Source: Achromobacter ruhlandii (GTDB taxonomy: Bacteria; Pseudomonadota; Gammaproteobacteria; Burkholderiales; Burkholderiaceae_B). From it: DNA of 64,000 bases. The DNA is taken from NCBI RefSeq assembly GCF_902859695.1, contig NZ_CADIJL010000001.1:186001-250000 (forward strand). Direction: 5' to 3'. Shown here one piece after another: positions 1 through 64,000 of this stretch (position 1 is its first letter; each line of letters opens with the position of its first letter). The translations under genes and the position numbers were made by a program. The notes beneath the pieces are model-generated. The model saw nothing but the letters and a program-made list of their open reading frames with translations. It had not been told where the DNA came from and searched no databases.

Positions 1-381
1 CATTTCCGTGACGATGCCGTACTTGGCCGGCGAGTAGGCGGCGGCGCCGATGCCCACCACGCCGTAGGCGGCGCAGACCAGGTAGGTCTGGTATTCAGGG
101 GCGACGCCGATGCTGGCGTACGAGAACATGAGCAGACAGCCGGCCACTTTCAGGGCGTTGGTCGAGAACATCACCCGGCCCTTGGGGTACGAGTCGGCGA
201 TGGCGCCAACGAAGGCGGCCAGCACCACGTAAGCCAGCGCGAAGGACCATTTCATGATCGGGGCCAGCCAGTCCGGGCCGTGCAGTTCCTGTATCAAGGC
301 GATCGCGGCAATGAATAGCGCGTTGTCCGCCAATGACGAGAAGGCCTGCGCGGCCATGACCAGATAGAAACCTCGTTTCAA
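1..381 (-). CDS. lplT: Lysophospholipid transporter LplT (5' part only)
   Basis: Partial gene: the first 127 codons, running off the left edge. The predicted start is TTG at 381 (LKRGFYLVMAAQAF); ATG at 357 is an alternative. The protein is a major facilitator superfamily transporter. The stretches SSLADNALFIAA, VGAIADSYPKGRVM and GIGAAAYSPAKYG match, from memory, the N-terminal half of E. coli LplT (FGDNALLFATLAL, VADSFAKGRVMM, GAAAYSPAKYGIL). LplT is an inner-membrane flippase that brings lysophospholipids in for re-acylation. Four hydrophobic segments are visible. It is divergent from smc. The family call is fairly firm; the start is less so. Confidence 0.8.
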   Translation of the reverse strand, partial: MKRGFYLVMAAQAFSSLADNALFIAAIALIQELHGPDWLAPIMKWSFALAYVVLAAFVGAIADSYPKGRVMFSTNALKVAGCLLMFSYASIGVAPEYQTYLVCAAYGVVGIGAAAYSPAKYGIVTEM

Positions 382-693
382 GAATGTCCCCGTACTTTGA
401 CCTGAGCCCGGTCGGTCTGCGTGAAAATTATGCGTCTTGCGAAAAAGTGTCAGCGAGTATAGCCCGTGGCGCGGGTAGGGCTATTCAGCGTTTGCCCGCG
501 GGTTGCGGCAGGTCAGGTGGCGGACGGCAAGGGGGCGGGCTGTCCCCGGCTTGACCGTTGTTCACGTTTGGGGACAGACTGCCTGCGGTATCATACGACC
601 CATCCGCAAGCCGGCCCTCCGTGGGCCGGTTTGCAATGTGTGCGGCAGGTCCGTTAACGCCTTTCGTTCAACCCACCCCGTCGTCATCGTACT
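382..693. promoter_or_regulatory. Divergent intergenic region between lplT and smc, with two dyads
   Basis: No gene is seen in these 312 bases. There is a perfect 7-bp inverted repeat TGTCCCC / GGGGACA at 541-547 and 570-576 (22-nt spacer). A 12-bp near-perfect hairpin with one G-U pair lies at 606-617 / 623-634 (loop TCCGT), close upstream of smc. A TATCAT at 589-594 could be a -10 element, but no convincing -35 is seen. The hairpin has no T-run, so it is not a terminator. The smc start at 694 has no clear Shine-Dalgarno sequence. Confidence 0.4.
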
Positions 694-3600
694 GTGCGTC
701 TTACTCAGCTCAAACTCGCCGGCTTCAAGTCCTTCGTCGATCCCACCGTGATTCCCGTGCCCAGCCAGCTGGTGGGCGTGGTGGGACCCAATGGCTGCGG
801 CAAATCGAACATCATCGATGCGGTGCGCTGGGTGCTGGGCGAAGCCAAGGCCTCGGAACTGCGCGGCGAGTCCATGCAGGACGTGATCTTCAACGGCTCG
901 GGCAACCGCAAGCCGGCGGCCCGGGCGTCGGTCGAAATGGTGTTCGACAACAGCGAGGGCCGCGCCGCCGGGCAATGGAGCAGCTACGCCGAGATCGCCG
1001 TGCGCCGCGTGCTGACGCGCGACGGCACCAGCAGCTATTTCGTCAACAACCAGCAGGTGCGGCGCCGCGATATTCACGACATCTTCCTGGGCACCGGCCT
1101 GGGCGCGCGCGGCTACGCCATCATCGGCCAGGGCATGATCAACCGGCTGATCGAGGCGCGTCCGGAGGAACTGCGGGTGTTCCTGGAAGAGGCCGCCGGC
1201 GTGTCGCGCTATAAAGAGCGCCGCCGCGAGACCGAAAACCGCCTCTCCGACACGCGCGAGAACCTGACCCGCGTCGAAGACATCCTGCGCGAACTGAACA
1301 GCCAGCTGGAAAAGCTGGAGGCCCAGGCCGAGGTCGCCACCCGCTACCGCGAGCTGCAGGCCGATGGCGAAAAGAAGCAGCACGCGCTGTGGTTCCTGAA
1401 GGAAACCGGCGCGCGCGAAGAGCGCGCCAGGAAGGCCCAGGAAATGGCCCAGGCCCAGAACGAGCTGGAAGCCGCCATTGCCGGCCTGCGGGCCGGCGAA
1501 GCCGCGCTTGAATCCCGGCGCCAGGCCCACTACGCCGCCAGCGACGCGGTCCACACCGCCCAGGGCGCCCTGTACGAGGCCAACGCCCAGGTCAGCCGCC
1601 TGGAAGCCGAAATCCGCCACGTGGTGGATTCCCGCAACCGCCTGCAGGCGCGCCGCGACCAGCTGCAGCAGCAGATTGCCGAATGGAACAGCCAGCGCGA
1701 GCACTGCGCCGAGCAGATCGCGCAGGCCGAGGAAGACCTGGCCGCCGGCGCCGCCCGCACCGAAGAGGCGCGGGCCGCCGCCGAGGACGCCCAGGCCGCG
1801 CTGCCGTCGGTTGAGCAGCGCGTGCGCGAAGCCGCCTCCGGCCGTGACGAAATGCGTGCCGCCCTGGCCCGCGTGGAACAGAACCTGGCCCTGGTGGCGC
1901 AGACCCAGCGCGACGCCGACCGCCAGATGCAGGCGCTGGAGCAGCGCCGTGAGCGCCTGCAACAGGAACTGCGCGAATTGCACAGTCCCGACCCGGTGCG
2001 CCTGGAGCAACTGGCCGGCGACCGCGTTGCCGGCGAGGAGCAGCTCGAGGAGGCCCAGGCGGAACTGGCCACTTTGGAAGGCAAGGTGCCGGACGCCGAC
2101 GCCGAGCGCAGCCGCGCCCAGGCGGCCGCCCAGACCGACGCGCAGAACCTGGCCCGCCTGGAAGCCCGCCTGTCGGCGCTGGTGAAGCTGCAGGAAGACG
2201 TGCAGAAGCAGGGCGCGCTGGAACCCTGGCTGGCCAAGCACGAGCTTGCCGGCCTGGCGCGCCTGTGGCAGAAGCTGCATATCGAACCGGGCTGGGAAAC
2301 CGCCCTGGAAGCCGCCCTGCGTGAACGCATGGCGTCCCTTGAAGTGCGCAGCCTGGACTGGGCCCGAGCCTTTTCCGACGACGCGCCGCCCGCCCGCCTG
2401 GCGTTCTACCAGTTGCCGCCCGCGGCGCCCGCGCCGGCGGCGCCGGCGGGGCTGACGCCGCTGGCGAGCCTGCTGCGCATCACCGATCCCGATCTGCGCA
2501 CGCTGCTCAATGACTGGCTGGCCGGCATCTACACCGCCACCGACCTGGCCCAGGCCCTGGCGACCCGCGCCACGCTGCCCGCCGGCGCCGCCTGCGTGGT
2601 CAAGGCCGGCCACCTGGTGGATGCGCACAGCGTGCGCTTCTACGCTCCCGATTCCGAGCAGGCCGGCCTGCTGGCGCGCCAGCAGGAAATCGAGAACCTG
2701 CAACGCGAGATCAAGGCGCAGCAGCTGATCACCGACCAGGCCCGCGCCGCGGTTGCCCGCGCCGAAGTGGCCTGGCAGCAGGTGACCCAGGCGATCGCGC
2801 CGGCCCGCCAGCGCGTCGCCGAAGTGACCCGCCGGGTGCACGACATCCAGCTGGAACACTCGCGCCTGCAGCAGCAGGCCGAGCAGTCCGGCCAGCACGC
2901 CGCGCGCCTGCGCCAGGATCTCGAAGAGATCTCCGCGCACGAAGAAGACCTGCGCGCCACCCGCGAAGAGGCCGAGGCCCGCTTCGAGGCCCTGGACGAG
3001 GAACTGGCCGAGCACCAATCGCGTTTCGCCGACGCCGAGATGGACGGCGAGACCCTGGCCGCCCAGGCCGAGGCTGCCCGCGCCCGCCTGCGCGAGCTCG
3101 AGCGCGCCGCCCAGGAAGCCGAGTTCGCTGAACGCGGCATCCAGGTCCGCATCACCGACCTGCAGCGCAACCAGCAACTGGCGGCTGACCAGAGCCAGCG
3201 CGGCAGCGTCGAACTCGAACAACTGCTGGCCGACCTGGTCGACCTGGACGCCTCGGCCTCCCAGGCTGGCCTGCAGGACGCCCTGGAAGTGCGCGCCGAG
3301 CGCGAAGAGGCGCTGTCGCGCGCCCGCCAGGAAATGGAAAACCTGTCGGCGCTGCTGCGTGGCGCCGACGAAGACCGCATGCAGCAGGAGCGCACGCTCG
3401 AACCGCGCCGCGCCCGCATTACCGAATTGCAGTTGCAGGAACAGGCCGCGCGCCTGGCCGAAGAACAATTCACCGAGCAGCTCAATGCCCGCGAGGTCGA
3501 CCGCGAGGCCCTGGCCCAGGAACTGGCCAACCAGCCAGACGAATGGCGCCGCGCCAGCTGGCTGCAATCCGAAGTGACCCGCATCTCGCGCCAGATCGAG

Positions 3601-4227
3601 TCGCTGGGCTCGGTCAACCTGGCCGCGCTGGACGAATTGAACACCTCGCGCGAACGCAAGGGCTTCCTGGACGACCAGCACCAGGACCTGATGACCGCCA
3701 TCGAAACCCTGGAAGACGCGATCCGCAAGATCGACCGCGAAACCCGCGACCTGCTGCAAGAGACCTTCAACGTCGTCAATGGCCACTTCGGCGAGCTGTT
3801 CCCCAAGCTGTTCGGCGGCGGCGAGGCCAAGCTGACCATGACCGGCGAGGAAATCCTCGATGCCGGCGTACAGGTCATGGCGCAGCCGCCGGGCAAGCGC
3901 AACAGCACCATCCACCTGCTGTCGGGCGGCGAAAAGGCGCTGACGGCCACCGCGCTGGTGTTCGCGCTGTTCAAGCTGAACCCCGCGCCGTTCTGCCTGC
4001 TGGACGAGGTGGACGCGCCGCTGGACGACGCCAATACCGAACGCTACGCCAACCTGGTCGCCAACATGAGCGAGCAGACCCAGTTCCTGTTCATCTCGCA
4101 CAACAAGATCGCGATGCAGATGGCCAAGCAACTGATCGGCGTCACCATGCAAGAGCAGGGGGTTTCGCGTATCGTTGCGGTAGACATAGATTCGGCCGTC
4201 CAGATGATGGCCTCCGAAGCGGCATAA
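694..4227 (+). CDS. smc: Chromosome segregation SMC ATPase
   Basis: 1177-residue SMC protein, the usual length for bacterial Smc. It forms the coiled-coil ring ATPase of the condensin-like complex that compacts and segregates the nucleoid. Visible features: Walker A GPNGCGKS at residues 31-38; a Q-loop region with GTGLGARGYAIIGQG; long charged coiled coils on both sides of a hinge at roughly 510-680; a C-terminal head with signature LSGGEKALTATAL and Walker B CLLDEVDAPLDDAN. The start is GTG at 694, giving MRLTQLKLAGFKSF, the standard SMC N-terminus. A gap of 46 bases separates it from zipA, so smc, zipA and ligA probably form one operon. A very long antisense open frame over this gene is a GC-bias shadow. 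Confidence 0.97.
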   Translation: MRLTQLKLAGFKSFVDPTVIPVPSQLVGVVGPNGCGKSNIIDAVRWVLGEAKASELRGESMQDVIFNGSGNRKPAARASVEMVFDNSEGRAAGQWSSYAEIAVRRVLTRDGTSSYFVNNQQVRRRDIHDIFLGTGLGARGYAIIGQGMINRLIEARPEELRVFLEEAAGVSRYKERRRETENRLSDTRENLTRVEDILRELNSQLEKLEAQAEVATRYRELQADGEKKQHALWFLKETGAREERARKAQEMAQAQNELEAAIAGLRAGEAALESRRQAHYAASDAVHTAQGALYEANAQVSRLEAEIRHVVDSRNRLQARRDQLQQQIAEWNSQREHCAEQIAQAEEDLAAGAARTEEARAAAEDAQAALPSVEQRVREAASGRDEMRAALARVEQNLALVAQTQRDADRQMQALEQRRERLQQELRELHSPDPVRLEQLAGDRVAGEEQLEEAQAELATLEGKVPDADAERSRAQAAAQTDAQNLARLEARLSALVKLQEDVQKQGALEPWLAKHELAGLARLWQKLHIEPGWETALEAALRERMASLEVRSLDWARAFSDDAPPARLAFYQLPPAAPAPAAPAGLTPLASLLRITDPDLRTLLNDWLAGIYTATDLAQALATRATLPAGAACVVKAGHLVDAHSVRFYAPDSEQAGLLARQQEIENLQREIKAQQLITDQARAAVARAEVAWQQVTQAIAPARQRVAEVTRRVHDIQLEHSRLQQQAEQSGQHAARLRQDLEEISAHEEDLRATREEAEARFEALDEELAEHQSRFADAEMDGETLAAQAEAARARLRELERAAQEAEFAERGIQVRITDLQRNQQLAADQSQRGSVELEQLLADLVDLDASASQAGLQDALEVRAEREEALSRARQEMENLSALLRGADEDRMQQERTLEPRRARITELQLQEQAARLAEEQFTEQLNAREVDREALAQELANQPDEWRRASWLQSEVTRISRQIESLGSVNLAALDELNTSRERKGFLDDQHQDLMTAIETLEDAIRKIDRETRDLLQETFNVVNGHFGELFPKLFGGGEAKLTMTGEEILDAGVQVMAQPPGKRNSTIHLLSGGEKALTATALVFALFKLNPAPFCLLDEVDAPLDDANTERYANLVANMSEQTQFLFISHNKIAMQMAKQLIGVTMQEQGVSRIVAVDIDSAVQMMASEAA

Positions 4228-4273
4228 ACCCAATATTCAGAATGGCGCCGGCTTCCTGGCGCGGGATTTACAC

Positions 4274-7437
<3,164 letters not shown>

Positions 7438-7478
7438 TCGTGCGGGCCGCGCTGCCGGCCCGCCGCCTGGCCCTGTCG

Positions 7479-7513
7479 AACAGGCCGTCCGCCCCTGGCG
7501 TGCGGCCTGTTTT
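7479..7513 (+). terminator. Rho-independent terminator after ligA
   Basis: Perfect 9-bp stem AACAGGCCG (7479-7487) / CGGCCTGTT (7503-7511) with a 15-nt loop, running into TTTT at 7510-7513. It lies 41 bases past the ligA stop and probably ends the smc-zipA-ligA transcript. Confidence 0.65.
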
Positions 7514-7557
7514 CATTTCCGGCGCGGCCTTGAGCGTCTCTTGGGCTTGGCGCGCAC

Positions 7558-7586
7558 AAAAAAAACTGCCCGCGCAGGGCGGGCAG
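7558..7586 (-). terminator. Rho-independent terminator of the bolA-parvulin unit
   Basis: Read on the minus strand, CTGCCCGC (7586-7579) pairs with GCGGGCAG (7573-7566) and is followed by eight T residues (A-run 7558-7565 on the plus strand). It lies about 22 bases past the parvulin stop. It faces the ligA terminator, so the two convergent units are each closed. Confidence 0.85.
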
Positions 7587-7608
7587 TTCTTGGAGGCGGG
7601 AACCAGAT

Positions 7609-8385
7609 TTACTGGATCTTGGCCTTTTCGCGCAGTTCCTTCTGGTAGTCGGCCAGGGTTTGCTGGCGCAGCATTTCTTCCAGTTGGGTGCGGACCTGGT
7701 CCAGCGGCGGGAATTCGACCGGACGGGTGTCGTCGACCATGATGATGTGCCAGCCGAACTGGGTCTGCACCGGCTTGTCGACCAGTTGGCCCTTCTTGAG
7801 CTGGGTCACGGCCTGGGCGAACGGCTGGACGTAGTTGGTGGGAGGAGCCCAACCCAGGTCGCCACCCTTTTCGGCGCTGCCGGGGTCCTTCGAGTTCTTC
7901 TTGGCCAGGTCGTCGAACTTGCCCTTGTTGCTCTTCAGCTGGGCCAGCAGGTCGTTGGCGGTTTTTTCGTCTTCGACCAGGATGTGACGGACCTTGTATT
8001 CCATCTTGCCGGCCTGTTCTTTCTTGATCTTCTCGTACTCGGCCGTGACCTTGGCGTCCGACACCGGGTGCTTGGCCAGGTAGTCGGCCATCAGGGCGCG
8101 GACCAGGATGCCTTGGCGGGCCAGTTCGATTTCGGTCTGGACGTCGGCCTGCTTGGCGATGCCGCCGGCTTCGGCCGCTTGCACGAAGACCTGGCGGTTG
8201 ATCATTTCCTGCTTGACCTGTTCACGCAGTTGGGGCGAATCGGTGGCGCCCTGGCTGACCAGCAGCTTGACGAATTGATCCAGGCTCTTCTGCGGAATGG
8301 CCTTGCCATTGACCGTGGCGACGTTCTGGGCGAAAGCGGGCACGGCGATGACGCAGGCGGCGGCCAGCATGACGATGCGTTTCAT
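7609..8385 (-). CDS. Periplasmic parvulin-type peptidyl-prolyl isomerase (Par27-like)
   Basis: 258 residues with a cleavable signal peptide (MKRIVMLAAACVIAVPAFAQ). An N-terminal SurA-like helical chaperone part is followed by a PpiC/parvulin domain at about 130-225 (YKVRHILVEDEKTA ... GDLGWAPP ... TQFGWHIIMVDD). It should catalyse cis-trans prolyl isomerization and chaperone outer-membrane proteins in the periplasm. Length and layout agree with Bordetella Par27, as remembered from the literature. The start lies 17 bases after the bolA stop, so the two are probably co-transcribed. A clear terminator follows at 7558-7586. Confidence 0.9.
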   Translation of the reverse strand: MKRIVMLAAACVIAVPAFAQNVATVNGKAIPQKSLDQFVKLLVSQGATDSPQLREQVKQEMINRQVFVQAAEAGGIAKQADVQTEIELARQGILVRALMADYLAKHPVSDAKVTAEYEKIKKEQAGKMEYKVRHILVEDEKTANDLLAQLKSNKGKFDDLAKKNSKDPGSAEKGGDLGWAPPTNYVQPFAQAVTQLKKGQLVDKPVQTQFGWHIIMVDDTRPVEFPPLDQVRTQLEEMLRQQTLADYQKELREKAKIQ

Positions 8386-8402
8386 GAATATCCTTTTACT
8401 TT

Positions 8403-8672
8403 CTATTTGGGAGCCTGGGCGTCGAGCGCCAGCGCATGAATCGGATAGGGGATCAAATCTTGCAGATGATGATACACCAGCCGATGTCGCGCCACGGCAG
8501 TCAGTCCTGTAAAACAGGACGCTACGATATGGACGCGATAATGGCCGGCGCCGTTTTTACTGCCTTCGTGACCGGCATGCAAATGCGAGTCGTCCTGGAT
8601 GTCCAGGGAAACCGGTTCCAGGACGGCCAGGCGCTCCCGGATCAGGGTGATGCGGTCGGTGGTCTCTGACAT
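8403..8672 (-). CDS. bolA: BolA family protein
   Basis: 89 residues starting at MSETTDRITLIRERL. An upstream in-frame start would add 14 residues that do not look like BolA. The BolA core is visible: LDIQDDSHLHAGHEGS, HYRVHIVASCF, and RHRLVYHHLQDLI. BolA proteins partner with monothiol glutaredoxins in iron-sulfur handling and influence morphology and stress response. It lies directly upstream of the Par27-like gene on the same strand and probably shares its transcript. Confidence 0.93.
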   Translation of the reverse strand: MSETTDRITLIRERLAVLEPVSLDIQDDSHLHAGHEGSKNGAGHYRVHIVASCFTGLTAVARHRLVYHHLQDLIPYPIHALALDAQAPK

Positions 8673-8753
8673 GGCGTCGATCGTAAAAGTTCCGGCGCGC
8701 GCAGGGCGCGCCATGGGGAGAAAGGGCCGGACACCGTGGCCCGGCCGAGTACG

Positions 8754-9316
8754 TCAGGCCTTGGGCGGGGTGCCCGCGCCGTCGTCGGCCTGGATGTGCT
8801 TGCCGAGCCAGAGGGACTGGCCGATGACGAAGACGATCATCAGGCCCATCAGGCCGAAGGCCTTGAAGCTGACCCACTGGGATTCGGTGAAATGCCCCGA
8901 GAACGCCACGTAGAGATTGATGGCGCCGGCGAACAGGAAAAAGCCGGCCCAGATCAGGTTGAGCTTGTCCCAGGCGGCGTCCGGCAGCTGGATCTGCTTT
9001 TCCATCAGGCGGCGGATCAGGTTGCGGCCGAACAGCAGGCGCGCGAACACCAGCGCGCCGCCGAACAGCCAGTACAGCACCGTCGGCTTCCACTTGATGA
9101 AGACGTCGCTGTGCAGCCAGATGGTGGCGCCGCCGAACACCAGGATCACGGTCAGGTTGATCCAGTGCATGGCTTCGGTCGGCCGGCCGGTGACCTTGAG
9201 CCAGACGATCTGCAGCACCGCCGCCGCCATGGCCACGCCGGTGGCCACGAAGATGTCCGTGAACCGGTAGGCCAGGAAGAACAGGAACAGCGGAAAGAGG
9301 TCGAACAGGAACTTCT

Positions 9317-9320
<4 letters not shown>
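8754..9320 (-). CDS. yciB: Inner-membrane septation protein (YciB/IspZ family)
   Basis: 188 residues starting [20 protein letters not shown], the characteristic N-terminus of intracellular septation protein A. Five hydrophobic segments are visible. Family markers include TDIFVAT, the WINLTV-type helix, [14 protein letters not shown], and [17 protein letters not shown]. YciB proteins act at the inner membrane in envelope and septum maintenance. The ATG (9318-9320) overlaps the msrB stop by four bases (ATGA), so it is translationally coupled to msrB. This overlap favours this start over the upstream one. Confidence 0.93.
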
Positions 9321-9715
<395 letters not shown>

Positions 9716-9767
9716 ATCAGCTCTTGGAGTCCCGATGCCCGAAATGGTTCGGGCATAATCCCGCCCC

Positions 9768-10445
9768 ATGTTAATCGAGTTTGACCAGGCGATTGTATCG
9801 ACGCCCCAGGCGGAAGTGTTGCGCGGGGTGAGCGTGGCGCTGGCCGGACGCCGGGTCGGCATCGTCGGTCCCAATGGCGCCGGCAAGAGCACGCTGGCGC
9901 GGCTGGTCAATGGGCTGGTGCTGCCGACCTCCGGCTGCGTGCGGGTTGGCGGCCTGGATACGCGGCATGAATTGAAGGCGGTGCGCCGCCAGGTCGGCTT
10001 CGTATTCCAGAACCCCGAGAACCAGATCGTCTTTCCGATCGTGCGGGAAGATCTGGCGTTCGGCCTGAAGCACCTGGAGCCGGATCGCGTCCAGCGGGAG
10101 GCCCGCATCGAGGCCGCGCTGGCGGCCCTGGGCGTGGCGCACCTGGCGGATCGCACCAGCCACACCCTGTCCGGCGGCGAGCGCCAGCTGGTGGCGCTGG
10201 CGGCGGTGCTGGTGATGCGGCCGGGGCTGGTGGTGTTCGACGAACCCACCACCCAGCTGGACCTGCGCAACCGCAACCGGGTGCGCGATGCCATCGCCGC
10301 CATGCCGCAGGACGCCATCGTGGTCAGCCACGACCTGGCGCTGCTGGAAGACTTCGAGCGGGTGCTGGTGATCCAGGACGGCGCCATTGCCGCCGACGAC
10401 GAGCCGGCCGCCGCGCTGCGCTGGTACCGGAATCACTGCGCGTGA
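9768..10445 (+). CDS. bioM: Biotin ECF transporter ATPase BioM
   Basis: 225-residue ABC ATPase. Walker [10 protein letters not shown] starts near residue 35. The Q-loop region is [14 protein letters not shown], with the PENQ typical of energy-coupling factor ATPases. Signature LSGGERQ, Walker [13 protein letters not shown], and the H-loop VVSHDL are present. It powers biotin uptake with BioN and BioY. The stop overlaps the bioN GTG (GTGA). It is divergent from msrB with only about 50 bases between starts, so both promoters must lie there. Confidence 0.94.
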
Positions 10446-11038
10446 TCGAGCCCCTATATATTCCCGGCGACTCGCCGCTGCACCGGCTGCCCGCCGGCCT
10501 GAAGCTGCTGGCGCTGGCCGCGGCCGGCGCCGGATTGTTCCTGGTGCGCGATCCCGCCCTATTGGCGGGCGCCTGCGCGGTCGCCGGCCTGCTGCTGTGG
10601 TGCGCCGGCGCCACGCCCGGCGGCGTCTGGCGCCAGGTGCGCGGCCTGGTCTGGGTGTTGCTGGCCGTCGGCGCGTTCACGGCCTGGTTCCAGGGCTGGC
10701 GCGAGGCGCTGGCGGTACTCCTGCGTATCGCCGCGATGGTCGGGCTGGCGCTGGCGGTGACGCTGTCGACCCGCAGTTCCGACCTGATCGCCGTGTGCGA
10801 GCGGGTGCTCATGCCGTTGCAGCGCATTGGCCTGCTGGACGCCGGCAAGGTGTCGCTGGCGCTGGCGCTGGCCCTGCGCTTCGTGCCCGAGATCTGGCGC
10901 AATTTCCACGAGATCCGCGAGGCCCAGGCGGCGCGCGGACTGGGCGCCAACCCGGTGGCGCTGATCGTGCCGCTGGTGGTGCTGACACTGAAGCGGGCGC
11001 AGGAAGTGGCCGAGGCCATCGACGCCCGCAGCCTGTGA
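10442..11038 (+). CDS. bioN: Biotin ECF transporter transmembrane protein BioN
   Basis: 198 residues, CbiQ-like T-component. It starts at GTG 10442 overlapping the bioM stop and carries [21 protein letters not shown], typical of the family N-terminus. Several hydrophobic helices follow. The coupling-helix region near RFVPEIWRNFHEIREAQAARGLG contains the Ala-Arg-Gly motif that contacts the ATPase. It couples ATP hydrolysis by BioM to the substrate-binding membrane protein BioY. Confidence 0.93.
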   Translation: MIEPLYIPGDSPLHRLPAGLKLLALAAAGAGLFLVRDPALLAGACAVAGLLLWCAGATPGGVWRQVRGLVWVLLAVGAFTAWFQGWREALAVLLRIAAMVGLALAVTLSTRSSDLIAVCERVLMPLQRIGLLDAGKVSLALALALRFVPEIWRNFHEIREAQAARGLGANPVALIVPLVVLTLKRAQEVAEAIDARSL

Positions 11039-11091
11039 CTGTCCCTCTTCATCCCTGATTCCCTGTCCCACTAGATAGAAAGGGCATTGCC

Positions 11092-11649
11092 ATGAAATCC
11101 AACAATACTGTGCTGGTGGCGCTGTTCGCCGCGCTGATCGTGGTGCTGAGCCTGATTCCGCCGATTCCGCTGCCGGGCATCCCGGTGCCGATCACGCTGC
11201 AGACGCTCGGTGCCATGCTGGCCGGCGCCATGCTGGGGCCGGGCCGTGGCGCGCTGGCCTGCCTGCTGTACCTGGCGCTGGCGGCCATCGGCCTGCCGGT
11301 GCTGCCGGGCGGACGCGGCGGTCTGGGCGCGTTCTTCGGGCCGACCGGGGGCTTCCTGGTCGGGCTGGTGGCCGGGGCATTCGTGACCGGCTGGCTGGCG
11401 CGGCGCCTCTCGGGTAGGGCGACGGGTTTCGGCGGCCAACTGGCCGGCGCCGCCATTGCCTGCGTGCTGGGCGGCATCGCGGTGGTCTACGCTTTCGGCG
11501 TGCCCTGGCTGGCAACGGTCACCAAGATGGGGCTGGCCAAGGCGGCGACGGCGGTGGTGGTGTTCGTGCCCGGCGACCTGATCAAGGCCGCGCTGGCCGC
11601 GTGGGTGGCGACGCGGGTCGAGCGGGTCTGGCCCATGCGCGGTCAGTGA
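11092..11649 (+). CDS. bioY: Biotin ECF transporter substrate component BioY
   Basis: 185-residue membrane protein with six hydrophobic segments. Family markers: IPLPGIPVPITLQTLG near residue 25, the aromatic-free GRGALACLLYLALAAIGLPV, and GPTGGFLVG. BioY is the high-affinity biotin-binding S component. It follows bioN by 53 bases in the same operon. No biotin biosynthesis genes are visible in the window, so this looks like a salvage unit. Confidence 0.94.
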   Translation: MKSNNTVLVALFAALIVVLSLIPPIPLPGIPVPITLQTLGAMLAGAMLGPGRGALACLLYLALAAIGLPVLPGGRGGLGAFFGPTGGFLVGLVAGAFVTGWLARRLSGRATGFGGQLAGAAIACVLGGIAVVYAFGVPWLATVTKMGLAKAATAVVVFVPGDLIKAALAAWVATRVERVWPMRGQ

Positions 11650-11894
11650 GTTTCGCGCCGGGGCGGGGCCAAGGGAATCCCCCAACTGACGCCCGAAGGG
11701 CTTTCAAGTACAAGTTCGCCATTAACGAATGCGTTTGCTGGATCGCGGTTTCCGTAGCACATCAGGGATTTACCGTAGTTGCGCGAAGTCATCTGATACT
11801 GTTTTAACCCTATAATATTTTTTTCTGTATAACTTTAACTAGGCTCGCTTCCGCCTCGTCCGGGGCACAAAAGAGCCACCACAGGAGACAAAAC
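11650..11894 (+). promoter_or_regulatory. Promoter region of the first LIV operon
   Basis: 245 bases without a gene. A perfect TATAAT lies at 11811-11816 in a locally AT-rich stretch of otherwise GC-rich DNA, about 80 bases before the binding-protein start. The corresponding -35 is weak. The AT-rich block with a T-run (11817-11825) may be an activator-dependent promoter. No terminator for bioMNY was recognised. Confidence 0.5.
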
Positions 11895-13058
11895 ATGCGC
11901 AAGCACTTCGGCTTGTCCGCGGCCGCCGCCGCCGTTGCCCTGACCCTGCCGCTGCTGGCCAGCGCCCAGGTCAAGGTGGGCGTCACGGTGTCCAGCACCG
12001 GCCCCGCCGCGTCGCTGGGCATTCCCGAGCGCAACACGGTCGCGCTGCTGCCCAAGGAAGTGGCCGGCCAGAAGATCGAGTGGATCGTCCTGGACGACGC
12101 CACCGATACGACCCAAGCCGTCAAGAACTCGCGCAAGCTGGCCTCCGACGACAAGGTCGACGTGCTGATCGGCACGTCGGTCACGCCGGGCTCGCTGGCC
12201 ATGGTGGACGTGGCCGCCGAAGCCAAGGTGCCGATGATCAGCGTGGCCGCCAGCGCCAAGATCGTCGAACCCGTGGACGACAAGCGCCGCTGGGTCTTCA
12301 AGACCCCGCAGAACGATGCCCTGATGGCCGGCGCGCTGGCCGATGCCATGGCCAAGTCCAAGGTCAAGACGCTGGGCTTCATCGGCTTTGCCGACGCCTA
12401 CGGCGACGGCTGGCTGGACGTGATGCAGAAGGCCGCCAAGGCCAAGGGCATCGAGATCGTCTCCATCGAGAAATACAGCCGCACCGACACCAGCGTCACG
12501 GGCCAGGTGCTCAAGCTGATCGGCGCCAAGCCCGACGCCATCCTGATCGCCGGCGCCGGCACTCCGTCCGCGCTGCCGCAAAAGGAGCTGAAGGCCCGCA
12601 ACTACGGCGGCACCATCTACCAGACCCACGGCGCCGCCAACAACGACGTGCTGCGCGTCTGCGGCAAGGACTGCGACGGCATGTACCTGCCGGCCGGCCC
12701 GCTGCTGGTCGCGGCCCAGCTGCCCGACAGCAACCCGGTCAAGAAGTCGGCCCTGGCCTACGTCGAGACCTACGAGAAGGCCAACGGCGCCGGTTCGACC
12801 AACACCTTCGGCGGCCACATGTGGGATGCCGGTCAGTTGGTCGTTGCCGCGCTGCCCGCGGCCCTGAAGACCGGCGCCAAGCCGGGCACGCCGGAGTTCC
12901 GCGCCGCCATGCGCGACGCCCTGGAAAACGTCAAGGACCTGGCCGCCTCGCAAGGCGTGTTCAACATGTCGCCGACGGACCACGCCGGCTTCGACGAGCG
13001 TTCGCGCGTCATCGTCAAGGTCGAAGGCGGCAAGTGGGTCTACCAGCCCGGCCTGTAA
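11895..13058 (+). CDS. livK: LIV-type branched-chain amino acid ABC binding protein
   Basis: 387 residues with a signal peptide ending near LLASAQ. It belongs to the periplasmic-binding LivJ/LivK fold: VKVGVTVSSTGPAASLGIPERN at the mature N-terminus, VDVLIGTSVTPGSLAM, and the FGGHMWDAG and MRDALEN segments near the C-terminus. The substrate is probably a branched-chain or related amino acid, but LIV-type proteins also bind aromatic acids and amides, so specificity is unproven. It heads the operon with livH, livMG and livF; intercistronic hairpins follow it. Confidence 0.9.
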   Translation: MRKHFGLSAAAAAVALTLPLLASAQVKVGVTVSSTGPAASLGIPERNTVALLPKEVAGQKIEWIVLDDATDTTQAVKNSRKLASDDKVDVLIGTSVTPGSLAMVDVAAEAKVPMISVAASAKIVEPVDDKRRWVFKTPQNDALMAGALADAMAKSKVKTLGFIGFADAYGDGWLDVMQKAAKAKGIEIVSIEKYSRTDTSVTGQVLKLIGAKPDAILIAGAGTPSALPQKELKARNYGGTIYQTHGAANNDVLRVCGKDCDGMYLPAGPLLVAAQLPDSNPVKKSALAYVETYEKANGAGSTNTFGGHMWDAGQLVVAALPAALKTGAKPGTPEFRAAMRDALENVKDLAASQGVFNMSPTDHAGFDERSRVIVKVEGGKWVYQPGL

Positions 13059-13081
13059 TCTCCCTGGATTGCCCGATCCAA

Positions 13082-13131
13082 GGGCGCCCCTTGCGGGCGC
13101 CCCATGCTTCGCACCGGCCTCTCCGGCCGGT
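13082..13131 (+). promoter_or_regulatory. Paired intercistronic hairpins after the LIV binding-protein gene
   Basis: Two GC hairpins in tandem: GGGCGCCC at 13082-13089 with 13095-13102, and ACCGGCC (13113-13119) with GGCCGGT (13125-13131). Neither has a T-run. Such hairpins between a binding-protein gene and its permease genes commonly stabilise the upstream mRNA or partly terminate it, giving excess binding protein. The role here is inferred. Confidence 0.5.
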
Positions 13132-13188
13132 GTGTCGTATCAGTGTTCCGGGCGGGGTCGGAACACCAAGAATCAATAAGGTTGTTAG

Positions 13189-14226
13189 ATGGATTCCTCA
13201 ATTGCGCTGATTCTGCTGCAAGACGGTATCGTCAACGGCGCCATCTATGCCCTGCTGGGCATGGCGCTGGTGCTGGTGTTCGCCGTTACGCGCGTCATTT
13301 TCATTCCCCAGGGCGAGTTCGTGGCGTTCGGCGCCCTGACGCTCGCGATGCTGGTGGACGGCAAGGTGCCCGGCACCGCCTATCTCCTGCCGCTGCTGGG
13401 CGTGGTGTGCCTGGCGCTCGAGCTGCTGCGCGCGCTGCGGACCCGCAGCGCGGCTGGCCTGCCCAAGGCCGTGTTGACCTGTCTCGTCGTGCCGCTCGCG
13501 TTGCTGTGGCTGACGACCACCTATACCGCCGCCGGCAATTCGCTGTGGCTCAACATGCTGCTGACGCTGCTGCTGGTGATCCCGATGGGCCCGATGGTCT
13601 ATCGCATCGTCTACCAGCCGCTGGCCGAGGCCACCGTGCTTGTGCTGCTGATCGTGTCGGTGGCGGTGCACTTCGCGCTGACCGGCCTGGCCCTGGTGTT
13701 CTTCGGCGCCGAAGGCTGGCGCACGCCCGCGTTCGTGAGCGGCCAGGTCGACCTGGGCTTCACCACCTGGTCGGCGCAGAGCCTGTTCGTGGTCGCGACC
13801 TGCGCGCTGCTGATCATCGCGCTGTGGCTGTTCTTCGGCAAGACGCTGTACGGCCGCGCGCTGCGCGCCACCGCCGTCAACCGCCGCGGCGCGCGCCTGG
13901 TGGGCATCAGCACCACCATGTCGGGCAGCCTGACCTTCACGCTGGCCACCGCCATCGGCGCCATGTCCGGCATGCTGATCGCGCCCATCACCACGGTCTA
14001 CTACGACACGGGCTTCCTGATCGGCCTGAAGGGCTTTGTCGGCGCCATCATCGGCGGTTTGGCCAGCTACCCCGTGGCGGCCGCCGGCTCGCTGCTGGTG
14101 GGCGTGCTGGAATCGTTCTCGTCCTTCTGGGCCAGCGCCTACAAGGAAGTGATCGTCTTCACCTTGATTATCCCGGTTCTGGTCTGGCGTTCGTTCAGCA
14201 CCCATCACGTGGACGAAGAGGAGTAA
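13189..14226 (+). CDS. livH: LIV-type ABC transporter permease (LivH family)
   Basis: 345-residue polytopic membrane protein. The N-terminus LLQDGIVNGAIYALLGMALVLVFAVTRV and the C-terminal GLKGFVGAIIGGLASYPVAAAGSLLVGVLE are typical of LivH permeases. The cytoplasmic loop LRATAVNRRGARLVGIS corresponds to the EAA-like coupling region. It is somewhat longer than E. coli LivH (about 308 residues) because of an insertion after the second helix (about residues 75-110). The livMG gene starts five bases downstream. Confidence 0.92.
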   Translation: MDSSIALILLQDGIVNGAIYALLGMALVLVFAVTRVIFIPQGEFVAFGALTLAMLVDGKVPGTAYLLPLLGVVCLALELLRALRTRSAAGLPKAVLTCLVVPLALLWLTTTYTAAGNSLWLNMLLTLLLVIPMGPMVYRIVYQPLAEATVLVLLIVSVAVHFALTGLALVFFGAEGWRTPAFVSGQVDLGFTTWSAQSLFVVATCALLIIALWLFFGKTLYGRALRATAVNRRGARLVGISTTMSGSLTFTLATAIGAMSGMLIAPITTVYYDTGFLIGLKGFVGAIIGGLASYPVAAAGSLLVGVLESFSSFWASAYKEVIVFTLIIPVLVWRSFSTHHVDEEE

Positions 14227-14231
14227 ACGCC

Positions 14232-16070
14232 ATGAACCGCATTCTGCTTGCCGTCTTTATCGTCGTCCTGGCGGGGCTGCCGCTCTTGCCTGTCACGCCC
14301 GAGTTCTGGGTGACGCAATTGAACTACATCGGGCTGGCCAGCCTGGTGGTGCTGGGGCTGGTGCTGCTGACCGGCGTCGGCGGCCTGACCTCGTTCGGCC
14401 AGGCCGCGTTCGTCGGCCTGGGCGCGTACACCACCGCCTACCTGACCACGCAATACGATGTGTCGCCGTGGCTGGCGCTGCCCGCCGGCCTGATCCTGAC
14501 CGCCGTGGTGGCCTACCTGCTGGGCGCGATCACGCTGCGCCTGTCGGGCCACTACCTGCCACTCGGCACCATCGCCTGGGGCCTGTCGCTGTACTTCCTG
14601 TTCGGCAACCTGGACTGGCTGGGCAAGCATGACGGCATCGCCGGCATCGAGCCCATCAGCATCTTCGGCATGTCGCTGGCCAGCGGCCGCCACATCTACT
14701 ACCTGATCTGGGTGTTCGTGCTGCTGGCGCTGTGGGCGACCCGCAACCTGCTGAACTCGCGTCCGGGCCGCGCCATCCGCGCGCTCAAGAGCGGCGCCGG
14801 CATGGCCGAGTCGATGGGCGTGAACACGGCCGCCTACAAGGTCGTGATCTTCGTCTGGGCCGCGCTGCTGGCCTGCGTCTCGGGCTGGCTCTACGCGCAC
14901 ATGCAGCGCGCCGTCAGCCCCAGCCCGTTCGGCATCAACTACGGCATCGAGTACCTGTTCATGGCCGTGGTCGGCGGCGCCGGCTACGTCTGGGGCGCGC
15001 TGCTCGGCTCCAGCGTCATCCTGGTGCTGAAGGACCAGCTGCAGAACCTGCTGCCCAAGCTGCTGGACACCAACGCCAACTTCGAGATGATCGTCTTCGG
15101 CGTGCTGCTGATCCTGATGCTGCAATACGCCCGCAACGGCCTCTGGCCGATCCTGGCGGGCTGGTGGGGCAGCCTCACCGGCGCCGATGGCTCGCGCCGC
15201 AATCTGGCCCCGCCCAAGCCGGCGCCGGCGCTGCCGCTGCGCGCGCGGCCGCAAGCCGGGCAGGTGGTGCTGGAAGTGGATGCCATCCGCAAGGAATTCG
15301 GCGGCCTGGTCGCCGTCAACGACATCAGCTTCAAGGTCCGCTCCGGCGAGATCATGGGCCTGATCGGCCCCAACGGCGCCGGCAAGAGCACCACCTTCAA
15401 CCTGATCAGCGGCGTGTTGCCGGTGACTCGCGGCAAAGTCACCTTCATGGGCGAGCGCATCGACAGCCGTTCGGCGCGCGAGATCGCCAAGCTGGGCGTG
15501 GGCCGCACCTTCCAGCACGTGCAGTTGCTGCCGGGCATGACGGTGCTGGAAAACGTCGCGCTGGGCGCACACCTGCGCTCCGACGTGGGCGTGTGGGCGG
15601 GCGCCCTGCACACCGACCGCGCACGCGAGGCGCAACTGCTGCACGAGGCCGCCGAGCAGATCAAGCGCGTCGGCCTGGGCGAATACCTGTACGAACAAGC
15701 GGGCAACCTGGCGCTGGGCCAGCAACGCATCCTGGAAATCGCGCGGGCCCTGGCCAGCGATCCGGTGCTGCTGTTGCTGGACGAGCCGGCCGCCGGCTTG
15801 CGCTACAAGGAAAAGCAGGACCTGGCGCGCGTGCTGGAACAGCTGCGCGCCGAGGGCATGAGCATTCTGCTGGTGGAACACGACATGGATTTTGTGATGC
15901 GCCTGACCAACCACCTGGTGGTGATGGATTTCGGCACCAAGCTGGCCGAAGGCGTGCCGGCCGAGGTGCAACAGAACCCGGCGGTGCTGGAAGCTTACCT
16001 GGGCGGCATCGACGACGACCTGCCCGAAGCCGACCAGGCCAAGCCGGTGTCCGCGGGAGGCGTGCAATGA
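14232..16070 (+). CDS. Fused LIV-type permease and ATPase (LivM-LivG)
   Basis: 612-residue fusion. Residues 1 to about 315 are a LivM permease: [24 protein letters not shown] near the start, [18 protein letters not shown] in the coupling loop, [20 protein letters not shown]. After an Ala/Pro linker, residues from about 345 form a LivG ATPase: Walker [32 protein letters not shown], a signature region with [13 protein letters not shown] (the usual SGG replaced by LGQ), Walker [12 protein letters not shown]. No stop or frameshift separates the halves. The stop overlaps livF by ATGA. The start is ATG 14232; the upstream open frame overlaps livH and is rejected. Confidence 0.92.
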
Positions 16071-16831
16071 CGACGTCCAAACCCGTTCTTGAAGTCAGCA
16101 ACCTGTCGGCCCGCTACGGCAAGGTCGGCGCGCTGGCCGGCGCCACGCTGACGGTTCCGGCCGGCAGCATCGTCACGGTGATCGGCGCCAACGGCGCCGG
16201 CAAGTCGACCATGCTGAACGCCATGATGGGATCGCTGCCGCAGACCGGCCACGCGGCCGGCTCCGTGCAGTACGCGGGCACCGATGTGTCGAGCTGGCCG
16301 GTCGAGCGCCGCGTCGCCGCTGGCATGTCGCTGGTGCCCGAGCGGCGCGAGCTGTTCGGCAGCATGTCGGTCGAAGACAACCTGCTGCTGGGCGGTTTCC
16401 GCCGCTACCGCGCCCGCGAAAGCGGCTGGCGCGACACGCTCAACGAAGTCTTCGACCTGTTCCCGCGCCTGCGCGAACGCCGCGCCCAGCAGGCCGGCAC
16501 GCTCTCGGGCGGCGAGCGCCAGATGCTGGCGGTCGGCCGCGCGCTGATGGCCAAGCCGGCGCTGCTGATGCTGGACGAGCCCAGCCTGGGCCTGGCGCCG
16601 CGCATCGTGCGCGAGATCTTCCACATCATCGCGCGCCTGCGCGAGACCGGCGTGGCGATCCTGCTGGTGGAACAGAACGCGCGCGCGGCGCTGCAGGTGG
16701 CCGACTACGGCTACGTGCTCGAGACCGGCGAAGTCATCCTGCACGGTCCGGCGCGCGAGCTGGCCGGCGATCCCAAGGTGATCGAGAGCTATCTCGGCCT
16801 GGGCAAGGGCGCGGAGCAGGCCGAGGCCTGA
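16067..16831 (+). CDS. livF: LIV-type ABC transporter ATPase (LivF family)
   Basis: 254 residues. Second ATPase of the first LIV system. Walker [10 protein letters not shown], the LivF-type [23 protein letters not shown], signature [16 protein letters not shown], Walker [15 protein letters not shown]-loop [12 protein letters not shown]. It overlaps the end of the livMG fusion by four bases and is the last gene of the operon. The convergent ASCH gene ends 22 bases beyond it; no clear terminator is seen between them. Confidence 0.93.
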
Positions 16832-16853
16832 TCCCCGCCGCGAGGCGGACGTG

Positions 16854-17261
16854 TCAGTCCGCCTCGCGCTTGAACACCTCGACCACCCGGAAGCGCTCGC
16901 ACACCAGCAGCATGTCTGGCGCGTAGCCGCCATTGCGGTCGAAGTAATCGATGTGTCCGGATCGCCAGGCGTCGTAAGGGCCTTCGCCCTCGGCCACGGC
17001 GAAGGCTTCGTCCACTTCGTCAAAACGCTGGATGACGACGCTGATCGTCTCGATGGCGCAGGCCGGGCGGCCGCGGCCATCCAGTACCACGTCGCGTCGG
17101 CCCGGCTCGGGCACCGGTTCCTTCTCGTCAAAGTCGCGCAGCGCGCCGCAGGTCGCGGTCTTGGCGCCCGACAACACCAATGCCAGCAATTCATCGGCCA
17201 GCTCGGGCGAATCGCCGAACTGGAAGGTCACGGCGTTCTCGTAAGGGGCGGGCGGTTTCAT
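16854..17261 (-). CDS. ASCH domain protein
   Basis: 135 residues. The N-terminal FGDSPELADELLALVLSG followed by KTATC is the hallmark of small ASCH-domain proteins; FDEVDEAFAVAEGEG and WRSGHIDYF also fit. ASCH domains share the PUA-like fold and are predicted RNA or nucleoside binders; some small members are amidohydrolases acting on N4-acetylcytidine. The function here is open. The ATG (17259-17261) overlaps the phospholipase C stop by ATGA, which fixes the start and suggests coupling, though no functional link is obvious. Confidence 0.85.
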   Translation of the reverse strand: MKPPAPYENAVTFQFGDSPELADELLALVLSGAKTATCGALRDFDEKEPVPEPGRRDVVLDGRGRPACAIETISVVIQRFDEVDEAFAVAEGEGPYDAWRSGHIDYFDRNGGYAPDMLLVCERFRVVEVFKREAD

Positions 17262-19408
17262 GCCGGCAGCGTCCAATGCAGAATCAATTCCTGGCCCATC
17301 GCGGGGTCGGAGGTGGAGGGAGCGCCGGTTTCGATGCGTCCTGCCAGGCGGCGCAGGAAGCCGGGCGCGTCGTCGGCGCGCACGCTGAAGTCGTACCAGC
17401 CGCCGCTGGCGGCCAGGTCCCAGGCCAGGGTGGCGCCGACGCCGGGTGCGAGCGCCGGTTCGTGGTGGCCGGCGTAGCCGTAGGCGTTGGCTTCGACCTG
17501 GAAGCCGCGCGGCAATGCGCCCGGGTTGTGCAGTTTCAGGCGCAACGTCGGCCCGGCGGCATCGCAGATGGCCTCGACCGATAGCGGCTCGGCGTCCGCG
17601 TGCAGCCGGCCCGCGACATGACGATGGAAGCCATTGGGGCCGAGCAGCCAAAGATCGTAGCGGCCGTCGTTGCCCGTCACCGGCCAGCTCGCTTCCAGAT
17701 GCTTGCCTGCCTCGAGGGTGTAGCGGCGCGGGCCGTCCTCCAGGCGCAGGCGGTCGTACACATGCAGCACGGCGCCGGCGGCGCCGCTGTTGTCCATGCG
17801 CAGCGCGATGCTTTCCTTGCCGGCGCTGGCCTGCACCGACAGCGCATAGGGCAGCGCGCGCGACGGGCGGGTGCCGGCCGCCTGCCGCGCCAGGGCGGGC
17901 CGTTCGGGCGCGGGCGGGGTGACGGTGCCAGGCAGCGCGGCGGCCTGGGCCGCGCGCGTGGCGGTGGCCGGCAGGCCACGGGTCAGGTCGGCCTCATCGG
18001 GCGTGGCGAAATCGAAGATCGAGGTCAGGTCGCCGCAGACCGCGCGGCGCCACGGCGAGATGTTGGGTTCGGCGACGCCGAAGCGGCGCTCGACGAAGCG
18101 CAGCACCGAGGTGTGGTCGAACACCTCCGAGTTGACCCAGCCGCCCTTGGTCCAGGGCGACAGCACGTACATCGGCACGCGCGGCCCCAGGCCATAGACG
18201 CCGTGCAGGTGGGCGGCCGTATCGTCCTTTTCGGCGCCGGTGACGATCTCGTGGTATTCGCCGGCGGTGTCCACGGTGGACGCGCCCGCCAGCCTGCCGT
18301 CAGGGCCGCGCGAGGGGGGCGCCGGCGGCGGCATGTGGTCGAAGAAGCCGTCGTTCTCGTCGAACATCAGCAACAGGACGGTCTTGCTCCAGACCTCGGG
18401 ATTGGCGGTCAGCGCGTCCAGCACCTTTGCCGTGTAGTCCGCGCCCTGCGCCGGGCTGGAAGGGCTGGGGTGCTCGGAGCCGGCTTTGGTGGCGCAGATC
18501 CACGACACCTGCGGCAGCGTGCCATCCAGCACGTCCTGGCGCAACTGGTCCAGGCCGCGGGTGGTCAACGCCTTGTCCTTGAGCGCGGCCAGCGAGCCCG
18601 GCACGCCGTGGTAGGCGTCGCGGTAGGCCTTGAAGCCCGCGGTCGGATTGAGCGAGTAGTTGTCCGCCATGTCCTGGTAGATGCGCCAGCGGATGCCGGC
18701 GCGTTCCAGCCGCTCGGGATAAGTGGTCCAGGTGTAGGCGCCGGCGGGATCGCCGCCGCCCAGCTTGTTGTAGGTGTTGCCCAGCGCCGGGCCGTGGCCG
18801 CGGCCCAGGCCGTCGTTGGTGCCGCTCCAGACGAACAGGCGGTTGGTGTTGGTGCCGCCGGTGAACGAACAGTGATAGGCGTCGCACACGGTGAAGGCGC
18901 GCGCCATGGCGTACTGGAACGGCATGTCGGCCTCGGTGTAGTACGCCATCGAATGGTTCTTCTTGGCGGCCGGCCATTGGCCCATGCGGCCGGCGTCCCA
19001 GGCGTCCTGGGCGTTGGACCAGGTGTGCGGCGTGCTGGCCACGCGCATGGCCTCGTAGGCCGCGCCGGTGTCGAGCCGGAATGGCAGCACGCTGCGCGGC
19101 GCGCCCTCGTCGGGGCGGCCGTTGTACTGCGCCCAGACCGTGCGGCGTTCGAAGTCGGGACTGGCGGGCACCGGGATCGGAAAGCGGTCGCCGAAGCCGC
19201 GCACTCCGGCGAGGCCGCCGAAGTAGTGGTCGAACGACCGGTTTTCCTGCATGAAGATGACGATGTGCTCGACGTCTTCAATCGTGCCCTTGCGGCGGTT
19301 GGCGGGAATCGCCAGCGCGCGGCGGATGGAGGCCGGCAGCAGCGCCAGGGCGCTGCTCGCGCCGGCGATCGCGGCGCCGCCGCGCAGGAACTCGCGTCGG
19401 GTTTGCAT
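17258..19408 (-). CDS. plcN: Tat-exported phosphocholine-type phospholipase C
   Basis: 716 residues, standard for the bacterial PlcN/PlcH family. The twin-arginine signal is MQTRREFLRGGAAIAGASS. The catalytic domain shows IFMQENRSFDHYFG near residue 53, GTNTNRLFVWSGTNDG with the likely nucleophilic Thr, LLLMFDENDGFFDHMPPP, and VPMYVLSPWTKGGWVNSEVFDHTS. Two C-terminal beta-rich DUF756-type domains follow (from about residue 520). It hydrolyses phosphatidylcholine or sphingomyelin outside the cytoplasm; haemolytic and non-haemolytic members cannot be told apart by eye. It is coupled to the ASCH gene. Confidence 0.93.
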   Translation of the reverse strand: MQTRREFLRGGAAIAGASSALALLPASIRRALAIPANRRKGTIEDVEHIVIFMQENRSFDHYFGGLAGVRGFGDRFPIPVPASPDFERRTVWAQYNGRPDEGAPRSVLPFRLDTGAAYEAMRVASTPHTWSNAQDAWDAGRMGQWPAAKKNHSMAYYTEADMPFQYAMARAFTVCDAYHCSFTGGTNTNRLFVWSGTNDGLGRGHGPALGNTYNKLGGGDPAGAYTWTTYPERLERAGIRWRIYQDMADNYSLNPTAGFKAYRDAYHGVPGSLAALKDKALTTRGLDQLRQDVLDGTLPQVSWICATKAGSEHPSPSSPAQGADYTAKVLDALTANPEVWSKTVLLLMFDENDGFFDHMPPPAPPSRGPDGRLAGASTVDTAGEYHEIVTGAEKDDTAAHLHGVYGLGPRVPMYVLSPWTKGGWVNSEVFDHTSVLRFVERRFGVAEPNISPWRRAVCGDLTSIFDFATPDEADLTRGLPATATRAAQAAALPGTVTPPAPERPALARQAAGTRPSRALPYALSVQASAGKESIALRMDNSGAAGAVLHVYDRLRLEDGPRRYTLEAGKHLEASWPVTGNDGRYDLWLLGPNGFHRHVAGRLHADAEPLSVEAICDAAGPTLRLKLHNPGALPRGFQVEANAYGYAGHHEPALAPGVGATLAWDLAASGGWYDFSVRADDAPGFLRRLAGRIETGAPSTSDPAMGQELILHWTLPA

Positions 19409-19479
19409 GCGGGATCTTCCTTGTCATGCGGCGCCGCCCGAAATGGGCGGCGTGCTCCGCCGCGCCGCGGCCGGAGGGG

Positions 19480-20325
19480 TTATTGCTTGCGCGTGCTTTC
19501 GGCGTAGTCCATGTACAGCTTGTGCGCGCGGCGCGCCAGCGGGCCGTATTCCAGCTTGCGGTCTTCGACGCGGTTCACGTGAACCACCTTGCCGTAGTTG
19601 CCGGACGAGAACACTTCGTCGGCGGCCTCGATGTCGGCGCGCGTCAGGCTGCGTTCCTGCACCTCGACGCCGTCGGCCTTGAGCAGCGCCAGCACGCGGC
19701 GGCGCGTGATGCCGTTCAGGAAGGTGCCGTTGTCCACCGGGGTCGAGACCACGCCGTCCTTGGCGATCCACAGGTTGCTGGAGGCGAACTCGGCGATGTT
19801 GCCGGCGCCGTCCAGCATGATGGCGTTGTCGAAGCCCTTGTCCATCGCCTCGCGGATGGCGCGCTGGCCGTTGGGGTACAGGCAGGAGGCCTTGGCGTCG
19901 GTCGGCGCCATGTTGGGCCAGGAACGCGCGAAGCTGGAGAAGCAGGCGGCAAAGCCCTGGTCGCCCGGCATCGGCACCTTGAACACGTGCAGCACGAACT
20001 GGGTCTTGTCGGCGTCGGGCAGCAGGAAGCCGTCGGCGCAGAAGAACATCGGCTTGATGTAGAGCTCGCTGCCCTCGGGGAACTTGGCCACCGCCTGCAG
20101 GCACAGCGCCTGGATTTCCTGCCAGGTGATCTGCGGCTTCATCAGCATCTTTTCGGCCGAGCGCACCACGCGCTGGCAATGCAGGTCCAGGTCAGGCGTC
20201 AAACCGCGGAACGCGCGCGCGCCGTCGAAGACCATGCTGGCCATCCAGAAGGCGTGGTCGGCGGGGCCGAGCAGTTTGGGGTTTTCGGTGGTCCAGTGAC
20301 CGTTGTGCCAGAACAGGGCATCCAT
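19480..20325 (-). CDS. Branched-chain-type aminotransferase (PLP fold class IV)
   Basis: 281 residues starting at MDALFWHNGHWTTENPKLLG. It belongs to the class IV PLP aminotransferases (IlvE/Dat family): FWMASMVFDGARAFRG near the N-terminus, the likely PLP lysine in DAKASCLYPN, AIMLDGAGNIAEFASSNLW, and GTFLNGITRRRVL. It probably transaminates branched-chain or related amino acids. It is shorter than E. coli IlvE (309 residues) and its SGNYGKVVHVNRVEDR segment is unlike IlvE, so D-amino acid or other specificity is possible. It lies between two LIV-type transport clusters. Confidence 0.85.
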   Translation of the reverse strand: MDALFWHNGHWTTENPKLLGPADHAFWMASMVFDGARAFRGLTPDLDLHCQRVVRSAEKMLMKPQITWQEIQALCLQAVAKFPEGSELYIKPMFFCADGFLLPDADKTQFVLHVFKVPMPGDQGFAACFSSFARSWPNMAPTDAKASCLYPNGQRAIREAMDKGFDNAIMLDGAGNIAEFASSNLWIAKDGVVSTPVDNGTFLNGITRRRVLALLKADGVEVQERSLTRADIEAADEVFSSGNYGKVVHVNRVEDRKLEYGPLARRAHKLYMDYAESTRKQ

Positions 20326-20400
20326 GGTGGTTTCCTTCGCGGGTATCGGGTGGCGCGATAATGGCGCCGAAACGTCAGGATACATGAGGCGCGGACCGTC

Positions 20401-21411
20401 TCACTCCTTGTCCAGCGCCGCCTGCACGCGTTCGGCCGCATCGGCCGGCATCCATTGCCGCCAGACCGGTCCGTACTGCTTGAGGAAGTAGCGCGCGGCC
20501 TCCTCGGGTTCCTTGCCTTCGTTCTCCAGCCAGCCGAGCGTGGCGTCGATGGCGTCGCTGGGAATGGTCAGCTTGGCCAGGAACGCGGCCAGCTGCGGCG
20601 CCTCCTTGGCAAAAGCGCTGTTCACGCCAGTCACCACGGGGTTGGGCTTGAACTCGGTGGCCACCGGCTTGGCGCACTTGGGATCGGTCAGGCAGGTATA
20701 CGCGGTCTGGTCAAAGGCCGGCAGTTCCAGCTTGACCAGGTCTAGCGCGCCGATCAGCGCGGTGGGCGTCCAGTAGTAGAAGACGATGTCGCGCTTGCGC
20801 TTGTAGGCCGACAGGATGGCGGCCTTCTGCGCCGCGCCGGAACCGGGCGCGAACAGGCTGTAGTCGCGGTCCAGGCCGAGCGCGCGCAACAGGTTGTCGT
20901 TCAGCGTGCCGCAGGCCCAGCCGGCGGGGCAGCCGTAGATGCGGCCGCGGCCCGGGTCTTCCGGATCGGCGAAGACCTGCTTGAAGCGCGCCAGGTCCGC
21001 CGCCGATTTCAAGTCGGGATGGCGCTGCACGGTGTAACGCGGCACGTACCAGCCTTCGCCGGCGTCGTAGACATGCCCCAGGCCCTGCACGCGGCCGCTG
21101 GCCAGCGCCTTCTTCCAGGCCACCTCGATCTGCCCCGGCCACACCTCCGGCGTGACGTCGACGTCGCCGCGCTGCAGGGCGGCCAGCATGGGCAGCGTCT
21201 CGCCGATCTCGACGCTGGTCTTGCAGCCGTAGCCGTGTTCCATCACGTAGCGCTCGATGCCGGCCAGCACCAGGTTGGATTCCCAGTTCAGGCCGCTGAA
21301 ACGGACCGGGCGGTCGACCTCGCAGACCGGCTTGGCGGCGTGGACCGCGGCGGGCGCCAGCAGGGCGGCGGACAGCGCCAGGGCGCCGGCGAGCAAAGGC
21401 TTCATGCGCAT
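20401..21411 (-). CDS. Orphan betaine/proline-type ABC binding protein
   Basis: 336 residues with a signal peptide (MKPLLAGALALSAALLAPAAVHA). It is an OpuAC/ProX-type periplasmic binding protein: FSGLNWESNLVLAGIERYVMEHGYGC, GETLPMLAALQRGDVDVTPEVWPGQ, DIVFYYWTPTALIG. Five aromatic residues in these regions fit a quaternary-amine cage, but the ligand is not proven. Four cysteines in the mature part (GCPAGWACG, TCLTDPKC) may form disulfides. No permease or ATPase of the ProW/ProV type is near, so it must use a distant transporter or act as a sensor. Confidence 0.85.
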   Translation of the reverse strand: MRMKPLLAGALALSAALLAPAAVHAAKPVCEVDRPVRFSGLNWESNLVLAGIERYVMEHGYGCKTSVEIGETLPMLAALQRGDVDVTPEVWPGQIEVAWKKALASGRVQGLGHVYDAGEGWYVPRYTVQRHPDLKSAADLARFKQVFADPEDPGRGRIYGCPAGWACGTLNDNLLRALGLDRDYSLFAPGSGAAQKAAILSAYKRKRDIVFYYWTPTALIGALDLVKLELPAFDQTAYTCLTDPKCAKPVATEFKPNPVVTGVNSAFAKEAPQLAAFLAKLTIPSDAIDATLGWLENEGKEPEEAARYFLKQYGPVWRQWMPADAAERVQAALDKE

Positions 21412-21523
21412 GATGGAGCACCTTTCTGATTGCGTGCCGGTCATTGTAAAGGTCCCATGCAATCGGGGCCGCGTTCAGCGGCCCCGAGGGTCAGGCAGGC
21501 GATGCGGCCGGCGGCCGCGCGGA

Positions 21524-22507
21524 TCAGGCGCGCGCGGCGCGCCGCTTCTCGATCAGCGCGCCGATCTCGCCGACGATGCCGCGACGGAAGGCCAGCACGC
21601 AGATCACGAAGATCAGGCCGATCACGATGGTGACCGACTCGCCCAGGCGCAGGAACCAGTCGACGCCGGTCAGGCTGGCCATCATCTGGCCGAAGTCCCC
21701 CACCTTGTTTTCCAGCAGCACCACGATGAAGGCGCCGAGAATCGGTCCGGTCAGCGTGCCGAGCCCGCCGATCAGCGTCATCAGGATCACCAGGCCCGAC
21801 ATCTGCCAGGTCGCGTCGGACAGCGTGGCCGACACGAACACCAGCGTCTTGGTGGCGCCGGCCAGGCCGGCGATGGCGGCCGACAGCACGAAGGCCAGCA
21901 GCTTGAAACGGTCGACGTCGTAGCCCAGCGAGACCGCGCGCGGCTCGTTTTCGCGCAGTGCCTGCAGCACCTGGCCGAACGGCGAATGCACCGTGCGCCA
22001 GATGATGAAGTAGCCGATGATGAACACGCCCATCACCAGGTAGTACAGGTTCAGGTCTTTCGACAGGTCGATGATGCCCAGCAGCGTGCCGCGCGGCACG
22101 CTCTGCAGGCCGTCTTCGCCGCCGGTGAACTTGGCCTGCAGGAAGAAGAAGAACACCATCTGCGCCAGCGCCAGCGTGATCATGGCGAAGTAGATGCCGC
22201 TGCGGCGGATCGCCAGCGCGCCCATCGCCAGGCCCAGCAGCGCGGCCACTGCGACGCCGAACAGCAGTCCGATCTCGGTCGGCACGCCCCACACCTTGAG
22301 CGCGTGGCCGGTGGCGTAGGCGGCGCTGCCGAGAAAGGCGGCGTGGCCGAACGACAGCAGGCCGGTGAAGCCCAGCAGCAGGTTGAAGGCGCAGGCGAAC
22401 AGGGCGTAGCACATGATCTTCATGGCGAAGATCGGATACACCCCGACGAAGGGAAGAATGGCCACCACGACGGCCAGGACCGCATAGCCCAGGAATTGAC
22501 GATTCAT
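21524..22507 (-). CDS. livM: LIV-type ABC transporter permease (LivM family)
   Basis: 327-residue membrane protein with about nine hydrophobic segments. Markers: LLLGFTGLLSFGHAAFLGSAAYATGHAL, IRRSGIYFAMITLALAQMVFFF, the coupling loop ALRENEPRAVSLGYDVDRFK, GLVILMTLIGGLGTLTGPILGA. It is the second permease of the second LIV system. Its ATG (22505-22507) overlaps the upstream livH stop (ATGA). It is the last gene of the five-gene minus-strand operon. Confidence 0.93.
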   Translation of the reverse strand: MNRQFLGYAVLAVVVAILPFVGVYPIFAMKIMCYALFACAFNLLLGFTGLLSFGHAAFLGSAAYATGHALKVWGVPTEIGLLFGVAVAALLGLAMGALAIRRSGIYFAMITLALAQMVFFFFLQAKFTGGEDGLQSVPRGTLLGIIDLSKDLNLYYLVMGVFIIGYFIIWRTVHSPFGQVLQALRENEPRAVSLGYDVDRFKLLAFVLSAAIAGLAGATKTLVFVSATLSDATWQMSGLVILMTLIGGLGTLTGPILGAFIVVLLENKVGDFGQMMASLTGVDWFLRLGESVTIVIGLIFVICVLAFRRGIVGEIGALIEKRRAARA

Positions 22508-23391
22508 TTCTCTTTTCCGAACAGCCCGGCCGGGCGGAGCAACAGGACAATGGCCATGATGATGAAGACGACCGTGCTGGACGCTTCAGGCCAGAACACC
22601 TTGGTCAGGCCCTCGATCACGCCCAGGCCCAGGCCGGTGACGATGGCGCCCATGATGGACCCCATGCCGCCGATCACGACCACCGCGAACACCACGATGA
22701 TGAGGTTGGACCCCATCAGCGGCGAGATCTGCAGCACCGGCGCCGCCAGCACGCCGGCAAAGCCCGCCAGCGCCACGCCGAAGCCGTAGGTCAGCGTGAT
22801 CATGCGCGGCACGTTGACGCCGAAGGCTTCCACCAGTCGCGGGTTTTCGGTGCCGGCGCGCAGCAGGGCGCCGAGGCGGGTGCGCTCGATCACGAACCAG
22901 GTCGCCAGGCACACCACCACGGATGCCGCCACCACCCAGCCTCGGTAGTTCGGCAGCACCATGAAGCCCAGGTTGGTCGCGCCGCGCAGGGCGTCGGGCG
23001 TCGGATAGGGCTGGCCCGACACCCCGTAGAAGCTGCGGAACAGGCCCTCGATGAGCAGCGTCAGGCCGAAGGTCAGCAGCAGGCCGTACAGGTGATCAAG
23101 CTTGTAGAGGTGCCTGAGCAACAGTTTTTCGATGATGATGCCGAACAACCCGACCACCAGCGGCGCCAGGATCAGCATGACCCAGTAGTTCAACCCCAGG
23201 TACGACAGCCCCATCCAGGCCAGGAAGGCGCCCAGCATGTAGAGCGCGCCGTGCGCGAAGTTGATGACGTTCAGCAGTCCGAAGATAACCGCCAGGCCGA
23301 GCGACAGCATGGCGTAGAACGAACCGTTGACCAGTCCCAGCAGCAACTGGCCGAACAAGGCCTGTATGGGGATGCCGAAAATATCAGTCAT
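22504..23391 (-). CDS. livH: LIV-type ABC transporter permease (LivH family)
   Basis: 295 residues. LLLGLVNGSFYAMLSLGLAVIFGLLNVINFAHGALYMLGAF is the classical LivH N-terminus. LRAGTENPRLVEAFGVNVPRM is the coupling loop, and VFAVVVIGGMGSIMGAIVTGLGLGVIEGL the conserved C-terminal helix pair. It lies 98 bases after the binding-protein gene and overlaps livM by four bases. Confidence 0.94.
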   Translation of the reverse strand: MTDIFGIPIQALFGQLLLGLVNGSFYAMLSLGLAVIFGLLNVINFAHGALYMLGAFLAWMGLSYLGLNYWVMLILAPLVVGLFGIIIEKLLLRHLYKLDHLYGLLLTFGLTLLIEGLFRSFYGVSGQPYPTPDALRGATNLGFMVLPNYRGWVVAASVVVCLATWFVIERTRLGALLRAGTENPRLVEAFGVNVPRMITLTYGFGVALAGFAGVLAAPVLQISPLMGSNLIIVVFAVVVIGGMGSIMGAIVTGLGLGVIEGLTKVFWPEASSTVVFIIMAIVLLLRPAGLFGKEK

Positions 23392-23489
23392 CTTGTGAAA
23401 ATCCTGCGCGTACGAAGGGAAGCGGACAAATTCAGGACGCGACCCGGCCGCGCGGGCCAGGTCGCATCAATGGGTCGCATCGACGGGAA

Positions 23490-24704
23490 TTACTTCTTGA
23501 CCAGCTTGCAGGTCGATTCGGACAGCTTGGTGTAGACCTCGTCGCCCGGCAGCGTGGCCACGACCTTGTAGTAGTCCCACGGGCCCTTGGATTCGGCCGG
23601 CGTCTTCACCTGCATCAGGTACATGTCGTGGATCATGCGGCCGTCTTCGCGCACATAGCCGCCCTGGGTGAAGAAGTCGTTGATCTTGTTCGACTTCATC
23701 CACTTCATGAGGGTGTCGGCATCGTCGGTGCCGGTGGCCTTCACGCCGTTCAGGTAGAACGTCACCGATGAATAGTCGCCAGCCTGCAGCATGGACGGCT
23801 TGCGGCCCACCTTGGCTTCGAACTTCTTGGACCAGGCGCGCGAGGCGTCGGATTGATCCCAGTACCAGCCGTCGGTCAGGTACATGCCCTTGGTGGCTTC
23901 CAGGCCGAGCGAGTGCACGTCGTTGATGAACACCAGCAGGCCGGCCATCTTCATGGTCTTGGTGACGCCGAATTCATTGGCGGCCTTGATGGTGTTGATG
24001 GTGTCGCCACCGGCGTTGGCCATGCCCAGGATCTGCGCCTTGGACGACTGCGCCTGCAGCAGGAACGACGAGAAGTCGGAGGCGCCCAGCGGAGCGCGCA
24101 CCTGGCCCTTGATCTCGCCGCCGGCGGCCTTGACCACGGCCATGGTGTCGCGTTCGAGCGCGTGGCCGAAGGCGTAGTCGGCGGTCAGGAAGAACCAGCT
24201 CTTGCCGCCATCCTTCACCACCGCCGAACCGGTGCCGCGCGCCAGCGCCACGGTGTCGTAGGCGTAGTGCACGGTGTACGGCGAGCACTGGGCGTTGGTC
24301 AGGTCGGAAGCGCCCGCGCCGATGGCGATGAAGGGCTTCTTCTTTTCAGCCGCCACGGCCGCCATGGCCAGGCTGGTGGCCGAGTTGGTGCCGGCGATGA
24401 TGACATCGACCTTCTGCTGATCGAACCATTCGCGCGCGCGGGCCGAGGCCACGTCTGCCTTGTTCTGGTGGTCCGCGGACAGCACTTCGATCTTCTTGCC
24501 GTTGACGTTGCCGCCGAAATCCTCGATCGCCATGCGGACCGCTTCCAGGCCCGCCTTGCCGTCGATGTCGGAATACACGCCGGACATGTCGGTGATGAAG
24601 CCGATGCGGATGACATCGTCGGAGATGCCTTGGGCCTGGGCGGCTGCCCCGGCGAATCCCAGGCCCGCCATGGCCAGTGCAGCAGTGATGGTGTGCAGCT
24701 TCAT
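23490..24704 (-). CDS. livK: LIV-type ABC binding protein of the second system
   Basis: 404 residues starting MKLHTITAALAMAGLGFAG, with a signal peptide ending near AAQAQG. LivJ/K fold: ISDDVIRIGFITDMSGVYSDIDGKAGLEAVRMAIEDFGGNV, NGKKIEVLSADHQNKADVAS, VDVIIAGTNSATSLAMA. The Gly-rich GRMIHDMYLMQVKTPAESKGPWDYY near the C-terminus is typical of the larger ABC-type amide and aromatic-acid binders, so the ligand may not be a branched-chain amino acid. An upstream in-frame extension lies antisense to livF sequence and is rejected. Confidence 0.9.
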   Translation of the reverse strand: MKLHTITAALAMAGLGFAGAAAQAQGISDDVIRIGFITDMSGVYSDIDGKAGLEAVRMAIEDFGGNVNGKKIEVLSADHQNKADVASARAREWFDQQKVDVIIAGTNSATSLAMAAVAAEKKKPFIAIGAGASDLTNAQCSPYTVHYAYDTVALARGTGSAVVKDGGKSWFFLTADYAFGHALERDTMAVVKAAGGEIKGQVRAPLGASDFSSFLLQAQSSKAQILGMANAGGDTINTIKAANEFGVTKTMKMAGLLVFINDVHSLGLEATKGMYLTDGWYWDQSDASRAWSKKFEAKVGRKPSMLQAGDYSSVTFYLNGVKATGTDDADTLMKWMKSNKINDFFTQGGYVREDGRMIHDMYLMQVKTPAESKGPWDYYKVVATLPGDEVYTKLSESTCKLVKK

Positions 24705-24765
24705 GGGATGACTCCTCTTCCCTTCGGTATATGGGATGCCGGGAACCCGGCGGATGACAGGTTTT

Positions 24766-25476
24766 TCAAACGCCCAACAATTCGTTGAGCGTGTCCTGTT
24801 TTTCTGAAAGTTCTGCGGCTTCGAAATGTTCGACGATCTGGCCGTGCTCCATGACGTAGAAGCGATCGGCCAGCGGCGCCGCGAAGCGGAAATTCTGTTC
24901 CACCATGACGATGGTGTAGCCACGCTGCTTGAGCGCGGTGATCATGCGGGCCAGGGCCTGCACGATGACGGGCGCCAGGCCTTCGGAGATTTCGTCCAGC
25001 AGCAGCAGATTGGCGCCGGTGCGCAGGATGCGCGCCACCGCCAGCATCTGTTGTTCACCGCCCGACAGGCGCGTGCCGGGCGAATGCCGGCGTTCCTGCA
25101 GGTTGGGGAACATGTCGTAGATTTCGGCCAGCGACATGCCGCCGCCGAGCGAGCCGACCACGGGGGGCAGCAGCAGATTCTCTTCGCACGACAGGCTGGC
25201 GAAGATGCCGCGTTCCTCGGGGCAATAGCCCACGCCCAGGTGGGCGATCTTGTAGGTCGGCAGGTCGATGGCTTCGGTGCCATGGATGCGCACCGAGCCC
25301 TTGCGCGAGCCGGTCAGGCCGAGGATGGCGCGCAGCGTGGTGGTGCGGCCGGCGCCGTTGCGGCCCAGCAGCGTGACGACCTCGCCTTGCCCCACGCGCA
25401 TATCCACGCCATGCAGGATATGCGATTCCCCGTACCAGGCCTGCAGGCCCGAGATTTCCAGTGCCGGGGTGCTCAT
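24766..25476 (-). CDS. livF: LIV-type ABC transporter ATPase (LivF family)
   Basis: 236 residues. The Walker A site reads GRNGAGRTT: the invariant lysine of GxxGxGK[ST] appears as Arg (GAGRTT). Other motifs are normal: GYCPEERGIFASLSCEENLLLP, signature LSGGEQQMLAVARIL, Walker B LLLLDEISEGLAP (Asp-Glu retained, Pro replaced by Ile), H-loop IVMVEQNFRFA. In this reading the ATPase could be impaired or the base could be an error. Start and stop overlap and spacing fit the operon (overlap of four bases with livG). Confidence 0.92.
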   Translation of the reverse strand: MSTPALEISGLQAWYGESHILHGVDMRVGQGEVVTLLGRNGAGRTTTLRAILGLTGSRKGSVRIHGTEAIDLPTYKIAHLGVGYCPEERGIFASLSCEENLLLPPVVGSLGGGMSLAEIYDMFPNLQERRHSPGTRLSGGEQQMLAVARILRTGANLLLLDEISEGLAPVIVQALARMITALKQRGYTIVMVEQNFRFAAPLADRFYVMEHGQIVEHFEAAELSEKQDTLNELLGV

Positions 25477-26246
25477 GCGTGCGCTCCTTGGAGTTCGCCG
25501 TCGGTGGTGCCCATGTAGGCCTGCATCACGGCGGGATGGCGGGACACTTCGGCGTAGTTGCCCTCGGCCAGCACGGCGCCGCGCGCCAGCACGGTGATGG
25601 TGTTGGCAATGGAGGACACCACGTTCATGTTGTGCTCCACCATCAGGATGGTGCGGCCGGCGCTGACGCGCTTGATCAGCTGCGTGACGCGGTCCACGTC
25701 CTCGTGGCCCATGCCTTGCGTGGGCTCGTCCAGCAGCATCAGCTCGGGTTCCATCGCCAGCGTGGTGGCAATCTCCAGCGCGCGCTTGCGGCCATATGGC
25801 AGGTTCACGGTGGTCTCGTTGGCGAAGGCGCCCAGGTCGACCTGTTCGAGCAGGGCGCGCGCCGGTTCGTCCAGGGCGGCCAGGCGCTTGGTGCTTTGCC
25901 AGAAATGGAACGACAGCCCGGTCTTGCGTTGCAGGCCGATGCGCACGTTCTCCAGCACGGTCAGGTGCGGAAACACCGCCGAAATCTGGAACGAGCGGAT
26001 CACGCCGCGCCGCGCGATCTGCGCCGGACGCTCACCGGTGATGTCGATGCCGTTGAACTTGATGGTTCCCGAGGTGGGAGAGAGAAACTTGGTCAGCAGG
26101 TTGAAGCATGTCGTCTTGCCCGCGCCGTTCGGCCCGATCAAGGCATGAATCTCGCCTCGCTTGATACGCAAATCGACCCCATTGACCGCGACAAAACCGC
26201 GGAATTCCTTGGTGAGGCCTTTTGTCTCCAGGATCGTGTCGTCCAT
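25473..26246 (-). CDS. livG: LIV-type ABC transporter ATPase (LivG family)
   Basis: 257 residues. First gene of the second LIV operon. Walker A GPNGAGKTT, LivG-type GVIRSFQISAVFPHLTVLENVRIG, a signature region LPYGRKRALEIATTL (SGG replaced by PYG, usual in LivG), Walker B LMLLDEPTQGMG, H-loop ILMVEHNMNVV. Gene order on the minus strand is livG-livF-livK-livH-livM, with both ATPases first. Confidence 0.94.
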   Translation of the reverse strand: MDDTILETKGLTKEFRGFVAVNGVDLRIKRGEIHALIGPNGAGKTTCFNLLTKFLSPTSGTIKFNGIDITGERPAQIARRGVIRSFQISAVFPHLTVLENVRIGLQRKTGLSFHFWQSTKRLAALDEPARALLEQVDLGAFANETTVNLPYGRKRALEIATTLAMEPELMLLDEPTQGMGHEDVDRVTQLIKRVSAGRTILMVEHNMNVVSSIANTITVLARGAVLAEGNYAEVSRHPAVMQAYMGTTDGELQGAHA

Positions 26247-26612
26247 GTCCGCTGCACCGGCGTTGTATTTATATGGACCCTGCCCGGCGTCATGCGCAGG
26301 GCCCCCGCAGGGTAAGGAAAATCATGCGGACGGCATGGTTTTCTATAAGAGTTGCCGGCGAGTATGCGCACCTCTGAATCAAAATTCCATGAGGGTTTGT
26401 CATAGGTTTTGCGGTGCGGAAAGGTGAATTGTCGGATAGCGGACAATTCGCATGGAGGCTGGGCGAAAACCCTATGCCGACATGCAATGCGTTGCAGCAA
26501 AACCGCATTGATCGTCATCAATCCGTCATCGTCGCGCGCATCGGGGAAAACCCGGTTTTGGCGATGCGCGAAGGAACATGCCGCGTCAATCGCCGCGTAC
26601 GCGGCGCGTTTT
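26247..26612 (-). promoter_or_regulatory. Intergenic region upstream of the second LIV operon
   Basis: 366 bases without a convincing gene, clearly more AT-rich than the flanks. It should hold the livG promoter and the 3' end of nth. Candidate -10 boxes on the minus strand include TATAGA (26345-26340) and TATAAA (26272-26267), but none has a good -35 at the right distance. No repeat or operator was recognised with confidence. Confidence 0.35.
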
Positions 26613-27248
26613 TCAAGCGGGGGTTTTATCCTTGAATTCGCAGAGATCGGAAATGCCGCATTGCGGACATTTCGGTTTGCGAGCCACGCATATATAACGG
26701 CCTTGCAGAATCAGCCAGTGGTGCGCGTCCTGCATATATTCGCGCGGCACGAATTTCTCCAGCTTCAGCTCGACTTCCAGCACATTCTTGCCGGGCGCCA
26801 GGCCGGTGCGGTTCGAGACCCGGAAGATATGCGTGTCGACCGCCATGGTGGGCTGGCCGAAGGCGGTGTTCAGTACCACGTTGGCCGTCTTGCGGCCGAC
26901 GCCGGGCAGCGCTTCCAGCGCCTCGCGGGTCCGCGGCACTTCACCGCCGTGTTGCTCGATCAGGATGCGGCAGGTGGCAATGGCGTTCTTGGCCTTGGTG
27001 CGATACAGGCCGATGGTCTTGATGTAGTCGGCCAGGCCTTCCTCGCCCAGCGCCAGCAGCGCCTGCGGCGTGCCGTACTTCGGGAAGAACTTGCGGGTGG
27101 CGATATTCACCGACTTGTCGGTGGCCTGCGCCGACAGCAGCACCGCGATCAACAGCTGGAAGGGCGTGTCGTATTCGAGTTCGGTGGTCGGGTGCGGGTT
27201 GGCCGCTTGCAGGCGGGCGAAGATCTCTCGGCGTTTGGCGGCGTTCAT
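26613..27248 (-). CDS. nth: Endonuclease III
   Basis: 211 residues, the normal size. Bifunctional DNA glycosylase/AP lyase for oxidised pyrimidines. The helix-hairpin-helix [14 protein letters not shown] carries the catalytic Lys, and [12 protein letters not shown] the catalytic Asp. The C-terminal iron-sulfur loop has CX6CX2CX5C spacing ([17 protein letters not shown]). The ATG overlaps the rsxB stop by four bases. Confidence 0.97.
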
Positions 27249-27886
27249 GGGCGCGGGGCGTTGCGGCGGGCGCGGGCACGGGCCAGCGCGGATTCAATGG
27301 CGGCGCGCTTGCGGTCTTCGCCTTGCGCGTCATCGGAAGGGGCGGGGGGCGCCGGCGTGGTGGCGGGCTCGGGCGCCATCAGGCGGGCGTTGTCGGCCGC
27401 CAGCCGCTCCATGCGCGCCTGGTGGTGGCGGTGGCGCTGGCGGCCGGCGGCGGCGTCAGCGGCGCTCCAGGCGCGGCCGGCGGGGACCATCTCGATGCAA
27501 TCCACCGGACAGGGCGCCACGCACAGGTCGCAACCCGTGCACCAGTCGGGCAGCACGGTATGCATATGCTTGTTGGCGCCGACGATGGCATCGACCGGAC
27601 AGGCCTGGATGCACAGCGTACAGCCGATGCAATGCGCCTCGTCGATGCGTGCCACCAGCAGCGGACCGGGTTCGCCGCGGCTCAGGTCCAGCGGCAGGGC
27701 GGGGGTTTCCAGCAGCGCCGCCAACGCGGCGATGCCTTCGTCGCCGCCCGGCGGGCAGCGGTTGATCGGGGCGGTCCCGGCGGCGATGGCCTCGGCATAC
27801 GGCAGGCAGCCGTCGTAGCCGCACTTGGTGCATTGCGTCTGGGGCAGCAGGGCGTCGATGCGATCGGCGAGGGAGCGACTGGACAT
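27245..27886 (-). CDS. rsxB: RnfB/RsxB-type ferredoxin
   Basis: 213 residues from ATG 27886; a TTG three codons upstream is also possible. An N-terminal Fe-S domain ([15 protein letters not shown] ... RCPPGG) is followed by two 4Fe-4S motifs ([16 protein letters not shown] and [16 protein letters not shown]) and an Ala/Arg-rich tail. It lacks the long N-terminal membrane helix of classical RnfB and is the stand-alone betaproteobacterial form, usually next to nth as here. It likely transfers electrons to redox partners; no other rnf gene is in the window. Confidence 0.9.
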
Positions 27887-27949
27887 GGCGGACAACGAGC
27901 AAAAGCAAAGGGGCCCGCGCGGGCCCCCGTGGACGGACGGTGAAAGGCC

Positions 27950-29176
27950 TCAGGCCGATTGCCGGATGAATTCCGCGATTTTAGGACAGATCATTTCGCG
28001 CCAGCGGCGGCCCGAGAAAATCCCGTAGTGGCCGCAGTTGGGGGCGGTGTAGTGCATCTTGCGGTCGGCCGGGATGTTCTTGCACAGCTTGATGGCCGCG
28101 CGCGTCTGGCCCTGGCCGGAAATGTCGTCCAGCTCGCCTTCGATGGTGAACAGCGCCACTTTCTTGATGTCGGCCGGGCGCACCGCCTGGCCGTCGACTT
28201 CCCAGGTGCCGTTGGGCAGCGCGAACTCCTGGAACACCATGCGGATGGTGTCCAGGTAGAACTCGGCCGGCATGTCCAGCACCGCGTTGTATTCGTCGTA
28301 GAAACGGCGGTGGGCCTCGGCGTCGCTGTCGTCGCCGCGCAGCAGGTCCAGGTAGAAGTCGTAGTGCGACTTCATGTGGCGGTCGGGATTCATCGCCATG
28401 AAGCCGGCATGCTGCAGGAAGCCCGGGTAGACCTTGCGGCCCGACCCCGGGTAACGCGGCGGCACCGGGTGGATGACCTGGTTCTCGAACCACGAATAGG
28501 GTTTGGTGGTGGCCAGGCGGTTCACTTGCGTGGGCGACTGGCGTGGATCGATCGGGCCGCCCATCATGACCATGCTGCGCGGCTGGCAGGGATCGTTGGC
28601 CGAGGCCATCAGCGACACGGCGGCCAGCACCGGCACGGTGGGCTGGCAGACCGAGATCACATGCACGTCCGGCCCCAGGTGGCGGATGAAGTCCTGCACG
28701 TAGCGCACGTAGTCGTTCAGGTGGAACGGGCCGGCTGACAGCGGCACCATGCGTGCGTCGATCCAGTCGGTGACGTAGACGTCGTGCCCAGGCAGCAGGG
28801 CGCGCACGGTATCGCGCAGCAGCGTGGCATGGTGGCCCGACAGCGGCGCCACCAGCAGCACCTTGGGATCGTCCTGCGGCGCCTGCCGCACATCGCGGTG
28901 GAAGTGCACCAGGCGGCAGAAGGGCTTGTCCAGCACGACCGATTCAGTGACCCGGACCGACTTGCCGTTGATTTCCGTGGCGGGCAGGTTCCAGGCGGGT
29001 TTCTGGTATTCCTTGCCGATGCGCGTCATCAGCTCGTACCCCGCGGCCATCTGGCGCGAGATCGGGGTGTAGGCGAGGGGGCTGTAGGGGCTGGAGAACA
29101 GCTGGGAACCGGCATCCGTGAATGCAGCGAACGGAGTCAGGAAGGCGCGCTGCATTTCGTGCAATTGGTACAGCAT
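27950..29176 (-). CDS. phaZ: Intracellular polyhydroxyalkanoate depolymerase
   Basis: 408 residues, no signal peptide. The N-terminus MLYQLHEMQRAFLTPFAAFTDAG and VRVTESVVLDKPFCRLVHF are typical of the PhaZ1 type of Ralstonia. HVISVCQPTVPVLAAV holds the probable catalytic Cys in a lipase-box-like setting, with GPIDPRQSPTQVN and NCGHYGIFSG (catalytic His) downstream. It mobilises intracellular poly-3-hydroxybutyrate granules. It is transcribed alone; 63 bases separate it from rsxB. Confidence 0.94.
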   Translation of the reverse strand: MLYQLHEMQRAFLTPFAAFTDAGSQLFSSPYSPLAYTPISRQMAAGYELMTRIGKEYQKPAWNLPATEINGKSVRVTESVVLDKPFCRLVHFHRDVRQAPQDDPKVLLVAPLSGHHATLLRDTVRALLPGHDVYVTDWIDARMVPLSAGPFHLNDYVRYVQDFIRHLGPDVHVISVCQPTVPVLAAVSLMASANDPCQPRSMVMMGGPIDPRQSPTQVNRLATTKPYSWFENQVIHPVPPRYPGSGRKVYPGFLQHAGFMAMNPDRHMKSHYDFYLDLLRGDDSDAEAHRRFYDEYNAVLDMPAEFYLDTIRMVFQEFALPNGTWEVDGQAVRPADIKKVALFTIEGELDDISGQGQTRAAIKLCKNIPADRKMHYTAPNCGHYGIFSGRRWREMICPKIAEFIRQSA

Positions 29177-29408
29177 TTGGGGAAGTCCTTCTGGGTCGTG
29201 CGTGTGCCCCGATTATTGCGCCGGGGAGTAACGGTATTTCCAATTCGTCTGACGAAAGCGTCGGAAAACCGGACTTTGTGTTGCAAAAATGCGACCCGTC
29301 ATCCCTTGCGCACCAGTTTAGGGCGTAATCAGCGGCTGGCGGGGAAGTAAAACGGCGGATTTTCGGTCTAGGCCGGACGGGCCGGGGCGGTATCCGGGTG
29401 GGTGAGGC

Positions 29409-30209
29409 TTACCAGTAGTTTTCCACCGCCAGGTTGCCGGGGATGCCACGGCGGCCGGGCTTGAAACCGCGTTCCCCCAGCAGCTTGCGGGCATCGGCCA
29501 GCATGTCCGGATTGCCGCAGAGCATGATCTTGGCTTGCTCCGGGTCCAGCGGCAGGCCTGCCAGCCGCTCCAGTCCGCCGTCGGCGATCAGGGTGGTCAG
29601 GCGTGCCTGCGGCATGCCGGGCAGGGCCTCGCGGGTGGCGATGGGCAGGTACGTAAGCTTGCCTGGTTCGGCCGAGAACAGCTCGGCCAGGGACGGATCA
29701 TTGCGCCAACCCTCGATTTCCTCGCGGTAGGCCAGCTCCGCCGCGGTGCGCACGCCATGCACCAGGATGATGCGGCGATAGGCGCGCCAGACGGCCGGGT
29801 CGCGCAGGATCGACAGGTAGGCCGAGAGCCCGGTGCCGGAGGCCAGCAGCCAGAGGTCGCCGCCGGGCGCGAAGCGTTCCAGCGTCAGGAAACCGTAGGG
29901 GGCCTTTTCGACGTACAGGGCGTCGCCCGGCCGCAGCCGCGCCATGCGCGGGCTGAACAGGCCTTCGGGCACCACGATGGAATAGAACTCCAGCCAGGGC
30001 TGGCGCGGGGCCGAGACCATCGAGTAGGCGCGCCACAGGGTGGGCGGACCTTCGGGATCCTCGGCGCCTGGCAGGCCGACCCGGGCGAACTGGCCCGGCT
30101 GGAAGGCATACGCGTCGTCGCGCGTGACGCGCACCGAGAACAGCTTGTCGGGCACCCAGGTATGGACGTGGGTGACGGTCTGGCGCGTGTATTTGGAATC
30201 GTCGGTCAT
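29409..30209 (-). CDS. fpr: Ferredoxin/flavodoxin-NADP+ reductase
   Basis: 266 residues (start MTDDSKYTRQTVTHVHTW; an ATG two codons upstream is possible). FAD-binding FNR family: FQPGQFARVGLP, RAYSMVSAP with the FAD-contacting Arg-x-Tyr-Ser, FLTLERFAPGGDLWLLASGTGLSAYLSILRD for NADP, ending VENYW with the terminal aromatic that stacks on FAD. It exchanges electrons between NADPH and ferredoxin. The ferredoxin gene fdxA lies 46 bases upstream on the same strand, a likely functional pair. Confidence 0.93.
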   Translation of the reverse strand: MTDDSKYTRQTVTHVHTWVPDKLFSVRVTRDDAYAFQPGQFARVGLPGAEDPEGPPTLWRAYSMVSAPRQPWLEFYSIVVPEGLFSPRMARLRPGDALYVEKAPYGFLTLERFAPGGDLWLLASGTGLSAYLSILRDPAVWRAYRRIILVHGVRTAAELAYREEIEGWRNDPSLAELFSAEPGKLTYLPIATREALPGMPQARLTTLIADGGLERLAGLPLDPEQAKIMLCGNPDMLADARKLLGERGFKPGRRGIPGNLAVENYW

Positions 30210-30255
30210 CGGCACATCGCACGGCGCGGGCCGCTGGCGGCCGCGCGCTCGCGGA

Positions 30256-30579
30256 TCATTTTTCCAGGTATTGCAGCTTGTCCTGCTTGCCGTTCCATTC
30301 GTCGGCGTCGGGCAGCGGCTTCTTGGCGCGGCTGATACTGGCGAATTCGGGCGACAGTTCGGCGTTCAGGGCGATGAAGTTGAGCTGGTCCTGCGGCACG
30401 TCTTCCTCGGCGTAGATGGCGTTGGCCGGGCATTCGGGGATGCACACGGCACAGTCGATGCATTCGTCGGGGTCGATCACCAGGAAGTTCGGACCCTCAC
30501 GAAAACAGTCCACCGGGCATACGTCGACGCAATCGGTGTATTTGCACTTGATACAGTTTTCGGTGACTACGTGGGTCAT
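30256..30579 (-). CDS. fdxA: 7Fe ferredoxin FdxA
   Basis: 107 residues starting [21 protein letters not shown]. The N-terminal cluster pattern CX7CX3CP (3Fe-4S) plus [12 protein letters not shown] (4Fe-4S) identifies the Azotobacter-type seven-iron ferredoxin. The C-terminal part [13 protein letters not shown] is also typical. It precedes the NADP reductase. The upstream in-frame extension overlaps the pncB promoter region and is rejected. Confidence 0.95.
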
Positions 30580-30736
30580 TCTCAGGAACTCCGGGCTGGC
30601 GGCATATGTGTCTTGTTGGCCGGATTTTACCCAATGCGGCGCCAAACCGCCGCCAATACCCGTGTTGACATCGTGGCGCATTGGGGTATCGCGGGGCCCC
30701 GCTATGCTATGGTGTCGCGAAACGATACGCGCAATC

Positions 30737-31912
30737 ATGATAATCACCTCGCTGCTCGACACCGACCTGTACAAATTCAGCATGATGCAGGTGGTGCTGC
30801 ATCAGTTTCCCGCTGCCCAGGTCGAGTACCGTTACAAATGCCGGACTCCCGGGGTCAACTTGCGCCCCTACCTGGATGAAATCCGCGAAGAAGTGCACCA
30901 GCTGTGCCAGCTGCGCTTCACCGAGGACGAACTTAAATATCTGGGCGGCTTGCGTTTCATCAAAAGCGACTTCGTCGATTTTCTCGAACTGTTCCACCTG
31001 CCCGAGCGCTGCATCAGCATCCAGGAAGGCGAGGGACCGGGCGAAATCAGCATCGAGGTCAAGGGCCCCTGGCTGCACACCATTCTCTTCGAGATCCCGG
31101 TGCTGGCCATCGTCAACGAGGTCTACTTCCGCAACACGCGCAAGAACCCGGATTGGGCCGAGGGCCGCAAGCGCCTGCAATCCAAGATGCACCTGGTGCT
31201 GGACGACCCGGCGCTGGCCGATTTCCGCGTGGCCGAATACGGGACCCGGCGCCGCTTCTCCAAGGTCTGGCACGAAGAGATCGTCTCGACCATGAAGGCT
31301 CAGATGGGTCCGCATTTCGCCGGCACCAGCAACGTGCTGCTGGCCAAGCAGCACGAGGTGCTGCCGCTGGGCACCATGGGCCACGAATACCTGCAGGCCT
31401 GCCAGGCGCTGGGCCCGCGGCTGCGCGATTCGCAGGTGTTCGCGCTGGAGGTGTGGGCCAAGGAATACCGCGGCGACCTCGGCATCGCGCTGTCGGACGT
31501 CTATGGCATGGACGCCTTCCTGCGCGACTTCGACATGTATTTCTGCAAGCTGTTCGACGGCGCGCGCCACGACTCGGGCGATCCCTTCGTCTGGGGCGAG
31601 CGGCTGCTCGAGCACTACCGCAAGAACCGCGTCGACCCGCGCGCCAAGACCCTGGTGTTCTCGGATTCCTTGACCTTCCCGCGCGCCATCGAACTGGCGC
31701 GCCAGTTCGCCGGGCGCTGCAAGGTGTCGTTCGGCATCGGCACCAACCTGACCAACGACCTGGGCCACGAACCGCTGCAGATCGTCATGAAAATGGTCCG
31801 CTGCAACGGCCAGCCGGTGGCCAAGGTGTCCGACGCGCCCGAGAAGACCATGTGCGACGATCCCGCCTACCTGGCCTATCTGCGCCAGGTGTTCCAGCTG
31901 CCGCCCGCCTAG
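30737..31912 (+). CDS. pncB: Nicotinate phosphoribosyltransferase
   Basis: 391 residues from ATG 30737 ([20 protein letters not shown], the family N-terminus). It makes nicotinate mononucleotide from nicotinate and PRPP in NAD salvage. Conserved blocks: [29 protein letters not shown] with the His autophosphorylated in the family, [36 protein letters not shown]. It is divergent from fdxA with 157 bases between. Confidence 0.96.
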
Positions 31913-31990
31913 CGGGCCGTGGTCCGGGCAGGGTAAAGTTCGCCATTCTTCGCATTGTTCAACCCGCAACTCGTCATTAGGGGAATATTC

Positions 31991-32344
31991 ATGAGCAGCA
32001 TCAAGCGCTTCCACGTCGCCAAGCGCCTGTCGGACATGGCCGTCTACAACGGCGTCGCGTACCTGGCGGGCCAGGTGCCGGACGATTCCACGCTGGACAT
32101 CACCGGCCAGACCGAGCAAGTGCTCGCCACCATCGACCGCCTGCTGGCCGAAGCCGGCACCGACAAGACCAAGATCCTGATGGCCCAGATCTACGTGGCC
32201 AACATGAAGGAATTCGACGGCATGAACAAGGCCTGGGACGCCTGGGTCGCCGACGGCAACTCGCCCCCGCGCGCCACCGTCGAGGCTCGCCTGGCCAACC
32301 CCGACTTCAAGGTCGAGATCGTCGTCACCGCCGCCGTCGCCTGA
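31991..32344 (+). CDS. RidA/YjgF-family protein
   Basis: 117 residues. Rid family: VYNGVAYLAGQVPDD, QTEQVLATIDRLLAEAGTDKTKILMAQIYVANM, and the C-terminal PPRATVEARLANPDFKVEIVVTAAV. The Arg of ATVEARL corresponds to the conserved Arg that binds the carboxylate in RidA. RidA hydrolyses reactive enamine/imine intermediates; this copy belongs to a subgroup and may differ. It is the last chromosomal gene before the ICE, and a very strong terminator follows. Confidence 0.87.
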   Translation: MSSIKRFHVAKRLSDMAVYNGVAYLAGQVPDDSTLDITGQTEQVLATIDRLLAEAGTDKTKILMAQIYVANMKEFDGMNKAWDAWVADGNSPPRATVEARLANPDFKVEIVVTAAVA

Positions 32345-32361
32345 TTGGCGCGCGCCTGATG

Positions 32362-32394
32362 AAAAGCCCTCCGGCATGCCGGAGGGCTTTTTTT
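32362..32394 (+). terminator. Rho-independent terminator after the RidA-like gene
   Basis: Perfect palindromic stem AGCCCTCCGGC / GCCGGAGGGCT centred near 32376 with almost no loop, flanked by A-run and T-run (eight or more T). It can work in both directions. It marks the last recognisable chromosomal feature before the ICE. Confidence 0.93.
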
Positions 32395-32572
32395 TGTTTG
32401 ACGATGACTCCAGCCCGGTAGTTCGCTGGACTGCGCAGCAGCTCGATACAGCAGGTTTATCAATAGCTTACGCGCGTCCATCATATGCCGGTGCTTTCTG
32501 AAATCTGACCCGGTTTGCCCTCGCGCCGCTCCTATCTGGCTCTTGGAATCCGGGTCGTTCCAAGGAGTCATC

Positions 32573-33772
32573 ATGGCAAAAATCAAGCTCACCAAGACCG
32601 CCGTAGAGTCTGCGCAACCCCAGGCGAAGGACATCGAACTACGGGATACCGTTGTGCCCGGCTTCCTCTGCAAGATTACCCCGAAGGGCCGCCGGGTGTT
32701 CATGCTCCAGTACCGCACGAACTCCGGGCAGCCTCGCAAGCCCTCGCTGGGCCTGTTCGGGGAACTGACCGTGGAGCAGGCCCGCGTCATGGCGCAAGAC
32801 TGGCTGGCCGAGGTTCGCCGGGGCGGCGATCCCGGCGGTGCCAAGGCCGAGGCGCGCAAGGCACCCACGGTCGAAGCGTTGTGCAAGAAGTTCATGGAGG
32901 ACTACTCCAAAAAGCGCAACAAGCCCAGCACGCAGCGCGGCTATCAGGCGGTCATCGACCGCTGTATCGTCCCGCTGATCGGCCCTAAGAAGGTGCAGGA
33001 CGTGAAGCGGCCCGACATTGCCGGGCTGATGGAGAAGCTGGCCTACAAGCCGGCCGAGGCGAACAATGCCTTTGGCGTGCTGCGCAAGATGTTCAACCTG
33101 GCCGAAGTGTGGGGCTTCCGCCCGGACGGCACGAACCCGTGCCGCCACGTCCCGATGTATCCGCCCGGCGAGGAAACCCGGCTCATCGTGGACGACGAGC
33201 TGGCGCTGATCTTCCGCCAACTGGAGAAGCTGGAGGCGGAAGGGCTGGAGAACTACGTCATCCCGCTGGCGATCCGCCTGCAATTCGAGTTTGCCGGTCG
33301 TCGCTCCGAAATCTGCACGCTCGAATGGAGCTGGATCGACCTGGAGAATCGGCGCGTGGTGTGGCCGGACAGCAAGACCGGCGGCCTTTCCAAGCCCATG
33401 AGCGCGGAAGCCTATCGGCTGTTCTCGACCGCACCGCGCCGGGACGGTTGCCCCTACGTCCTGCCGTCGCCCAACGACCCGACCAAGCACCTGACCTTTG
33501 GCGAGCACTATGGCGGCTGGTGCCGCGTGCTCAAGGCCGCCGGTGTTCCGCATGTCGGTACGCACGGCATCCGCCATCGCTCGACTACCGACATTGCCAA
33601 TTCGGGCGTGCCGACCAAGGTAGGTATGAAGCTGACGGGCCACAAGACCGTGGCAATGTTCATGCACTACGTTCACACCGAGGACAAGCCGGTGCGTGAT
33701 GCGGCCGAACTGGTGGCGAGCCGGCGGCAGGCCATCACGGGCGCGCGGCAGCCCCAGGAGGCCATCGCATGA
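32573..33772 (+). CDS. int: ICE tyrosine recombinase (Tn4371-type integrase)
   Basis: 399 residues from ATG 32573 with SD AAGGAG just upstream. An N-terminal arm-binding DUF4102-type domain (VVPGFLCKITPKGRRVFMLQYR) and a core-binding domain precede the catalytic domain. Active-site residues read as Arg243 (in GRRSEI), Lys268, His331 and Arg334 (HGIRHR), His357 (GHKT) and Tyr366 (MHYVH). It should catalyse ICE integration and excision. The stop overlaps the next gene by ATGA. Confidence 0.95.
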   Translation: MAKIKLTKTAVESAQPQAKDIELRDTVVPGFLCKITPKGRRVFMLQYRTNSGQPRKPSLGLFGELTVEQARVMAQDWLAEVRRGGDPGGAKAEARKAPTVEALCKKFMEDYSKKRNKPSTQRGYQAVIDRCIVPLIGPKKVQDVKRPDIAGLMEKLAYKPAEANNAFGVLRKMFNLAEVWGFRPDGTNPCRHVPMYPPGEETRLIVDDELALIFRQLEKLEAEGLENYVIPLAIRLQFEFAGRRSEICTLEWSWIDLENRRVVWPDSKTGGLSKPMSAEAYRLFSTAPRRDGCPYVLPSPNDPTKHLTFGEHYGGWCRVLKAAGVPHVGTHGIRHRSTTDIANSGVPTKVGMKLTGHKTVAMFMHYVHTEDKPVRDAAELVASRRQAITGARQPQEAIA

Positions 33773-34833
33773 ACAGGCGCAAAGCATCTGTTCCTTCGCC
33801 CGCAGCGCCGACGGCGCTGCTGGGCGACATTCGGACATTGATCGAAGCGGCGCGCAAGCGCGCCGCTTCGGCGGTGAATAGCGAGCTGTCGATGCTCTAC
33901 TGGCGCATCGGCCAGCGCATCCATACGCAGGTCTTGGAAGGTCGGCGGGCCGACTACGGCGAGGAAGTCGTGCTGACCTTGGCAGCGCAACTGGTGAAGG
34001 AGTACGGCAGCAGTTTTTCGGTCAAGAATCTGCGTCGGATGGTGCAGTTCGCCGTCGCTTACCCGGACGAGCGAATTGTCGTATCACTGATACGACAATT
34101 GAGCTGGACGCACTTCATCGCCCTGATCCCGCTGAAAGACCCGCTCCAGCGGGACTACTACGCGCAGATGGCGAGCGCCGAACGCTGGAGCGTGCGGACG
34201 TTGCGCGAGCGCATCGACTCGATGCTGTACGAGCGCACGGCGCTGTCCCAAAAGACGGAAGCAACCATCGCGCAGGAACTGGCGACCCTGCGCGATGCGC
34301 AGCGCATGACCCCGGCGCTGGTCATGCGCGATCCGTACATCCTCGACTTCTTGGGCCTGCGGGATAGCTGGCAGGAAGGCGACTTGGAAGCCGCGATCAT
34401 CCGCGAAATGGAAGCCTTCCTGCTGGAGCTTGGCGCGGGCTTTTCCTTCGTTGCCCGGCAGAAGCGCATCCCGATTGACGACGAGGATTTTCACCTTGAC
34501 CTGCTTTTTTACAACCGCAAGCTGCGGCGGCTGGTGGCCGTCGAATTGAAGATCGGCGAGTTCAAGGCAGCGTACAAGGGGCAGATGGAGCTTTATCTGC
34601 GCTGGCTGGACAAGCACGAGCGGGAGCCGGAAGAAGCCTCGCCGCTGGGAATCATCCTCTGCACGGGCAAGAAGCGCGAGCAAATCGAACTACTGGAATT
34701 GGACAAGTCGGGCATCCACGTCGCCGAGTACCTGACCACCTTGCCGCCGCGTGCGGTGTTGGGCGAACGATTGCAGCAGGCGACCGAGCGGGCGCGCTTA
34801 CAGATCGAACAGCGCACGCAGGACACGGAGTAG
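33769..34833 (+). CDS. DUF1016 (YhcG-type) PD-(D/E)XK nuclease-like protein
   Basis: 354 residues. The N-terminal winged-helix-like domain has SELSMLYWRIGQRI and YGEEVVLTLAAQLVKEYG. The C-terminal PD-(D/E)XK domain has GFSFVARQKRIPIDDEDFHLDLLFYNRKLRRLVAVELKIGEFKAAYKGQ; Asp of HLDLLF and Glu-x-Lys of VELKIG fit the catalytic triad. Relatives are predicted nucleases or recombination helpers, and some are linked with restriction or phage defence. The start overlaps the int stop (ATGA), so expression is coupled to the integrase. Its role in ICE transfer or defence is unknown. Confidence 0.85.
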   Translation: MNRRKASVPSPAAPTALLGDIRTLIEAARKRAASAVNSELSMLYWRIGQRIHTQVLEGRRADYGEEVVLTLAAQLVKEYGSSFSVKNLRRMVQFAVAYPDERIVVSLIRQLSWTHFIALIPLKDPLQRDYYAQMASAERWSVRTLRERIDSMLYERTALSQKTEATIAQELATLRDAQRMTPALVMRDPYILDFLGLRDSWQEGDLEAAIIREMEAFLLELGAGFSFVARQKRIPIDDEDFHLDLLFYNRKLRRLVAVELKIGEFKAAYKGQMELYLRWLDKHEREPEEASPLGIILCTGKKREQIELLELDKSGIHVAEYLTTLPPRAVLGERLQQATERARLQIEQRTQDTE

Positions 34834-34850
34834 GCCAAGCAGCATTTGTG

Positions 34851-34907
34851 CGTCCTGTCGTGCCGCCGTCGGGTTCGCGGGCTGCACCCCGCGTTTCGCT
34901 CCGAATC
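34851..34907 (+). repeat. Direct repeat D1, left flank of the ars/chr cargo
   Basis: 57-bp segment, about 88 percent identical to 39313-39369 in the same orientation. The best-conserved core is CCGCCGTCGGGTTCGCGG followed by GCTGC at 34863-34885. It starts 18 bases after the DUF1016 stop and precedes the convergent chrA gene. Together the copies frame the metal-resistance operon. Confidence 0.8.
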
Positions 34908-34994
34908 ACACTCATCCCGTTTGCCTACCCGCATGCGCCTGATGCCCAGCACACCCAGGTGCATGACGTAGCGCCCTCCTGATTCTGCGCAGGA

Positions 34995-36197
34995 TCAGGC
35001 AGACAGGATTTGCCCCGCTATGGCGGCCAGCACAACCACCAGCACCGGCGGCAAGCGTCCATAGACCAGCAGGCCGAAGGCGGCCAAGGCCAGAGCGAAA
35101 TCGGTGCGTCCGTGGATGGCGCTTGTCCATACGGGGTCGTAGAGCGCGGACAGCAGGATGCCGACCACCCCTGCGTTAATGCCCGCCATTGCAGCCTGGA
35201 TGCTCGGCCGGTGGCGCAACCGCTGCCAGAACGGTAGCGTGCCGATCAGCACGAGGAAGGCTGGCACGAAGATCACGATCAGCAGCACCAGCCCGCCAAG
35301 CCAGCCGTGCAAGGGCCAGTCGGCCACAGTGCCGAGATAGGCCGCGAAGGTGAACAGCGGCCCCGGTACGGCCTGCGCCGCACCGTAGCCGGCCAGGAAA
35401 TCGGCATTGCCGACCGCGCCGGTCGAGCCGGTGACTGCTTGCAGCAGCGGCAACACGACATGGCCGCCACCGAACACCAGTGCGCCGGCGCGGAAGAAGC
35501 CGTCGATCAGCGCAGCCATCGTCGAGCCGCTGGCCGCCGCCCACAACGGCAGACCGAGCAGCAACGCGGCCAGCAAGCCCAACGCTATCGCGCCAGTACG
35601 GCGCGACACCGCATACGAGGCCAGATGCGCTGCCGGCAGCGGCGGCAGTTGCAGCCACCAGCGACCGATCAGGCCCGTCATGACGATGGCCGCGACTTGC
35701 ACCCAGGCCGACGGCAGCAATAGTGTCAGCAACGCGGCCAGGATCGCTAGCGCGGCGCGGGGCCGGTCGGGGCACAGCGTTTTCGCCATGCCCCACACCG
35801 CTTGCGCCACCACGGCGACGGCAACCACTTTCAAGCCATGCACCCAACCGGCTTCAGCGAGCGGGTGGTATTCGGAAATGCCGTAGGCGAACAGGATCAG
35901 TACGAGCGCTGAGGGCAACGTGAATCCGACCCAAGCCGCCAGTGCGCCCCACCCACCAGCACGGCCCAAGCCAAGCGCCATGCCGACCTGGCTGCTGGCC
36001 GGCCCCGGCAGGAACTGGCACAGCGCGACCAGATCGGCGTAGCTGCGATCGTCCAGCCAGCGGCGACGCTCGACGAACTCCGTGCGGAAGTAGCCCAAGT
36101 GCGCGATTGGCCCGCCGAAGGAGGTCAGCCCCAGCCGCAGAAAGACCAGAAAAACGCGCCCGGCGTTGTCGCGCTCTGCGGTGGCTGGCTCTGGCAT
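34995..36197 (-). CDS. chrA: Chromate transporter ChrA
   Basis: 400 residues from ATG 36197, which shares one base with the arsH stop (TGATG). Two CHR domains make this a long-chain ChrA: GLTSFGGPIAHLGYFRTEFVERRRWLDD and CQFLPGPASSQVGMALG in the first half, GALVFGGGHVVLPLLQAV and AAQAVPGPLFTFAAYLG in the second. About ten membrane helices. ChrA exports chromate from the cytoplasm; within ars operons it may have a related oxyanion role. It is the last gene of the cargo operon. Confidence 0.92.
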   Translation of the reverse strand: MPEPATAERDNAGRVFLVFLRLGLTSFGGPIAHLGYFRTEFVERRRWLDDRSYADLVALCQFLPGPASSQVGMALGLGRAGGWGALAAWVGFTLPSALVLILFAYGISEYHPLAEAGWVHGLKVVAVAVVAQAVWGMAKTLCPDRPRAALAILAALLTLLLPSAWVQVAAIVMTGLIGRWWLQLPPLPAAHLASYAVSRRTGAIALGLLAALLLGLPLWAAASGSTMAALIDGFFRAGALVFGGGHVVLPLLQAVTGSTGAVGNADFLAGYGAAQAVPGPLFTFAAYLGTVADWPLHGWLGGLVLLIVIFVPAFLVLIGTLPFWQRLRHRPSIQAAMAGINAGVVGILLSALYDPVWTSAIHGRTDFALALAAFGLLVYGRLPPVLVVVLAAIAGQILSA

Positions 36198-36934
36198 CAA
36201 ATCGACTCCTGTTTCATGCGCTTGGACAACGCTTCGGCGCTTTCCTTGCGCTCGCTGTACCGATCCACCAGATACGGTGCCGCGTCGCGCGTGAGCAGCG
36301 TGAACTTCATCAGTTCTTCCATCACGTCCACAATGCGGTCGTAATAGGCCGAGGGCTTCATGCGCCCGGTTTCATCGAACTCCTGATATGCCTTGGCGAC
36401 CGAAGACTGGTTCGGGATGGTCAGCATCCGCATCCAGCGACCCAGCACGCGCATCTGGTTGACCGCATTGAATGACTGCGAGCCGCCTGATACCTGCATC
36501 ACCGCCAGCGTCTTGCCCTGGGTCGGGCGCACCGCTCCGGAGGACAGCGGAATCCAGTCGATCTGCGTCTTCATCAGGCCGGTCATCGCGCCGTGGCGCT
36601 CCGGCGAGCACCACACCATGCCTTCCATCCATTGCGCCAGTTCGCGCAGTTCCTTTACCTTCGAATGATCGTCGCCGGCATCGTCCACCAACGGCAGGCC
36701 CGACGGGTTGAAGAACCGTGTTTCGCCGCCGAGCGCACGCAGGATGCGCGCCGCTTCTTCGGCGGCAAGGCGGCTGTACGAGCGGTCGCGCAGCGAGCCG
36801 TAGAGCAGCAGGAAGCGCGGCGCGTGCGTGGCGCGTTCGGGTGTCAGGAGCCGTTCCTTGTCCGGCTGCTGGAACAGCGTGGCATCGAGGTTCGGCAGGC
36901 CGATACGGGTATCAGACACGCTGCCCCTTTGCAT
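36197..36934 (-). CDS. arsH: ArsH FMN-dependent oxidoreductase
   Basis: 245 residues from ATG 36934. A GTG at 36919 would give [11 protein letters not shown], closer to the usual ArsH start, so the N-terminus is uncertain. Flavodoxin-like fold with [25 protein letters not shown] (FMN phosphate site), [23 protein letters not shown] and [18 protein letters not shown]. ArsH oxidises trivalent organoarsenicals and reduces quinones with NADPH. It overlaps arsC by 8-23 bases. Confidence 0.95.
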
Positions 36935-37334
36935 CCACTACCGCCTCGCCGTCTTCCTTGTTGAACGCGCCGCGCTGCGGATTCGGCAGAATGTCCAGCA
37001 CGGTTTCCGAGGGGCGGCACAGCTTCGTGCCCAGCGGCGTGACCACGATGGGCCGGTTCATCAGGATCGGATGTTGCCCGATGGCATCGAGCAACTGATC
37101 ATCCGTCCATTTTGGGTTGGCCAAGCCCAACTCCGCATAGGGCGTGCCTTTCTCGCGCAGCACCTCGCGCGCGCTCAGGCCCACGTCCGCCAGCAGCTTG
37201 ACCAGCGTTTCCCGCGTCGGTGGCGTCTTCAGGTACTCAATGACCGTGGGTTCCTCGCCGCTGTTGCGGATCAGGGCCAGCACATTGCGCGAGGTGCCGC
37301 AGTTCGGGTTGTGATAGATCGTGATGTTGCTCAT
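36912..37334 (-). CDS. arsC: Arsenate reductase, glutaredoxin-dependent type
   Basis: 140 residues. [17 protein letters not shown] places His8 and catalytic Cys12 exactly as in plasmid R773 ArsC; the Arg triad is suggested by [18 protein letters not shown]. It reduces arsenate to arsenite using glutathione and glutaredoxin, feeding Acr3. It lies 9 bases after acr3. Confidence 0.96.
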
Positions 37335-37343
37335 GGGTTTCTC

Positions 37344-38420
37344 TCAGTTCGTTGCGTGGCCGCGCTCGTACCAGCGGCGCGAGCGGTTGACCACGCGCAC
37401 CACCAGCAGCATCACCGGCACCTCGATCAGCACACCCACCACGGTGGCCAGCGCCGCGCCGGAATGGAAACCGAACAGGCTGATGGCCGCGGCCACGGCC
37501 AACTCGAAGAAGTTGCTCGCGCCGATCAGGGCCGACGGGCCGGCGACGCAGTGTTGCTCGCCTGTCTTGCGGTTGAGCCAATAGGCCAAGCCGGAATTGA
37601 AGAACACCTGGATCAGGATCGGCACCGCCAGCATGGCAATGATCAGTGGTTGTTGCAGGATGGCTTGGCCCTGGAAGGCGAACAGCAGCACCAGCGTCAG
37701 CAGCAGCGCGGCGATGGACAGCGGGCCGATGCGTTCAAGGGCGCGGTCAAATGCGGCCTGGCCCCGGCGCAGCAGCGCCCGCCGCCAGAGCTGCGCGACG
37801 ATGACCGGGATGACGATGTAAAGCGCCACCGAGATCAGTAGCGTGTCCCACGGTACGCTGATGGCCGACAGGCCGAGCAGCAGGCCAACGATGGGCGCGA
37901 AGGCGAACACCATGATGGTGTCGTTGAGTGCGACTTGCGAGAGCGTGAATACGGGGTCGCCGCCGGTCAGCCGGCTCCAGACGAACACCATCGCCGTGCA
38001 GGGCGCGGCGGCCAGCAGGATCAGGCCGGCCACGTAGCTGTCGAGTTGGTCGGCCGGCAGCCACTCGGCGAAGACGTGCCGAATGAAGATCCACGCCAGC
38101 AGTGCCATTGAGAACGGCTTGACTGCCCAGTTGACGAATAACGTCACACCGATGCCGCGCCAGTGCTGTTTGACCTGGCCGAGCGCACCGAAATCCACCT
38201 TGAGCAGCATTGGGATCACCATGACCCAGATCAGCACGCCGACCGGCAGATTGACTTGGGCGACTTCTATGCGGCCGATGGCCTGAAACATGCCGGGCGC
38301 GAACTGGCCGAGCGCGATGCCGGCGACGATGCACAGCAGCACCCACACGGTCAGGTATCGCTCGAACACGCTCATGGCGGAAACAGTCGGTGCGCGGCTG
38401 GCGGATGCACTGGCGGTCAT
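37344..38420 (-). CDS. acr3: Arsenite efflux permease Acr3
   Basis: 358 residues from ATG 38420 (MTASASASRAPTVS), with ten hydrophobic helices. Acr3 markers: MSVFERYLTVWVLLCIVAGIALG, PVGVLIWVMVIPMLLKVDF, AAAPCTAMVFVWSRLTGGDP with the conserved functional Cys, and LIGASNFFELAVAAAISLFG. It exports arsenite with proton antiport. It is flanked by both arsenate reductases. Confidence 0.96.
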   Translation of the reverse strand: MTASASASRAPTVSAMSVFERYLTVWVLLCIVAGIALGQFAPGMFQAIGRIEVAQVNLPVGVLIWVMVIPMLLKVDFGALGQVKQHWRGIGVTLFVNWAVKPFSMALLAWIFIRHVFAEWLPADQLDSYVAGLILLAAAPCTAMVFVWSRLTGGDPVFTLSQVALNDTIMVFAFAPIVGLLLGLSAISVPWDTLLISVALYIVIPVIVAQLWRRALLRRGQAAFDRALERIGPLSIAALLLTLVLLFAFQGQAILQQPLIIAMLAVPILIQVFFNSGLAYWLNRKTGEQHCVAGPSALIGASNFFELAVAAAISLFGFHSGAALATVVGVLIEVPVMLLVVRVVNRSRRWYERGHATN

Positions 38421-38427
38421 GGTTGCC

Positions 38428-38922
38428 TCACTTGCGTCCAATGTCGTGCAGCTCACGCTGCAAGGACATGGCATCGAGGCGCTGGAGCGGCAGCGACAGG
38501 AACAGTTCTATGCGCCGGCGCAGCGTGATGGCCGCGTCCATGAACGCCTTGCGCTGTTGTTCCTCGGTGCCTTCGACGGCGGCCGGGTCGGGCACGCCCC
38601 AATGCGCCGAGACGGGCTGGCCCGGCCACAGCGGACACGCCTCGCCGGCGGCGTTGTCGCAGACGGTGAAGATGAAGTCGAACACCGGCGCACCGGGAAC
38701 CACGAATTCGTCCCAGCTCTTGCTGCGGTAGCCCGTGGTCGGCAGGCGCAGGCGTTCCAGCGTGGCGAGTGCCAGCGGATTCACTTCGCCTTTCGGGTGG
38801 CTGCCGGCCGACCAGGCACGGAAGCGGCCTTGGCCCAGCTCATTGAGCAAGCCTTCGGCGAGGATGGAACGGGCCGAATTTCCCGTGCAGATGAACAGTG
38901 CGTTGTAGGTGGTGTCGGTCAT
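38428..38922 (-). CDS. arsC: Arsenate reductase, low-molecular-weight phosphatase type
   Basis: 164 residues. The N-terminal P-loop ALFICTGNSARS gives CX5R with Cys12 and Arg18. A second pair of cysteines lies in FTVCDNAAGEACPLWPG, as in LMW-PTPase arsenate reductases that use an intramolecular Cys relay. It is evolutionarily unrelated to the glutaredoxin-type ArsC in the same operon. It starts four bases after arsR stops. Confidence 0.94.
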   Translation of the reverse strand: MTDTTYNALFICTGNSARSILAEGLLNELGQGRFRAWSAGSHPKGEVNPLALATLERLRLPTTGYRSKSWDEFVVPGAPVFDFIFTVCDNAAGEACPLWPGQPVSAHWGVPDPAAVEGTEEQQRKAFMDAAITLRRRIELFLSLPLQRLDAMSLQRELHDIGRK

Positions 38923-38926
38923 GGCG

Positions 38927-39250
38927 TCAGCAGTTGCAGTTAGGGGATTCGGAAACCTCGCAGACGCCGCCCTGGCAGCAATGCTCGGTCAGGTAGCCGA
39001 TCAGGCCGTTCATGTGACCGTACTCGGCGCGGTAGATCAGGTTGCGGCCCTGCTGCTCGATGGAAACGAGGCCAGCGTGGGCCAGTTCCTTCAAGTGGAA
39101 GGACAAGGTATTGCGGGCCACGTCGAGCTGATCGGCGAGGACGCTGGGCGTGCGTCCTTCCGGCCCGGCGACGACCAGGGCGCGGAATACACGCAGTCGT
39201 TGCGTGTGGGCCAGCGCACTCAGGGCGGAAACGGCTTGATCTTCATTCAT
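38927..39250 (-). CDS. arsR: ArsR-type arsenite-responsive repressor with C-terminal Cys cluster
   Basis: 107 residues from ATG 39250. Winged HTH of the ArsR/SmtB family: ALAHTQRLRVFRALV, LADQLDVARNTLSFHLKELAHAGLV. The classical ELCVCD metal site in the recognition helix region is absent. Instead cysteines cluster at the C-terminus (Cys91, Cys92, Cys97, Cys105, Cys107), resembling the remembered Acidithiobacillus ArsR sensor layout. It is the first gene of the cargo operon and should repress it. Confidence 0.93.
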   Translation of the reverse strand: MNEDQAVSALSALAHTQRLRVFRALVVAGPEGRTPSVLADQLDVARNTLSFHLKELAHAGLVSIEQQGRNLIYRAEYGHMNGLIGYLTEHCCQGGVCEVSESPNCNC

Positions 39251-39290
39251 TATTCGATGATACAACAATTATAGAATTAATAGAAAGAAG
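39251..39290 (-). promoter_or_regulatory. arsR operon promoter and probable ArsR operator
   Basis: Read on the minus strand, a perfect TATAAT (39273-39268) lies 18 bases before the arsR ATG in a short AT-rich island. An imperfect inverted repeat (TTATTCGAT at 39250-39258 against ATAGAATTAA at 39271-39280) surrounds it and is the natural place for ArsR. The -35 is poor. The transcript leader would be very short. Confidence 0.55.
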
Positions 39291-39312
39291 AAAGGAAAAC
39301 ACCGCTTGGTGG

Positions 39313-39369
39313 CGTCCCGGCGTACCGCCGTCGGGTTCGCGGGCTGCGCCCCGCGCTTCGTGCCGAATC
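39313..39369 (+). repeat. Direct repeat D2, right flank of the ars/chr cargo
   Basis: Second copy of the 57-bp repeat at 34851-34907, same orientation, with seven mismatches by eye. It lies 63 bases upstream of arsR. Backbone-like intergenic sequence for radC begins right after it, so the cargo boundary is here. Confidence 0.8.
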
Positions 39370-39390
39370 GCGGCCATCCGGCTTTGACCC

Positions 39391-39431
39391 CTGACGCCTT
39401 CGGCCCTGGCGGGCCTGCGCGCTCCGCTTGC
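39391..39431 (+). repeat. Hairpin repeat family C, copy 1
   Basis: CTGACGCCTTCGGCCC, a short loop, then GGGCCTGCGCGCTCCGC. GGCCC pairs with GGGCC. Similar elements occur at 41107-41151 and 41431-41480, each with a different stem sequence but the same flanks (CTGAYGCCTTCG and TGCGCGCTYCGCTTGC). Confidence 0.65.
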
Positions 39432-39462
39432 ACAAAGGCGAGTGTGTGCATTGGGCGGGTGT

Positions 39463-39611
39463 GGGCGGTCTTGCTGTTCCCTTCACCGTATCACGGCGTT
39501 TTCGCCGTCAAGGGCTGCGCGTGCTTGCACGCTTGCGGCCTGGCAGCCGTCCTCGACCCCTGACTGCTTGCGCTGCGCCGTGCTCTCCACGGTTCCGGGC
39601 AATTCCGCCCG
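39463..39611 (+). repeat. Leader repeat family A, copy 1 (upstream of radC)
   Basis: About 149 bases almost directly before radC, closely similar to 40249-40394 before the first DUF2958 gene. Shared landmarks: GGGCGGTCTTGCTGT, a CGGCG-loop-CGCCG hairpin, TCAAGGGCTGCGCG, CCCCTGACTGCTTGCGCTG, and GGGCAATTCCGCCCG, itself a GGGC/GCCC dyad. The hairpin arms are kept while the loop differs (TTTT versus TTCT). Probably a cis-regulatory leader; no open frame is shared. Confidence 0.75.
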
Positions 39612-39629
39612 AGCAACCGGAGCACGATC

Positions 39630-40139
39630 ATGTCGCAACTGTCCTTTTCCTCGTTCGATTCCTCGCTGATGGTGCGTGACGCACAGGGCCGCTACCTGCT
39701 GGCGACTGCCGAGCAGATTCTGGAGGCCGCGCGCCAGGCCATCGAGCGCAAGATGCAACGCGGTACGTCGTTCACGTCGCCGGCGGCGGTCAAGGAGTAC
39801 CTGCGCGCCAAGCTGGCCGGCTTCGAGCATGAGGTGTTCGCGGTGCTGTTCATGGACACGCAACATCGGCTGATCGAATACGCCGAAATGTTCCGCGGCA
39901 CCATCGACGGCGCATCGGTGTATCCGCGCGAGCTGGTCAAGGAGGCGCTGCGGCTCAATGCGGCGGCGGTCATCATTTCGCACAACCATCCGAGCGGCAA
40001 TCCCGAGCCGAGCGGTGCCGACCGGGCGCTGACCCAGCGGCTCAAGGAGGCGCTGGGGCTGGTGGACGTGCGCGTGCTGGATCACGTCATCGTGGCGGGC
40101 ACCGACACCACATCGTTTGCCGAATGCGGCTTGATCTGA
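39630..40139 (+). CDS. radC: RadC-family JAB-domain protein of the ICE
   Basis: 169 residues. JAMM metalloprotease-like motif: HNHPSGNPEPSGAD gives His118-x-His120-x7-Ser128-x2-Asp131, fully intact. It lacks the N-terminal HhH region of chromosomal RadC (about 220 residues), as is usual for mobile-element copies. Function is unknown; plasmid and ICE RadC proteins are often near replication or anti-restriction genes. It has its own terminator at 40142-40162. Confidence 0.92.
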   Translation: MSQLSFSSFDSSLMVRDAQGRYLLATAEQILEAARQAIERKMQRGTSFTSPAAVKEYLRAKLAGFEHEVFAVLFMDTQHRLIEYAEMFRGTIDGASVYPRELVKEALRLNAAAVIISHNHPSGNPEPSGADRALTQRLKEALGLVDVRVLDHVIVAGTDTTSFAECGLI

Positions 40140-40141
40140 CC

Positions 40142-40162
40142 AAGGGGCTTCGGCCCCTTTTT
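40142..40162 (+). terminator. Rho-independent terminator after radC
   Basis: Stem AAGGGGC (40142-40148) / GCCCCTT (40153-40159) with a stable TTCG tetraloop, followed by five T. It begins three bases after the radC stop, so radC is a single-gene transcript. Confidence 0.9.
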
Positions 40163-40187
40163 GCTGCGCCCGGCGCGGGCCGGGCGA

Positions 40188-40225
40188 AAACGCTGCCTCG
40201 GATTTCCGAGACAGCGTTTCGGAAA
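40188..40225 (+). other. Long hairpin with a competing alternative pairing
   Basis: Arms 40188-40201 and 40206-40219 form a 14-bp stem with one mismatch and loop ATTT. A second pairing, TTTCCGA (40203-40209) with TCGGAAA (40219-40225), excludes the first. It lies between the radC terminator and the second family-A leader. Neither form has a T-run. Confidence 0.6.
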
Positions 40226-40248
40226 TTCATGGCCTGCATGGAGGTATG

Positions 40249-40394
40249 GGGCGGTCTTGCTGTCCCCTTCATCGTGCCACGGCGTTCTCGCCGTCAAGGG
40301 CTGCGCGCGATGGCGCTTGCGTCCTGGCGGCCGTCTGCGACCCCTGACTGCTTGCGCTGCGCCGTGCCCCGGAAGGGTCGGGCAATTCCGCCCG
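40249..40394 (+). repeat. Leader repeat family A, copy 2 (upstream of DUF2958 gene)
   Basis: Partner of 39463-39611. It ends 21 bases before the DUF2958 start. Differences concentrate in a central segment of about 25 bases and near the 3' end, while hairpin arms and the block CCCCTGACTGCTTGCGCTG are identical. Spacing to the downstream start codon is similar in both copies (about 18-21 bases). Confidence 0.75.
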
Positions 40395-40415
40395 GCAACC
40401 TTTCAGGAGTTCACC

Positions 40416-40766
40416 ATGAACAACGCACTCATCACTGCCGAGCAGCGCATCGTGCTGCAGGCCAACGGCCGCGCATCGCTGGAGAACCCGGACTTCGATC
40501 CGGCCCCGGTGGTCAAGCTGTTCACGCCGGACGGTGGCGCGACCTGGCTGCTGACCGAGATTGATCCCGACAACCATGACCACGCCTTTGGTCTTTTCGA
40601 CCTGGGCCTGGGCGAGCCGGAAATCGGCTGGGTCAGCTTGAACGAGCTGGCGACCGTGCGCGGCGGGCTGGGCCTGCCGATCGAGCGTGACCTGTATTTC
40701 CGGGCCGAGAAGCGGTTGAGCGGCTATGCGCGCGATGCGCGGCTGGCTGGGCGGATCGTTCTCTGA
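40416..40766 (+). CDS. DUF2958 protein, copy 1
   Basis: 116 residues. Conserved ICE/plasmid family DUF2958: PVVKLFTPDGGATWLLTEIDP, FGLFDLGLGEPEIGWVSLNEL, ERDLYFRAEKRLSGYA. Function unknown. A second member of the same length lies at 46864-47214. SD AGGAG is seen just upstream (40404-40408). Confidence 0.88.
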   Translation: MNNALITAEQRIVLQANGRASLENPDFDPAPVVKLFTPDGGATWLLTEIDPDNHDHAFGLFDLGLGEPEIGWVSLNELATVRGGLGLPIERDLYFRAEKRLSGYARDARLAGRIVL

Positions 40767-40831
40767 CCTCGCACCTGGAGCGCCGCAAGGCGCTCCTTGC
40801 GCTTTCTCGACCATCACAGGAGATCAATGCC

Positions 40832-41110
40832 ATGAGCAGCCATCACGACTACATCATCGAAATCACCGCGCAGCACGATGCGCTCAAGCCGTTCGCGCCG
40901 GAAAACGGCCAGCCGCTGCGCTTCAAGATCGGCGACGCGGTGATCTTCACCAACGAGTACGGCGCACAGTTCCGGCTCCGCGTCACCGGGTTCTATCAGC
41001 CCACCGGGCTTTCAGGTATGTACGCCCGCGGTGCGCGCTACCTGCTGGACTCGGCATCGCCGTGGATGCCGGTTGCGGAATCCAGCCTGCGTCCTGATGG
41101 CTCGGCCTGA
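40832..41110 (+). CDS. Conserved hypothetical ICE protein
   Basis: 92 residues, MSSHHDYIIEITAQHDALKP. A predicted small beta-rich protein (FKIGDAVIFTNEYGAQFRLRVTGFY) with no family I can name. SD AGGAG lies at 40818-40822, seven bases before the start region. It is 65 bases after the DUF2958 gene and probably co-transcribed. Its position between DUF2958 and DUF932 is typical for this ICE family. Confidence 0.7.
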   Translation: MSSHHDYIIEITAQHDALKPFAPENGQPLRFKIGDAVIFTNEYGAQFRLRVTGFYQPTGLSGMYARGARYLLDSASPWMPVAESSLRPDGSA

Positions 41111-41151
41111 TGCCTTCGCGCCCCTTCCGGGGCGCTGCGCGCTTCGCTTGC
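41107..41151 (+). repeat. Hairpin repeat family C, copy 2
   Basis: CTGATGCCTTCG, stem GCGCCCC / GGGGCGC with loop TTCC, then TGCGCGCTTCGCTTGC. It begins within the stop codon area of the preceding small gene and could end its transcript, although the T-run is missing. Confidence 0.65.
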
Positions 41152-41239
41152 CTCTAGGGGAAAGCCCTGCGGGCTATCCCCACCGCGCGATGCTTGGCAC
41201 CCCTAAAGACCGCCGAACCGGCTGCGTCGGCTCGGCCAG
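41134..41239 (+). repeat. Intergenic repeat family B, copy 1
   Basis: 106 bases matching 45267-45377 in the same orientation. Landmarks: CTGCGCGCT, AGGGGAAAGCCCTGCGGG, CTATCCCC, GATGCTTGGC or AATGCTTGGC, and GCCGAACCGGCTGCG. GCCCTGCGGGC is a small internal hairpin, and CCGAACCGG a second. Confidence 0.75.
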
Positions 41240-41430
41240 AAATCCGCAGCCACAGCAGAACCCGCTTCCCGATGCGTGGGGCGTAGTGCGCCTGGTGCTC
41301 ATCGAACCTTGAAGGCTGGGCGTCCCCGGCCAAGAAACATGGCCGGTCGCGCTGTCGTGCGCGTAGCGCATCGAGCCGCCTGCGGCGTCTCGCCCCTGTC
41401 GGGCTTCCATCGTTCCCTCGCTCCGCTCGG

Positions 41431-41480
41431 CTGACGCCTTCGGCCCGGCTTCCAGATCCGGGCCTGCGCGCTTCGCTTGC
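41431..41480 (+). repeat. Hairpin repeat family C, copy 3
   Basis: CTGACGCCTTC, stem GGCCCGG / CCGGGCC around the loop CTTCCAGAT, then TGCGCGCTTCGCTTGC. Stem sequence differs from the other copies but the pairing is kept, which suggests the structure matters. Confidence 0.65.
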
Positions 41481-41825
41481 CGTGCAGTCAGCGCAAGGGG
41501 AAGGCCGTTGCCATGTCCAGCCGTCTCCCCTGACTTCATCACCTTGTCCGCGACTGTAGCCCGCTCCCGCGTGCCATCAAGGCGCGCAGGGCCGTGTCCT
41601 CGGCTACGCCTGCGGGCCGCACCACCCCCTGCGCTTGTTTCCTTGACGGCCCCCGTCCGCGCGCTCCTGACCGTCGCGGGCGATGAACTCAGGAAGACGG
41701 TGGCAACAGGGCCAACCGGGTTCCTCTCGCCGACCGCACCAAACAGCCGAAAGGCTGGGCTCCGAATCTAGGAATCCGGTGTGCGGTGAACAGCAAACCC
41801 TTTTTTCTTTGTCAGGAGAAATGAA

Positions 41826-42656
41826 ATGCAACTCGCATCCCGCTTCGCTTCCCGCTCCCCCTCGCTGCGCAGCGACTACCCGCTGTCCGATGACCAGATT
41901 CACCGCGTAGCGCCGTCCATCTTCGCGGACGCGCCGCATGAAAGCCGTTCGCAGCGGTACGCCTATATCCCCACCGCCGCCGTGCTGGCCGAGCTTCGCA
42001 AAGAAGGGTTCCAGCCCTTCTTGGTGACGCAAACCCGCGTGCGCGATGAAGGCAAGCGCGAGCATACGAAACACATGCTGCGCCTGCGCCACGCCAGCCA
42101 GATCAACGGCGCGGAGGCCAATGAAATCGTGTTGTTGAACTCGCACGATGGCACGAGCAGCTATCAGATGCTCGCGGGCATGTTCCGGTTCGTGTGCAGC
42201 AATGGGCTGGTGTGTGGCGACACCGTGGCCGATGTGCGCGTACCCCACAAGGGCGACGTTTCCGGGCATGTCATCGAAGGCGCTTACGAAGTCTTGCGCG
42301 GCTTCGACCGGGTGAAGGATTCCCGCGATGCCATGCGTGCGATCACGCTGGACGAAGGCGAGGCCGAAGTATTCGCCCGCGCCGCGCTGGCCCTCAAGTA
42401 CGACCCCACCGACAACAAGCCCGCGCCCATCACCGAATCGCAAATCCTGATGCCGCGCCGGTTCGACGACCGCCGCCCGGACTTGTGGAGCGTGTTCAAC
42501 CGCACGCAAGAAAACCTGACCAAAGGCGGATTGCATGGCCGCAGCGCCAACGGACGCCGCCAGCAGACCCGCCCCGTGCAGGGCATTGATTCCGATGTGC
42601 GCCTCAATCGCGCCCTCTGGATGCTGGCCGATGGCCTGCGCCAGTTGAAAGCCTGA
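41826..42656 (+). CDS. DUF932 protein
   Basis: 276 residues, DUF932 (phage/plasmid-like TIGR03299 relative): YAYIPTAAVLAELRKEGFQPFLVTQTRVRD, KHMLRLRHA, NEIVLLNSHDGTSSYQMLAGMFRFVCSNGLVCG, and the C-terminal NRALWMLADGLRQL. Function unknown; the family is common on plasmids and ICEs next to parB. An excellent SD (AGGAG) precedes ATG 41826. parB starts 80 bases downstream. Confidence 0.88.
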   Translation: MQLASRFASRSPSLRSDYPLSDDQIHRVAPSIFADAPHESRSQRYAYIPTAAVLAELRKEGFQPFLVTQTRVRDEGKREHTKHMLRLRHASQINGAEANEIVLLNSHDGTSSYQMLAGMFRFVCSNGLVCGDTVADVRVPHKGDVSGHVIEGAYEVLRGFDRVKDSRDAMRAITLDEGEAEVFARAALALKYDPTDNKPAPITESQILMPRRFDDRRPDLWSVFNRTQENLTKGGLHGRSANGRRQQTRPVQGIDSDVRLNRALWMLADGLRQLKA

Positions 42657-42736
42657 TTCCCCACGCGGCAGGGGCAGGCAGCAGCCCTTGCCGCTTCTTT
42701 CGCTGCTGCATCCCTGAACCGTTAGGAGTTATCACC

Positions 42737-44821
42737 ATGAACGCAACCACCTACACCGAAGCCCGCGCCGTCAATGCCGCCGCCGCTATCCCGCTGGAAG
42801 CCGCCGACCCGACCAAGAACCTGATTCTGGTTCCGCTGTCGCGGCTGGTGCTGCGCCCCACGGGCCGCAACGTGCGCAAGACCCCGCGCATGTCCATCCC
42901 CGAACTGGCCGCGAGCATCCAGCGCGTGGGCCTGCTGCAAAACTTGATCGTGATTGCCGCCGCCGATGGCGAACATTACGAAGTCGTGGCCGGTGGCCGC
43001 AGGCTGGCCGCGTTGAAGCTGCTGGCGAAGAAGCACCGCATCAGCAAGGAATGGGAGGTGCCTTGCCTGCTGGTGGCCGATGGCACGGCGCGCACCGCCA
43101 GCCTGACCGAGAACGTGCAGCGCGAAGCCATGCACCCCGCAGACCAGTTCGAGGCATTCGCCGCGCTGGTGGCCGAAGGCCGACCCATCGAGGACATAGC
43201 CGCCGATTTCAGCGTGTCCCCGCTGGTGGTGCAGCGCCGCTTGAAGCTGGCGAACGTCTCGCCCCGGCTGCTGGCCGACTACCGCGCCGAAGCCGTAAGC
43301 CTTGACCAGTTGATGGCCCTTGCCATCACCGACGACCACGCCGCGCAGGAAGCCGCCTTCTACGATGCGCCGACGTGGCAGCGCCAGCCGTCCGCGCTGC
43401 GCGACCGCCTCACCGAGCGGGAAATCGACGCCTACCGGCATCCGCTGGTGCACTTCGTCGGGCTGGACACCTATGAAGCCGCAGGCGGTGGCGTGCGCCG
43501 TGATCTGTTCGCCGAAGGTGACGCGGGCGTGTATCTGACCGATGCCGCGCTGCTGGACAGGCTGGCGCAAGACCGGCTGGCGGGCATGGCCGCCCAGGTG
43601 AAGGCCGAAGGCTGGGCATGGGTGGATGCCACGCCGGGCGTGACCCATGCTGACCTGCACGCTTTCCAACGTGCGCCGAGGGAGCGGCGCGAGCCGACCA
43701 AGCGCGAAGCGCAGCGCATCGAGAAGCTGCAATCCAAGATGCAGGAACTGGCCGCAGCCGTGGATGACGCGCTGGACGCCGAGGACGAGGACAAGGCCGA
43801 TGCACTGCAAGAGGAAGGCGAAGCCGTGGGCGAGCAGTTGCAGGCGCTGGAAGATGGCTTGCAGGACTACAGCCCGACCGCGAAGGCCGCAGCCGGTGCC
43901 ATCGTCACCATCGACCGCAACGGGCAGGCCGTGATTCATCGCGGGCTGATGCGCGAGGCCGAGGCCAAGGCGCTGCGCACGCTGGAACGCCTGCGCCAAG
44001 GTTTCAGCGGCGAGGATGCCGGGAACGACGACGAAGGCGAGGACGGAGACGGCGACGGCGACGGGCAGCCAAAGACCGCCGCCATGTCCGACCGGCTGGC
44101 GCAACGGTTGAGCGCCCACCGCACCGCCGCGCTGCAAATCGAAGTCGCCCGGCATCCGCAAGTGGCGCTGGCCGCGCTGGTGCATGGCATGGTGCAGACC
44201 GTCTTGCAGGAAAGCCGCTACGGCCACGACTTGCCGCTGGGCGTGAGCCTGAAAATGCAAGACCGGCTGGAAGGCATGGCCCCGGACTGGCCGGAATCGC
44301 CCGCCGCCGTGGCGCTGCGCGAACTGCAACAAGTGGCCGGTGAAGGCTTGCCGCAGGACAGCGCCGAACTGTTCGCCGCGCTGCTGGCAAAGCCGCAAGA
44401 CGAACTGGTGCGGCTGCTGGCCGTGTGCGTGGCTTCCACGGTGGACGTGGTGACGCCTCGCGCCATGCTGCGCCAGCCCGGCGAGGAACTGGCGCAGGCC
44501 GTGGGCCTCGACATGGCAGCATGGTGGCAGCCGAGCGCGGAAGGCTACTTCCAGCACGTTCCCAAGGCCGCCATCCTGCAAGCCGTGGGCGAGTACGCGC
44601 CAGAGCAGGTTTCCCGGCTGGCGAAGTTGAAGAAGGCCGACATTGCCAGCGAAGCCGAGCGGCTGGCGAACGGCACAGGCTGGATGCCTGCCATCTTCAA
44701 GGCCGAAGGCACGCAGGCAGCCACGCAGGCAGAACCGCAGGCAGAACCGCAGGAGCAGGACGACGCCCCGGAGGATTCCGAGGCAATGGCGGATGAACCC
44801 GCCGTGGCGCTGGCCGCTTGA
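42737..44821 (+). CDS. parB: Large ParB-like partition protein
   Basis: 694 residues, about twice a chromosomal ParB. The ParB/Srx nuclease-like domain at about 30-130 shows SRLVLRPTGRNVRKTP, LAASIQRVGLLQNLIV, EVVAGGRRLAALKLL, and SLTENVQREAMHPADQFEAF. A KorB-like HTH follows (IAADFSVSPLVVQRRLKLANVSP). The middle has a charged coiled coil (about 310-390) and an acidic run (residues 435-452, Glu/Asp/Gly); the tail is Glu/Ala-rich. It may bind a centromere-like site and work with ParA (49802-50440), but it is encoded 5 kb away from it. Confidence 0.9.
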   Translation: MNATTYTEARAVNAAAAIPLEAADPTKNLILVPLSRLVLRPTGRNVRKTPRMSIPELAASIQRVGLLQNLIVIAAADGEHYEVVAGGRRLAALKLLAKKHRISKEWEVPCLLVADGTARTASLTENVQREAMHPADQFEAFAALVAEGRPIEDIAADFSVSPLVVQRRLKLANVSPRLLADYRAEAVSLDQLMALAITDDHAAQEAAFYDAPTWQRQPSALRDRLTEREIDAYRHPLVHFVGLDTYEAAGGGVRRDLFAEGDAGVYLTDAALLDRLAQDRLAGMAAQVKAEGWAWVDATPGVTHADLHAFQRAPRERREPTKREAQRIEKLQSKMQELAAAVDDALDAEDEDKADALQEEGEAVGEQLQALEDGLQDYSPTAKAAAGAIVTIDRNGQAVIHRGLMREAEAKALRTLERLRQGFSGEDAGNDDEGEDGDGDGDGQPKTAAMSDRLAQRLSAHRTAALQIEVARHPQVALAALVHGMVQTVLQESRYGHDLPLGVSLKMQDRLEGMAPDWPESPAAVALRELQQVAGEGLPQDSAELFAALLAKPQDELVRLLAVCVASTVDVVTPRAMLRQPGEELAQAVGLDMAAWWQPSAEGYFQHVPKAAILQAVGEYAPEQVSRLAKLKKADIASEAERLANGTGWMPAIFKAEGTQAATQAEPQAEPQEQDDAPEDSEAMADEPAVALAA

Positions 44822-44883
44822 CCCGCGCCGACAGCAAGCGCCCCGGCCTCGACCGGGGCGCTTCGCTGGAAGGAAAACGCCCC

Positions 44884-45093
44884 ATGACCCGCACTACCAC
44901 CAGCCGCCCACGCATGGCGGCGATCTATGCCCCCGGCGTGGTACGCGCCCGCCGCTGGCACGGCGACGGCGACGTGCGCGGCTACCGTCCGCCCTCGGGC
45001 TGGTCAGCCCGCGCCGACCTCACCGACATTCACCCCATCACGGGCCGCGCCTTGCCGCGTGCCGTGTGGTGGCTCATCGAGACGAAGGAATAA
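44884..45093 (+). CDS. Small conserved ICE protein, unknown
   Basis: 69 residues, MTRTTTSRPRMAAIYAPGVV. Arg-rich and basic, ending WWLIETKE. SD AAGGAAAA lies just upstream. It starts 62 bases after parB and sits at the usual place of a small hypothetical gene in this ICE family. No function can be assigned. Confidence 0.55.
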   Translation: MTRTTTSRPRMAAIYAPGVVRARRWHGDGDVRGYRPPSGWSARADLTDIHPITGRALPRAVWWLIETKE

Positions 45094-45936
45094 CCCGAAC
45101 AGCACCGCGCCCAGGCCGTTCCGCCCTGGGCGCGGTGAAAAGAAAATCCGGGCGCGGCGGTGGCCGCGCCCGGTGTTCAAGGCCAACAGCCGAATCAGAA
45201 CGCCGCCGCCTTCGCGGTGGCTCAGGCGGCGGCGTTAGAGCAGCCGAGCATTCGCCCGGCCCATACCTGCGCGCTACGCTTATGTCCAGGGGAAAGCCCT
45301 GCGGGCTATCCCCCGCCGCGCAATGCTTGGCGCCCCTTGATGCCGCCGAACCGGCTGCGCCGGATCGGCTCGGCCAGCGCCCCGCCGCGATGGACGGCGT
45401 GCCGGCGAACACGCTGGCGCTTGCTGCGGCGGGTTGTGCAAATGCGTGCGGTCCTCAACGCTGGCGGTTCCTGCCTGTCACGTCACGAAGGACGGTTCAC
45501 GGACAACCCGCCCGACATCGCTATGGAGCTTCCACACCACGCCTCAAGACCGGCACCGCAAGGTGCGGCAGGGGCGTTCTCGCCTGTCGTCGGGTGGTTG
45601 ACCTGGCCCGCGTCAGCGGGCGAGCCGGAGCAGCCTTCATGCGGGGATGCCGAGCCGGCCCCATCTCCTTTCGGAGCGGTTCGGCCCAAGGCGTCCTTGT
45701 CTCGTTGTGAATCCTGGCGGTGGCGCGGCTGCGCCTCGGGCTTCATGACTGCAACCGTCCGGCGAAAACAATTTCCCCGCCGCTGCGCGGCTTCCTCGCG
45801 CAGCAAATTCTTTTCGCCTTCCGGTTCTCCACTGCGTTTCGACCGCAAGCGGTGCAGCCAGCCCGTCTCCCGCCAGCCGGATCACAACAAGGACGCGATG
45901 GGCGCGAACCTTGTTCAACCGACAGGAGAAAACATC
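45094..45936 (+). other. Long non-coding stretch before the DUF736 gene
   Basis: 843 bases without a credible gene; an open frame running into DUF736 has atypical residue use and no domain. It contains repeat B2 (45267-45377). The CGCACCG-rich part at 45550-45590 holds CACCGCAAGGTGCGG and GGGGCGTTCTCGCC, loosely like family A. The last 20 bases carry the DUF736 SD. Confidence 0.5.
45267..45377 (+). repeat. Intergenic repeat family B, copy 2
   Basis: Partner of 41134-41239. The two are roughly 80 percent identical with a few short indels. Both lie in long non-coding stretches ahead of maintenance genes (DUF932 and DUF736). Confidence 0.75.
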
Positions 45937-46251
45937 ATGGCCAACATCGGCACCTTCACCGCAGACAAAGACGGCTTCACCGGCACGCTTCGCACCCTGA
46001 CGCTCAATGTCAAGGTCAAACTGGTTCCCAACGACAAGGGCAGCAGCGAGAACGCTCCCGACTTCCGGCTCCAGGCCGCCGGTCACGACATCGGCGCGGC
46101 ATGGAACAAGAAAAGCGAGGCCGGGCGGGATTACAAGTCCGTGAGCATTGACGATCCTTCGTTCCCGGCGCCGGTCTATGCCCGCCTGATCGAAGGCGAG
46201 GACGGCACGCACGACCTGATCTGGTCGCGCAGCAAGCCCCAGGCGGCGTGA
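45937..46251 (+). CDS. DUF736 protein
   Basis: 104 residues. DUF736 family: [78 protein letters not shown]. Common on plasmids and ICEs; single-domain beta-barrel-like, function unknown. SD AGGAG precedes ATG 45937. The convergent XRE gene ends 63 bases downstream. Confidence 0.92.
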
Positions 46252-46314
46252 CCGCCACAGCGCCCCGCCCATCGCGGCGGGGCGCTGTGCTGCTGATCGC
46301 AGCACATCACCGCA

Positions 46315-46620
46315 TCACGCACGCGGCTTCGCCGCGTCGCGTTCGCTCAACACCGCCTCTAGCTCCTGGCGCACCTGCGCCAGCAGCTCGTCGGCCTTGC
46401 TCGGGCTGTTGCCCGCATAGGCCAGCGTCAGCAGCGTGAGCGGGTGGATCTCCATCACCTCGCACAACTCCGCCAGCTTGTAGAAGGTCGGGCTTTTCAG
46501 ATCGCGTTCGAGGGTACTCATATAGGTGCGGCTGGACACGTCAGAGAAGGCTTCCTGGCTCAAGCCACGCGCCTTTCTGACCGTCTTCAACGCCTTTGCC
46601 AATGAATACCCAGCCGCCAC
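46315..46620 (-). CDS. XRE-family transcriptional regulator
   Basis: 101 residues from GTG 46620. HTH_3 domain: LAKALKTVRKARGLSQEAFSDVSSRTYMSTLERDLKSPTFYKLAELCEVMEIHPLTLL. It is the only minus-strand gene in the maintenance block. By analogy with other ICEs it may repress the divergent genes that start with DUF2958 copy 2. CTATAG repeats lie in the shared upstream region. Confidence 0.85.
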   Translation of the reverse strand: MAAGYSLAKALKTVRKARGLSQEAFSDVSSRTYMSTLERDLKSPTFYKLAELCEVMEIHPLTLLTLAYAGNSPSKADELLAQVRQELEAVLSERDAAKPRA

Positions 46621-46663
46621 CTATGGTTTCCCTCAAAAAACCAAGATGACAGCCCATTGCGCC

Positions 46664-46684
46664 CTATAGGACTACAATCTATAG
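46664..46684. promoter_or_regulatory. Paired CTATAG boxes upstream of the XRE gene
   Basis: CTATAG occurs at 46664-46669 and again at 46679-46684 (15-bp period), with TACAAT at 46673-46678 between them and a near copy CTATGG at 46621-46626 beside the XRE start. The arrangement in a divergent region suggests an operator for the XRE protein, but this is inference. Confidence 0.35.
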
Positions 46685-46863
46685 TGTTCATTTGGTGTTG
46701 CTATCCGTTTTTGTGCCTTTACGGAAATCCGCATCGGCGGGTTCCAGCAAAGCCACGGAACCGCGTCCGTGCTTGCGCACGAAGGCACAAATCCGGCTCG
46801 GCAGTTCTGCGCTTTGGCGCGAAACCGCATCCGTGCATCATTGGATTCGTGGGATTACCGACC

Positions 46864-47214
46864 ATGCCCCAGCCACTCGCCACCGACCCAGAGCGCGCGC
46901 AACTGCTCGCCAACGGCGAGGCCCGTGCCGCTGGCCGGGCCATCGACCCGGTGCCCGTGGTGCGGCTGTTCACGCCCGACGCGCATGTGACTTGGCTGCT
47001 GGCGGCGCTCGATCCCGCCGATGGCGACACCGCTTGGGGCCTTATCGACCTGGGGATCGGGATGCCCGCGCAGGGCACCGTCAAGCTGTCCGAGCTGGCC
47101 GGCATCGTCGGGCCGCGCCAGCAGCCCGTACTGCGCGACCTCTATTTCCGGCCCACGCGCACGCTGTCGGAGTACACCCGCCTAGCCGAGCGAGACGGGG
47201 CCATTCCAGATTGA
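46864..47214 (+). CDS. DUF2958 protein, copy 2
   Basis: 116 residues, same length and blocks as copy 1 at 40416: PVVRLFTPDAHVTWLLAALDPADGDTAWGLIDLGIGMPAQGTVKLSELA, RDLYFRPTRTLSEY. About half of the positions are identical by eye, so the duplication is old. The upstream in-frame open stretch is not DUF2958-like and is rejected. Confidence 0.85.
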   Translation: MPQPLATDPERAQLLANGEARAAGRAIDPVPVVRLFTPDAHVTWLLAALDPADGDTAWGLIDLGIGMPAQGTVKLSELAGIVGPRQQPVLRDLYFRPTRTLSEYTRLAERDGAIPD

Positions 47215-47525
47215 CCACCGCCGACTGTGACTTTTTCAGTCTTTTGTCATACCGGGCAAGTCTCAATCGGGATTATTGCGGCATACCCACGCCAGTCTGA
47301 TCCAAATAGACATGATGCCCCGCGCGGGCTGCGGCAGGCTGGACGATACGGCGTCCCACGGCTGGGGCGCCGCTGCCCCGCCATTGAGACGACTACCGCA
47401 ACGCGTCGGAGCCAATCGGTCTTGACAGGTCCATCCATCTTTTTTAACCCATGACGTTCTGACGATACCGATGTAGCGCGTAGTTCTTCCGTGGCGGCCA
47501 GTCCTGTTCGCAGGGAGGTTGCGTC
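47215..47525 (+). promoter_or_regulatory. Intergenic region with a promoter candidate for the DUF2285-repA block
   Basis: 311 bases without a gene. A perfect -35 TTGACA lies at 47422-47427; 17 bases later TAACCC (47445-47450) is a poor -10, so an activator may be needed. This would drive DUF2285, the HTH protein, repA and possibly the par and tra genes. Confidence 0.4.
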
Positions 47526-48299
47526 ATGGTCGATCGCAGCGCCGAGCCTTGGTATCCGACTGCCGCGTACCTGTACGCGCTGCATTTGGACGACCTCGCG
47601 CTCGCCTGGGAATACCTGCGCAGGCATCCCGACTACCGGCTCGACTGGCTGCGCCGTCATCGCCGGCCGCAGGCGGCACAGGACGCGGCGCATCGCTGGG
47701 GCTTGCGCCTTCTGGAAGACCCGGTGCTGGATGTGCGCGACGCGCATCCAGCCTGGCTGCCCGGCCACGCTGCCGTGGTGCAGCTCTATCCCGACGCCGA
47801 CCCGCCGCTCGATGCGGCGGTCTTTGCGTTCTGGCACATCCCTGGGCACAAGCAACTGCTGCATGACGGCAAAGGGCTGGCGCTGATCGCGCGCAGCCCT
47901 GGCCGATGCGTGCGCTTCGTGCTGGCGCCCGGCCTGGAGGACGGCATGGCTGTCGCCTATGCCCACCGCGGCGGCGCTGCCGCGCCGGTGCATGGGCATC
48001 TGCCCAGCTCCGACATGGCCGATACGAAGCCCCGGCCGACACTCGCCGCGCTGCTGGAACTGCACACCTTGCAGGCGCTCGACGCAGCCCTGGCGGGCGC
48101 GTCCTTGCGCGAAATCGCCGAAGGGCTGTTCGGCGCCGATGCCGTGGCGGCCGACTGGCACGCCGACGGTGATCTGCGCGCCCGCGTGCGCCGTCTGGTA
48201 CGGCGCGGCGATGCGCTGATGCGCGGCGGCTATCGCCGCCTAGCACAGCTTGCGCCGCTTGAGAAGGGACGTTTTGCAGCCGACGCAAAACGTCCCTGA
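47526..48299 (+). CDS. DUF2285 (DUF6499-type) regulatory protein
   Basis: 257 residues. The N-terminal block PTAAYLYALHLDDLALAWEYLRRHPDYR is the DUF6499/transcriptional-regulator segment. The C-terminal block LREIAEGLFGADAVAADWHADGDLRARVRRLVRRGDALMRGGYR is DUF2285. Such proteins sit next to AlpA-like and repA genes in Tn4371-like and other proteobacterial ICEs. Probable DNA-binding regulator. The final residues GRFAADAKRP overlap a CGTTTTGC dyad near the stop (48270-48295). Confidence 0.87.
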   Translation: MVDRSAEPWYPTAAYLYALHLDDLALAWEYLRRHPDYRLDWLRRHRRPQAAQDAAHRWGLRLLEDPVLDVRDAHPAWLPGHAAVVQLYPDADPPLDAAVFAFWHIPGHKQLLHDGKGLALIARSPGRCVRFVLAPGLEDGMAVAYAHRGGAAAPVHGHLPSSDMADTKPRPTLAALLELHTLQALDAALAGASLREIAEGLFGADAVAADWHADGDLRARVRRLVRRGDALMRGGYRRLAQLAPLEKGRFAADAKRP

Positions 48300-48382
48300 T
48301 CGAAAACCCCTCGCTTCTTGAGACTGCCTCCATCCGGTCGCGCTGTGTGGCTGGTCGTTTTCAACCGATGGAGGTTCACACC

Positions 48383-48664
48383 ATGCGTCCCGCTCCCTTG
48401 CGGCCTGCCGCCACTGTCTCGACCGCTGCCGCGCAGCCGCAGCGTTACCTCACCAACGACGAAGCCGCCGAGTACCTGCGCCTGTCGCCGCGCACGCTGG
48501 AAAAGCAGCGCGTGATCGGCGGCGGCCCACGCTTTCGCAAGTTCGGCCGGCGCGTCATGTACGCCGTGGCCGACCTCGATGCTTGGGCCGCCGACCGCAG
48601 CTTCGAGACGACTTCCGATCCCGAGTACGCCGAGCACCACTCGGCGGACAGCCGTGCGCGCTGA
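48383..48664 (+). CDS. AlpA/excisionase-like HTH protein
   Basis: 93 residues from ATG 48383. MerR-type HTH_17 domain: RYLTNDEAAEYLRLSPRTLEKQRVIGGGPRFRKFGRRVMYAVADLDAWAADRS. This family includes AlpA regulators and excisionases, so it may direct ICE excision or control repA. It lies 26 bases before repA. Confidence 0.9.
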   Translation: MRPAPLRPAATVSTAAAQPQRYLTNDEAAEYLRLSPRTLEKQRVIGGGPRFRKFGRRVMYAVADLDAWAADRSFETTSDPEYAEHHSADSRAR

Positions 48665-48690
48665 TCGCTGGCGCGCGTCAGGCCATCGTC

Positions 48691-49548
48691 ATGTCCAGCC
48701 CCGCGCTGCCCGTGCGGCAGCGGCCGATGCAAGAGCGCGAACAGCTCGACCTGTTCCGCGCCTTGCCGGGCGACATGGCGCCGCGCGACAGCCAGGACTT
48801 GATGGCCTTTCCGTTCTTCTCGCTGGCGAAGTCTCGGCGCGTTGCGCCAATCGACTTCCGGGCCGGCAACGTCACGATCCGCGTGGAGGGCACAGCCGAG
48901 CACGGCATCGCCACGATTTGGGATGCCGACATTCTGATCTGGGCCGCCAGCCAGATCGTGGAAGCGCGCGACGCGGGCCTGCGCCCGTCGCGGCTGATGC
49001 AGGCCACGCCCTACGAGATCCTGCGCTTCATCGGGCGCGGCACGTCGCTGCGCGACTACCAGCGCCTCAAAGCGGCCTTGGATCGCCTGCAATCGACCAC
49101 CGTGGCCACGTCCATCCGCGAGACGACAGGCCGGCGCCTGCATCGGTTCTCATGGATCAACGAATGGAAGGAACTGGCCGATGCCAGCGGCACGCCGCTG
49201 GGCATCGAGCTGATCCTGCCGGACTGGTTCTATGCGGGCGTGATCGACGCCGCCCTGGTGCTGACCATCGACCCGGCGTATTTCCGATTGACCGGCGGCA
49301 TCGAGCGGTGGCTGTACCGCCTGGTGCGCAAGCACGGCGGCAGGCAGGAACACGGCTGGCAGTTCGACTTTCAGCACCTGTACCGCAAATCGGGCAGCGT
49401 GGCGCGCTACTACGACTTCGCCGCCGACCTGCGGGCATTGGTCGCGCGGCAGTCCTTGCCCGGCTACCACTTGGGCATCGAGCACGTATCCGGGCTTTCG
49501 TCGCCGCTGCTCACGTTCCGGCCCGTGCCGTCCACGGCACGGGGATAA
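48691..49548 (+). CDS. repA: RepA-type replication initiator of the ICE
   Basis: 285 residues from ATG 48691. Replication initiator protein A family (plasmid RepA, pfam RPA): MAFPFFSLAKSRRVAPIDFRAGNVTIRVEGT, HGIATIWDADILIWAASQI, PYEILRFIGRGTS, RLKAALDRLQSTTVATSI, KEHGGRQ-like C-terminal winged helix (LYRKSGSVARYYDFAADL). An iteron array follows within 25 bases of the stop, exactly where such an initiator would bind. It indicates autonomous replication after excision. Confidence 0.92.
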   Translation: MSSPALPVRQRPMQEREQLDLFRALPGDMAPRDSQDLMAFPFFSLAKSRRVAPIDFRAGNVTIRVEGTAEHGIATIWDADILIWAASQIVEARDAGLRPSRLMQATPYEILRFIGRGTSLRDYQRLKAALDRLQSTTVATSIRETTGRRLHRFSWINEWKELADASGTPLGIELILPDWFYAGVIDAALVLTIDPAYFRLTGGIERWLYRLVRKHGGRQEHGWQFDFQHLYRKSGSVARYYDFAADLRALVARQSLPGYHLGIEHVSGLSSPLLTFRPVPSTARG

Positions 49549-49559
49549 GTGCGGGAGAG

Positions 49560-49745
49560 CCTGTGGACGGACTCGTGCTATCAGGCAACAGAAGTATCGT
49601 GCTATCAGGCAACGAACTATCGTGCTATCAGGCAACAAAATCGGCCGCAAACCCGCGCCAGCACTGGGTTTGCGCGCCCTCTAACTTCCCTAACTTAATT
49701 TCTCTAACTTTTAGTAGGGAAACGCCGCTGCGGTGGATAACCGCC
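49560..49745 (+). other. Candidate origin of replication: iterons, AT-rich repeats and a DnaA-box-like site
   Basis: Three direct copies of the 17-mer TCGTGCTATCAGGCAAC at 49573-49589, 49597-49613 and 49620-49636 (period 24 and 23, about two helical turns). Sixty bases on, CTAACTT repeats three times at 49681-49687, 49690-49696 and 49704-49710 in a locally AT-rich run, like a DNA-unwinding element. GGTGGATAA at 49732-49740 matches a DnaA box at eight of nine positions. The placing between repA and parA is that of an iteron plasmid oriV. Confidence 0.85.
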
Positions 49746-49801
49746 ACGCGGCCATCAACGCAGCAGCAACAGCCGGGCTTTCCAACATGGAGGGCCAAGC
49801 C

Positions 49802-50440
49802 ATGATCGTCGCGCTACTCAACCAGAAAGGCGGCGTGGGCAAGACCACGCTCGCCACCCACATCGCTGGCGAACTGGCAATGCGCGGCCAGCACGTCGTG
49901 CTGCTGGACGCCGACCCGCAGGGTTCATCACTGGACTGGACGCAACGCAGAAGCCAGCAAGGCTTGCCACGGCTGTTCAGCGCCGTGGGCCTCGCACGCG
50001 AGACGCTGCATCAGGAAGCGCCAGAGCTGGCACGCCGCGCCGATCACGTCGTCATCGACGGCCCGCCGCGCATCGCCGCCTTGGCGCGCTCCGCGCTGCT
50101 GGCGGCCGAGCGCGTGCTGATCCCGGTGCAACCCAGCCCCTACGACTTGTGGGCCAGCGCCGAGATGGTGGCGCTGATCCGCGAGGCGCAAGTCTTTCGG
50201 CCTGCGCTGCGCGCGGCCTTCGTCATCAACCGGCGTGTCAGTACCACCGTGATCGGGCGCGAAGCACGCCAGGCGCTCGCCGACCAGCCGCTTCCTGCGC
50301 TGCGCGCGGAAGTGCATCAGCGCATCGTGTTCGCCGACAGCGTGGCCGCTGGCCGGCTTGCACGCGAGACGGCACCGGACAGCGCCGCCGCCCGTGAAAT
50401 CACCGTCCTGGTGGACGAACTGCTGCGGTGGACGACATGA
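49802..50440 (+). CDS. parA: ParA-type partition ATPase
   Basis: 212 residues from ATG 49802, with SD GGAGGG upstream. Deviant Walker A KGGVGKTT at 9-16 with the signature Lys, VVLLDADPQGSSLDW (Walker A'), HVVIDGPPRIAALARSAL (Walker B), LIPVQPSPYDLWASAEM. Short MinD/ParA-like plasmid type (ParA type Ib length). It should segregate the excised ICE circle. The stop overlaps the next small gene (ATGA). Confidence 0.95.
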   Translation: MIVALLNQKGGVGKTTLATHIAGELAMRGQHVVLLDADPQGSSLDWTQRRSQQGLPRLFSAVGLARETLHQEAPELARRADHVVIDGPPRIAALARSALLAAERVLIPVQPSPYDLWASAEMVALIREAQVFRPALRAAFVINRRVSTTVIGREARQALADQPLPALRAEVHQRIVFADSVAAGRLARETAPDSAAAREITVLVDELLRWTT

Positions 50441-50721
50441 CAGCGAAGCCACCACCGAACGGCAAGCGCGCAGCAAAGCGCGTCGGCATAGGCGCGCGTC
50501 CGCCCGCGAATCCGCACGCTGAAGCGTGGATTCGGCAAGGCGACGCCGATGCGCTGGGCAAGGGCGACCTCTACACCGCCCGCCTCACGCTCGACATCAC
50601 GCCCGCCATGCGGGCGCGCATCAAGGTATCGGCCTTCACGCAAGGCGTGACCGTGGCCGACCTGCTGCGCGGCCTGCTGGAGCGGGAGTTTTCCGAGAAC
50701 CGCAGGGAGAACACACCATGA
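50437..50721 (+). CDS. Small ParA-partner-like protein
   Basis: 94 residues from ATG 50437, overlapping the parA stop by four bases. Basic N-terminus (KPPPNGKRAAKRVG), C-terminal YTARLTLDITPAMRARIKVSAFTQGVTVADLLRGLLEREF that looks like a ribbon-helix-helix fold. Coupling to parA and this fold suggest a ParG-like centromere-binding partner; this is an inference from context. The stop overlaps DUF2840 by ATGA. Confidence 0.65.
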   Translation: MTAKPPPNGKRAAKRVGIGARPPANPHAEAWIRQGDADALGKGDLYTARLTLDITPAMRARIKVSAFTQGVTVADLLRGLLEREFSENRRENTP

Positions 50722-51275
50722 CCGCATCCACTGCACCTGCTGCCGCGCCTGCCGCTGGCGCGGCCACGGCTGCGCCACAGCCATCATTCAGCGCGCCTTC
50801 CGGCCAGCCCGCCAGCGCGCCGCTGACGCGCGTGGCGCTGGCCTACATCGAGGCCCGTTTCAAGCTCTACCTGCGCTTCGGCGAACCCGCGCGCACGCAC
50901 CAGCTCGACCGCTGGCGGCGTAGCGCGGTGTTCCTGCCGGGTGCGGTGTTCTGCCGCGTGCGCTGGCAGTCCAACGATTTCGGCACCGTGCGCTGGCAGC
51001 TCATGGTGATGCAGGCTTGCACGCCGCTGGACGGCGCGCAGCGCATCCCCGGCGTGCAGCCGGGCGCGCGCCTGCTGCTGCACGCCGAGGGCGACGGGCA
51101 AGTGCGCGCCGTGCTGGAGCGCATCGACGCCATCGAGGCGCTGGGCATCGCAGCCATCGCCGTCTCGCCCGCGTACTGGCGCACGCTCGCCAACCGGCTT
51201 GCTGCGCGCCTGCCGCTGCCCGAATACACCACCGAGCGGCACGCCGCCTGGCTGACCGGGAGGGCGCTGCCATGA
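50718..51275 (+). CDS. DUF2840 protein
   Basis: 185 residues, DUF2840: LTRVALAYIEARFKLYLRFGEPARTHQLDRWRRSAVFLPGAVFCRVRWQSNDFGTVRWQLMVMQA, and GDGQVRAVLERIDAIEALGIAAIAVSPAYWRTLANRL. Ala/Pro-rich N-terminus. A conserved neighbour of traF in Tn4371-like ICEs; role unknown. Overlaps both neighbours by four bases, which fixes its ends. Confidence 0.88.
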   Translation: MTASTAPAAAPAAGAATAAPQPSFSAPSGQPASAPLTRVALAYIEARFKLYLRFGEPARTHQLDRWRRSAVFLPGAVFCRVRWQSNDFGTVRWQLMVMQACTPLDGAQRIPGVQPGARLLLHAEGDGQVRAVLERIDAIEALGIAAIAVSPAYWRTLANRLAARLPLPEYTTERHAAWLTGRALP

Positions 51276-51871
51276 CCGCCGTTTCCACTGGCGGCACTGC
51301 GCCGCGTCCTCGCTCGCACACCCGCTCACGCTTGCGCGCTCGCATCGTGCTCGCGGGCCTCGCCGCCTGCGGCCTCGCTGCGCTGGCCTGGGCGTCCTTC
51401 GTTCATCCGCTGCCGCGCCTGATCTACAACCCGTCCGACAGCGTGGCGGTCGGCTGGTATCGCATCGACCCGTTCGACCCACGCACCGCCTCGCTGCCAC
51501 GTCCCTTGTCCGTGGACAGCATCGTGCTGGTGCCGCTGCCGACCACGGCCGCCGCACTCGCTGCGCAGCGCGGCTATCTGCCGGTGCGCGTGCCGCTGCT
51601 CAAACGTGTAGGCGCAGTCGCGCCGCAGCACGTTTGCGTTTTCGATGCGCTGGTGTGGATCGACGGCGTGCCGGTGGCTGCCGTTCGGCCCGCCGACCGG
51701 CTGGGCCGCCCGCTGCCATCCTGGCCGCAGTGCCGGCAGCTTCGGCCTGGCGAACTGTTCCTTCTCAGTGTGACCAATCCGGCGTCGTTCGACAGCCGGT
51801 ATTTCGGGCCGGTCAGCGCATCTGCCGTGATCGGCGTCGCGCGCCCGATCTGGCTGGAGGCCCACCCATGA
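51272..51871 (+). CDS. traF: TraF-type S26 signal peptidase
   Basis: 199 residues with one N-terminal membrane helix (VLAGLAACGLAALAWASF). S26 family motifs: RLIYNPSDSVAVGWYRI with the nucleophile Ser in DSVAVG, and LLKRVGAVAPQHV with the general-base Lys. In IncP-type systems TraF cyclises the TrbC pilin. trbC is present at 63343, supporting that role. ATG overlaps DUF2840; the stop overlaps the next open frame. Confidence 0.9.
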   Translation: MTAVSTGGTAPRPRSHTRSRLRARIVLAGLAACGLAALAWASFVHPLPRLIYNPSDSVAVGWYRIDPFDPRTASLPRPLSVDSIVLVPLPTTAAALAAQRGYLPVRVPLLKRVGAVAPQHVCVFDALVWIDGVPVAAVRPADRLGRPLPSWPQCRQLRPGELFLLSVTNPASFDSRYFGPVSASAVIGVARPIWLEAHP

Positions 51872-52323
51872 TGGCCGCCGACTCACTGCACGTTGCCGTG
51901 CATCTTGTCGTGCCATCGGGCGTGCCGATCCCGTGGCTTTCCTCATGTCGTCGCGCGTGCCGTGCGAGCGCCGATCCTACGTATCGGGCGCCGCACTTCG
52001 CGCTGCCTTCCCATGTGCAGGCGTCTTGCCTCGAATGCGCCCGGCCTTTGGCCGTCGCTGCGTTCGCCGGCGCGCTGGCTGCTCGCGCAGCAACGCCGCC
52101 GGGCCGCCGCTGCCCGGAGCGTCAGCGAGGGGCAAAGGCGGAAGGCAAGACAAAAGTACGCGGCACCGGGCCGCGTCGAAAGCCAGTCTGCACGTGGGGT
52201 TGGCACGGCACGGAGCGGCTTCGCCGCCGTGCCGCGTGTGGTGCGAGGCCCACGCCAAGACAGGGCGGCCCGCGTGCTTCGCACGCCGGGGCACGCCCCA
52301 GCTTTCATGGAACGCAGCCATGA
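51868..52323 (+). other. Coupled open frame / candidate oriT region between traF and the relaxase
   Basis: A 151-codon frame begins MMAADSLHVAVHLVVPSG with its ATG overlapping the traF stop (ATGA). It ends in a TGA overlapping the relaxase ATG (ATGA). The geometry suggests a gene, but the Arg/Cys/Pro-rich sequence has no known domain. The same DNA holds strong hairpins: 52206-52219/52223-52234, GCGTGC-TTC-GCACGC (52272-52286) and GGGG-CACG-CCCC (52288-52299). Immediately before a relaxase this is also where oriT is expected. Both readings are open. Confidence 0.45.
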
Positions 52324-54302
52324 GCGACCGCCGCGATGACGATTTCCGCGTGCGCCCCAGCGCCCCGAAGAACCGGGGCAAGGGACAGGGGCAGAGCTTC
52401 GTTTCCAAGGTGCTCAAGCAGACCGGCAAGGCCAGCGGCGGGAAGTCCTCGGTGCGCCGTCCTGGCGCGACGGGTGGCACCGGCCAGCGGCCCGGCTCGC
52501 GCCTGGGGCGCGGCCATACGGCGGCGCGCTTCGCGGACGCGAAGCTGACGCCCATGTCCCGGCGCGTGACCATCAAGACGCTGCTGGTGAATCACCAGCG
52601 GGCCAGCCCGCAGTCGCTCGCCAAGCACCTGCGCTACATCGAGCGCGACGGTGTGGGACGCGACGGTGAACCGGGTCAAGCCTACGGAGCGCAGACAGAC
52701 GTGGCCGACCTCGACGCCTTCAAGGAACGCTGCGCCGACGACCGGCACCATTTCCGCTTCATCCTCTCGCCCGAGGATGGCGCGGAGCTGGAAGACCTGC
52801 GCACCTACACGAGGCACCTCATGGGCCGCATGGAGGCCGACCTGGGCACGGGCCTCGATTGGGTGGCCGTGAACCACTTGAACACCGACAACCCGCACAC
52901 GCACATCGTCGTGCGCGGGCGCGACGACACCGGCAAAGACCTCATCATCGCGGGCGACTACATCGCCGACGGCTTCCGCCACCGCGCCGCCGAACTGGCG
53001 ACCGAGTGGCTGGGGCCGCGCACTGAGCTGGAGATCCAGCAGACCTTGCAGCGCGAGGTGGAGCAAGAGCGGTGGACGAGTCTGGATCGCACCTTGAAGC
53101 GCGAGGCCGGCGACGATGGCCTGGTGCATGTCGAACGGCTCAACGAACCTCGCTTGCAGCGCCAACGCCTGTTGCTGATCGGCCGCCTGCAACGCTTGCA
53201 GCGCCTGGGCCTGGCCGACGAGACGCAGCCCGGCTCCTGGGCCATCCATGCCGATGCCGAGAAGACCTTGCGCGCCTTGGGCGAGCGCGGCGACATTATC
53301 CGCACCATGCAGCGGGCCATGAGCGGCCAGCCGCGCGAGCTGGCGGTGTTCGAGCCGGGCGAGGATGGCCGCACCATCGTCGGCCGCGTGGCCGCGAAGG
53401 GGCTGGCCGACGAACTGCACGACCGGGGCTATCTGGTCATCGACGGCGTGGACGGCAAGGCCCACTACGTCGCGCTCAACGCCCGCGACGAGTTGGCGAA
53501 CTATCCGACCGGGGCCGTGGTGGAGGTGAAGGGATCGGCCGACGTGCGCGCGGCCGACAGGAACATTGCCGCGCTGGCGAGCGATGGCCTGTACCGCACC
53601 GACCACCACCTGGCCGTGACACAGGGCCAGGCCGTCCCCGGACGCGATCCGCAGGAAGTTGTGGCGGCCCATGTCCGCAGGCTGGAAGCCCTACGCCGGG
53701 CGGGCATCGTGGAGCGCGTAGCCGAGGGGCTATGGAAGGTGCCGGGCGACCTGCCCGAGCAGGGCCGCCGCTACGACGCGCAGCGCCTGGGCGGCGTGGC
53801 CGTGGAGCTGAAATCGCACCTGCCCATCGAGCGGCAGGCGCGCGTGATCGGGGCCACCTGGCTTGACCAACAGTTGATCGGCGGCGGCACTGGCCTGGGC
53901 GACCTGGGGTTTGGCGGCGAGGCCAAGCAGGCGATGCAGCAGCGCGCCGACTTCCTCGCCGAACAAGGGCTGGCCGAGCGGCGCGGGCAGCGCGTGATCC
54001 TGGCGCGCAACCTGCTGGGCACGCTGCGCAACCGGGAACTGGCACAGGCCGCGAAGGCCATTGCTGCTGATACCGGCCTGGAGCATCGCCCGGTCGCCGA
54101 CGGGCAGCGCGTGGCCGGAATCTACCGGCGCTCCGTCATGCTCGCCAGCGGGCGCTACGCGATGCTCGATGACGGCATGGGATTCAGTCTGGTGCCGTGG
54201 AAGCCGGTGATCGAACAACGCTTGGGGCAGCAGCTTGCCGCCACGGTGCGCGGCGGTAGGGTGTCGTGGGAGATTGGGCGGCAGCGAGGATTCGGGCGAT
54301 AA
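52320..54302 (+). CDS. VirD2-like relaxase (DUF3363 type)
   Basis: 660 residues. N-terminal basic linker, then the relaxase domain at about 80-330: VTIKTLLVNHQRASPQSLAKHLRYIERDG (with candidate nicking Tyr106), RHHFRFILSPEDGAEL, and WVAVNHLNTDNPHTHIVVRG with the metal-binding His193 and His195. The C-terminal half is DUF3363. It should nick oriT and pilot the strand in conjugation (RlxS/TraI of Tn4371). It is followed by a convergent cargo gene 34 bases downstream. Confidence 0.93.
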   Translation: MSDRRDDDFRVRPSAPKNRGKGQGQSFVSKVLKQTGKASGGKSSVRRPGATGGTGQRPGSRLGRGHTAARFADAKLTPMSRRVTIKTLLVNHQRASPQSLAKHLRYIERDGVGRDGEPGQAYGAQTDVADLDAFKERCADDRHHFRFILSPEDGAELEDLRTYTRHLMGRMEADLGTGLDWVAVNHLNTDNPHTHIVVRGRDDTGKDLIIAGDYIADGFRHRAAELATEWLGPRTELEIQQTLQREVEQERWTSLDRTLKREAGDDGLVHVERLNEPRLQRQRLLLIGRLQRLQRLGLADETQPGSWAIHADAEKTLRALGERGDIIRTMQRAMSGQPRELAVFEPGEDGRTIVGRVAAKGLADELHDRGYLVIDGVDGKAHYVALNARDELANYPTGAVVEVKGSADVRAADRNIAALASDGLYRTDHHLAVTQGQAVPGRDPQEVVAAHVRRLEALRRAGIVERVAEGLWKVPGDLPEQGRRYDAQRLGGVAVELKSHLPIERQARVIGATWLDQQLIGGGTGLGDLGFGGEAKQAMQQRADFLAEQGLAERRGQRVILARNLLGTLRNRELAQAAKAIAADTGLEHRPVADGQRVAGIYRRSVMLASGRYAMLDDGMGFSLVPWKPVIEQRLGQQLAATVRGGRVSWEIGRQRGFGR

Positions 54303-54335
54303 CCAACCCCCAATTTCAGCTCTGCTACAGGACAG

Positions 54336-54968
54336 TTAAGGTTCAATGCGTACCTCTTGCCATCCCCAGCAGACCGGAATCACCATTGTCAGAATCAGTG
54401 CCATGCCACGTGCGTGTTTTGGCAAGGCTTCATTGAGGCGACTTGGGCCCATGCCATGTAGCAGTGCTGGCAGCAGTGCGTCACCTGCACGCCAATGCAC
54501 CCATAGTTGGCCCAACATCTGCAAAACGACGGCCAGCACCAAGACGGAGGCCAGTCCTTGGTGCCACGTGCGGGAGAACATGGCGGAAAAGGCCATTCCT
54601 AGCGCAAGCAATAGCACCAGTGCTCTGATGGCTAATCCTTGATGACCTGGGCCGAGCATTCTTAATGACCAAGGCGCCAGGGAACTGTGCCAATTCCAGC
54701 TTGCGCCCAACTGCGCTCGCACGGCTGCACCGCGCGGCCCGAACAGTGGCCATAGCACATGAAACAGGGCAAGCCAAGGCAACGCTACATCCAGGCTACG
54801 GTGAAACGTCTGCCACCGAAGCATGTCCACCGTCAGCCATGAGCCGAACGCCCCTACCAGAAGTAGCAACGGAGCGAGTCTTGTTTGTGCGTCCCAAAGA
54901 TAGACGGTATGAAAAGGCCATTCGGCAGGCGAGTCGGCGGGTTGTACGGAATCTGTCTGGCAACGCAT
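54336..54968 (-). CDS. Cytochrome b561-like membrane protein with missing haem ligands
   Basis: 210 residues, five hydrophobic segments. The start VYLWDAQTRLAPLLLLVGAFGSWLT aligns with b561-type proteins of the hydrogenase-cytochrome group (WD-x2-RL-HW, then SWLT), and TWHQGLASVLVLAVVLQMLGQLWVHWRAGDALL with their last haem helix. Expected His in RLFHW appears as RLAPL, and one in the last helix as LQM; two others (TWHQ, WVHW) remain. So it is probably a divergent, possibly haem-poor homologue. Family assignment is tentative. Minus strand, convergent with the relaxase. Confidence 0.55.
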   Translation of the reverse strand: MRCQTDSVQPADSPAEWPFHTVYLWDAQTRLAPLLLLVGAFGSWLTVDMLRWQTFHRSLDVALPWLALFHVLWPLFGPRGAAVRAQLGASWNWHSSLAPWSLRMLGPGHQGLAIRALVLLLALGMAFSAMFSRTWHQGLASVLVLAVVLQMLGQLWVHWRAGDALLPALLHGMGPSRLNEALPKHARGMALILTMVIPVCWGWQEVRIEP

Positions 54969-55496
54969 GTCGGCCCATGTCGGTTCTATGTTGGTCGGTC
55001 TTCACACCGACTCCGTACATGACAGATCGGCGAGGGCCTGCGGAATCGCAGGATCTGATGGTTAGATGCCCTTTAGGCTGTTCCATCCATCTTCTCGTAG
55101 CTCGACATCCTCGCTAGATCGACATCTGCGAGGAAGTCACACTTTCATGTTGCCGACAATGAGCTACGAGGTTCACGCCCTCAAGACAGGGGGTGAGGCG
55201 TACTCGGCTATTCGTGGTCAACCTGGCGACTGCCGACAAGCACACGATGTGCGCTCAGGGCGGAGTCACAGGGAAGAAGTAGCCGCAAGGAAGTGGCCGA
55301 CCAACCAAGGCAGGCTGATGCTTCCAAGACATACGACCGCAATGGGACATGACCCATTCTAGTGCTGGCATTGAACATGAGTCGCAGAACTCGGACATCG
55401 CCGAGCGGTCGCTAAGAAAGAGACCTTAGAAGCTACCAAGCGTCTGGGCAATCATCGGGAACGGCAGCAACCTAGCAAGAGACGCGCTGCCGGGAC
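54969..55496. other. Unassigned stretch between the b561-like gene and the sulP promoter
   Basis: 528 bases. Open frames here are short and have no recognisable domain. Base composition is less GC-rich than the ICE backbone. Probably the b561-like promoter plus remnant or regulatory DNA at the cargo junction. No insertion sequence ends or target duplications were found by eye. Confidence 0.35.
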
Positions 55497-55525
55497 TTGC
55501 TGCGGTGCGCAAAAGCAGTTACAAT
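55497..55525 (+). promoter_or_regulatory. Probable promoter of the sulP leader
   Basis: TTGCTG at 55497-55502, a 17-base spacer, and TACAAT at 55520-55525 (five of six). The predicted transcript start is near 55532, giving a leader of about 230 bases before sulP. Confidence 0.65.
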
Positions 55526-55531
55526 CCCCGC

Positions 55532-55763
55532 ACTACCCATCAGCACACAGCCACCTATTTGGAGCTCTTACCAGTGTAACTATCAGTCTCGCAGCGAGCC
55601 GCTTTTCTAATTTCAAACTTCGCTCGCACGAGGCTGTACGTTCGACTGGCTGTGTTTTGCCAGCCCTTACTTTTTGGGCTGTTCTCTATTCCGGGTTCGG
55701 AAAGAGGCATTCGCGCCTAGATCCGTTCCAGCCTGCGGCCGAGCCTGCCCCCGGAATAGATCA
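55532..55763 (+). ncRNA. Structured 5' leader of sulP (riboswitch-like candidate)
   Basis: Stem P1: ACACAGCCA (55545-55553) with TGGCTGTGT (55647-55655), nine perfect pairs enclosing 93 bases. Inside, GCGAGC (55594-55599) pairs with GCTCGC (55622-55627), with local alternatives. CTGGC (55646-55650) can instead pair with GCCAG (55659-55663), opening P1; AGCCC (55662-55666) with GGGCT (55676-55680) is a third option. A perfect 11-bp stem, 55685-55695 with 55750-55760, covers the SD (GGAA, 55753-55756). It competes with the hairpin TTCCG/CGGAA (55689-55702). It looks like ligand- or temperature-dependent translation control. No known riboswitch class was recognised. Confidence 0.65.
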
Positions 55764-57242
55764 ATGATGAAATCCCTGCGCCAGGACTGGTTCTCCAACG
55801 TCCGGCACGACCTATTGGCTGGCGTCGTCGTAGCGCTCGCCCTCATCCCCGAAGCCATCGCCTTCTCGATCATCGCAGGCGTCGATCCCAAGGTCGGCCT
55901 GTATGCCTCATTCTGCATCGCCGCAGTGACTGCTTTCACAGGCGGCCGACCGGGCATGATTTCGGGGGCCACCGGCGCGATGGCGCTGCTGATGGTCACG
56001 CTGGTCAAAGAACACGGACTGCAATACCTGCTGGCCGCCACGGTGCTGACGGGTGTACTTCAGATCATCGCTGGCTGGCTAAAGCTCGGCGCGTTGATGC
56101 GCTTCGTCTCGCGCTCGGTCATCACCGGCTTCGTCAACGCGCTGGCGATCCTGATCTTCATGGCCCAGTTGCCCGAGCTGACGAACGTGACCTGGCACGT
56201 CTATGCCATGACGGCGGCGGGCCTGGCCATCATCTATCTCTTCCCCCGTATCACCAAGGCCGTGCCGTCCCCCCTGGTGGCCATCGTGGTGCTGACCGCC
56301 GTGGCGATCGTCCTTGGCCTCGACATCCGCACCGTGGGTGACATGGGCCAGTTGCCCGACAGCCTGCCGGTGTTCCTACTGCCCGATGTGCCGTTGAATC
56401 TGGAGACGCTCAAGATCATCTTCCCGGTGTCGGCCACCTTGGCCGTGGTGGGCCTGTTGGAATCCATGATGACGGCTTCCATCGTCGATGACCTGACCGA
56501 CACGAACAGCAACAAAAACCGTGAATGCGTAGGCCAAGGCGTGGCGAACATTGCCAGCGGTTTTCTCGGCGGCATGGCGGGTTGCGCCATGATCGGCCAG
56601 TCGGTCATCAACGTGAAGTCGGGTGGCCGGGGCCGGCTGTCCACGCTTGCAGCCGGTGTATTCCTGCTGCTGATGGTGGTGTTCATCGGAGATTGGGTGG
56701 CGCGCATTCCAATGGCTGCACTGGTTGCAGTGATGATCATGGTGGCCATCGGTACCTTTAGCTGGACATCGTTTCGCAACCTGCGCGCGCACCCCAAGAG
56801 TTCCAGCGTGGTGATGCTCGCGACTGTCGCCATGACGGTAGGTACCCATGACCTAGCCAAGGGCGTGCTGGTTGGTGTGCTGCTCTCGGGCTTTTTCTTC
56901 GCCCACAAGGTCGGCCGGATCTTCCATGCGTCCTCCCTCACGGAGGACGAAGGCCGCATACGCACCTACACCATCACCGGCCAGGTGTTCTTCGCATCGG
57001 CCGAACGCTTCGTCAATGCCTTCGACTACAAGGAAGTCATCGACAAAGTACGCATCGACGTCAGCCGCACCCACTTCTGGGACATCACCGCGGTGAGCGC
57101 CTTGGACAAGGTGGTCATCAAGTTCCGGCGCGAAGGCACGGAAGTGGAAGTGATCGGCCTGAACGAGGCCAGCACCACGATGGTGGACAAGTTCGGCGTC
57201 CACGACAAGGACGGCGCTGCCGACATGCTCGCGGGCCACTAA
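55764..57242 (+). CDS. SulP-family anion transporter
   Basis: 492 residues from ATG 55764 (a second ATG follows directly). SulP/SLC26 core: [56 protein letters not shown], and [33 protein letters not shown]. The C-terminal STAS domain is at about 385-492 ([12 protein letters not shown]). Transported anion may be sulfate, bicarbonate or another; not decidable here. Upstream in-frame codons lie in the structured leader. uspA starts 15 bases downstream. Confidence 0.92.
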
Positions 57243-57257
57243 CAAGGAGAACGGATC

Positions 57258-58121
57258 ATGAAAAACGAGAATAAGGTGCTGGCTTGCGTCGATCAATCAC
57301 GATACGCGGTTCATGTGGCCCACTGCGCGGCCTGGGCGGCCCACCGCATGGATGCACCGCTGGAGTTCCTACACGTGATCGACAGCCATCCCGAGCGGGG
57401 ACCGGGCGACGACCACAGCGGTGCCATCGGCGTCGACGCTCAGGAAAGCCTGTTGGCACAACTGTCAGCCGAGGACGAAGCACGCGCCAAGAGCGCGAGA
57501 GAGCAAGGCCGGCTGTTCCTGAACCAACTGCGCGAACGCGCATTGGCGGCGGGTGCGGCGCGCGTCGATGTGCGGCAGCGTCACGGCGCACTGGAAGACA
57601 CAGTGGTGGAACAGGCGCAAGGCGTGCGTCTGTTAGTGCTGGGCCGACGAGGTGCAGGGGCCGAAGTGGCGCGACGTGAGCTGGGCCATCATGTCGAGCA
57701 TCTGGTTCGCGCTCTGAATCGCCCCATCCTGACCGTGACCGAAGACTTCAAGGCGCCCCAACGGGTGATGATCGCCTTCGATGGCGGCACCGTCACACGG
57801 CGCGGCGTTGAAATGGTGGCGGGCAGCCCGCTGTTTCGCGGATTGCCCATCCTATTGCTGATGTCCGGCAAGCAAAGCAGAGACGCACCCAAATCGCTTG
57901 ATTGGGCCAGGGACACCCTGAAAGCAGCAGGCTTCGAGGTGACGGTTTCACTGGTTCCCGGAGATGCCGAAACAGTGATTGCAACGGCAGTGAAAGAACA
58001 GTCCATTGACATGCTCATCATGGGCGCATTTGGTCATTCACCACTGCGCGGCCTGCTATTTGGAAGCAAGACGACGGACTTATTGCGCTCGTCACGCATT
58101 CCAACGCTCTTACTGCGGTAG
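57258..58121 (+). CDS. uspA: Tandem universal stress protein
   Basis: 287 residues with two Usp domains. The first (VLACVDQSRYAVHVAHCAAWAAHRM) has a weak nucleotide loop (GRRGAGAEV...G). The second (RVMIAFDGGTVTRRGVEM) ends in an intact G-x2-G-x9-G-S ATP motif (GAFGHSPLRGLLFGS). A single clear ATP site suggests an asymmetric sensor. It is co-transcribed with sulP, an often seen pairing, so it may adjust transporter activity. SD AAGGAG upstream. Confidence 0.9.
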   Translation: MKNENKVLACVDQSRYAVHVAHCAAWAAHRMDAPLEFLHVIDSHPERGPGDDHSGAIGVDAQESLLAQLSAEDEARAKSAREQGRLFLNQLRERALAAGAARVDVRQRHGALEDTVVEQAQGVRLLVLGRRGAGAEVARRELGHHVEHLVRALNRPILTVTEDFKAPQRVMIAFDGGTVTRRGVEMVAGSPLFRGLPILLLMSGKQSRDAPKSLDWARDTLKAAGFEVTVSLVPGDAETVIATAVKEQSIDMLIMGAFGHSPLRGLLFGSKTTDLLRSSRIPTLLLR

Positions 58122-58352
58122 CAAGAGGCGATCGCCACAAGGCAGTCGTCTGTTTTGGAACGAGGCCCCATTGCCGCCTGATGGGGTAGTCAATCTGCAT
58201 CGTGAGGGCCTAAAGATAAGTTGGTCGGCAACACGAACATTTGAGTTTTTCAGTTACGACAACTCGGTCTGATTACACGCTCTGCTAGCGCGTTGACAGT
58301 TTCAGAGCGACAAGGCTGTAGATATGCATGCGCGTGGAGAAGGCGGCACACG

Positions 58353-58364
58353 CCTATATATAGG
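58353..58364. promoter_or_regulatory. Perfect 12-bp palindrome just upstream of lysR
   Basis: CCTATATATAGG, 9 bases before the lysR ATG, overlapping the expected ribosome-binding area. Upstream is TTGACA (58293-58298) with a weak TGTAGA (58317-58322, spacer 18) as a promoter candidate. The palindrome could be an operator for autoregulation. Confidence 0.4.
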
Positions 58365-58373
58365 GAAGTTCTC

Positions 58374-59318
58374 ATGGAGTTGCGCCATCTACGCTATTTC
58401 TGGGCCGTAGCCGAAGAACTCCACTTCGGCCGCGCCGCGGAGAAGCTGCACATCGAGCAATCACCGTTGTCGCGTGCTATCAAAGAGTTGGAAGAAGAAC
58501 TGGGCGTTGTGCTGTTTGCTCGAACCACTCGCAGCACTCAACTCACCCGCGCCGGGAAACTGTTTCTGGAGCACGTGCGCCGCGTCTTCGCCGCCTTGGA
58601 ACAAGCACGGGACAGTGTGAGGGCAGCGGCCAATGGATTTCATGGACAGTTGCGCGTGGCGCTGTCCGACGGCATCACCCCGTCACGCCTATCTGCTTTG
58701 CTCGCCGTCTGCCGACAAGAAGAACCAGAGGTCGAAATCCGATTCTTCGAGGTGCCACTGTCACAACAGATCAAGGGACTACATGACGATCTGTACGACG
58801 TAGGATTCGCGCAGTCCAGGGAGGCAGGCGATGGCATCGTCGCTTTACCGGCTTGGAGCGATCCGCTTATGGTGGCGGTGCCGGCGAGGCATCCGCTATT
58901 GGCCCACAAACGCATCCCTCTGGATGAGTTGCTGCGCTACCCGCTTGTCTTGTGCGACCCGCAAGTGTGCGAAGGCCATGCCAAACACGTTGATCGAGTG
59001 CTGCGTCGGGCGGACATGGAGCCGCTAATTGCGGAGCGGGTCGCTTCCTGCGACCTGATGATGGCGCTCGTATCGGCAGGCTTCGCACTTGGCCTGGCGG
59101 GTGCAGCGCACATTGTCGCAAGCCGTGAACCGGGCGTGGTAGCGCGACCACTGGCGTCCCGTGTACCGCCGCTGACGACGTACCTGCTCCGCCCAGAGAA
59201 TTTCCCCTCCGATGTGCTGACACGCTTCATTAAACGTGTGCAGGCTATCGAATCACCGGAATCTCCCCGGCCCATCACGGGCCATACTCTTGACCTACCG
59301 GAGGTACCTACGCCGTGA
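58374..59318 (+). CDS. LysR-family regulator of the transfer region
   Basis: 314 residues from ATG 58374. N-terminal HTH (MELRHLRYFWAVAEELHFGRAAEKLHIEQSPLSRAIKELEEELG), then a LysR substrate domain (LRVALSDGITPSRLSALLAVCRQEEPEVEIRFFEV). A LysR gene in front of eexN and traG is part of the Tn4371-like backbone, so it likely controls transfer genes rather than the sulP cargo. The stop overlaps the eexN GTG (GTGA). Confidence 0.93.
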   Translation: MELRHLRYFWAVAEELHFGRAAEKLHIEQSPLSRAIKELEEELGVVLFARTTRSTQLTRAGKLFLEHVRRVFAALEQARDSVRAAANGFHGQLRVALSDGITPSRLSALLAVCRQEEPEVEIRFFEVPLSQQIKGLHDDLYDVGFAQSREAGDGIVALPAWSDPLMVAVPARHPLLAHKRIPLDELLRYPLVLCDPQVCEGHAKHVDRVLRRADMEPLIAERVASCDLMMALVSAGFALGLAGAAHIVASREPGVVARPLASRVPPLTTYLLRPENFPSDVLTRFIKRVQAIESPESPRPITGHTLDLPEVPTP

Positions 59319-59593
59319 AGAAGACCATTCCTTTCTTGCTGGCGGCCGCATTGACCGCCTGCGGCCAATCCGAGGCGCCGCAGAAAGCCGCCGATTCGGA
59401 GGCAAATATCCCGACGGTGGAAGAACTGGCAGCCAACCCCGAACGGCTCAAGGAGCTGCGCCAGCAATGCAAAACCGACCGTGCCAAGCTGGGCGACGTG
59501 CTGTGTAATCGGGTCGCCGAAGCCACGCGCAAGCGGTTCTATGGCGACGGAGAAACCCCGTACACGCCACCGAAGGAATCGCCCAAGTTCTGA
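59315..59593 (+). CDS. eexN: EexN-family entry-exclusion lipoprotein
   Basis: 92 residues starting at GTG 59315, coupled to lysR. Lipoprotein signal MKKTIPFLLAAALTAC with the lipobox Cys at 16, then the EexN block NIPTVEELAANPERLKELRQQCKTDRAKLGDVLCNRVAEATRKRF. Placed in the membrane it should block redundant conjugative entry of the same ICE. Two terminators separate it from traG. Confidence 0.88.
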   Translation: MKKTIPFLLAAALTACGQSEAPQKAADSEANIPTVEELAANPERLKELRQQCKTDRAKLGDVLCNRVAEATRKRFYGDGETPYTPPKESPKF

Positions 59594-59635
59594 TTGTTGT
59601 CGGTTCGCCGCATTACCTTCATTTTTCCGCCCAAC

Positions 59636-59668
59636 ACGCCGCAATGCGCCCGCGCTTGCGGCGTTTTT
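59636..59668 (+). terminator. Rho-independent terminator after eexN
   Basis: Nine-bp stem ACGCCGCAA (59636-59644) / TTGCGGCGT (59656-59664) with TTTTT at 59664-59668. About 43 bases beyond the eexN stop. Confidence 0.85.
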
Positions 59669-59765
59669 CTTTGGCTCGCCAGTGCGCTAATTCTTTCTTT
59701 TTGTTCGACCTTTCTGTCCTAAACGGTCTTTGACCGGCACTGGCCCGGCACCGATCCTGACGCCT

Positions 59766-59790
59766 GCGGCACGTCCGTGTGCCGCTTTTT
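59766..59790 (+). terminator. Second terminator, directly upstream of traG
   Basis: Seven-bp stem GCGGCAC (59766-59772) / GTGCCGC (59779-59785) followed by TTTTT (59786-59790). It lies only 39 bases before the traG start, so traG transcription must read through it or start in between. Confidence 0.8.
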
Positions 59791-59829
59791 CCATGAGGAA
59801 TCAGCGCAGGAGAAATCGGAGGCGAGGTC

Positions 59830-61833
59830 ATGCAAGGGACGAACGTGCTATTCGGTCAGATCGCCGTGGTATTCGGCATCGTGATCGCCGGAGTGTGGGG
59901 CGCCACACAATGGACAGCAGCAGCCCTTGGCTATCAAGTACGCCTTGGCTCGCCTTGGTTCGATCTTCTTGGCACGCCGATCTATCACCCGTGGAAGCTG
60001 TTTGAGTGGTGGTTTTCTTACGGCGCCTATACCCCGGAAACCTTCGACACCGGCGGAGCCATCGCGGGCAGCAGTGGCATGGTCGCCGTGGCCGTCGCCA
60101 TTGCCATGTCGGTCTGGCGCTCGCGGCAGGCACGCCTGGTCACGACCTACGGGTCGGCCCGCTGGGCGAACGCGCAGGACATTCGCAAGGCGGGCCTCAC
60201 GCAGCCAGCGGGCGTGTTCCTCGGCCAGCACGACCGCCAGTACCTGCGCCATGAAGGGCCAGAGCACGTCCTGACCTTCGCGCCCACGCGCAGCGGCAAG
60301 GGTGTCGGCCTGGTGGTGCCCACCTTGTTGAGCTGGCCGGCTTCAGCGGTCATCCACGACATCAAGGGCGAGAACTGGCAGATCACCGCCGGCTGGCGCA
60401 GCCGTTTCAGCCATTGCCTGCTGTTCAACCCGACCGATGCGAAGTCGGCGGCCTACAACCCGCTGCTGGAGGTACGGCGCGGCGCGCATGAAGTGCGCGA
60501 CGTGCAGAACATCGCGGACATTCTGGTCGATCCCGAAGGCGCGCTGGAGAAGCGCAACCATTGGGAAAAGACCTCTCACGCGCTGCTGGTCGGGGCCATC
60601 CTGCATGTGCTCTACGCGAGCGAAGACAAGACGCTGCGCGGCGTCGCCAACTTCCTCAGTGACCCGGCCAGCCCCTTCGAGCTGACCTTGCACCGGATGA
60701 TGACCACGCCGCATCTCGGCGATGGCCCGCATCCCGTCGTCGCTTCGGCGGCGCGCGAAGTGCTCAACAAGTCGGACAACGAGCGTTCCGGCGTGTTGAG
60801 CACCGCCATGTCGTTCTTGGGCCTCTATCGTGATCCCACGGTGGCCGAAGTCACGTCGCGCTGCGACTGGCGCATCGCCGATCTCATCTCCGCCGAGCAC
60901 CCGGTGTCGCTGTACCTGGTGGTGCCGCCTTCGGACATCAGCCGCACAAAGCCGCTCATCCGCCTGATCCTCAACCAGATCGGCCGGCGCCTGACCGAAT
61001 CGCTGGACGGCTCGGACGGCATAGCGCGCAGGCACAAGCTGCTGCTGATGCTCGACGAGTTCCCGGCCTTGGGCCGGCTCGACTTCTTCGAGACGGCCTT
61101 GGCCTTCATGGCGGGCTACGGCATCCGCAGCTTCCTCATCGCGCAGTCGCTCAACCAGATCGACAAGGCGTATGGGCAGAACCACTCCATCCTCGACAAC
61201 TGCCATGTGCGCGTGACGTTCGCCACGAACGACGAACGCACAGCGAAGCGCATCTCCGAGACGCTGGGCACCGCGACCGAGCTGCGCGCCCAGCGCAACT
61301 ACGCAGGCCACCGGCTCGCGCCGTGGCTGGGCCACCTCATGGTGTCGCGTCAAGAGACGGCCCGCCCGCTGCTGACGCCGGGTGAAGTCATGCAGCTTCC
61401 GCCCGATGAGGCCGTGGTGATGGTGTCCAGCGTGGCCCCCATCAAGGCCACGAAGCTGCGCTACTACGCCGACACCAATTTCAAGCAGCGTGTCATGCCG
61501 CCGCCTGCGCTGGCGGACGGGCAGTACGCGGACGCGCCGCCTGCGCGCGCTGACGACTGGAGCGGCTTGGCGATCCCCGCCGTGCTGACTCCGCCTGCCG
61601 CCGGAGAAGCCGAGGGCTTCCCGGCCAGCACTGACGACGGCGGCCCGCGCCGTCAGCCAGAGCTTTCCGAAACCGTCGCCTACGACCCCGAGCTGGCCGC
61701 GCCCGCGGCCGACCTGGCGCTGCTCGATGACGACGACGACCTGCCGCTTCCCCTTCCTCGCCAGCTTGATCCGCCCATGCAGCGCGTGGCCCGGCTGGCG
61801 TCCCTCGACCCCAACGACGGAATCGAGCTATGA
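59830..61833 (+). CDS. traG: TraG/VirD4 coupling protein
   Basis: 667 residues. Two N-terminal membrane helices (residues 8-25 and about 78-95). Walker A APTRSGKG at 151-158, Walker B LLLMLDEFPALGRLDFFE, IAQSLNQIDKAYGQNHSILDNCHVRVTFATND motif typical of VirD4. Pro- and Asp-rich tail. It links the relaxosome to the mating-pair apparatus. Stop overlaps the next gene (ATGA). Start of the conserved traG-trb operon. Confidence 0.96.
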   Translation: MQGTNVLFGQIAVVFGIVIAGVWGATQWTAAALGYQVRLGSPWFDLLGTPIYHPWKLFEWWFSYGAYTPETFDTGGAIAGSSGMVAVAVAIAMSVWRSRQARLVTTYGSARWANAQDIRKAGLTQPAGVFLGQHDRQYLRHEGPEHVLTFAPTRSGKGVGLVVPTLLSWPASAVIHDIKGENWQITAGWRSRFSHCLLFNPTDAKSAAYNPLLEVRRGAHEVRDVQNIADILVDPEGALEKRNHWEKTSHALLVGAILHVLYASEDKTLRGVANFLSDPASPFELTLHRMMTTPHLGDGPHPVVASAAREVLNKSDNERSGVLSTAMSFLGLYRDPTVAEVTSRCDWRIADLISAEHPVSLYLVVPPSDISRTKPLIRLILNQIGRRLTESLDGSDGIARRHKLLLMLDEFPALGRLDFFETALAFMAGYGIRSFLIAQSLNQIDKAYGQNHSILDNCHVRVTFATNDERTAKRISETLGTATELRAQRNYAGHRLAPWLGHLMVSRQETARPLLTPGEVMQLPPDEAVVMVSSVAPIKATKLRYYADTNFKQRVMPPPALADGQYADAPPARADDWSGLAIPAVLTPPAAGEAEGFPASTDDGGPRRQPELSETVAYDPELAAPAADLALLDDDDDLPLPLPRQLDPPMQRVARLASLDPNDGIEL

Positions 61834-62291
61834 GCTACCGCCTGAACCTCTTTATTCAGCCCGAGCACGCCCAGCGGCTCGATGAACTGGCCGCCAAGAA
61901 AGGCGTGTCCAAGTCATCCATCGTCGCGGCGGCGCTCGCATCGTGGCTGTCGCCCGATGCCGCCGACCAGCGCGAGGCCGCTATCGCCAAGCGCCTTGAT
62001 CGGCTGTCGCGCCAGGCCGAGCGCATGGAGCGCGACCAGAACATCGCCATCGAGACGCTGGCGCTTTTCATCCGCTACTACCTGACCGTCAGCACGCCGG
62101 TTCCCGAAGCGCACCAAGACGCGGCCCGTGCTCAGGGCAAGGCGCGCTTCGAGCAGTTCACCGAGCAGCTTGGCCGCCACCTGATGCGCGGACGCAGCCT
62201 GGTGCGCGACGTGGTGGAGGAACTGCACCCCGACCCGATGCGGATGGAGGACGCCGCCGCAGCGGCTCAGGCGCGGGAGCGTGCGTCATGA
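61830..62291 (+). CDS. Ribbon-helix-helix (CopG-like) protein
   Basis: 153 residues. N-terminal RHH domain (YRLNLFIQPEHAQRLDELAAKKGVSKSSIVAAALASWLS), then a helical part. Always between traG and trbB in this ICE family; probably a transfer regulator or auxiliary DNA-binding protein. Coupled to both neighbours by ATGA overlaps. Confidence 0.87.
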   Translation: MSYRLNLFIQPEHAQRLDELAAKKGVSKSSIVAAALASWLSPDAADQREAAIAKRLDRLSRQAERMERDQNIAIETLALFIRYYLTVSTPVPEAHQDAARAQGKARFEQFTEQLGRHLMRGRSLVRDVVEELHPDPMRMEDAAAAAQARERAS

Positions 62292-63346
62292 GTGCCGTTC
62301 CCCAATCCATGAGTGCCACGTCGCTCGACCGGCGCATCCAGATGCTGCGCACGGCAATGGGGCCGCTAATCGCCACCGCGCTCGAAGACCCCGACGTGGT
62401 GGAAATCATGCTCAACCCCGACCGCACCCTTTGGGTGGATCGCCTGTCGTCGGGCCGCGCGCCTATGGGCGTGGAGCTGCCCGAAGCCGATGGCGAGCGA
62501 ATCATCCGCCTGGTCGCGACCCACGTCGGCGCGGAGGTGCATCGCGGCCAGCCGCTGCTGTCCGCCGAACTGCCCGAAACCGGCGAACGCTTCGAGGGCA
62601 TCTTGCCGCCCGCCGCGCCGGGGCCGGCCTTCGCGCTGCGCAAGCGCGCCATCGGCGTGATCCCGCTGGAGCGGTACGTCGTGGACGGAATGATGACCGC
62701 CGCCCAGGCAGGCTTTCTGGTGCGCGCCGTGCGCGAGCGCCAGAACGTCTTGATCGCCGGGGCCACCAGCAGCGGCAAGACGACCTTGGCGAACGCGCTG
62801 TTGGCCGAGATAGCCGCCACCGGCGACCGCGTACTGGTGCTCGAAGACACCGTGGAACTGCAATGCGTCGCCCGCGACCACGTGCCGCTACGCACGCGCT
62901 CCGGCGTGGTGTCCATGACCGAGCTGGTGCGCTCATCCATGCGCCTGCGGCCTGATCGCGTCGTCGTCGGCGAGGTGCGCGGAGCCGAGGCACTAGATCT
63001 CATCAAGGTGTGGGGCACAGGCCATCCCGGCGGCATCGCCACGATCCACGCCGGTTCCGCGCTGGGCGCGCTGCTGCGCATGGAGCAACTGATTCTCGAA
63101 GTGGCGGTGAACCCGCCGCGTGCGCTGATCGCCGAGGCGGTCAACGTGGTGATCCACATCGCCGGGCGCGGACGGAAGCGCCGCATCGAGAGCATCGCCC
63201 GCGTCGTCGGCTTCGACGGCGTTGGCTACCAACTGGCGGATGCGATGGACACGCCGTTTCCCGAGCTGTCGCCAGTTCCCGATGCCGCATCCGCTGCGGC
63301 GACTTCCTCATCCCCGTCCCTCAATCCCTCTGGAGAACTGCCATGA
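62288..63346 (+). CDS. trbB: TrbB conjugation ATPase (VirB11 family)
   Basis: 352 residues. Walker A GATSSGKT at 158-165, Asp box VLVLEDTVELQC, MTELVRSSMRLRPDRVVVGEVRGAEALDLIKVWGTGHPGGIATIHAGSA (Walker B and His boxes). Hexameric ATPase of the P-type mating-pair formation system. The C-terminal tail is Ser/Pro-rich. Confidence 0.96.
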   Translation: MSAVPQSMSATSLDRRIQMLRTAMGPLIATALEDPDVVEIMLNPDRTLWVDRLSSGRAPMGVELPEADGERIIRLVATHVGAEVHRGQPLLSAELPETGERFEGILPPAAPGPAFALRKRAIGVIPLERYVVDGMMTAAQAGFLVRAVRERQNVLIAGATSSGKTTLANALLAEIAATGDRVLVLEDTVELQCVARDHVPLRTRSGVVSMTELVRSSMRLRPDRVVVGEVRGAEALDLIKVWGTGHPGGIATIHAGSALGALLRMEQLILEVAVNPPRALIAEAVNVVIHIAGRGRKRRIESIARVVGFDGVGYQLADAMDTPFPELSPVPDAASAAATSSSPSLNPSGELP

Positions 63347-63729
63347 CGCACGCCCATGCCTTCCGTGTTTCCGTAAATCCGCCTTCGCACCTGTCCATCC
63401 TCGCGCGGCTGCGCTGCCTGGGCCGCCCTGCGGGGCAAGGGCTGCTGCTGGCCGCGCTGCTGCTGTTCCTGGCCGGAACCGCGCAGGCCGCCGGTTCCTC
63501 GATGCCGTGGGAAGGCCCGCTGCAATCCATCCTCGAATCCATCCAGGGGCCGGTGGCACGCATCGTGGCCGTCATCATCATCATCGCCACGGGCCTCGCG
63601 CTGGCCTTCGGCGACACGTCGGGCGGTTTCCGCAAGCTGATCCAGATCGTGTTCGGCCTGTCCATCGCGTTCGCGGCTTCGAGCTTCTTCCTATCGTTCT
63701 TTTCGTTCTCGGGCGGGGCTGTCGTATGA
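63343..63729 (+). CDS. trbC: TrbC pilin precursor
   Basis: 128 residues from ATG 63343 (overlapping the trbB stop). A long signal sequence (LLLAALLLFLAGTAQA) precedes SSMPWEGPLQSILESIQGPVARIVAVIIIIATGLALAFGD and a second hydrophobic helix, the VirB2/TrbC layout. TraF (51272) is the likely maturation peptidase. Confidence 0.92.
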   Translation: MTHAHAFRVSVNPPSHLSILARLRCLGRPAGQGLLLAALLLFLAGTAQAAGSSMPWEGPLQSILESIQGPVARIVAVIIIIATGLALAFGDTSGGFRKLIQIVFGLSIAFAASSFFLSFFSFSGGAVV

Positions 63730-63998
63730 GCGCCCCGGATAGCTTCGCAGCCGGGTTCGAGGTGCCGCTGCATCGCTCGCTCACCGAGCCGATCTTGCTG
63801 GGCGGCGCACCGCGCACCGTGGCGATTGCCAACGGGACGCTGGCCGCCGCCGTCGGGCTGGGCCTGCAACTGTGGATTCCGGGCGTCGTGCTTTGGATCG
63901 TCGGCCATTCGCTGGCGGTATGGGGTGCGCGCGTCGATCCGCAGTTCATGGCCGTGTTCGCCCGGCACATCAAACACCGCCCGCTGCTGGACGTGTGA
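63726..63998 (+). CDS. trbD: TrbD mating-pair formation protein (VirB3-like)
   Basis: 90 residues, MSAPDSFAAGFEVPLHRSLTEPILLGGAPRTVAI, with one hydrophobic hairpin and DPQFMAVFARHIKHR at the end. VirB3-like inner-membrane component. The stop lies two bases from the window edge; trbE should follow outside. Confidence 0.92.
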   Translation: MSAPDSFAAGFEVPLHRSLTEPILLGGAPRTVAIANGTLAAAVGLGLQLWIPGVVLWIVGHSLAVWGARVDPQFMAVFARHIKHRPLLDV

Positions 63999-64000
63999 GG

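Follow-up and report, generated by a model that had tools for sequence, protein, structure and literature searches.

Leader-peptide attenuators of the TnaC type place a mini-ORF upstream of an operon, within RNA that can adopt alternative folds. TnaC ends in a proline before its stop codon, and in the tna operon the ribosome at the stop of this upstream ORF (uORF) acts by masking an entry site for Rho or by steering a terminator. The leader of sulP described here shares with these systems the mini-ORF and possibly the alternative folds, and those of its relatives that carry a mini-ORF ending in Pro-Pro-stop (PP-stop) also share the proline before the stop. In contrast, the form found in the window, the stretch of 64,000 nucleotides of Achromobacter ruhlandii DNA analysed here, would encode no peptide beyond the initiator residue if its GTG is the start.

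Start-stop uORFs, in which the start codon is directly followed by the stop codon, have been treated in eukaryotes (PMC5972666, available text). According to the available text on Arabidopsis NIP5;1, boron stalls ribosomes at an AUGUAA (PMC11915504), which makes it the closest parallel in mode of action. As with sulP, the start-stop pair sits upstream of a transport gene, in its 5' leader, but the system involves the plant 80S ribosome, boron as the signal, and mRNA decay. The sulP leader differs in that it is bacterial, uses GTG, ATG or TTG, and carries a CCN codon before the pair and a fold hiding the Shine-Dalgarno (SD) sequence. In E. coli, a start-stop termination-reinitiation site, GUGUGA, has been reported for narQ (PMC9841429, available text). 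There, too, a bacterial start codon is immediately followed by a stop codon; however, the narQ pair overlaps the start of the gene itself, whereas the sulP pair lies 190 nt upstream in a structured leader and recurs across the gene family. This is the nearest bacterial case in the literature accessible to our search, which left most subscription papers outside and is no proof of novelty; a conserved, detached bacterial start-stop uORF used in regulation was not found there.

With regard to structured leaders, Streptomyces has the dauA motif before its STAS genes (PMC11109978, available text); similar to the sulP leader, this structured RNA covers the SD of a transporter-type gene with a STAS domain. 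Compared by description only, it differs in phylum and in its three-stem junction, and no uORF is mentioned in the available text. The uORF candidates odc1, ilvB and fthC of the Breaker laboratory likewise combine a conserved uORF with a structured leader, but belong to other genes and peptides (PMC8632094, PMC11109978, available text). SulP does not occur in the main texts of these two papers, and none of the literature matches listed names a leader of this kind for SulP together with a leader peptide or a universal stress protein. Regulatory uORFs are known in bacteria, and the sulP leader would add a conserved, detached start-stop form.

Genomic setting and conservation of the sulP leader

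The genes that define the setting are:

51933-54302: relaxase gene (Pfam DUF3363, Relaxase)
55764..57242, + strand: sulP, SulP anion permease with STAS domain (Pfam PF00916, PF01740)
57258..58121, + strand: uspA, universal stress protein (Pfam PF00582)
59830-61833: conjugative coupling-protein gene (Pfam T4SS-DNA_transf)

Since the sulP-uspA pair is flanked by the relaxase and coupling-protein genes, it looks like cargo of a conjugative element, which may be a Tn4371-like ICE. A gene for a LysR-type regulator (58371-59315) is located downstream of uspA on the same strand. Translation of sulP starts at ATG 55764 or 55767, with GGAA at 55753-55756 as SD. In 12 of the 13 plasmid regions with a gene table, sulP is followed by a universal stress protein gene (the exception is L125; L033, L036 and L127, without a gene table, are left out of this count). 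SulP relatives are widespread plasmid cargo: 1800 of 72,556 plasmid records carry one (E 1e-60 or better), led by Klebsiella, Enterobacter and Acinetobacter, and leaders were examined in few of these 1800. The segment 55480-55900 is 100% identical in the genomes G011 and G179, and SulP is 100% identical on a Verticiella contig, which is probably one record with the G011 contig. Gene neighbours were considered as a clue to a ligand: of 47 proteins listed for 12 loci, 10 from 9 loci were selected, and these showed no recurring family. In a Comamonas plasmid (L032), genes for a permease, a thioredoxin, a rhodanese, an OsmC protein and a cation diffusion facilitator precede sulP-uspA, which perhaps hints at sulfur stress. 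In plasmid pAKD1 (L118), IS6100 lies immediately 5' of sulP and the SulP match starts at residue 28; therefore, leader and N-terminus have been replaced in this copy.

The sequence preceding sulP is almost certainly a conserved regulatory leader. It is kept before sulP on plasmids, mobile elements and chromosomes. Using blastn, it was found to be approximately 69% identical in 10 plasmid records over 30-38% of the 801-base query, and it is common to several of 80 loci retrieved via SulP. A covariance model (R1) of the 5' structural domain, domain I, was built from an alignment of 14 relatives with the window left out. It matched the window at 55558-55651 with 45.7 bits (E 5.9e-12). On 75 sources, the model yielded 11 matches at E 5e-8 or better, seven of which were the sequences used to build it; those outside the building set were the window, L005 and L040 (41.3 bits, identical leaders), and L063 (34.1 bits). 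In whole genomes matches were rare: 6 of 268 genomes of the family at E 0.01; 7 of 399 of the order at E 0.05, the three strong ones being the window's own genome, G843 and G929; and, among the 67 genomes of the family that includes G843, 6, of which two were strong. One of the six family matches (L163, E 4.1e-5) is located away from any sulP, in a coding stretch or its start, presumably tpiA, and was taken as a chance match. No SulP was detected by tblastn at L166-L169.

The sequence-only reading had recognised no known RNA class in the leader, and this held: a scan with the Rfam 15 covariance models returned no match in the window at the gathering score and none up to E 10 in 55450-55800. 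The 4227 families scanned presumably include sul1, nhaA-I and DUF1646. Over nine related loci up to E 1, the three matches obtained were located in L043 at 5402-6386, beyond sulP, and none in the leader. A known class for the leader was rejected on the basis of these scans.

Folds of the leader RNA

The elements of the leader, all on the + strand, are:

55497..55525, +: likely promoter TTGCTG-17-TACAAT (similar TTGCTG-17-TANAAT in relatives)
55545..55655, +: domain I, closing stem ACACAGCCA 55545-55553 / TGGCTGTGT 55647-55655
55561..55564, +: SD-like GGAG, 9 nt 5' of the uORF start codon
55571..55579, +: start-stop uORF CCA-GTG-TAA (GTG 55574-55576, TAA 55577-55579) behind a conserved CCN
55585-55591/55629-55635 and 55594-55599/55622-55627, +: inner stems of domain I
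55661..55681, +: hairpin II, CAGCCC 55661-55666 / GGGCTG 55676-55681
55685..55695, +: SD-hiding stem, 5' arm
55689..55702, +: small competing (decoy) hairpin, TTCCG 55689-55693 / CGGAA 55698-55702
55750..55760, +: SD-hiding stem, 3' arm, with the sulP SD GGAA 55753-55756

The minimum free energy fold of 55497-55790 has -99.5 kcal/mol, compared to a mean of -86.23 (sd 4.95) for 200 shuffles (z -2.68); two shuffles were as good and 198 were bettered. This fold includes both perfect stems that had been described before, namely the 9-bp closing stem, whose arms are 93 nt apart, and the 11-bp stem over the SD, with 54 nt between its arms. The small competing hairpin is also present, and at least four of its five pairs are kept in eight of nine aligned leaders. 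The two alternative stems said to open the closing stem could not be matched to particular pairings; the alternatives found were the decoy hairpin and a possible antisequestor.

In nine leaders, 88.9% of the pairs of the SD-hiding stem are kept. Its covariation score of 0.149 was matched by 4 of 500 shuffles, while the same stem slid by -1 scored 0.157; two pairs are changed on both sides, a number reached by 76 of 500 shuffles. In domain I, 87.1% of the cells are paired, compared to 27.7-51.8% when the structure is slid; its covariation score was matched by 7 of 500 shuffles and its count of pairs changed on both sides by 95 of 500. On account of these counts, the folds are backed more by kept pairing than by many compensations. 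The closing stem forms with nine of nine pairs in L161, one of them changed on both sides (AT to TG), while a 7-bp stem in another register replaces it in L164, L033, L034, L043 and L035. Since the pairing registers differ between leaders, same-column covariation of the closing stem across all leaders was rejected.

A possible antisequestor, GCGTCTTGCTGGCC/GGCCGGGAAGACGC, occurs in six relatives (L032, L033, L034, L035, L039 and L164); the four of these leaders included in the alignment have 13 of its 14 pairs. It uses the strand that closes domain I and would exclude the SD-hiding stem. The antisequestor is strong in the leaders of these six and weak in the window. In truncated transcripts it folded in all six, with the ribosome present or absent, and partly in L043; it hardly formed in L005 and did not form in the window, L161 or L041 (11 of 13 leaders run). 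Its covariation is modest: 21 of 500 shuffles reached its score, and 137 of 500 its count of pairs with both sides changed.

A stem covering the SD is also what an RNA thermometer would show, in which heat would melt the 11-bp stem to expose the ribosome binding site. However, 11 perfect pairs are embedded here in a larger fold, the Rfam scans gave no match to a thermometer family, and the uORF would be left unexplained; we regard this explanation as extremely improbable.

Start-stop and Pro-Pro-stop uORFs

The GTG-TAA pair at 55574-55579 was absent from the sequence-only reading. The pattern was first seen in relatives, where many sulP genes are preceded by [A/G/T]TG-TAA and, separated from it by a spacer, a GGAG resembling an SD; other sulP genes have short upstream ORFs ending in Pro-Pro-stop. 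We then counted all 64 codons XXX in CCN-XXX-stop between -300 and -80 in 139 sulP upstream regions, from which near-copies had been removed, with expected counts taken from 200 dinucleotide shuffles. Among the start codons, ATG occurred 17 times (expected 0.79), GTG 13 times (0.89) and TTG 11 times (1.11). The proline codons CCC, CCA, CCG and CCT occurred 16, 14, 11 and 8 times, 49 in all (expected 1.32-1.56 each). CTG was found once (0.97), and each of the remaining codons at most three times. Enrichment before the stop is thus confined to the four codons for proline and the three that mainly serve as starts in bacteria. As in the plant AUG-stop case, a start codon is directly followed by a stop codon in the leader, both in the window and in 41 of the 139 regions; 48 regions contain a PP-stop, one both (L096), and 51 neither. 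The antisense strand of these regions yielded 3 start-stop and 5 PP-stop hits, and ten other 220-nt windows at the same loci yielded 0-3 and 0-10, respectively, of 125-139.

In a fresh set of 54 regions (60 retrieved, 6 near-copies dropped), start-stop pairs were found in 11, PP-stops in 9, both in none and neither in 34; the antisense strand gave two of each form. Here ATG occurred 5 times (expected 0.4), GTG 4 (0.27), TTG 3 (0.5), CCT 4, CCC 3, CCG 2 and CTG 0; the start of sulP was set from the DNA match in 25 of the 60, where an indel error is possible, and from protein matches in 35. Among the start-stop rows, TAA was used in 33, TAG in 6 and TGA in 2. Start and stop are therefore conserved as codons, as in a regulatory uORF: only start and proline codons are enriched, and all three stops are used. 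A GGA is located up to 20 nt upstream in 20 of the 41 start-stop rows and is absent in the other 21, which speaks against efficient initiation in these. We conclude that a start-stop (or PP-stop) uORF is very likely the shared element of this leader.

A longer peptide ending in P-[V/M/L]-stop was rejected as the general case, as ATG, GTG and TTG are enriched and CTG is not, and 21 of 52 CCN-NTG-stop rows lack an in-frame upstream ATG, GTG or TTG within the 450 nt read. In addition, L018 has an in-frame stop codon immediately 5' of its CCT; thus, no canonical ORF other than the start-stop pair is available in these cases. In the window, an in-frame TTG (55559-55561) would allow a 6-codon ORF (TTG GAG CTC TTA CCA GTG TAA) instead of the start-stop pair; this TTG is absent in L032, L034, L039 and L164. 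The codon before NTG-stop is CCN at 41 of 60 places, though it is untranslated where no upstream start exists. On the ribosome it would occupy the E site, as would the first proline codon of the PP-stop form.

The PP-stop form occurs as PRGYFCSVTPP* and variants at 17 loci, 120-217 nt upstream of sulP (L019, L049, L050, L066, L067, L081, L090, L099, L101, L103, L104, L106, L108, L110, L112, L114 and L119); those with a name belong to betaproteobacteria. These loci were picked for this ending from 45 PP loci listed, a choice that inflates their identity but not the synonymous pattern. Nucleotide differences at codon positions 1, 2 and 3 amounted to 159, 190 and 922. Differing codon pairs were synonymous in 835 cases and other in 228, compared to 70/908 and 91/870 in the other frames, and mean identity dropped from 0.74 to 0.30 past the stop. 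Coding-type variation, as looked for in a regulatory uORF, is thus present in the PP-stop relatives; for the start-stop form it is inapplicable. Judged by this codon pattern, the PP-stop form is a peptide under selection, and PRGYFCSVTPP* is a candidate arrest peptide that can be tested as such. Further PP-stop forms are MRLTPP*, MRITPP*, MLVTPP* and MIWLPTPP*. A literature text search for RGYFCSVTPP, YFCSVTPP and CSVTPP, with most subscription papers outside its reach, gave no match. On a tree of 138 SulP proteins, start-stop and PP-stop require at least 12 changes over 87 rows (L096 counted as start-stop); this is a quick tree, in which 47 of the 135 inner branches have values below 80. The two form labels are nonetheless clustered on it (0 of 500 shuffles as low).

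These data also bear on a metabolite- or ion-binding riboswitch, in which domain I would be the aptamer and NTG-TAA an untranslated part of its conserved core. The alignment of 14 sequences shows strong conservation of the motif TGTAAGCC and of the P2 and P3 stems, an SD-hiding stem is a usual expression platform, and the strong model matches are few and, except for L163, all before sulP. However, start-stop pairs also occur in leaders missed by the domain I model (e.g. L044, L053 and L107), start codons and not CTG are enriched before the stop, PP-stop mini-ORFs take the place of the start-stop pair in relatives, and there is no Rfam match. We consider a riboswitch of this type unlikely; a ligand-binding RNA domain in addition to a ribosome sensor is possible.

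Proposed attenuation, its output and the promoter region

The previous interpretation of the leader stands in part. The structured leader hiding the sulP ribosome binding site, with no match in Rfam, is conserved; a riboswitch or thermometer as first choice is not retained, as the most widely kept element is a translation signal. With the start-stop pair or the PP-stop mini-ORF as the most widespread element of the family, the sensor is more likely to be the ribosome. With moderate confidence, we favour a ribosome-operated attenuator of sulP-uspA over a classical riboswitch or thermometer.

According to this model, transcription would start near 55532 and the RNA would fold into domain I, hairpin II and the terminal SD-hiding stem. 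A ribosome would initiate at the conserved GTG-TAA in domain I and have to terminate at once. Its dwell time, which would depend on how fast initiation, release or recycling proceeds, would decide whether domain I forms and, in turn, which fold is adopted downstream. Most likely, a slow ribosome would favour exposure of the SD or allow transcription to go on, in the manner of leader-peptide attenuators. The signal might be a condition under which termination slows down, be it a ligand linked to the transported anion or translation stress in general; the second option fits the partner gene uspA. In relatives, the PP-stop mini-ORF would stand in for the start-stop pair. Should sulP indeed be regulated by a ribosome that occupies no more than a start and a stop codon, this would represent minimal sensing by initiation and termination without a peptide.

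A more specific version, to which we assign only a small chance, takes the start-stop pair behind CCN as a sensor without nascent peptide, responding to the SulP substrate or to release-factor status in the manner of boron on AUGUAA; the PP-stop arrest peptide would read the same signal, and the two forms would interchange in evolution.

In equilibrium folding, blocking the uORF freed the SD in one of 13 leaders (L005) and not in the window. Opening of the SD by a ribosome on the uORF, as the simplest model would have it at equilibrium, was thus not reproduced in 12 of the 13. The attenuator model also has against it the 51 of 139 and 34 of 54 regions with neither form, the start-stop rows that lack a nearby GGA, and the in-frame TTG of the window. 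As the block frees the SD only in L005 and the antisequestor is found in six leaders, the step from ribosome to SD is one that we infer. This step may require co-transcriptional folding, or the output may be transcription.

In the latter case, the same uORF would act by a ribosome at its stop masking a Rho entry site or steering a terminator. The C/G ratio peaks just past the uORF stop, in a C-rich tract with values of 2.69 (start-stop) and 1.82 (PP-stop), compared to 1.11-1.36 in regions with neither form. Terminator-like hairpins were found in 11 of 41 start-stop and 11 of 47 PP-stop regions (approximately 2.8-fold over shuffle means of 3.9 each; maxima 9 and 6), and the window leader contains two overlapping terminator-like sites where 0.6 are expected. 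However, the site in the window has a stem of 5 bp and a mixed tail, no such hairpin is found in 30 of 41 start-stop and 36 of 47 PP-stop regions, and conservation of the SD-hiding stem argues for translation. Transcription as the output is a tentative alternative that we think less probable than not by a clear measure.

Termination-reinitiation, by which the start-stop pair would load ribosomes that travel on to sulP, has a precedent in the narQ site mentioned above (PMC9841429, available text). Here, however, a long stretch separates the uORF stop from the sulP ATG (median 194 nt in start-stop and 137 nt in PP-stop regions), with the SD-hiding stem in between, and this route appears very unlikely.

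Upstream of the proposed attenuator, the leader had been credited with a good promoter. A strict sigma-70 consensus scan of the leader gave no match; yet a similar TTGCTG-17-TANAAT recurs in relatives. With a consensus derived from the same loci that were scored, the promoter-like pattern reached at least 11 of 14 in 26 of 137 regions, compared to 0-6 of 125-139 in control windows. Some PP-type loci reach this score through a similar sequence at the uORF start instead. The -35 of the likely promoter lies within a sequence (55497-55513 in the window) resembling the palindrome TTGCTGCNNNGCAGCAA of relatives, possibly an operator. This palindrome also overlaps the -35 in L042, where it is perfect, and in L057, L074, L077 and others.
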